Source of the DNA: a virus
DNA: 20,520 bases
IMG/VR virus record: IMGVR_UViG_3300027649_000283
Coordinates: 1 to 20,520 of that record
Direction: 5' to 3' (one strand)
Shown one piece after another: positions 1-20,520 of the stretch; positions within the stretch are counted from its first letter, which is position 1, and each line of letters opens with the position of its first letter. Position numbers and translations under genes: made by a program. The notes beneath the pieces were generated by a model. That model was not told the DNA's origin. It saw only the letters and a list, made by a program, of their open reading frames with translations, and searched no databases.

Positions 1-1
1 T

Positions 2-94
2 ATCGAACCATTTATTCTGATTGCCGATAAGGTAAATATGAAGATCGATCGTGGATATGGCGAGAATGCAACACTCGAGGATTTGTTTACATAA
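2..94 (+). CDS. C-terminal end of an unidentified protein (partial)
   Basis: A reading frame open from the left edge ends at a TAA whose last base is the first base of the next start codon (TAATG). The last 30 residues include ADKVNMKIDRGYGENATLED. I do not recognise the family. The stop/start overlap and dense packing suggest it is co-transcribed with the glutamine amidotransferase gene and may belong to the same modification cassette. A GAGGA motif at 77-81 inside this frame could be the ribosome binding site for the next gene. Confidence 0.6.
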   Translation: MEPFILIADKVNMKIDRGYGENATLEDLFT

Positions 95-774
95 TGTGTG
101 GTGTGATTGCAACTATTATAAGTTCTCCAACTGATCAAGAATTCGTTACACTAGAGAATGTATTTCTCCAGAGTAAGATACGAGGTCTTCATGCTACTGG
201 TGTTTCATATATCCAGAATGGTAAGATAGAGACTGTCAAAGAACCAATCGATGCCAAAGAGTTTCTTTCTAAGCATAATCTAAGAGATTTTATCAATGAA
301 GATGGAAATTTATATCTCATTGGACACACAAGGTACTCTACCTCTGATCTCAGATTCAATCAGCCATTCTCATCAGAAAGATTTTCGATTGTACATAATG
401 GAGTAATTTCTCAAGAGTCTTCCGATACTTGGGAAAATACATATAACCTACTTACAGAAACTGCAAATGATTCTGAGCTTATTCTTTCGGCATTGGAAGA
501 AGGAAAGGAGCCAGCAAAGTTCTTTACAAATGCGAGTTTCTCGATGTGTGTTCTCACCAATGAAAAATCCATCAGATGCATTCGTAATGAGTATAGGCCA
601 TTACATTATGCCACTATAGGAAGAGGCGTGATCTTTGCCTCTACTGAGGATATTTTGAGAAGAAGTGGCTTGACTTCTATTCAAAAATCAGGTAAACTTA
701 TAGAATATACTATAAGAAAAGATTCTCTTTCTAACGAAAAGATCATGGAGCGAAATATTGATGATCTACAATAG
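94..774 (+). CDS. Class II glutamine amidotransferase (Ntn hydrolase domain)
   Basis: The protein should hydrolyse glutamine and release ammonia for a partner ligase. It starts MCGVIA, so the nucleophile would be Cys2 after removal of Met1, as in PurF, GlmS and AsnB. The family motifs follow: HTRYST (residues 78-83), VHNG (100-103, with the oxyanion-hole Asn-Gly) and NDSE (125-128), equivalent to the glutamine-binding Asp region. At 226 residues it is a stand-alone glutaminase domain without a synthetase or isomerase half, so the acceptor enzyme must be separate. The next gene, an amidoligase overlapping by 14 nt, is the obvious partner. Pairing of stand-alone GAT-II proteins with amidoligases is described for phage and bacterial modification operons. 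The family call is secure; the acceptor substrate is not known. Confidence 0.9.
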   Translation: MCGVIATIISSPTDQEFVTLENVFLQSKIRGLHATGVSYIQNGKIETVKEPIDAKEFLSKHNLRDFINEDGNLYLIGHTRYSTSDLRFNQPFSSERFSIVHNGVISQESSDTWENTYNLLTETANDSELILSALEEGKEPAKFFTNASFSMCVLTNEKSIRCIRNEYRPLHYATIGRGVIFASTEDILRRSGLTSIQKSGKLIEYTIRKDSLSNEKIMERNIDDLQ

Positions 775-1636
775 CAAAGATTTTACCTGGGGATATGAGA
801 TTGAGTGGGGCGACATCGATCGTAGAATTGATATTCCCCAGCATCTTGGTTCTTGGGAATATGCCGAAACTGACATTGTCAACATTCATCCACCATTTCA
901 ATATAAGGCATGCGATCCTCTAGGTACTGATCCTTACATGGGTGGCGAAGTAAACACCAAGCCCACTAAGACTTGGATGCAGCAGGTCGAACGTATTCTT
1001 GAAATTAAAGCACTCTTCGAGGCAAATGGCAATACTCCTTCTGCCTCCTGCGTGAATCATGGACACCTTCATGTATTTGTTCCTGGTCTTAAAGATGACA
1101 TCGAATCTCTCAAGAAGCTAACTTCATACATTCGTGAAAATCAAGATACAGTCATTAAGAACTGCTATAACTTCTATGACACCAATGACATGAAGAACTA
1201 TAAGAACGCCAAGATGTATCTTAAGTTAGATGGCGGAAGGACAATGCCAGACTACATGTCTTCGAATATAATATCAGGAGCAACAGATTTCGAGCATTTC
1301 ATTAAGCTCCATGCAGCAGGTAAAGATGGTGTTTCTATGGGTAGACCATTTCGATATGGCATCAACACTTACTGCATGAAGCATACTGGTACGATCGAAT
1401 TTCGTTGCTTTAGATCTACGACTAAAAGAGAGGAGATTGAGTCTCAGTTTAGATTTGTAGAGATGTTCATGGAAGCTGCACTGAATGATGGACCATCGGC
1501 GAATGAGATCCTATCCGACAATTCATTCAAGTTTCCACCATTTATTTGGGATGCTTCTGAATATGATGGATGGATTAAGACCAAGTATGATAAATCTCGC
1601 GGAGAAAAGAAACGTGAGTTTCATGAAGTTGCTTAG
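761..1636 (+). CDS. Amidoligase of the glutamine-synthetase-like fold
   Basis: Members of this COOH-NH2 ligase group are predicted to join a carboxylate and an amine using ATP. Signatures seen are GYEIEWGD (residues 11-18, metal-binding acids), GGEVNTKPT (61-69), NHGHLHV (99-105) and, near the C-terminus, TIEFRCFRST. These match the pattern of the Amidoligase_2 type: an early GxEiE, a middle GGE, CGxHVH-like histidines and a late EFR. I chose ATG 761 over the TTG at 758 because GGAG at 747-750 is well spaced. The gene overlaps the amidotransferase by 14 nt and the next GNAT gene by 14 nt. The acceptor could be a peptide, a small molecule or a modified DNA base; the neighbourhood favours the last. 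The fold assignment is fairly sure, the substrate is inference. Confidence 0.78.
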   Translation: MIYNSKDFTWGYEIEWGDIDRRIDIPQHLGSWEYAETDIVNIHPPFQYKACDPLGTDPYMGGEVNTKPTKTWMQQVERILEIKALFEANGNTPSASCVNHGHLHVFVPGLKDDIESLKKLTSYIRENQDTVIKNCYNFYDTNDMKNYKNAKMYLKLDGGRTMPDYMSSNIISGATDFEHFIKLHAAGKDGVSMGRPFRYGINTYCMKHTGTIEFRCFRSTTKREEIESQFRFVEMFMEAALNDGPSANEILSDNSFKFPPFIWDASEYDGWIKTKYDKSRGEKKREFHEVA

Positions 1637-2129
1637 TACCACTCAAGAGCAATTCAGTAAATTCATCAGTGAAGATAGAGCTGACAAGTTTGCCAAGACC
1701 TTTGTATCTAAAGCAAATATGCAGAAACAATGGGAACATTGTATTGGATACTGGGAGGAAGAAGAACTCCTTGGTGCAATAATCACTACTGTCTCTAAAA
1801 GAAAACCCCATGTGGCTAATTTACAGTTACTTCATACCTTTGCCAAGCATAGAAGAAAGGGTGTTGCTCGGATTCTGACTCAGGATGCCCTAGAAAGAGC
1901 TATCTCTAATGACTCTGAATACTTTAGAGTCTCGGCAGAACCTGGCGCAGTTGACTTCTATAAGTCTATGGGATTTCGATTCTTTTGCAAACAAAAGAGT
2001 GGGTGCCAACTCAGTATGTTTAAGATAAATGGCCCTTCTTACACTTCTGGTCTCTATGATAGAGAAGATGTAATCATAGATAAGGCATTGAGTAAGAAGG
2101 GTAAGGGTGGTTGTTGGGAATATTTGTAA
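1623..2129 (+). CDS. GNAT-family N-acetyltransferase
   Basis: The protein of 168 residues should transfer an acyl group from acyl-CoA to an amine. The CoA pyrophosphate loop is visible as RRKGVA (residues 77-82, R-x-x-G-x-A), preceded by a beta strand LQLLHTF. AVDFYKSMGF further on is the usual motif B. ATG 1623 is preferred to upstream in-frame codons because it gives the compact operon overlap, and everything before it lies inside the amidoligase frame without domain character. GNAT proteins occur with GAT-II and amidoligase in the modification operons described by comparative genomics. Here it may cap an amine made by the cassette. An alternative is acetylation of a host protein. Its stop is followed by a promoter, so it ends the first transcriptional block. 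Confidence 0.8.
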   Translation: MKLLSTTQEQFSKFISEDRADKFAKTFVSKANMQKQWEHCIGYWEEEELLGAIITTVSKRKPHVANLQLLHTFAKHRRKGVARILTQDALERAISNDSEYFRVSAEPGAVDFYKSMGFRFFCKQKSGCQLSMFKINGPSYTSGLYDREDVIIDKALSKKGKGGCWEYL

Positions 2130-2145
2130 TTATTTTAAAAACCGC

Positions 2146-2174
2146 TTGTCTTTATGGCTTAATGATATTATACT
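2146..2174 (+). promoter_or_regulatory. Sigma-70-type promoter before the amino acid:DNA transferase-like gene
   Basis: TTGTCT (2146-2151) and TATACT (2169-2174) are separated by exactly 17 nt. The 13 bases at 2137-2149 (AAAAACCGCTTGT) recur upstream of the promoter at 9781-9809, which also has a 17-nt spacer and TATACT. The predicted transcription start falls at about 2181-2183, which is the start codon region of the next gene, so any transcript from here would be nearly leaderless. Confidence 0.6.
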
Positions 2175-2183
2175 TTAAAAGTG

Positions 2184-3152
2184 ATGAGTAGAAAAGAAAA
2201 CTTCATAGATTGGTTTGCGTGGTCGCTGGAACTCAAGGACTGTGATCCGGCAATTCACCTGACCAACTATTTGTTTGATAGGTTCGAACATAATCTCGAG
2301 CAAAAGATTTGGATTGCTTGGATCTATGGGACCACCTATCATCTTCCAACAACTTGGGTTATTTGGAATGAGTTCCCCGACATGGAACTCGTTGGTACAA
2401 AGAGACTCGAGGATTGGAACAACGAAAATTATAAGAGATTAAGATACCAGACCGACACTAAGTGGAACAAAGGACATCTTCCTTCTCAGTTTATTTCATA
2501 TAAGAACTGGGTCGGGGATCGATCACAACGTGAAGCATTTTCTGGATTCCTTAAAGGGAGTCGTACAGAAAACTTTGACATGGTATGGAATGAGGTAAAA
2601 TCTAAATTCCATAAATTTGGTCGATACTCGACCTGGTTCTACCTTCAGACTCTAAGAGATTGTTGCAAGTTTCCAATCGATGCTTCTTCTCTAATGCTCG
2701 AGGATTACTCTGGCTCTCGTTCACATCGTAATGGCCTATGCTATGCGCTCGACAAACAAGATTGGATAGACGAGAAGCTAGATAAGAATCAGTTAGACTT
2801 TCTTAACAAAGGTGCTACTGACATTATTACAGAAGCCAAGGAACGTCACCCACACTTAGACTTTGAATACTTTGGAATGGAAACCTGTCTATGCAGTTTC
2901 AAGAAACTCTTTAGAAAAACAAATGGAAGATATCTAAGTTATTATCTCGATCGTCAGGCTGAAGAGATTACAAAGGTACAGAGTGATGGCTGGCACGGAA
3001 TAGACTGGAAGCCACTCTGGGATTTCAGAACAGAAACTTTAAATAAAAAGACCTTGACTAATAGGATAGATAAGAGTAAAATGAGTATATTCCTTTCCTC
3101 GGGCATCATTGATTACATGGAGATTTTTAGTGAAGAATTACGTTCTACCTAA
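2184..3152 (+). CDS. Putative amino acid:DNA transferase (aGPT-Pplase-like)
   Basis: A protein of 322 residues with motifs that I recall from the alpha-glutamyl/putrescinyl thymine pyrophosphorylase families, one clade of which was shown to act as an amino acid:DNA transferase replacing the (pyro)phosphate on 5-hydroxymethyluracil. Visible landmarks are YGTTYHLPTTWVIWNEFPD, RLRYQTDTKW, FHKFGRYSTWFYLQTL, the basic/serine stretch SGSRSHRNGLCYAL, and a late CSFKKLFR with YYLDRQ. The assignment comes from memory of the family pattern and from context (kinase and TET/JBP enzyme nearby), not from a search. ATG 2184 follows an in-frame GTG (2181). No Shine-Dalgarno sequence is present, and the promoter -10 ends only 9 nt upstream. 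It overlaps the dioxygenase gene by 23 nt. If the family call is wrong, it remains a conserved-looking alpha-helical protein of unknown role. Confidence 0.55.
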   Translation: MSRKENFIDWFAWSLELKDCDPAIHLTNYLFDRFEHNLEQKIWIAWIYGTTYHLPTTWVIWNEFPDMELVGTKRLEDWNNENYKRLRYQTDTKWNKGHLPSQFISYKNWVGDRSQREAFSGFLKGSRTENFDMVWNEVKSKFHKFGRYSTWFYLQTLRDCCKFPIDASSLMLEDYSGSRSHRNGLCYALDKQDWIDEKLDKNQLDFLNKGATDIITEAKERHPHLDFEYFGMETCLCSFKKLFRKTNGRYLSYYLDRQAEEITKVQSDGWHGIDWKPLWDFRTETLNKKTLTNRIDKSKMSIFLSSGIIDYMEIFSEELRST

Positions 3153-4428
3153 GATAGATTCAGAAGAAGTTGTCGGTACATTTGTCGATAAGTCTCACTA
3201 TGATACTTTGGTCGACTCTGACTGTGATGGATATAGGAAAGATGTAATCAATACACTAGATGAATCTAATCTGCTCTTCCGGTTCAGAAAGAATATCTTT
3301 TCTCTCGAGGAGCAGAAACTTGCATATCGAGGTCTTTCTCCTGCAGCAACACCATCTCAGAATAGAGGAATGGCCGCTGGTCCAAAGGGAGAGAAACTAG
3401 GGAACAGAGATTGGGTAACTGAGTTTCAAATTGAAATCCTCGAGACTCTTGCTCGGGAAGAGTCAGGAAGTCTATTCGACGAAGATCCAATCAAAGAGAT
3501 CATCAAGAAGTATAGTTTGGGGAATACTGAATCTACACGTGGCCTTGTCTGGCTTCGATCAGAGATTCAGAAAGACTATGGAAGTTATGATGGGTTCTTT
3601 GATAAGTGGTTCTCTGCCATCAAGAAGGCACCAAAGGAAGAGCAAAGAAGCCAGGCAAGAAAGATCATTGATAAGTATATCTCTGATACGAACTATGCCA
3701 ATGCCGTAAATTCTGGCATTGCTGGTTACTTTGGAAGGTATCCACGTATCCCCTATAAGAGAGCAACGGCATATACTGAGAAAAATAAAGATCTCTTTGA
3801 GATGAGCTTCCCGTTTCTAAAGACGCTTGATTCTAAATTCAAAGAGCTAGTTCCAGAAAGATATTCTAATCAAAAGAAAATGGCAGATAAGCTAGACCCC
3901 AGGTTTAGAGTTTCTGATACGGTGTTTACGACTATTACTGTTAATAAAAACTTCAGAACTGCGGCACATAGGGATGCTGGCGATTTAACGACTGGGTTCT
4001 CGAATCTATCAGTTCTAACTGATGGAACCAAGGACTACCAGGGAGCACATCTTGTACTTCCAGAATATCGTGTTGCAATTGACCTTCGCCCTGGCGATCT
4101 ACTACTAATCAACAATCATGAAGCGATTCATGGTAATACTGAACTGATCGGCGACAAGGACATGGAAAGAATTTCTATCGTCTGTTACTTTAGAGAGGAC
4201 ATGCTAGTTGCTGGATCTTGGGAGTATGAAGCACTTCGAAGAAATTATGTCGACGAGAGGAGACTTAATCAGAAGCACAAGCTCTGGACTAAACTCTGGA
4301 ATGGAATTTCTCCAGGTATGTGGGCAGAATCAGAGTGGAGTCAATACCTGACTGAACATGGTCTTACTGATGAGAATGGCGATCTATCTAAATCTAAACA
4401 AGCAACACTTGAGGAGTTATTCGCGTGA
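3130..4428 (+). CDS. TET/JBP-family Fe(II)/2-oxoglutarate DNA dioxygenase
   Basis: The enzyme should oxidise the 5-methyl group of thymine or 5-methylcytosine in DNA. The catalytic double-stranded beta helix lies in residues ~260-355: HRD (His280, Asp282) and IHGN (His334) are the iron ligands, and Arg347 in ERISIV would bind 2-oxoglutarate. TAAHRDAGDLTTGF and RPGDLLLINNHEAIHGN match the TET/JBP pattern far better than generic prolyl hydroxylases or AlkB. A region of about 200 residues precedes the core and contains SQNRGMAAGP (77-86), the segment usual in phage TET/JBP proteins. GTG 3130 is chosen because GGAG (3119-3122) lies 7 nt upstream; the TTG at 3109 has no such site. The gene overlaps its neighbours on both sides (23 and 4 nt). 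Whether it acts on T or 5mC cannot be read from sequence; no cytosine methyltransferase is in the window. Confidence 0.85.
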   Translation: MKNYVLPKIDSEEVVGTFVDKSHYDTLVDSDCDGYRKDVINTLDESNLLFRFRKNIFSLEEQKLAYRGLSPAATPSQNRGMAAGPKGEKLGNRDWVTEFQIEILETLAREESGSLFDEDPIKEIIKKYSLGNTESTRGLVWLRSEIQKDYGSYDGFFDKWFSAIKKAPKEEQRSQARKIIDKYISDTNYANAVNSGIAGYFGRYPRIPYKRATAYTEKNKDLFEMSFPFLKTLDSKFKELVPERYSNQKKMADKLDPRFRVSDTVFTTITVNKNFRTAAHRDAGDLTTGFSNLSVLTDGTKDYQGAHLVLPEYRVAIDLRPGDLLLINNHEAIHGNTELIGDKDMERISIVCYFREDMLVAGSWEYEALRRNYVDERRLNQKHKLWTKLWNGISPGMWAESEWSQYLTEHGLTDENGDLSKSKQATLEELFA

Positions 4429-4877
4429 CAACTAGAAACCAAAGACACCATAACGGCCATAACGGAAAACGAGGACATCATAACGAAGATGGACGATATT
4501 TAAGTACAGATTTAGATGGAAACTCAGTTGTAAAACTTATATGGCTTACGCATATCGCAAAAAATGGAAAGAGTTTCTACAAGGGATATTTTCCTTATAG
4601 TTGGAGCTATGTTGAATCAGGCTTGCAAGGAAAGAGTGATCGGGACTTGCACGCTCTCGCAGGATATTATCATAGGGATTATACCACAGCAGCTTGGAAT
4701 ATGTGTTGTAAAAACTATAAAGAACATGGCATCTGGGGATCTGATGCTGATGTAGAGAGGGCAAACGAAGCCGCAATTTTGCCAGGATATACCAAAGGCG
4801 TTGACGATGTTCATAAACGTAAATATAATAAAAAACTGGAGTTTGATGGTAATACCCTATGTGCGTTATTTAAATGA
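4425..4877 (+). CDS. Unknown protein with His/Asn-rich N-terminus, in the modification cassette
   Basis: A 150-residue protein that I do not recognise. It starts at GTG overlapping the previous TGA (GTGA), with a strong GAGGAG at 4411-4416 spaced 8 nt, so translation is well supported. Residues 1-32 are rich in His, Asn, Gly and Arg (RHHNGHNGKRGHHNEDGR) and look disordered. The body has many aromatic residues (LIWLTHIAKNGKSFYKGYFP, SWSYVE, YYHRDYTTAAWNMCC) and two adjacent cysteines. There is no signal peptide or membrane segment. It sits between the TET/JBP oxygenase and the P-loop kinase with 4-nt overlaps on each side, so a role in the same pathway is likely: an accessory DNA-binding subunit, a further modifying enzyme or a metal-binding factor. 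No function is claimed. Confidence 0.7.
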   Translation: MTTRNQRHHNGHNGKRGHHNEDGRYLSTDLDGNSVVKLIWLTHIAKNGKSFYKGYFPYSWSYVESGLQGKSDRDLHALAGYYHRDYTTAAWNMCCKNYKEHGIWGSDADVERANEAAILPGYTKGVDDVHKRKYNKKLEFDGNTLCALFK

Positions 4878-5452
4878 AAGTCATAGCCATCGGTGGCAAT
4901 CCAGGCTCGGGTAAGTCCACTCTAATGAAGAAAATCCTTGAGCTGATCGGTGCCTCTAAGGATTCAAAGCAGCTCTATGAGTTGGTTCCTGGACATACGG
5001 CTGGTCCATTGATCACTGCCTATCATCCAAACATAATCGTACTCGGTAAGTATGATGAAGACGTTGGAGTCTTTGGTGGAACAGATAAGATGTCAATGGC
5101 AGTGATGCCCAAGGCAATGGAGTTTCTCAAGACCAAGCCAGCCGATGTAATTATCTTCGAGGGAGATCGTTTATTTGCCGCATCCTTCTTAGAGTTCTGT
5201 ACTGAGATTTCTGATCTATCGATCATTCATCTTGAAACTACCAAGGATATTAGAGAACAGAGATATAGAGACCGTGGTTCGAATCAGAACAAAACTTGGC
5301 TCGAAGGTCGCGAAACTAAGATCTCAAATATCATGACAAATATGATGTTGATGGATTATGTAACAAGCCTTCCTAACAATACCATCGAGGAACAAGCTGA
5401 GATCATATCTTTGGTACAAACCAAAATTAAGGATAAACATTATGCCAACTGA
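4874..5452 (+). CDS. P-loop kinase, likely 5-hydroxymethylpyrimidine DNA kinase
   Basis: A compact 192-residue kinase. Walker A is GGNPGSGKST (residues 7-16) directly after the first strand. A Walker-B-like strand reads DVIIFEGDRLF, and an arginine-rich lid region follows (REQRYRDRG, then TWLEGRETK). The EGDR motif and WLxGRxTK segment resemble phage 5-hmdU DNA kinases, which phosphorylate the hydroxymethyl group on DNA so that it can be displaced. Beside a TET/JBP dioxygenase this role is attractive. General alternatives are a nucleotide or polynucleotide 5'-hydroxyl kinase. The start ATG overlaps the previous stop by 4 nt (ATGA) and no clear Shine-Dalgarno is present, so translational coupling is likely. 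The kinase fold is sure; the DNA substrate is inferred. Confidence 0.75.
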   Translation: MKVIAIGGNPGSGKSTLMKKILELIGASKDSKQLYELVPGHTAGPLITAYHPNIIVLGKYDEDVGVFGGTDKMSMAVMPKAMEFLKTKPADVIIFEGDRLFAASFLEFCTEISDLSIIHLETTKDIREQRYRDRGSNQNKTWLEGRETKISNIMTNMMLMDYVTSLPNNTIEEQAEIISLVQTKIKDKHYAN

Positions 5453-6101
5453 AATTAGCATAGCAAATATAGCATTATATGATATTCAGAAATCATCTAT
5501 TCGTAAATGGAAAGAATCTTCTTCTGAAAAATTAAGACAAGATTATCCCATCCTAGAAAAAAATAATTCAGTATTCATCGACCTTGGAGTATTTGATGGA
5601 AATTGGTCAAAGCAGATCCTCGATAAATATCCGAATTCTCATGGGATTGGATTTGAGCCCATAGCCTCACAATTCAATATTGCAAAAAATATTCTCACTA
5701 CTCCTAGATATTCTCTACTAAATTTTGCTGCGGGTGAAAAGGCAGAAAATGTTATTATTTCTTTAGAAGCACAAGGATCTTCTTCGCATAAAAAAACAGA
5801 ACATAGTGAGTTATGTAATAAGATTAAATTTACAGATTTTATCAGAGAAACTGATTTAATCGATAATTCTGTAAATATCGATCTTCTCAAGATCAATATC
5901 GAGGGTGATGAATTTTCTCTACTCCTTGATCTGATAGACTCTGGAATGATCACTAAGTTTACAAATATACAAGTGCAGTTTCATCCCTTTATCGAAGGAG
6001 CCGAGGAGATGTATCGCGGGATCAAGAATGAGCTGGATAAAACTCATAGAACCACATATAGCTATCCCTGGATTTGGGAAAATTGGGAACTAGCCTCCTA
6101 A
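5442..6101 (+). CDS. FkbM-type SAM-dependent methyltransferase
   Basis: A 219-residue Rossmann-fold methyltransferase. Motif I is VFIDLGVFDGNWS (residues 44-56), an acidic residue for the ribose is in GFEP (70-73), and the FkbM hallmark strand is DLLKINIEGDE (147-157). FkbM enzymes usually O-methylate sugars or other small groups. The gene overlaps the kinase gene by 11 nt and has AAGGA at 5429-5433, 8 nt before ATG. It closes the modification cassette, since a promoter region follows. It could methylate the finished base modification, or a sugar or other product unrelated to DNA. Base composition is locally more AT-rich than the kinase gene, which may reflect separate acquisition. Confidence 0.75.
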   Translation: MPTEISIANIALYDIQKSSIRKWKESSSEKLRQDYPILEKNNSVFIDLGVFDGNWSKQILDKYPNSHGIGFEPIASQFNIAKNILTTPRYSLLNFAAGEKAENVIISLEAQGSSSHKKTEHSELCNKIKFTDFIRETDLIDNSVNIDLLKINIEGDEFSLLLDLIDSGMITKFTNIQVQFHPFIEGAEEMYRGIKNELDKTHRTTYSYPWIWENWELAS

Positions 6102-6102
6102 G

Positions 6103-6137
6103 TCATTGATATATAACAAAACTATTTTATTCAATGA
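6103..6137. repeat. Inverted repeat TCATTGA-N21-TCAATGA, copy A
   Basis: A 7-bp perfect inverted repeat with a 21-nt gap begins just after the stop of the methyltransferase gene. The same arms with the same gap occur at 8404-8438 after the CobT-like gene. The conserved arm spacing suggests a dimeric repressor or activator site, or a weak 3'-end hairpin. It is not GC-rich enough for a classical terminator. Confidence 0.5.
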
Positions 6138-6248
6138 TTTCAATAACTTAGCTCTAACCCCTTGAAATATAACAAAAAGAAAACGCTTTACTTCCTTCGG
6201 TTTCTATGCTAGAATGATCTATAAGCTGAAATTGAGGAAATTGAAGTG
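6106..6248 (+). promoter_or_regulatory. Duplicated control region A, upstream of the CobT-like gene
   Basis: The intergenic stretch contains two copies of the 16-nt box TTGAWWTATAACAAAA (6106-6121 and 6162-6177). The promoter is TTTACT (6187-6192), 17 nt, TAGAAT (6210-6215), with an extended -10 TG at 6207-6208. TGAGGAAA (6233-6240) is the ribosome binding site for the GTG start at 6246. From 6140 onward it aligns along about 105 bp with 8432-8538 before the CobS-like gene, including 23 identical bases at 6196-6218. The two genes are therefore expected to be co-regulated from separate promoters. The predicted leader is about 24 nt. Confidence 0.75.
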
Positions 6249-8393
6249 AAAAATATTTACGCTCATAAGAGCCTCTTAGCCAAGCTCCTGGCGACTGAGA
6301 ATATCGACGTGGTCCACGACGACAAGGCTCCTACTGCCTACATGGATCTCGAAAATCGTAAACTCGTCCTCCCCGAATTTCATAACATCTCAGAAGAAGT
6401 CTATGACATGCTTATCGGACATGAGGTTTCTCATGCTCTGAATACTCCCAAAGAAGGCTGGCATTCTTCGCTCGAAGAGCGTGGTACTGCTTTCAAGTCA
6501 TACCTGAATGTCTCAGAAGATGCACGAATTGAAAAACTAATCTGTAAGAAGTTTCCTGGCCTCAAGAAACAATTCGTTACTGCATATAAGCAGCTGATGG
6601 ATCGTGACTTCTTCGAGCTCAAAGAAAAAAATCTAAATGAGTTCGCCTTGGTCGATCGTCTGAACCTATACATGAAAGTCGGTCCACAGGCACTTATTCA
6701 GTTCTCTGATATTGAGAAACCCTTTGTGTCTCGCGCCGAGACCTTACAGACCTTTGCTGATTCTGAATCTCTTGCAATTGATCTTTGGAACTATGCCAAA
6801 GAATTAAAGAAGAAAGAAGAAACTCAGAAGAAACAGCAGGAACAGAAGAAAGACGGCAAGCCTTCTGATGAGACTGAAGAAAATGGAAACTCTCCCTCTG
6901 ATTCGAACCAAGAAGAAGAATCTGAAGAAAATTCCAAGCCAAAGCCCACTAACGAAGAATCAAATGAAGAATCAAAAGAAGAATCGAAAGATGAAGGAGC
7001 AAGTCCTTCTGAACCTGATTCTTCTTTGACAGACAATGCCCTCCAGAAGAACCTTAGTTCTCTGTCCAAGAATGAGAATACACGCTCATGGAATAAAGGC
7101 ACTCTGAATCTTACGATTCCCACCTCTAAGGATTTTGATGTCGAAAAGGTTATCGTGGGATACAATGAAATCTATGATCTAATATCCTCTGCTGTGTCTG
7201 CGGTGGACGGTGTCCCACTCAGTAAAGATTATGAGAAGTTCAATAATAAACAAAAACAGTACAAGAATGTCATTTCGAATTATGTAAATCAGTTTAATGC
7301 CAAGAAACAGGCACGTGCCTATCAGCGCACGAGCCAAGCCAAGTCTGGTAGGATCGATAATCTGAAGCTTGTAAATTATAAGCTGATCGAAGATATCTTT
7401 CTGATGAATGACGTGGTACATAATGATAAGAGCCATGGTTTTGTAGTCTATGTAGACTGGTCTAATTCTATGTCAAGTATTCATTCCAAGGTATTCAACC
7501 AGCTCTTCGTGATCACGTCTTTCTTTAGACAGATCAATGTCCCCTATCGTGTATTTGCTTTCTCGGACAAATTTGCAGAAGGCAAAAATTATCAACAATA
7601 TACAGATGGTACTAATAATGTTCGCATTGATCGTCCCTTTGTAGTCCATGAAAATTTTCGCCTCCTCGAACTCTTCTCGAATAAACAAAGCAAAGTCCAG
7701 CACAAGGAAGTGTTCAGCTTTCTCTTCAACAAAAGACATCAATATGCTTGTGGTGGCAAATTTTCTCTTGGGTATACTCCTCTGATCGAAGCCATGGCTT
7801 CAGCCTTCCAGACTGTTCCTAAGTTCAAAGAACAAACAAAAATTGATATTTGTAATTTAGTATTCATGACTGATGGCGATCATGCTGGATATAATCCCTA
7901 TGTTGGTTTTTCAAAAGTAATGGCAAGAACTCTGATCCTTAAAGACAAAGAAAGTAAGATTCAGAGAGTTGCCTCGATTGATCCAAAAAATCAATATGAA
8001 GCTCTATATAATTCTTTGGCTGGCAGCTTCATTAGTTTGCTTCCTCAGATGATGATCTCGATACTTCAGGAAAAATATAATATTAGAGCAGTCAACTTCT
8101 TCATGCTTGAAAGATCTACATCAGCATCTTCTATTTCTTATCGTTCTGGTTTCAATGATCAACAGAAGATCACTAAAGATCTGAAAGAAAACTTTGCTTT
8201 TACTCATAATAATGGAGAGTGGGCTGCACAATACTTTATTAAAAGCATTCAGGTCAAAGCTAAAATCTTGAAAGAAACCACTTCCTTGGGAAACATATCA
8301 AAGGGAAATTTGATCAAGAATTTCGTTGGCAATGGTCGCATAAACAAGATTTCTAAGTATATCGCAAATGAATTTATCTCTATCGTCGCCTAA
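6246..8393 (+). CDS. CobT-like protein with zincin motif and VWA domain
   Basis: A 715-residue protein in three parts. The N-terminus has IGHEVSHAL (HExxH at residues 59-63) and, about 30 residues on, NVSEDARIE, a plausible third ligand, giving a gluzincin-like site. Residues ~187-262 are a highly charged Lys/Glu/Ser linker. The C-terminal half holds a von Willebrand A domain with a MIDAS motif DWSNS (404-408) and a later FMTDGD. This is the layout of CobT-like partners of MoxR/CobS ATPases, common in T4-like cyanophages, where they are often annotated as peptidase or CobT. The start is GTG with a good ribosome binding site. With the ATPase gene downstream it probably forms a chaperone- or chelatase-like complex. 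No CobN is present, so vitamin B12 synthesis is not implied. Whether the HExxH site is proteolytic is unknown. Confidence 0.85.
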   Translation: MKNIYAHKSLLAKLLATENIDVVHDDKAPTAYMDLENRKLVLPEFHNISEEVYDMLIGHEVSHALNTPKEGWHSSLEERGTAFKSYLNVSEDARIEKLICKKFPGLKKQFVTAYKQLMDRDFFELKEKNLNEFALVDRLNLYMKVGPQALIQFSDIEKPFVSRAETLQTFADSESLAIDLWNYAKELKKKEETQKKQQEQKKDGKPSDETEENGNSPSDSNQEEESEENSKPKPTNEESNEESKEESKDEGASPSEPDSSLTDNALQKNLSSLSKNENTRSWNKGTLNLTIPTSKDFDVEKVIVGYNEIYDLISSAVSAVDGVPLSKDYEKFNNKQKQYKNVISNYVNQFNAKKQARAYQRTSQAKSGRIDNLKLVNYKLIEDIFLMNDVVHNDKSHGFVVYVDWSNSMSSIHSKVFNQLFVITSFFRQINVPYRVFAFSDKFAEGKNYQQYTDGTNNVRIDRPFVVHENFRLLELFSNKQSKVQHKEVFSFLFNKRHQYACGGKFSLGYTPLIEAMASAFQTVPKFKEQTKIDICNLVFMTDGDHAGYNPYVGFSKVMARTLILKDKESKIQRVASIDPKNQYEALYNSLAGSFISLLPQMMISILQEKYNIRAVNFFMLERSTSASSISYRSGFNDQQKITKDLKENFAFTHNNGEWAAQYFIKSIQVKAKILKETTSLGNISKGNLIKNFVGNGRINKISKYIANEFISIVA

Positions 8394-8403
8394 CCCATTG
8401 AAA

Positions 8404-8438
8404 TCATTGAAAAAGATAATTTCCTTCTAGATCAATGA
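8404..8438. repeat. Inverted repeat TCATTGA-N21-TCAATGA, copy B
   Basis: Same arms and same 21-nt gap as the repeat at 6103-6137, again a few bases after a stop codon and upstream of a promoter. An extra CATTGA lies at 8396-8401. The inner 21 nt differ between copies, so the arms are the conserved part. Confidence 0.5.
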
Positions 8439-8538
8439 CTTAGCATAACCCATTGATTTATAACAAAAGAATTCGCTTTACTCTATTCGGTTTCTATGCT
8501 AGAATGATAAGTAAGCTGAAAACAAAGGAATTAAAATG
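8432..8538 (+). promoter_or_regulatory. Duplicated control region B, upstream of the CobS-like gene
   Basis: This paralogue of region A has one 16-nt box TTGATTTATAACAAAA (8453-8468) 8 nt before the -35. The promoter is TTTACT (8477-8482), 17 nt, TAGAAT (8500-8505), with TG at 8497-8498. The ribosome binding site AAAGGAA (8525-8530) precedes ATG 8536. Relative to region A the inverted repeat lies 11 bp closer to the -35, about one helical turn. The leader is again about 24 nt. Confidence 0.75.
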
Positions 8539-9762
8539 ACTCGCGCCTCTAAGATTGATATCCAAAATTCTATTACTAAGCTGATCTCAGAGTTCGGTTC
8601 TGAGAAAGTGTCTGGCACCAACCTTGTTAAGTATTGTCGGAAACATGGCATGCCAGTTCCCTCAAAATACCTGGCCGATCGCAAGATTGGTCCTGGACTC
8701 TATAACGTCTCTCTGAATCTGAATTCTAAGACTGCTCCCAAGGCTCCTTCTCCGACGAAACTCACGCCCGAGATCACTGCTCCCATGCAGGTCATCTCTA
8801 TGGTCGAACGCAAGAAGTCAGTCATAAACACTGGACCAACCTACATTCCCCAGCCTCATGATGGCTTCGTGAAGTTCGGTAATTATGATCAGGTCGATGC
8901 CGTCATTGCCTCGAAGAAGTTCTATCCTATTTACATCTCTGGTATGTCTGGAAATGGCAAGACACTAATGATTCAACAGATCTGTGCCAAGCAGAAGCGC
9001 GAATTAATTCAGATCAATATCAATCCGCAAACTGATGAGGACGATCTGATCGGTGGGCTTCGTCTCGTGAACGGTGATACTCTCTTTGATGATGGTCCAG
9101 TCCTGACTGCCATGCGTCGTGGTGCAATCCTTCTCCTCGACGAGACTGATCGCGGTTCGAACAAATTGATGTGCATTCAGAGCATTCTCGAGGGTCGTCC
9201 CTTCTTTGTAAAAAAGACTGGCGAAACAATTCATCCTGTCTCGGGATTTAACATTGTGGCCACGGCCAATACCAAGGGTCGTGGTTCTAATGATGGCCGA
9301 TATTCTGCTGCTACAATTATCGACGATGCTTGGCTCGAACGATTTCCTGTAACATTCATGCAGGAATATCCCGAAGAAAAGATTGAACGCAAGATTCTCG
9401 AGAATTGTTTCTCTAATCTTACAGGCAATAAGAATACTGAATTCGTCGATAATCTTATTCTTTGGTCGACGGCCATCCGCACTTCCTTCACTGAAGGTGC
9501 AATCAATGATCTGATTACAACTCGCCGATTGGTCCACATTGCCAATGCATACTCGATCTTCAAAGATCGGATGGTTGCTATCAATATGTGCGTCAATCGC
9601 TTCGATGATGAGACTCGATCTGCCATGGTCGATCTCTATTCCAAAGTCGATGCTGCTGTAATTACTGCTTCTGTAATCACTGCTACTCAGGCCGACCTGA
9701 CAGCAAACATCGCCAACGCCGATGCATTCGCGAGTACTGCAAACACAACTGTTAATTTTTAA
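8536..9762 (+). CDS. CobS-like MoxR-group AAA+ ATPase
   Basis: A 408-residue ATPase. The N-terminal ~60 residues form a small helical domain, and a Pro/Lys-rich linker follows. The AAA+ core has Walker A GMSGNGKT (136-143), Walker B LLLDETD (Asp202-Glu203), sensor 1 VATANTKG (Asn245) and an arginine-finger region DAWLERF (Arg269). Similar phage proteins are annotated CobS from resemblance to the cobaltochelatase ATPase. MoxR-type ATPases work with VWA proteins, so the CobT-like product of the preceding gene is the expected partner. The C-terminal ~30 residues are Ala/Thr-rich. It is driven by its own copy of the duplicated promoter. Assignment to the family is firm; a role in cobalamin synthesis is not. 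Confidence 0.88.
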   Translation: MTRASKIDIQNSITKLISEFGSEKVSGTNLVKYCRKHGMPVPSKYLADRKIGPGLYNVSLNLNSKTAPKAPSPTKLTPEITAPMQVISMVERKKSVINTGPTYIPQPHDGFVKFGNYDQVDAVIASKKFYPIYISGMSGNGKTLMIQQICAKQKRELIQININPQTDEDDLIGGLRLVNGDTLFDDGPVLTAMRRGAILLLDETDRGSNKLMCIQSILEGRPFFVKKTGETIHPVSGFNIVATANTKGRGSNDGRYSAATIIDDAWLERFPVTFMQEYPEEKIERKILENCFSNLTGNKNTEFVDNLILWSTAIRTSFTEGAINDLITTRRLVHIANAYSIFKDRMVAINMCVNRFDDETRSAMVDLYSKVDAAVITASVITATQADLTANIANADAFASTANTTVNF

Positions 9763-9780
9763 AATAAAGATAAAAACCGC

Positions 9781-9809
9781 TTGTGTTCTTTCTAGAAATG
9801 GTATATACT
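9781..9809 (+). promoter_or_regulatory. Sigma-70-type promoter, CGCTTG class
   Basis: TTGTGT (9781-9786), a 17-nt spacer and TATACT (9804-9809). The block AAAAACCGCTTGT at 9772-9784 is identical to 2137-2149 at the other promoter of this type. Transcription should start near 9816, giving a leader of about 73 nt for the small gene at 9889. Confidence 0.65.
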
Positions 9810-9848
9810 TATTCTAATGATACAGTGATGTGTTATTAAATGGCTATC

Positions 9849-9869
9849 GGTGAGTGCCTTAATCTCACC
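9849..9869 (+). other. Leader hairpin before the small gene at 9889
   Basis: GGTGAG (9849-9854) pairs perfectly with CTCACC (9864-9869) across a 9-nt loop. The ribosome binding site GGAG (9878-9881) follows 8 nt later. In the 5' leader it could modulate translation or stabilise the mRNA. There is no trailing T-run, so it is not a terminator. Confidence 0.45.
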
Positions 9870-9888
9870 TTTATAATGGAGATTACTA

Positions 9889-10182
9889 ATGTCGAATACT
9901 ACACAGACTAAGCGTGTTATTGATTATCTGACCAGCGGAAAAGACCTCACAGAAGGTCAGGCTCGTTCTCGCTTTGGAGTTAAGAATATGTCGGCCATGG
10001 CCAGCAATCTGCGCACGCAGCATGGCATTGCCGTCTATCGTAACACCAAGATTTCCTCGAAGGGTGGGAAGATGACACTCTTCAGCGCTGGCAAACCGAC
10101 TCGTGCAGTCGTTGCTGCTGGATATGCAGCTCTTGCCGACCTTCCTGGCTTTGATGCAGGAATCGGTCGATTCACCGAATAG
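9889..10182 (+). CDS. Small phage protein, putative winged-helix DNA-binding
   Basis: A 97-residue basic protein. Residues ~7-50 (KRVIDYLTSGKDLTEGQARSRFGVKN, written here as positions 8-33, then a helix and GIAVYR) read like a helix-turn-helix or winged helix: helix, turn with Gly, recognition helix, then two strands ending at KMTLFSAG. The rest is Ala-rich. Similar short proteins are found in T4-like cyanophages without known function. GGAG is 7 nt before ATG. It has its own strong promoter and leader hairpin and is followed by a terminator-like hairpin, so it is probably monocistronic and well expressed. The DNA-binding role is inference from residue pattern only. Confidence 0.75.
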   Translation: MSNTTQTKRVIDYLTSGKDLTEGQARSRFGVKNMSAMASNLRTQHGIAVYRNTKISSKGGKMTLFSAGKPTRAVVAAGYAALADLPGFDAGIGRFTE

Positions 10183-10193
10183 TATAAATTAGG

Positions 10194-10223
10194 ATTCAGA
10201 AGTTTAGTCATCTTCTGAATTTT
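10194..10223 (+). terminator. Probable intrinsic terminator after the small gene
   Basis: ATTCAGAAG (10194-10202) and CTTCTGAAT (10212-10220) form a perfect 9-bp stem with a 9-nt loop, followed by TTT. The stem is only moderately GC-rich and the T-run is short, so efficiency may be limited. It lies 11 nt after the stop codon of the gene at 9889-10182. Confidence 0.55.
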
Positions 10224-10226
10224 AAA

Positions 10227-10276
10227 TCGGGCAGAGTGTTGGTGGTTTTTAGTTTTCCTTCCAGCCCTCTGCCCGA
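10227..10276 (+). ncRNA. Strong long-loop hairpin, possible structured RNA
   Basis: TCGGGCAGAG (10227-10236) and CTCTGCCCGA (10267-10276) form a perfect 10-bp GC-rich stem around a 30-nt T-rich loop. It is the most GC-rich intergenic element in the window and no reading frame covers it. No T-run follows the 3' arm on the + strand, so it does not look like a terminator. It could be a processed small RNA, an mRNA stability element or a protein-binding site. Confidence 0.4.
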
Positions 10277-10288
10277 ATTCTATTTGCG

Positions 10289-10296
10289 TATAAATA
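10289..10296 (+). promoter_or_regulatory. T4-type late promoter octamer TATAAATA
   Basis: TATAAATA is the consensus -10 element of T4 late promoters recognised with gp55. It is in the gap 53 nt upstream of the glycosyltransferase start, which is a sensible leader length. It suggests late expression of that gene. It is an exact match of 8 bases in an AT-rich gap, so chance is not excluded. Confidence 0.55.
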
Positions 10297-10341
10297 GATT
10301 TGATATTCAAATTATAATGACATTGATGAAGGATCTATATT

Positions 10342-11181
10342 ATGAAGTTAGAAGTTACAATCGAAGAACTTAGAAAAAAGAAAATATTCGTTGCGACCCC
10401 AATGTATGGTGGTCAATGTTCTGGACTTTATTGTAAGTCAATCGCAGATCTCGCGGCCATGGCTGCAAATTATGGAATGGATGTCAAATTCTTTTATCTC
10501 TTTAATGAGAGTCTAATCACCAGAGCAAGAAACTATCTCGTCGATGAGTTTCTTCGCTCTGATTACACACATCTTATGTTTATCGATTCGGACATTGGCT
10601 TTGATCCAAATGACGTTATTGGACTTGCTGCTATCTCTGATGATAAACATGAAGTGGTGTGTGGTCCATATCCCAAAAAGACCATTGCCTGGGAAAAGAT
10701 CAAGGCAGCAGTAGACAAGGGATATGCCGATAAGAATCCTAGTGTTCTTGATAGATTTGTCGGAGACTTTGTATTCAATCCTGCCGAGGACACAACAGAG
10801 ATTCATCTCGATAAACCAGCAAAGGTTCTCGAGTCTGGAACTGGATTCATGTTGATCGCTCGTTCGGCATTTGAAAAATATAAGGCAGCATATCCACAGT
10901 TTATGTATAGACCAGATCACGTTCGAACTGCGGCATTTGATGGTTCTCGAGAGATCATGGCTTTCTTTGATTGCGTTATTGATCCTGAATCAAAGAGATA
11001 CCTCTCAGAAGATTACATGTTCTGTCAGTGGGCAAGAAAGGCAGGTATTGATATTTGGCTCTGCCCTTGGATGCAGCTTAATCACGTTGGCAGTTATGTC
11101 TTTGGTGGAAGCCTTGTTGACTTAGCTCAGATCGGTGCTTCGGCCACTGCCGATAATTCTAAACTTGGAAAGAAGGTTTAG
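10342..11181 (+). CDS. GT-A fold glycosyltransferase
   Basis: A 279-residue glycosyltransferase. IFVATPMYGG near the N-terminus is the nucleotide-sugar binding strand. LMFIDSDIGF carries the DxD metal motif (Asp82-Ser-Asp84), and RARNYLVDEF precedes it as in this phage family. ESGTGFMLIARSAF and SEDYMFCQWARKAG supply the acceptor-side elements and a candidate base, and QLNHVG near the C-terminus is a likely metal ligand. Similar proteins are common in T4-like cyanophages. AAGGA (10329-10333) is 8 nt before ATG. The upstream late-promoter octamer fits glycosylation of a virion protein, but transfer to modified DNA is also possible given the hypermodification cassette in this genome. Donor and acceptor are unknown. 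Confidence 0.8.
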   Translation: MKLEVTIEELRKKKIFVATPMYGGQCSGLYCKSIADLAAMAANYGMDVKFFYLFNESLITRARNYLVDEFLRSDYTHLMFIDSDIGFDPNDVIGLAAISDDKHEVVCGPYPKKTIAWEKIKAAVDKGYADKNPSVLDRFVGDFVFNPAEDTTEIHLDKPAKVLESGTGFMLIARSAFEKYKAAYPQFMYRPDHVRTAAFDGSREIMAFFDCVIDPESKRYLSEDYMFCQWARKAGIDIWLCPWMQLNHVGSYVFGGSLVDLAQIGASATADNSKLGKKV

Positions 11182-11247
11182 CTATACTCTTGCCGTTGTT
11201 AATATCGATATTCGCTATTTTTATTATGAATCTATGGGTGAAATATT

Positions 11248-12174
11248 ATGATTTGGGTCGAAAAGTATAGACCACAGAAGATCGAAGACTGTGTTCTGCC
11301 AAGTAAAATTAAAGCCCAGTTTCAGAAGATAGTTGACACGGGCAATTGTCCAAACCTTCTAATGTCAGGCGGACCTGGCGTTGGAAAGACGACAATTGCT
11401 CGTGCACTTCTTAATGAGATTGGCTATGACTATATGATCGTAAATGGTTCAATGGATAGAAACATTGATACCCTCCGAAACCAGATTACACAGTATGCTT
11501 CGAGCATGTCACTTAATGGCACTCGTAAGTTTGTAATCCTAGACGAAGCTGATTATCTAAATCCAACATCGACTCAACCAGCTCTTAGAAACTTCATCGA
11601 GGAGTTCTCTTCGAACTGTGGGTTCATTCTCACATGTAACTATAAGTCAAAGATCATCGAGCCTCTTCATTCTCGTTGTTCTGTAATTGACTTTAAGATC
11701 AATAAGAGCGATCTTGCTCCACTTTGTATCTCCTTCCTAAAGAGAGTAGAGTACATTCTTAAGGAAGAAGGCGTCGAGTATGACAAGAAAATTGTTTCGG
11801 AAATGATCATCAGTCATGCGCCAGATTGGCGAAGAGTTCTAAATGAACTTCAGAGAAACTCTGTCTCTGGTAAGATCGACGAATCAACATCTTCTGCGAC
11901 AAAAGATTTTACCATCTCTACCTTGGTCGAGTTTCTCAAGAAGAAGGACTTTGATTCTATTCGAAAGTGGTGTGGAGAGAATAGTGACATTTCTTCGTCG
12001 GATATTTTCCGAAAGATTTATAACAATGCCTATGAGTTCCTAGATCCAATGTGCGTCCCTCTGGTCGTGACGACCATCGCCGACTATCAATATAAGTCTG
12101 CATTTGTTGCTGATCAGGAGATCAATATGGTTGCCTGTTTGGCCACGATAATGATGGAAGCCAAATTTAAGTAA
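11248..12174 (+). CDS. 44: Sliding clamp loader large subunit, gp44-like
   Basis: A 308-residue RFC/clamp-loader ATPase that should load the gp45 clamp onto primer-template together with gp62. It begins MIWVEKYRPQ, the RFC box II signature. Walker A is GGPGVGKT (41-48), Walker B is VILDEAD (96-102), and the subunit-interface arginine finger is in HSRC (141-144). GGGTG is 7 nt before ATG. The following genes, with gp62 and RegA, reproduce the T4 order 44-62-regA, with a small extra gene inserted. The gene for gp45 is not in the window; what precedes is a glycosyltransferase. The assignment is very secure. Confidence 0.95.
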   Translation: MIWVEKYRPQKIEDCVLPSKIKAQFQKIVDTGNCPNLLMSGGPGVGKTTIARALLNEIGYDYMIVNGSMDRNIDTLRNQITQYASSMSLNGTRKFVILDEADYLNPTSTQPALRNFIEEFSSNCGFILTCNYKSKIIEPLHSRCSVIDFKINKSDLAPLCISFLKRVEYILKEEGVEYDKKIVSEMIISHAPDWRRVLNELQRNSVSGKIDESTSSATKDFTISTLVEFLKKKDFDSIRKWCGENSDISSSDIFRKIYNNAYEFLDPMCVPLVVTTIADYQYKSAFVADQEINMVACLATIMMEAKFK

Positions 12175-12332
12175 TGAAAAGGTTTTGGAAACTTTGGGCT
12201 ATGAGTCTTGGGCAAAAAGCAACGGAAGATAAATCCGATGCAGATACGGTGGCTATGATTCGTTCTGTTATTGTAGGCATAAACATACTCTCTGCTATCC
12301 TCTTAATCATTAATATAATACATAAGTGGTAA
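12174..12332 (+). CDS. Small single-pass membrane protein between the clamp loader genes
   Basis: A 52-residue protein whose ATG overlaps the gp44 stop (TAATG). The N-terminus is basic and aromatic (MKRFWKLWAMSLG), then an acidic hydrophilic stretch, then one hydrophobic helix (residues ~31-49, SVIVGINILSAILLIINII) ending HKW. I recall similar short proteins starting MKRxWKLW in cyanophage genomes at comparable positions, but not a function. The gp62 gene starts 2 nt after its stop. An inner-membrane protein embedded in a replication operon could tether replication to the membrane or interfere with a host membrane function; neither is shown. Confidence 0.7.
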   Translation: MKRFWKLWAMSLGQKATEDKSDADTVAMIRSVIVGINILSAILLIINIIHKW

Positions 12333-12334
12333 AA

Positions 12335-12757
12335 ATGAGCCCATTTGACTTCGTGACTTCTATCAATTCTAAAGAACAGATCAATTTAATCGACCAGAAT
12401 CCTGATTGCGAGAGGGAATATACTCCATTTCTAACCAATAGGTCGCTATCTTATTTTAGAGACACCATACTATTCTCCAATGAAATGAATCTTAGACATG
12501 GCTTTGATAAGAAGCCTCAGTATGATTATTATATAAATACTATTAGACCGCAGAAGAGATACAACAAGAAGTGGGCTAAAAGAGATATTCTTGATATTGA
12601 TAAGCTAGAGCTGATCTCTGAATACTATGAGTGTAACATTACTAGATCTATGGAATATTCAGTTCTATTAACCGACACCGATATTGAAGAAATAAGAAAA
12701 AGAATGTATAAAGGTGGTATTACTCATGACAAGAGGAATGGTACAAGATCTAATTGA
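12335..12757 (+). CDS. 62: Sliding clamp loader small subunit, gp62-like
   Basis: A 140-residue protein with the features of cyanophage-type gp62: an N-terminal SPFDFVTSIN, then YTPFLTNRSLSYFRDTILF, SNEMNLRHGFDKKPQYDYY, NTIRPQKRYNKKW and a C-terminal IRKRMYKGG. It has no ATPase motifs, as expected; gp62 completes the 4:1 complex with gp44. I start it at ATG 12335, just after the membrane protein stop, rather than at GTG 12326. It overlaps the RegA gene by 32 nt. It is shorter than T4 gp62 (187 residues). Confidence 0.88.
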   Translation: MSPFDFVTSINSKEQINLIDQNPDCEREYTPFLTNRSLSYFRDTILFSNEMNLRHGFDKKPQYDYYINTIRPQKRYNKKWAKRDILDIDKLELISEYYECNITRSMEYSVLLTDTDIEEIRKRMYKGGITHDKRNGTRSN

Positions 12758-13187
12758 GATAAAACTCAAACAAGAGGATGATTTTTTAAAGGTAAAAGAA
12801 ACCCTTACAAGGATTGGGGTTGCCTCTCGAAAAGAAAAAACTCTATTTCAGTCTTGTCACATTCTTCATAAGAAGGGTAAGTATTACCTAGTACATTTTA
12901 AAGAATTATTTGCTCTAGACGGGAAACCATCTAACTTTTCTTCTGATGACATTGCTCGAAGAAATACTATATGTAATCTTTTAGGGGAATGGGGATTGAT
13001 CGATCTTTGTGATAAGTCTAGAACTGCATCACCGACTGTCGCTATTCAACAGCTTAAGATTCTACCATATTCGGAGAAGAGTCAATGGAAGTTAGAACAG
13101 AAATATAATATTGGTAAGAGGAAGTCAGATGTTAACGACAAAGCAACAGGACGAGAAAATCAAAATCATCAAACGGAAGATTTATGA
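12726..13187 (+). CDS. regA: RegA translational repressor
   Basis: An RNA-binding protein that represses translation of early mRNAs by covering the start codon region. The core is close to T4 RegA: DFLKVKETLTRIGVA, then LFQSCHILHKKGKYYLVHFKE, LLGEWGLI and WKLEQKYNIG. T4 RegA is 122 residues and ends just after this last motif. Here there is an N-terminal extension of about 9 residues and a polar C-terminal extension of about 24, the latter overlapping the next gene. ATG 12726 is chosen because AAGGTGG (12711-12717) is 8 nt upstream; ATG 12738 is an alternative but has its Shine-Dalgarno directly adjacent. The family is certain. Confidence 0.93.
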   Translation: MTRGMVQDLIEIKLKQEDDFLKVKETLTRIGVASRKEKTLFQSCHILHKKGKYYLVHFKELFALDGKPSNFSSDDIARRNTICNLLGEWGLIDLCDKSRTASPTVAIQQLKILPYSEKSQWKLEQKYNIGKRKSDVNDKATGRENQNHQTEDL

Positions 13188-13362
13188 CATCATTGGTGAT
13201 GAGATTCTCGAAGAACAGAATAAGAAGGGAGACCTCCTTCTAGTGGCTGGCGCAATGCAAGCTGTCGTTGTGGAATTATATAAGAGTAAAATCGGTAATG
13301 AGTCTGCGGCAATGTTATATTATACTATTGCAGATAGGTTAGTAGATCCAAGAACTGACTAA
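13129..13362 (+). CDS. Small unknown protein after RegA
   Basis: A 77-residue, mostly helical protein (KIKIIKRKIYDIIGDEILEE, then LLLVAGAMQAVVVELYKSKIG and a final AAMLYYTIADRLVDPRTD). I do not recognise a family. ATG 13129 is preferred to earlier in-frame codons because GAGGA (13118-13122) lies 6 nt upstream. It overlaps the RegA extension by 59 nt, so the two are translated from the same message. It has no signal peptide. A small regulatory or replication-associated protein is possible. Confidence 0.7.
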   Translation: MLTTKQQDEKIKIIKRKIYDIIGDEILEEQNKKGDLLLVAGAMQAVVVELYKSKIGNESAAMLYYTIADRLVDPRTD

Positions 13363-13388
13363 TGTTTATTTCGTAATGGGAATTTTGA

Positions 13389-13799
13389 ATGAAGAAAATA
13401 TACTCCAAAGTAGAGCCAGATAAGCTCCTTCACATCGTCTATCGACTCGACGAAATGAAGTCTGGTAGAGAAGATCTGATCTCTCCCAACAATTTCCTTC
13501 AGCTATCTGCTCTGAAGATGCCCGAGGGAAAGACATTCAAACCTCATCATCACATCTGGAAAGCTTCTCCAATTTCTTGCATTGCTCAAGAGTCTTGGGT
13601 AGTTATTTCAGGAAAGGTCAAGGTCACATATTATGATCTTGATTTATCGATTGTCGACGAAGACATCTTATTGCCTGGCGATGTATCGATAACTCTTGAG
13701 GGAGGACACAATTACCTCTTCCTCGAAGATTCAGTTGTATACGAATATAAAACTGGTCCATATACTGGAATTGAAAACGATAAGGTGCAATTTGGCTGA
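13389..13799 (+). CDS. Cupin-fold protein of the sugar/acyl cluster
   Basis: A 136-residue single cupin domain. The metal-binding first motif is seen as FKPHHHIWK (His53-55) followed by Glu68 in AQESWVVISGKVKV, and the second as PGDVSITLEGGHNY (His107). It ends EYKTGPYTGIENDK. Such cupins occur in nucleotide-sugar clusters as epimerases, ketoisomerases or binding proteins, and also as regulators. GGGA (13378-13381) is 7 nt before ATG. It opens an eight-gene run and overlaps the next gene. Whether it is an FdtA-like isomerase or a structural cupin cannot be decided; the fold is fairly clear. Confidence 0.75.
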   Translation: MKKIYSKVEPDKLLHIVYRLDEMKSGREDLISPNNFLQLSALKMPEGKTFKPHHHIWKASPISCIAQESWVVISGKVKVTYYDLDLSIVDEDILLPGDVSITLEGGHNYLFLEDSVVYEYKTGPYTGIENDKVQFG

Positions 13800-14496
13800 T
13801 TATAATATTCGGGGTGGCCTCGGAACTCAAATTTTTTCCTTTCTTACCTGCTATGCAATTGCAATTGAGAATAAGGAAACAGTAGATACTGTGTTTTTCA
13901 ATGGCGGTAATTATATCCAAGACAAAAGTATCATTAAGGATATGGATAGAATTTTTATCTATGACATTCTGGAATTTTGCAATTCGGTCAATATACCTAA
14001 GATTATTCTTGTGAGTGGGAATAACAAAACACTGCCTTTCAAGAATCCCAATGCAGCACTTCTCAGAAAACATTGGTTTGAAATAATGAAAAATATTAAA
14101 CTTAAACGTCTCACAGAACAAACAGAAGAAGTTATTGCTCATATTCGCGGAACAGATCGCGCCCTTGTTAATCCAGAAAGATTTCTTAATCCATCAAGAT
14201 TTGATTTTATTGGAATGTGTCAAAGCGCCATATCAGAAGATATTGATATCTGTAAAAGATTAATGATCGATCCCAATACAGACACATTAGAGGATTGGTA
14301 TAGAGTTCTAAATGCCAAGGCTGTACTCGGAGGATATTCGACATTTACACTACTTGCAGGTGCACTCAATCCTAATTTAAAATTGACTATTATTTCTAAA
14401 GAAAAATCTGATAATTCTAAATTGATTCCCGATGAAGAGTGGAAAAATTTAGAACTATTTGTCGAGATGTTTCCTAATATTAGTTTCTATAGATAG
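13792..14496 (+). CDS. GT11-like (fucosyltransferase-type) glycosyltransferase
   Basis: A 234-residue protein with RGGLGTQIFSFLTCYAIA at its N-terminus, close to the GGLGNQ(L/M)F motif of alpha-1,2-fucosyltransferases. AHIRGTDRA matches the HxRxxD donor-binding motif, and LGGYSTFTLLAGAL resembles the C-terminal S/TxFS motif. GT11 enzymes use GDP-fucose, and a GDP-mannose 4,6-dehydratase gene lies downstream, which fits a GDP-6-deoxysugar donor. The start is unusual: TTG 13792 with AAGGTG (13782-13787), overlapping the cupin gene by 8 nt. The farther in-frame ATG (13696) would add 32 residues without domain character inside the cupin gene. Confidence 0.7.
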   Translation: MADYNIRGGLGTQIFSFLTCYAIAIENKETVDTVFFNGGNYIQDKSIIKDMDRIFIYDILEFCNSVNIPKIILVSGNNKTLPFKNPNAALLRKHWFEIMKNIKLKRLTEQTEEVIAHIRGTDRALVNPERFLNPSRFDFIGMCQSAISEDIDICKRLMIDPNTDTLEDWYRVLNAKAVLGGYSTFTLLAGALNPNLKLTIISKEKSDNSKLIPDEEWKNLELFVEMFPNISFYR

Positions 14497-14507
14497 TGAG
14501 ATCTGTT

Positions 14508-15407
14508 ATGGGGATTAGATTCTTAGGCGTTGGTAAGTACCTTCCGCCAACAATTGTAAGAAATGAAGACATATCATCAAGCCCTGACTGGGTTCGAAAG
14601 AATCTTGGTATGAATGAACGTCATATCGAGTATGTCTTAGAAACAAGCGATATGGCTGTTTGTGCAGCACAAAATGCCTTGGCTTCTGCCAAACTAGAAG
14701 CAAAGGATATCGATGTTATTATCCTCGCTACATCAACTCCAGATATGATGATTCCCTCAACTGCATCTATTGTTCAAGGAAAGTTAGGAGCCAAGAATGC
14801 TTTTGCCTTCGATGTTTCTGCCGTTTGCTCTGGGTTTGTATATGCTCTCTACTTGGCCAAGAATATTCTCGAGAATGATTCTTGTAAGAAAATACTAGTT
14901 ATTGCATCAGAGAAATATTCTATGATAACAGATTGGAATGATAGAAATTGTGTTTATTTTGCCGATGGAGCTGGAGCAGTAATTGTTGAAAATAATTCAG
15001 CAAGATTTGTAAGCCACCTCTATACAAATGGTGAATTTTCCAATTACTTTACTACTAAGAGTGCAAATGATAAGTTCAAAATGCAGGGGAGAAAGATCCA
15101 TGAGTATGCAGTTGATGCAGTATCAAGATCTATAGAATCATATTTTAGAGAAGATATCGATAACATCAAGTGGGTAATTCCCCATCAACCAAATATTCAT
15201 ATTCTAAGAGAGATATCTAAAAAGACAAATATCCCATTCACAAAGTTTGTTGTTACTCTTGATAAATTCGGAAACACTGCTGGTGCTACGATCCCCATGG
15301 CCCTTGATGTGATCAAGGATCAAATTAATGATGGTGATTTGATTTTGATGGCAGCAGTTGGTGCAGGAATGACTGGCGGAACTATTTTAATAGAATGGAA
15401 GTCATGA
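14508..15407 (+). CDS. 3-oxoacyl-ACP synthase III (KAS III, FabH-like)
   Basis: A 299-residue thiolase-fold enzyme that condenses an acyl-CoA with a malonyl-ACP or similar. The full catalytic triad is present: Cys107 in FDVSAVCSGF, His227 in VIPHQPNIHIL and Asn257 in KFGNTAGATIPMAL. NERHIEY near residue 37 and YFADGAGAVIVE are family landmarks. Length is slightly under E. coli FabH (317). I prefer ATG 14508; GTG 14496, overlapping the previous stop, would add 4 residues. A phage is unlikely to need a second FabH for bulk lipid. With the dehydrogenase and acyltransferase next to it, synthesis of a short acyl group for a sugar is more likely. Enzyme class is sure, product is inference. Confidence 0.9.
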   Translation: MGIRFLGVGKYLPPTIVRNEDISSSPDWVRKNLGMNERHIEYVLETSDMAVCAAQNALASAKLEAKDIDVIILATSTPDMMIPSTASIVQGKLGAKNAFAFDVSAVCSGFVYALYLAKNILENDSCKKILVIASEKYSMITDWNDRNCVYFADGAGAVIVENNSARFVSHLYTNGEFSNYFTTKSANDKFKMQGRKIHEYAVDAVSRSIESYFREDIDNIKWVIPHQPNIHILREISKKTNIPFTKFVVTLDKFGNTAGATIPMALDVIKDQINDGDLILMAAVGAGMTGGTILIEWKS

Positions 15408-16030
15408 AATATTTAATTTTCGGTCCTCGGTCTGGGTTGGCCAAGGAAGTGATAATTCATATGACAACGAATCATTGTTCAGTCAATACTTCTGATATTG
15501 ATATTACCAATTCCTGTGAAGTTGATGAGGCAGTTTATCGAATTGAACCAGATGTTGTTATAAATTTTGCAGCTAGAAATATAGATAGTGCTGCCCACAA
15601 GGTCAGTGATGATAATGTAAAGAGACAAATAGACACCAATATTATTGGAAATATTAATGTCACATCTTCAGCTCTGAGGCATATGCGTTCTGGGGGAGGA
15701 ACTATCATTCTTCTTTCTTCTGTATTGGCAATGAAGCCAGAATTCGGAACGAGCATTTATGCTGGATGTAAGGGATTTATTGAATCTTATATTAAGACAG
15801 TTGCCCATGAAAATATGGGAAAGGTGAATGTCGTAGGAATAGAGCTTGGATATTTTGATGGTGGGTTGACTCATAGAATTTCATCAGATATAAAAGAAAG
15901 AATAATTTCTTCTATTCCAGCCAAAAGACTCGGGACTATTTCCGAACTTTATAACACGATTGAATATATTATCAGGACACCGTATATTTCTGGTACGACT
16001 ATAAAGATCAATGGGGGATTATATGCCTAA
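15404..16030 (+). CDS. Short-chain dehydrogenase/reductase
   Basis: A 208-residue Rossmann oxidoreductase. The dinucleotide loop is FGPRSGLAKE (residues 6-15), a variant of GxxxGxG. NFAAR (55-59) replaces NNAG. The active site is SS (105-106) and YAGCK (Tyr119, Lys123). It overlaps the KAS III gene by 4 nt (ATGA); ATG 15395 would add three residues. A ketoreductase acting on a 3-oxoacyl product of KAS III would give a 3-hydroxyacyl chain, e.g. 3-hydroxybutyryl, for N-acylation of a sugar. It could instead act on a sugar. The family is clear. Confidence 0.85.
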   Translation: MKYLIFGPRSGLAKEVIIHMTTNHCSVNTSDIDITNSCEVDEAVYRIEPDVVINFAARNIDSAAHKVSDDNVKRQIDTNIIGNINVTSSALRHMRSGGGTIILLSSVLAMKPEFGTSIYAGCKGFIESYIKTVAHENMGKVNVVGIELGYFDGGLTHRISSDIKERIISSIPAKRLGTISELYNTIEYIIRTPYISGTTIKINGGLYA

Positions 16031-16541
16031 TCCAGAATTGTTTATGGATAAAGATGTATCGATAAAACATTTCACTGATTGTGTGTTTGGTAAATATGTT
16101 GCTATTGATAAGGGGTTTTATTCAACAGTCATTATGGATATTGGGGATTGGGTTCACCTGGCTCCATATACATCTGTTATAGGAGGAAGGGAAGGGATCT
16201 TTAAGATGGGTCACTTTTCAGGTCTTTCGGCTGGAGCAAGAGTGATTTGTTCTGGGGATGATTTTACTTCTGGGGCACTCATGAATCCTCAGGTTCCTAT
16301 TAAATATAGAGAGCCCATTGATGCTCCTGTTATATTTGAAATGTTCACATGCCTTGGAACAAATTCTGTAGTGATGCCGGGAGTTACATTGGCTGTTGGT
16401 TCTGTTGTTGGTGCATCTTCTGTTCTAACCAAAAATACAGAACCATGGACCATATATGTGGGATGCCCAGCCAAGCCAGTTAAAGTTCGCCCTAAATATA
16501 AAGCGATTGAGTATGCGAGGGAATTGGGATATGAATGTTGA
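16023..16541 (+). CDS. Left-handed beta-helix (hexapeptide) acyltransferase
   Basis: A 172-residue protein with degenerate hexapeptide repeats across the middle (VIMDIGDWVHLAPYTSVIGG, then MGHFSGLSAGARVICSGDDF) and a C-terminal set VMPGVTLAVGSVVGASSVLTKN. It ends YVGCPAKPVKVRPK, typical of sugar O- or N-acyltransferases of the WbbJ/PglD kind. GGGGGA (16013-16018) precedes ATG 16023, which overlaps the dehydrogenase stop by 8 nt. It probably transfers the acyl group to the 4-amino sugar made downstream. Acetyl-CoA as donor is the simple alternative. Confidence 0.82.
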   Translation: MPNPELFMDKDVSIKHFTDCVFGKYVAIDKGFYSTVIMDIGDWVHLAPYTSVIGGREGIFKMGHFSGLSAGARVICSGDDFTSGALMNPQVPIKYREPIDAPVIFEMFTCLGTNSVVMPGVTLAVGSVVGASSVLTKNTEPWTIYVGCPAKPVKVRPKYKAIEYARELGYEC

Positions 16542-17301
16542 AAAGTATATAGAAGATGGTTATATTATAGTTGAAACTGATTTGATTGATAGCGATATTG
16601 ATCTTATCAATTCTGAGGTTGATCGGTGTCTTACTATAGAGGACAAAAAGACTCAAAGTAATTATCAATATACAGAATTTCCTCGTTTGTTCGAGGCATG
16701 GAAACAAAGTAAACCAATCTATAATCTTTGTAAGAATAAGAATATTATCGATGCCATCGAACTTCTTTATGGAGAAAAGTGCTTTCCATTCTCGACAATA
16801 AATTTCACAGGACCATCTAATCAGCCTCTCCATTCTGATACCATTCACTTTAATACAATTCCTCAAAATCGTATGTGTGGTGTTTGGGTTGCTCTCGAAG
16901 ATACAAACGCAGACAATGGTACTCTTTCAATTGTTCCAGGAAGTCATCTTTGGAGTACACATGACTATCAGAGTATTGGGCTTCCCCATCCAGATACAAT
17001 TGTAGATGGAGAGAAAGAAAATTATAGAAAATATGAAGAGTTCATCATTAGTCTTGTCAAAGAGAATAATGCTCAGGCTGTTCCTATTTGTTTAAAAAAA
17101 GGCCAGGCATTAATTTGGGAAGCTAACTTGCTTCATGGTGGAACTTTTACTGAATTCAAGAAGTCAAGAAAAGTACAAGCAATTCATTACTTTCTCGAGA
17201 ATTCCGAAACATACTATCATCCGATGTTTTCGAATCTTGAAAAAGAGGATTATGCCTACAAGTGGTGTAATGATGGAAAAAGAATGGAGGACTATATATG
17301 A
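16531..17301 (+). CDS. PhyH-type Fe(II)/2-oxoglutarate dioxygenase
   Basis: A 256-residue dioxygenase of the phytanoyl-CoA hydroxylase group. The iron ligands are His101 and Asp103 in PLHSDTIHFNT and His202 in ANLLHGGTF; Arg213 in KKSRKVQAIHYF would bind 2-oxoglutarate. GVWVALEDTNADNGTLSIVPGSH is the family core. It differs from the TET/JBP enzyme elsewhere in the window and should act on a small molecule such as an acyl chain or sugar. It overlaps the acyltransferase gene by 11 nt. Hydroxylation of the acyl group before or after transfer is a reasonable guess. The start at 16531 is chosen over 16456 because upstream sequence lies inside the preceding gene. Confidence 0.85.
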   Translation: MNVEKYIEDGYIIVETDLIDSDIDLINSEVDRCLTIEDKKTQSNYQYTEFPRLFEAWKQSKPIYNLCKNKNIIDAIELLYGEKCFPFSTINFTGPSNQPLHSDTIHFNTIPQNRMCGVWVALEDTNADNGTLSIVPGSHLWSTHDYQSIGLPHPDTIVDGEKENYRKYEEFIISLVKENNAQAVPICLKKGQALIWEANLLHGGTFTEFKKSRKVQAIHYFLENSETYYHPMFSNLEKEDYAYKWCNDGKRMEDYI

Positions 17302-17358
17302 ACATCATATTTAAACCTTCAGTTGCGATAAACCACAAATGGTATATGGAGTTAGATA

Positions 17359-18087
17359 ATGAATCCTGAAAATAAAATTGTATATAATTCTTGGCCAGTT
17401 GGGAAATTGCCCAAGGAGTTTCAACGTCCAGAACTAGATCAGATTAAAGCACTTGGATATGACTGGAAAGATCCGCGTGACGTCGTGAAGATGTTCGAGG
17501 AAAAGGTCGCCAAGTTCTCTGGATCAAAATATGCAGTTGCCATAGATTGCTGTTCTCATGGATTGTTTCTGGCAATAAAGGCATTGGAAAGAAAAATAAA
17601 ACCAATCCATAAAGAAAAGATCATCATTCCAAGTAGAACCTATGTCTCTGTTCCCATGCAGATTGTCCATGCTGGATTTGAAGTTGGATTTGAAGATAGA
17701 AAATGGTCTGGTATATATCAACTATATCCCTATGACATCTGGGACGGTGCTGTTCGATGGACCAAAGGTATGTACATCGGAGGGCTTCATGTGGTTTCTT
17801 TTCAAATTAAGAAAAGAGTTCCAATTGGTAGGGGTGGAATGATTCTGACTGATTCAAAAGAAGATTATGATTATCTATGCCGTGCACGTTATGATGGAAG
17901 AAATCTCGATGTAGAATACATGACAGATAACTATGAATATGGAATGGGTTGGCACTATTACATGACACCTGAGGATGCTGCTCGTGGTATTATTCTGATG
18001 GATCAAATTCCCGAAGAAAATGAGGATACGGGAGGAAGTAATAATTATTCTGATATATCTCAAGTGAGGAGTTTCTTACATGGCTAA
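17359..18087 (+). CDS. Short DegT/DnrJ-type sugar aminotransferase
   Basis: A 242-residue PLP enzyme. AVAIDCCSHGLFLAIKAL is the phosphate-binding segment, DIWDGAV carries the Asp (129) that contacts the pyridine nitrogen, and VVSFQIKKRVPIGRGGMILT supplies the Schiff-base lysine (Lys152). The usual family length is 360-400, so the C-terminal small domain is missing. The frame ends cleanly and overlaps the next gene by 8 nt, so this is not obviously a broken gene; short forms also occur in cyanophages. GGAG (17348-17351) is 7 nt before ATG. With the GDP-mannose dehydratase it could make GDP-perosamine or a related amino sugar. Function as a full aminotransferase is uncertain because of the missing domain. 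Confidence 0.8.
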   Translation: MNPENKIVYNSWPVGKLPKEFQRPELDQIKALGYDWKDPRDVVKMFEEKVAKFSGSKYAVAIDCCSHGLFLAIKALERKIKPIHKEKIIIPSRTYVSVPMQIVHAGFEVGFEDRKWSGIYQLYPYDIWDGAVRWTKGMYIGGLHVVSFQIKKRVPIGRGGMILTDSKEDYDYLCRARYDGRNLDVEYMTDNYEYGMGWHYYMTPEDAARGIILMDQIPEENEDTGGSNNYSDISQVRSFLHG

Positions 18088-19054
18088 AAAAGCACTAATC
18101 TCTGGAGTCTCTGGACAAGATGGCTCATACCTAACAGAGCTCCTGCTCGAGAAGGGATATGATGTTCATGGTATCGTTCGAAGGCATTCTGTAGCTGAGG
18201 ATCAGTCTACTCGACTGTTGCACACTAATAGTTCGATCTCGACATATTATGGTGACATGCTCGACGAACATTCGATATATAGAATTGTTCAAGAAGTCAA
18301 ACCCGATGTAGTCTATAACCTCGCAGCTATGTCGCATGTTCGAATTTCATTCGACATTCCTGCATTTACAATCAAGACTAACTCTCTTGGTGTTCTGAAT
18401 ATTCTCGAAGCTGTTCGAACTATTGTTCCCGAAGCTAAATTCTACCAGGCATCTTCCTCTGAAATGTTTGGGAACTCTGTTGATTCTGATGGGTTTCAGA
18501 GATTGACAACTCCAATGAACCCAGTTTCGCCCTATGGTTGTTCTAAGGTTATGGGGTATAATCTAGTAAGGCACTATCGAAATGCTGCATATAAGATGCA
18601 TGCATGTAACGGAATTCTATTCAATCATGAGTCGCCTCGACGTGGTACAAACTTCGTCACTAATAAGGTTGTCAAAACTGCCGTTCAGATCAAGAAGGGT
18701 CTGAAGAAAAATCTCGAACTCGGTAACATGGACTCTTCTCGTGATTGGGGTCATGCATATGACTATGTCCGCGCAATGTACAAGATCGTAAATCATGACA
18801 CTCCTTCTGATTGGATTGTATCGATGGGAGAAAGTCATACTGTTCGTGAAATGTGTGAGTTCGTATTCTCTGAACTCGGTATGAACTATCAAGATTATGT
18901 CATTCAAAATCCAAAGTACATGAGAGCAGAAGAACTGAAGTATCTCTGTGGGGATTCTCTTCGCACTCGGAAAGAACTTTCTTGGACACCGACATATACA
19001 TTCAAGAGCATGCTACAGCAAATGATAGAACACTGGGATCGGAATCTAAACTAA
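18080..19054 (+). CDS. gmd: GDP-mannose 4,6-dehydratase
   Basis: A 324-residue extended SDR converting GDP-mannose to GDP-4-keto-6-deoxymannose. The NADP loop is GVSGQDG (9-15) and VRRHS follows. The active site has SSSE (125-128) and SPYGCSK (Tyr152, Lys156), then FNHESPRRGTNFVTNKV and SRDWGHAYDYV typical of Gmd. The catalytic Thr of the E. coli enzyme (STSE) is Ser here, a conservative swap. GAGGAG upstream of ATG 18080 is well placed. The product would feed the aminotransferase (perosamine route) or a fucose route, although no GDP-fucose synthase is seen here. Confidence 0.92.
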   Translation: MAKKALISGVSGQDGSYLTELLLEKGYDVHGIVRRHSVAEDQSTRLLHTNSSISTYYGDMLDEHSIYRIVQEVKPDVVYNLAAMSHVRISFDIPAFTIKTNSLGVLNILEAVRTIVPEAKFYQASSSEMFGNSVDSDGFQRLTTPMNPVSPYGCSKVMGYNLVRHYRNAAYKMHACNGILFNHESPRRGTNFVTNKVVKTAVQIKKGLKKNLELGNMDSSRDWGHAYDYVRAMYKIVNHDTPSDWIVSMGESHTVREMCEFVFSELGMNYQDYVIQNPKYMRAEELKYLCGDSLRTRKELSWTPTYTFKSMLQQMIEHWDRNLN

Positions 19055-19085
19055 ATAGCTTGGGTTATAACTAATGGAGAAGTAA

Positions 19086-19700
19086 ATGCTCACTTCAGAA
19101 CAATTAAAAAAATGTCTCCCCAAAGCAGCGCAGAAGAATATCGAGCTATATCTCGACCCAATTAACAAAGCATTCGAGGAGTTCGAAATCAATACTCCCA
19201 AGAGAATGGCTGCGTTCATTGCTCAGGTCGGACATGAGAGTGGTCAGCTCAACTTCGTTCGTGAGAATCTAAACTACAAGGCAGAAAGTCTTACAAAGGT
19301 ATTTCGCAAATATTTCCCAACTCTCGAGGAAGCCCAGAAGTATGACAGAAACCCAGAAAAGATTGCCAATAAAGTCTATGCCTCGCGCATGGGCAACGGT
19401 GATGAATCTTCTGGTGATGGATTTAAGTATCGTGGTAGAGGCCTGATCCAGGTTACTGGAAAAAGTAATTACGAATCTTGCGGAAAGTCGCTTGGAGAAG
19501 ATTTAAATAAAACGCCAGAATATCTAGAAACTCCTGATGGCGCAGTTCGTTCTGCAGCATGGTTCTGGAATAGAAATAAACTAAATGTCAAGGCAGATGC
19601 CAGCGATACTAAGGGCATCACTAAGACGATCAATGGTGGGTTTAATGGCCTCGAGGAAAGAGAGCATCTATATGATCTAGCCATTGAGACATTAAGCTAA
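19086..19700 (+). CDS. GH19-type endolysin
   Basis: A 204-residue glycoside hydrolase 19 domain expected to cleave peptidoglycan at lysis. The catalytic Glu51 is in QVGHESGQL, followed by RENLNYKAESL (Glu60) and the hallmark YRGRGLIQVTGKSNY (115-129). AAWFWNRNKLN and TKTINGG complete the domain. No signal peptide or membrane anchor is seen, so release would need a holin, which was not found in the window. GGAGA (19076-19080) precedes ATG. The length matches a single-domain phage lysin. Confidence 0.9.
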   Translation: MLTSEQLKKCLPKAAQKNIELYLDPINKAFEEFEINTPKRMAAFIAQVGHESGQLNFVRENLNYKAESLTKVFRKYFPTLEEAQKYDRNPEKIANKVYASRMGNGDESSGDGFKYRGRGLIQVTGKSNYESCGKSLGEDLNKTPEYLETPDGAVRSAAWFWNRNKLNVKADASDTKGITKTINGGFNGLEEREHLYDLAIETLS

Positions 19701-20008
19701 TGATTCAAATTATAAAATTGATAACTGGCGAGAAAGTAATTTGTTTTTGTCGAATCAACTATATCGAGGAATTGAATGAGCATTCAGTGACTTTACATAA
19801 ACCATTTACAATAAAAAAAATCTCAGACAATAAGTATGTTCTGAATCAGTTTATTGCAGAGTCGGACGCTGACGACATTATCATCTCTCCAGATCATGTA
19901 CTATACTCAGTAGAACCCTCTGAGAAGTTCTTAACGATGTACAACGAAATTACTGGAATGAAGAACGTCGTAGATTTCAATTTAACAATTGCCAAATCCC
20001 AGGAATGA
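19700..20008 (+). CDS. Small Sm-like/beta-barrel phage protein
   Basis: A 102-residue protein starting at the TAATG overlap with the lysin stop. MIQIIKLITGEKVICFCRI, then VTLHKPFTI and ADDIIISPDHVLYSVEPSE, read as a five-stranded barrel with the Sm-like pattern (KLITGEkVi at strand 1-2), followed by a helix. Similar short proteins with the IKLITGEE motif recur in T4-like cyanophages, with no known function. RNA binding is a possibility from the fold only. Confidence 0.65.
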   Translation: MIQIIKLITGEKVICFCRINYIEELNEHSVTLHKPFTIKKISDNKYVLNQFIAESDADDIIISPDHVLYSVEPSEKFLTMYNEITGMKNVVDFNLTIAKSQE

Positions 20009-20014
20009 TGATTT

Positions 20015-20476
20015 CTATTGTAGCTCTATCGCTAGAGCCAAAGATCTCGGAAAGTTAAGATCGAGCTGACGAGAAGTATCGTGTTCTGGAACCATTCTGA
20101 TGATGTTTTGATCCAGAGTTGTTAGATTATTTTCACGATCAATAAACTTATACTCTACCTTGACTGGACCGAATGGCGAGATGTGATCGACAATGTCAGA
20201 AACATTAAACTCTCCACAACTATAGACATCGAGTTGTAGTAGATTGGGATCGACCTCGTCCCATGTATGCAATGCAATGTGCGAAGTCTCGATAATTCCC
20301 ACACAAGTCAATCCACGATTTCCCTTTACATTACAATACTGAGCAAATGGCCCCATCATAATCTTCATTCCAACCTTGTCAACCAATTCAGAAAACCAAG
20401 TTTTTATAAGATGTTCATTCTTTGGTGCATTTAGGACTTCGGCTCTTACAATTAAATGCTTATGGACAAGTAACAT
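20015..20476 (-). CDS. speD: S-adenosylmethionine decarboxylase-like pyruvoyl enzyme (SpeD family)
   Basis: A 153-residue homologue of the self-cleaving AdoMet decarboxylases. ETSHIALHTWDE corresponds to SESHxxIHTWPE in bacterial SpeD: the Ser that becomes the pyruvoyl group is kept, as are the following His residues and the Cys of LDVYSCGEF. The residue before the serine is Thr rather than Glu, which I recall as common in phage versions. KGNRGLTCVG, the start MLLVHKH, and YKFIDRENN also match the phage family. It would supply decarboxylated AdoMet for spermidine; some phage and bacterial SpeD homologues have changed to decarboxylate amino acids. It is the only minus-strand gene here and converges on the preceding gene with a 6-nt gap. 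AGGAG at 20488-20492 (minus strand) lies 11 nt before ATG. Confidence 0.85.
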   Translation of the reverse strand: MLLVHKHLIVRAEVLNAPKNEHLIKTWFSELVDKVGMKIMMGPFAQYCNVKGNRGLTCVGIIETSHIALHTWDEVDPNLLQLDVYSCGEFNVSDIVDHISPFGPVKVEYKFIDRENNLTTLDQNIIRMVPEHDTSRQLDLNFPRSLALAIELQ

Positions 20477-20520
20477 TTCCTTTAGTTCTCCTGAAATAAT
20501 AATGTTTGGGGATTTAGCTT

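Follow-up and report, generated by a model that had tools for sequence, protein, structure and literature searches.

Among the closest described systems, the thymidine hypermodification pathways of phages ViI, M6 and W-14 rely on a hydroxymethylase of the TS family and on a kinase with HMUDK_hel; an ADDT transferase acts after the phosphorylated hydroxymethyl intermediate, and tailoring enzymes follow (Lee et al. 2018). The kinetoplastid base J pathway (JBP1/2 and JGT) begins with hydroxylation of thymine in DNA by a TET/JBP enzyme, and the derivatisation that follows is glucosylation. TET-made hydroxymethyl pyrimidines were reportedly also predicted, by Iyer et al. 2013, as starting points for phage hypermodification. 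Phage cytosine hypermodification, as reported by Burke et al. 2021, likewise uses a hydroxymethyl pyrimidine, made in DNA by a TET enzyme, as its handle. ATP-dependent amide formation on a phage DNA base is represented by the CmoX/CmoY carboxymethylcytosine-glycine system, where CmoY, a homologue of asparagine synthetase, acts on carboxymethylcytosine (PMC12783734). The individual parts and the general idea of TET-started hypermodification are known already. Pfam, for its part, already names families of TET-associated glycosyltransferases and of amino acid:DNA transferases.

The locus analysed here lies in a stretch of 20,520 bases (IMG/VR record IMGVR_UViG_3300027649_000283), hereafter the window, which is a fragment of a phage genome. 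The source is a T4-like phage: clamp-loader subunits and RegA are encoded downstream of the gene set, and a near-identical contig, L103, reaches further upstream into a protein that by eye resembles a T4-type DNA polymerase. A sugar/acyl gene island is also present at 13.4-19.05 kb of the window. The eight overlapping genes that the initial annotation had placed at 94-6101 are all there, on the plus strand, between -23 and +54 bases apart (in order -14, -14, +54, -23, -4, -4 and -11). Start positions were revised for the amidoligase (761), the GNAT (1623) and the TET (3130, a GTG). The genes are as follows.

94..774, + strand: class-II glutamine amidotransferase with a glutaminase domain only, predicted ammonia donor (GATase_6, invariant motifs, PDB match)
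761..1636, + strand: amidoligase resembling glutamine synthetase; predicted role, amidation or ligation of a carboxylate that the modified base carries (predicted fold, invariant residues)
1623..2129, + strand: GNAT acetyltransferase, predicted to N-acylate the appended amine (Acetyltransf_10, constant cassette position)
2184..3152, + strand: amino acid:DNA transferase of the ADDT family; predicted role, exchange of the phosphate for an amino acid (Pfam ADDT, fold, residues common to ViI, M6 and W-14)
3130..4428, + strand: TET/JBP 2-oxoglutarate/Fe(II) dioxygenase, predicted source of 5-hydroxymethyluracil in DNA (Tet_JBP, invariant residues, TET2 match)
4425..4877, + strand: 150-aa protein with no function assigned (no Pfam or PHROG match; window only)
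4874..5452, + strand: P-loop kinase, PF18751, with the hydroxymethyl group in DNA as its predicted phosphate acceptor (Pfam, invariant motifs, ADDT pairing)
5442..6101, + strand: FkbM-like methyltransferase, accessory, possible late methylation (weak Pfam match; FkbM in L051 and L072)

The reading we favour, and consider probable, is that this gene set encodes a post-replicative thymine hypermodification pathway; its chemistry is inferred, without biochemistry. The TET enzyme would hydroxylate thymine in phage DNA at its methyl group, giving 5-hydroxymethyluracil. The PF18751 kinase would phosphorylate the hydroxymethyl group, an inference from its strict pairing with ADDT, and the ADDT would exchange the phosphate for an amino acid, as suggested by its family, fold and common residues and by the reaction known for its relatives. 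Next, an amide may be formed by the glutaminase together with the GS-like amidoligase, in the simplest case by turning the carboxylate of the amino acid into a carboxamide with ammonia from glutamine; this is the least certain of the inferred steps. The GNAT is predicted to acylate the amine, and the FkbM protein might, speculatively and as an accessory, add a methyl group in the window phage. The purpose would be to shield phage DNA from restriction and other DNA-targeting defences. The more far-reaching claim is that a thymine-directed TET, a DNA kinase class of its own and an amide made by glutaminase and amidoligase lead to an undescribed nucleobase, and that the TET product is steered to sugars or amino acids by the swap of one module. 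We regard that claim as evenly balanced between right and wrong.

By sequence, the window protein is a member of the TET/JBP family (Pfam Tet_JBP, E 1.4e-25, 89.8 bits against a cut-off of 34.9), and the Fe(II) triad H-x-D...H and both arginines, including the 2OG-binding one, are unchanged in 94/94 TET proteins. Oxidation of a 5-methylpyrimidine in DNA is inferred from this, without an enzyme assay. The substrate could instead be 5-methylcytosine, and cytosine would then be the hypermodified base, as it is where phage TET systems have been characterised: the nearest solved relatives of the window TET are mammalian TET2 chains, which are 5mC oxidases (PDB, E 6e-5), and characterised phage TETs work in C5-cytosine hypermodification, as reported by Burke et al. 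2021. We nevertheless think a cytosine substrate unlikely. A C5-cytosine methyltransferase (PF00145) was found in 0/55 TET records, of which nine span 125-177 kb and many are fragments, and the substrate of ADDT relatives is 5-phosphomethyl-dU. The TET clade of the window differs from the system of Burke et al. 2021 in that no C5-methyltransferase accompanies it and in having an amino acid branch in place of sugars or in addition to them.

The putative transferase is a member of the amino acid:DNA transferase family by family profile and by predicted fold, and its reaction is inferred. It matches Pfam ADDT (PF18724) with E 2.2e-23 and 83.6 bits (cut-off 26.2), and it has residues E233, C237, K240, N82, Y52 and G146 in common with the ViI, M6 and W-14 enzymes. 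In a fold search, its predicted model (pLDDT 93) aligned with 8z2m, the 5-phosphomethyl-2'-deoxyuridine glycinyltransferase of phage PaMx11 (Z 18.1, 251 residues, 3.4 Å), followed by queuine-salvage enzymes (Z 9.9) and also DNA glycosylases. A profile search against PDB sequences gave no match for this protein; the fold search alone found the glycinyltransferase. Placement of the 2184-3152 and 4874-5452 products outside the DNA-modification families would have counted against the initial annotation. Profile, residues and fold all put the former inside them, and the latter, the kinase, hardly ever occurs without it. As a candidate pathway the initial proposal also withstood the other tests applied.

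The 192-aa kinase matches Pfam PF18751 (Ploopntkinase3) above the curated cut-off (E 4.5e-13), and its Walker A motif, EGDR motif and lid arginines are unchanged in 28 kinase relatives. It had been described as a kinase of the 5-hmdU DNA kinase (5-HMUDK) kind. It is a P-loop kinase and is nearly always paired with ADDT, but the characterised 5-hmdU type is ruled out, as it lacks the HMUDK_hel domain and has PF18751 instead. HMUDK_hel was absent from 17/17 TET records and found in 3/3 controls (ViI, M6 and W-14), whereas a PF18751 kinase occurs in 11/17 TET records and in none of the three controls. In Cr30, an isolated Caulobacter phage, the PF18751-type kinase was detected only by BLAST and by a window-derived profile. 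A kinase match to the PADLOC model mad8 (1e-4) was read as mere P-loop similarity. That the kinase acts on the hydroxymethyl group in DNA is inferred, and its substrate rests on gene context alone, namely the pairing with ADDT. The earlier family assignments mostly stand, with the type of kinase corrected; Tet_JBP, ADDT, GNAT and GATase_6 were borne out by Pfam and the amidoligase by its fold.

The remaining core proteins would act as tailoring enzymes. The glutaminase matches GATase_6 above cut-off (E 6e-11), its catalytic Cys2 and its HNG and ND motifs are unchanged in 25 relatives, and its PDB match is amidophosphoribosyltransferase (E 1e-5). A lone glutaminase domain requires a synthetase partner, and we infer that the overlapping amidoligase is the obvious candidate. 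The amidoligase itself scores under the Amidoligase_2 cut-off of 22 (E 0.0043, 17.4 bits), the best member of its family reaching E 9.5e-8. Its AlphaFold model (pLDDT 90) nevertheless confirmed a predicted glutamine synthetase/YbdK fold, with GS/YbdK/GCL as top Foldseek matches and Z 10.7 in a structural alignment, and the ExE, HxH, R and EFR residues are invariant in the 20 members of the family. The GNAT matches Acetyltransf_10 above cut-off (E 2e-14) and keeps its position within the cassette; the tailoring enzymes of M6 also include a GNAT. We found no description of tailoring by a glutaminase and an amidoligase in the literature on thymidine hypermodification. The likeness to CmoX/CmoY lies in amide formation, but the window encodes a GS-like ligase and, as a protein of its own, a glutaminase in place of an asparagine-synthetase homologue (PMC12783734).

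A cassette survey with profiles built from window proteins, run on about 110 loci, found TET, glutaminase, amidoligase, GNAT, ADDT and kinase together in 20 loci, window included, always on a single strand and within 4.7-7.3 kb. The recurrence of this six-gene set places the arrangement far above chance. TET comes first in 19/20 loci, the window being the one with TET between ADDT and kinase, and a search with the amidoligase alone recovered the same cassette wherever the contig was long enough. Six of the eight genes assigned to the pathway in the initial annotation thereby form a core, and the other two fall outside it. Neither Pfam nor PHROG gave a match for the 150-aa protein, which among the compared loci was seen only in the window. 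The FkbM protein scores under the Methyltransf_21 cut-off of 22.7 (E 0.003, 18.0 bits); its homologue in L051 reaches 37.5 bits, a relative in the same locus E 3.5e-9, and in L051 and L072 FkbM sits between TET and ADDT. Both were ruled out as core members for lack of conservation across loci. Several loci have a further gene between GNAT and ADDT, which was likewise rejected as a pathway member. It represents two unrelated inserts of 435-517 aa without a Pfam match, endonuclease-like by eye.

The glutaminase, amidoligase and GNAT might serve a different pathway, for a metabolite or the cell surface, and be mere neighbours of the DNA-modification genes. TET-ADDT-kinase loci without these three genes do exist, and the sugar/acyl island at 13.4-19.05 kb lies in the same window. 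This explanation is rather improbable in view of the fixed order of the overlapping genes, with the three between TET and ADDT in 19/20 loci, and of the confinement of the glutaminase to ADDT-bearing TET groups (15/15 groups with GAT2). A few TET loci with GAT2 and GNAT but no amidoligase are left unexplained by the proposed amidation step.

The pairing of ADDT with the kinase was quantified in the 66 TET loci that extend downstream by 2.5 kb or more, on contigs that are partly redundant. ADDT and kinase occur together in 33, ADDT alone in one (at a contig end) and kinase alone in one (Fisher 2e-16), and the pairing persists among TET groups formed at 80% identity (both 23, ADDT alone 1, kinase alone 1, neither 8; p = 5.6e-6). 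A TET-associated glycosyltransferase (TAGT) takes the place of ADDT and kinase in 18/66 loci, and the remaining loci have neither. Between TETs up to 89% identical, one phage has the glycosyltransferase and another ADDT and kinase, with or without the full six-gene set. Such exchange of modules among close TETs is expected if every module uses the TET product, which looks like a hub for sugar or amino acid modules. Strict mutual exclusivity of TAGT and ADDT was rejected: it holds per contig only and fails at 80% identity grouping, where close TETs bear different modules. In Cr30 a TAGT-like gene accompanies ADDT. The TAGT branch is nearer to base J than is the window set, with its predicted phosphorylation and amino acid transfer. 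The related Stenotrophomonas phage DLP6, whose DNA is reported to resist restriction enzymes (PMC8228603), belongs to this glycosyltransferase branch and not to the ADDT branch; it has TET and a glycosyltransferase, without a C5-methyltransferase or a TS-family hydroxymethylase. Its resistance gives independent support that the TET clade marks phage DNA. Up to 2019, no phage had been reported to contain glucosylated 5hmdU (PMC6449724).

The proposed start of the pathway differs from that in ViI, M6 and W-14. A TET working on 5mC would call for a C5-methyltransferase in the phage, and a hydroxymethyl group made beforehand would call for a hydroxymethylase. A TS-family hydroxymethylase (PF00303) was not found in 15/16 TET records, though IMG/VR contigs may be incomplete; the exception, Cr30, has a strong match to ordinary ThyA. 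The same search does detect the ViI, M6 and W-14 hydroxymethylases, which score as divergent members (3/3 controls). ThyX is present in six large TET records, which implies that dTMP is made normally. Since the window is a 20.5-kb fragment, the absence of a hydroxymethylase and of a C5-methyltransferase applies to its relatives and not to the window phage itself. Even if divergent hydroxymethylases might escape detection and the window phage is incomplete, it is very unlikely that an unrecognised enzyme makes 5hmdUMP before replication and that TET either oxidises at a later stage or has nothing to do with the first step, given that the search catches the known enzymes yet finds none in TET relatives except the ThyA-like match of Cr30, and that several relatives have ThyX instead. 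The absence of C5-methyltransferase, hydroxymethylase and HMUDK-type kinase in the relatives makes thymine in DNA the likeliest substrate. The post-replicative start proposed initially is supported by the first two of these absences in large TET-bearing related genomes, with the chemistry unshown. From gene content, TET and the PF18751 kinase appear to replace the hydroxymethylase and HMUDK ahead of the common ADDT step.

We found no earlier account of an amino acid branch that is directed at thymine, started by TET and served by an alternative kinase, nor of tailoring by a glutaminase and an amidoligase or of a quantified module exchange; prior description is not excluded. If the proposal is true, finished DNA can receive the hydroxymethyl handle on its thymine, as happens in base J, and the nucleotide pool need not be rebuilt. 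It would add a kinase class and a tailoring pair, both new, and a modular hub, all open to study in phages that have been isolated. Its enzymes could be used to write functional groups into DNA with ordinary thymine. For this group of T4-like environmental phages, it would be a second route to the decorated bases that hide their DNA from bacterial defences.

The junction between the GNAT gene and the gene for the predicted amino acid:DNA transferase (ADDT) is the same insertion point for two unrelated genes, whose 435-517 aa products gave no match in Pfam. One of these inserts (group c9) is found in the related loci L040, L044 and L060 and the other (c10) in L048, L084 and L108; judged by eye, they resemble GIY-YIG-like and HNH-like endonucleases. 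Five further loci (L047, L052, L086, L021 and L085) carry the cassette with the glutaminase and a diverged GNAT, without the amidoligase. Features with coordinates in the window and its relatives are as follows.

L073, 2690-4872: tandem pair of ADDT genes
L002 (Caulobacter phage Cr30), 14206-15402: myo-inositol-1-phosphate synthase gene, between ADDT and kinase
L004 (phage C48C1), 8857-12316: TET with two genes after it, one for a 344-aa protein of unknown identity and one for UDP-galactopyranose mutase
Window, 13389-19054: gene island encoding ketoacyl-ACP synthase III, an SDR, a PhyH dioxygenase, a short DegT aminotransferase and a GDP-mannose dehydratase
Window, 20015-20476, opposite strand (-): S-adenosylmethionine decarboxylase-like protein, a resemblance seen by eye

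The tandem ADDTs possibly serve two different amino acids or bases, and the island in the window probably serves sugar or acyl decoration. Eight TET loci (Cr30 and seven others) have the myo-inositol-1-phosphate synthase gene flanked by ADDT and kinase, and this placement of the synthase hints at a base modification containing inositol.

In GenBank, the TET protein of Cr30, DLP6 and S-CBWM1 is labeled "SNF2 DNA repair protein", which is probably a propagated error. The UDP-galactopyranose mutase that follows TET in C48C1 suggests a galactofuranosyl modification. A TET-associated glycosyltransferase adjoins TET in L003 (Stenotrophomonas phage DLP6), L054, L017, L049 and others; the records searched yielded neither a C5-methyltransferase nor a TS-family hydroxymethylase. 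It is possible that these loci represent a phage counterpart of base J, the glucosylated 5hmU of kinetoplastids.

Follow-up and report, generated by a model that had tools for sequence, protein, structure and literature searches.

The TET/JBP gene and its neighbours

The window, that is, the whole stretch of 20,520 bases analysed here, is also the complete IMG/VR record, and genome-wide questions were put to its relatives instead. Clamp loader and RegA genes are present in the window, which therefore belongs to a T4-like phage. The open reading frame at 3130-4428 on the plus strand has a GTG start, encodes 432 amino acids and is open at exactly those ends; an in-frame TTG at 3109 is a possible alternative start, and the relatives begin at the residue which matches the GTG. 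Its product matched the Pfam family Tet_JBP (PF12851) with 89.9 bits in a profile search, above the cut-off of 34.9, and the PHROG family phrog_24024 with 540 bits. It is confirmed as a real and intact TET/JBP dioxygenase, and chance is excluded.

The relatives used for comparison were 198 phage TET genes, comprising 87 of the window type, 72 of the Melnitz type, 38 of a short form (HTVC112P/P12024L type) and the gene of S-CBWM1, and their proteins were aligned together with one Coopervirus protein. The cultured phages DLP_6, Cr30 and C48C1 encode relatives with 46-53% identity. The motifs HRD (H280-R281-D282), IHGN (333-336) and RISIV (347-351) were described as intact in the original prediction, and the alignment bears this out. 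By analogy with TET2 we take H280, D282 and H334 to be the iron ligands and R347 to be the 2-oxoglutarate arginine; all four are conserved in 87 of 87 window-type proteins and the active site is kept, while Q replaces H280 in one of the 38 short-form proteins.

An AlphaFold model of the protein, built on an alignment of 54 phage sequences including that of the window, has a mean pLDDT of 92.1. Its best solved match is human TET2 (4nm6; Z 20.9, rmsd 3.9, 259 residues aligned), and it also matched CMD1 (7cy6; Z 20.2, rmsd 3.8, 292 aligned), NgTet1 (5cg9; Z 18.3, rmsd 3.9, 225 aligned) and CcTet (7w5p; Z 17.4, rmsd 3.2, 223 aligned). Residues from about 90 to 180 of the model form a mostly helical insert, which sets the long form apart and is missing from the short-form proteins. 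A DNA-recognising role had been proposed for the first ~200 residues, SQNRGMAAGP included, as part of the phage form; this was not upheld, as the alignment with TET2 runs from residue 1 and R79 and G84, within that motif, are common to all three phage TET types. The PDB sequence search with the single protein gave nothing useful, and with the TET alignment instead it matched TET2 and CcTet. Pfam matches in the frame at E up to 0.1 were Tet_JBP and a weak TauD and nothing else, with neither the J-DNA binding domain of JBP1 nor the SWI2/SNF2 domain of JBP2 found at that level. Misleading names occur for these genes in public records (KF301602, KU682439, MG450654, MN698246, KF493881 and NC_055860), such as 'SNF2 DNA repair protein' and 'queuine tRNA-ribosyltransferase' for TET and 'terminase small subunit' for the kinase.

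The transferase and kinase neighbours noticed earlier are both real family members. The amino acid:DNA transferase of the aGPT-PPlase2 type (ADDT; 2184-3152, plus strand; PF18724 83.6 bits, phrog_3271 206 bits) shares its last 23 bases with the start of TET, and 376 phage records matched its family. A small open reading frame (4425-4877, plus strand), for which no family match was found in Pfam or PHROG, overlaps TET and the kinase by 4 bases each. The P-loop kinase is of the 5-hydroxymethyl-base kinase type (Ploopntkinase3; 4874-5452, plus strand; PF18751 49.6 bits) and is in one family with gp4 of Coopervirus JAMaL (240 bits).

Three further plus-strand genes stand upstream of ADDT. The class II glutamine amidotransferase (GATase_6; 94-774; PF13522 42.9 bits) has kept Cys2, and in its cluster from 30 window-type loci C2, R80, N102-G103 and D126 are conserved. 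The gene at 761-1636 encodes a putative amidoligase of glutamine-synthetase-like fold, to which PF12224 gives 17.4 bits, below cut-off; 7 of the 18 members of its cluster match this family (best E 9.6e-8), and its model (pLDDT 90.9) weakly but consistently matches glutamine-synthetase-like ligases, with GshF, YbdK and glutamine synthetase as best Foldseek matches (E 5e-4 to 1e-3). The GNAT acetyltransferase (1623-2129; PF13673 54 bits) has a frame open from 1485, its start near 1623 being set from the overlap with the amidoligase. Downstream of the kinase a candidate FkbM-type methyltransferase (5442-6101, plus strand; PF05050 18 bits, below cut-off) was found, and we are unsure whether it is part of the modification system.

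In the rest of the window, a sugar or surface gene island at 13389-19054 includes an ACP synthase III family gene, a PhyH oxygenase, a DegT aminotransferase and a GDP-mannose dehydratase. It is followed at 19086-19700 by a GH19 chitinase-family protein (PF00182 38.5 bits), probably an endolysin, and at 20015-20476 on the minus strand by a gene of the S-adenosylmethionine decarboxylase family (PF02675 53.6 bits; NCBIfam score under its cut-off), which may point to polyamines.

C5-methyltransferase and ADDT genes in the phage TET types

The pyrimidine oxidised by TET-family enzymes is usually a guess. The gene content of whole phage records was surveyed with Pfam models. For the window type 50 records were selected by length from 80, which were the best 80 of 577; for the Melnitz type 25 of 71 and for the short form 25 of 36 records were selected, also by length. 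Most of the records are fragments, members of one TET clade do not count as independent cases, and the Fisher values calculated for these counts take no account of relatedness. In a 62-row tree each of the window, Melnitz and short-form types takes up one side of a branch (supports 99/93, 100/98 and 97/87); the tree holds phage types only and carries a long-branch warning, above all for JAMaL. The Melnitz-type TET has about 25% identity to the window type.

The C5-cytosine methyltransferase family PF00145 was not found in any of 57 window-type records (0/50 and 0/7, the window itself counted), which include the complete phages DLP_6, Cr30 and C48C1 and several records of more than 120 kb. Its absence from the window, stated in the original prediction, is thus confirmed and extends to the 56 other records. 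The same family is present in 26 of 26 Melnitz-type records (25/25 and Melnitz-3), and this fits the earlier statement that phage 5mC-oxidising TET is paired with a phage C5-methyltransferase. The methyltransferase lies within the fetched flank of 66 of the 72 Melnitz-type loci; the other six start at or just before TET, so that it stands beside TET in 66 of 66 loci with upstream DNA. No PF00145 match was found in 27 short-form records (25 and 2) or in S-CBWM1. The two phage clades thus form a clean genomic contrast in the records searched, the C5-methyltransferase being present always or never, and the question of substrate can be put to a direct test in cultured phages such as Cr30, DLP_6 and JAMaL.

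ADDT (PF18724) is distributed differently from the methyltransferase. It was matched in 25 of 57 window-type records (20/50 and 5/7); among the 30 of 50 with no match many are short, and four exceed 98 kb. It was matched in 0 of 26 Melnitz-type records (0/25 and 0/1), in 0 of 72 Melnitz-type loci, and in 2 of 27 short-form records, where the matching frames are 714 and 723 amino acids long.

The kinase does not separate the types. Its cluster, obtained like all neighbour clusters by single-linkage BLAST on mechanically called frames, is present in 33 of 87 window-type loci and in 28 of 72 Melnitz-type loci, which are linked to the C5-methyltransferase, and it was rejected as a pointer to thymine. 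Of the earlier argument that the neighbours favour thymine, the part resting on ADDT stands and the part resting on the kinase does not. An active-site reading of the substrate was also rejected. Both phage types have Asp at +3 (D285). The position at +8 from the 2-oxoglutarate arginine faces the pyrimidine in TET2, where it is His. All 87 window-type proteins (R355 in the window) and all 38 short-form proteins have Arg there, and 65 of the 68 Melnitz-type proteins with this column filled have Asp; the Arg is no pointer to thymine because the 5mC enzyme CcTet has it too. The +8 residue separates the two phage types without naming the base.

Other gene sets were seen beside TET in these types. 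In Melnitz-3 (L011, 4010-8090) the C5-methyltransferase, TET and a Ploopntkinase3-like kinase lie side by side, which suggests a 5-hydroxymethylcytosine kinase. In HTVC112P (L008, 6973-9195) and related short-form loci the order is ParB, TET and FkbM-type methyltransferase, and 26 of the 38 short-form loci have the methyltransferase cluster close to TET; such a set could O-methylate a hydroxymethyl base.

The substrate of the window enzyme

According to Lee et al., the ADDT family of ViI-like phages attaches amino acids to 5-hydroxymethyluracil. Genes that could supply this base were compared in 14 cultured ADDT phages, picked for taxonomic spread from the 376 matching records. Twelve of them have no TET, and all 12 have a divergent protein of the thymidylate synthase (TS) family (PF00303, 27.7-59 bits), as dUMP hydroxymethylases would be; two of these proteins were checked and fall far below the NCBIfam thymidylate synthase cut-offs. 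The two phages with TET, Coopervirus JAMaL and Heath, have no TS-family protein, and no C5-methyltransferase was found in any of the 14. The panel is small and its members are related, most of the 12 being Ackermannviridae or Vibrio phages like them. In the window no TS homologue was found, among six other window-type records only Cr30 has a TS-family gene, and 36 further window-type records gave no TS-family match. The Cr30 gene passes several NCBIfam thymidylate synthase cut-offs and is therefore an ordinary thymidylate synthase. The search for a C5-methyltransferase or a dUMP hydroxymethylase in the rest of the genome, proposed earlier, was in this way carried out on relatives and found neither.

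TET and the TS homologue of dUMP-hydroxymethylase type thus look like alternative makers of 5-hydroxymethyluracil. In the simplest reading TET stands in for the hydroxymethylase as the source of this base, and thymine would therefore be its substrate. Together with ADDT and the absence of PF00145 from 57 records, this alternation supports the leaning to thymine of the original prediction, and we infer, with a probability of roughly 0.8, that the window TET is a DNA thymine dioxygenase which feeds a hypermodification by the kinase, ADDT and tailoring genes. In the proposed order of steps, TET would use Fe(II), 2-oxoglutarate and O2 to convert thymine in phage DNA to 5-hydroxymethyluracil after replication, the P-loop kinase would add a phosphate to the hydroxymethyl group, and ADDT would swap the phosphate for an amino acid or amine. 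The group so attached may finally be trimmed or capped by the amidotransferase, amidoligase and GNAT protein, through amidation of a carboxylate or acetylation of an amine for example, and the modified DNA may serve as a shield against host nucleases.

Phage DLP_6 agrees with such a role. It has TET and neither PF00145 nor PF00303; its DNA is listed as restriction enzyme resistant in the available text of a review (PMC8228603), which leaves thymine as the obvious 5-methylpyrimidine. The resistance agrees with modified DNA, although no Pfam ADDT match was found in DLP_6. Some of the recognition sites tested contain neither A nor T, as the accessible part of the study of this phage indicates (HpaII, SmaI, ApaI, HaeIII and AciI; PMC5349666), and, according to the available text of another paper, the T-modified DNA of phi W-14 also resists some enzymes with A/T-free sites (PMC6449724). 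In literature on phage thymine hydroxylases, mostly other than subscription papers, no assay or base analysis of a window-type enzyme was found, and in the same literature on amidoligase or inositol with hypermodification no test of one was found.

The points against thymine include the 30 of 50 window-type records with no ADDT match, the kinase shared with the C5-methyltransferase type and the best solved matches of the predicted structure, which are cytosine-oxidising enzymes. The window TET could instead be a 5mC oxidase, with 5mC coming from the host or from a C5-methyltransferase elsewhere in the incomplete genome and with ADDT and the kinase acting on 5-hydroxymethylcytosine. The phage TET reportedly characterised by Burke in 2021 acts on 5mC, the C5-methyltransferase-linked TETs are accompanied by the same kinase cluster, and the Pfam TAGT glycosyltransferase is found with both TET types. 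We consider this explanation unlikely: PF00145 is missing from all window-type records searched, among them three complete phages, and ADDT was never found with the C5-methyltransferase type. It is more improbable still that the enzyme oxidises both thymine and 5mC and that the phage mainly uses the thymine product. The fold relative CcTet was crystallised with 5mC DNA and with 6mA DNA, which points to broad substrates in the family, and the Asp at +3 is kept in both phage types, but no phage gene was found which would specifically use a cytosine product; at the same low probability, such dual oxidation would fit the observations just as thymine oxidation does. It is very improbable that the enzyme regulates or attacks the host through its DNA or RNA, or that its substrate is something other than DNA, since the TET-specific fold spans residues 1-377 of the model with DNA complexes of TET2 and NgTet1 among its best matches and the linkage to DNA-modification genes is repeated, even if the PhyH-family oxygenase of the sugar island indicates that the phage uses such enzymes otherwise too.

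Related systems and interchangeable downstream cassettes

Sets of TET, ADDT and kinase genes have already been predicted in print, and the window adds a member; Iyer et al., whose paper is cited in PMC6449724, are said to have predicted such TET-linked hypermodification sets in 2013. The Mycobacterium phages JAMaL and Heath are like the window in having TET beside ADDT and a Ploopntkinase3 kinase and neither a C5-methyltransferase nor a TS-family gene. Their gene order ParB-TET-ADDT-kinase recurs with a far diverged TET (27.8 bits to Pfam). Unlike the window, JAMaL has no amidotransferase or amidoligase annotated in its first ~10 kb, and the ParB-like gene of the Coopervirus set was not found among the window genes scanned. 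The ParB-TET-aGPT-PPlase2-kinase set of Rhodococcus phage Tonitrus is given as a likely thymidine hypermodification system in the available text of PMC11955845. Less expected are the amidotransferase-amidoligase cassette and the sister-phage version in which it is swapped for a glycosyltransferase.

The ADDT of the ViI-like Ackermannviridae is homologous to that of the window (about 28-29% identity over about 90%). In these phages the TS homologue makes hydroxymethyluracil as a nucleotide, whereas in the window it would be made in DNA by TET. ViI DNA bears an aminoethoxy-modified thymine, as stated in the accessible part of PMC6449724. The Melnitz-like 5mC systems share the TET superfamily and often the kinase family with the window, but differ in the C5-methyltransferase beside TET, the lack of ADDT and the Asp for Arg at +8. 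The kinetoplastid proteins JBP1 and JBP2 (base J) share with the window TET the TET/JBP domain and, as proposed here, the thymine substrate, but Pfam found no J-binding or SWI2/SNF2 domain in the latter. A precedent for an amide bond on a phage DNA base is the CmoA-CmoX-CmoY carboxymethylcytosine system, some ligases of which carry a glutamine-hydrolysing domain according to the available text of PMC12783734; as described there, that system acts on cytosine with an asparagine-synthetase-like ligase, whereas the window has a separate amidotransferase and a putative glutamine-synthetase-like ligase beside ADDT.

Downstream genes were compared in 38 window-type loci, namely the window and every locus in which the sequence continues for 6 kb or more past TET. 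Of these, 19 have ADDT, all with the kinase. The amidotransferase and amidoligase occur in 11 loci, always paired and always with ADDT, and the gene set of the window is that of these loci in a different order. The cluster of the TET-associated glycosyltransferase (TAGT, PF20691) occurs in 11 loci, one of which also has ADDT, and inositol-1-phosphate synthase with a HAD-like gene occurs in 5, all with ADDT. Among the 31 tree rows of the window, short-form and S-CBWM1 types that have an ADDT or TAGT state, this state changed at least 9 times, and with the swapped cassettes one TET therefore appears to feed more than one kind of finishing chemistry. The transferred amino acid might reasonably be guessed to undergo amidation, given that Cys2 is kept and that the amidoligase model matches glutamine-synthetase-like ligases, weakly but consistently.

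It is tentatively proposed that the window-type clade forms a sizeable set of DNA thymine hydroxylases from phages, combining a constant TET with swappable cassettes, namely one for amide capping, one with inositol-phosphate synthase and one with TAGT that would glycosylate hydroxymethyluracil (base-J-like). As one part of this tentative reading, amide capping would consist of amino-acid transfer followed by the amidotransferase, amidoligase and GNAT steps, as in the window. If thymine hydroxylation is true, the enzyme would be the bacterial-virus counterpart of JBP, a possible tool to write hydroxymethyluracil into DNA and a way into further base modifications.

Inositol-1-phosphate synthase lies beside ADDT and the kinase in Cr30 (L006, 13000-16447) and in L023 (8190-11580), and the group added in such loci may be inositol-derived. 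In window-type phages and S-CBWM1, TAGT follows TET immediately or at a short distance, as at L021 8316-9104 and L007 5207-6061, and these loci, which have no C5-methyltransferase, are candidates for a base-J-like base. A 2019 paper states, in the text available, that glucosylated hydroxymethyluracil had not yet been reported in phages (PMC6449724), and the TAGT-carrying window-type phages without a C5-methyltransferase are candidates for it.
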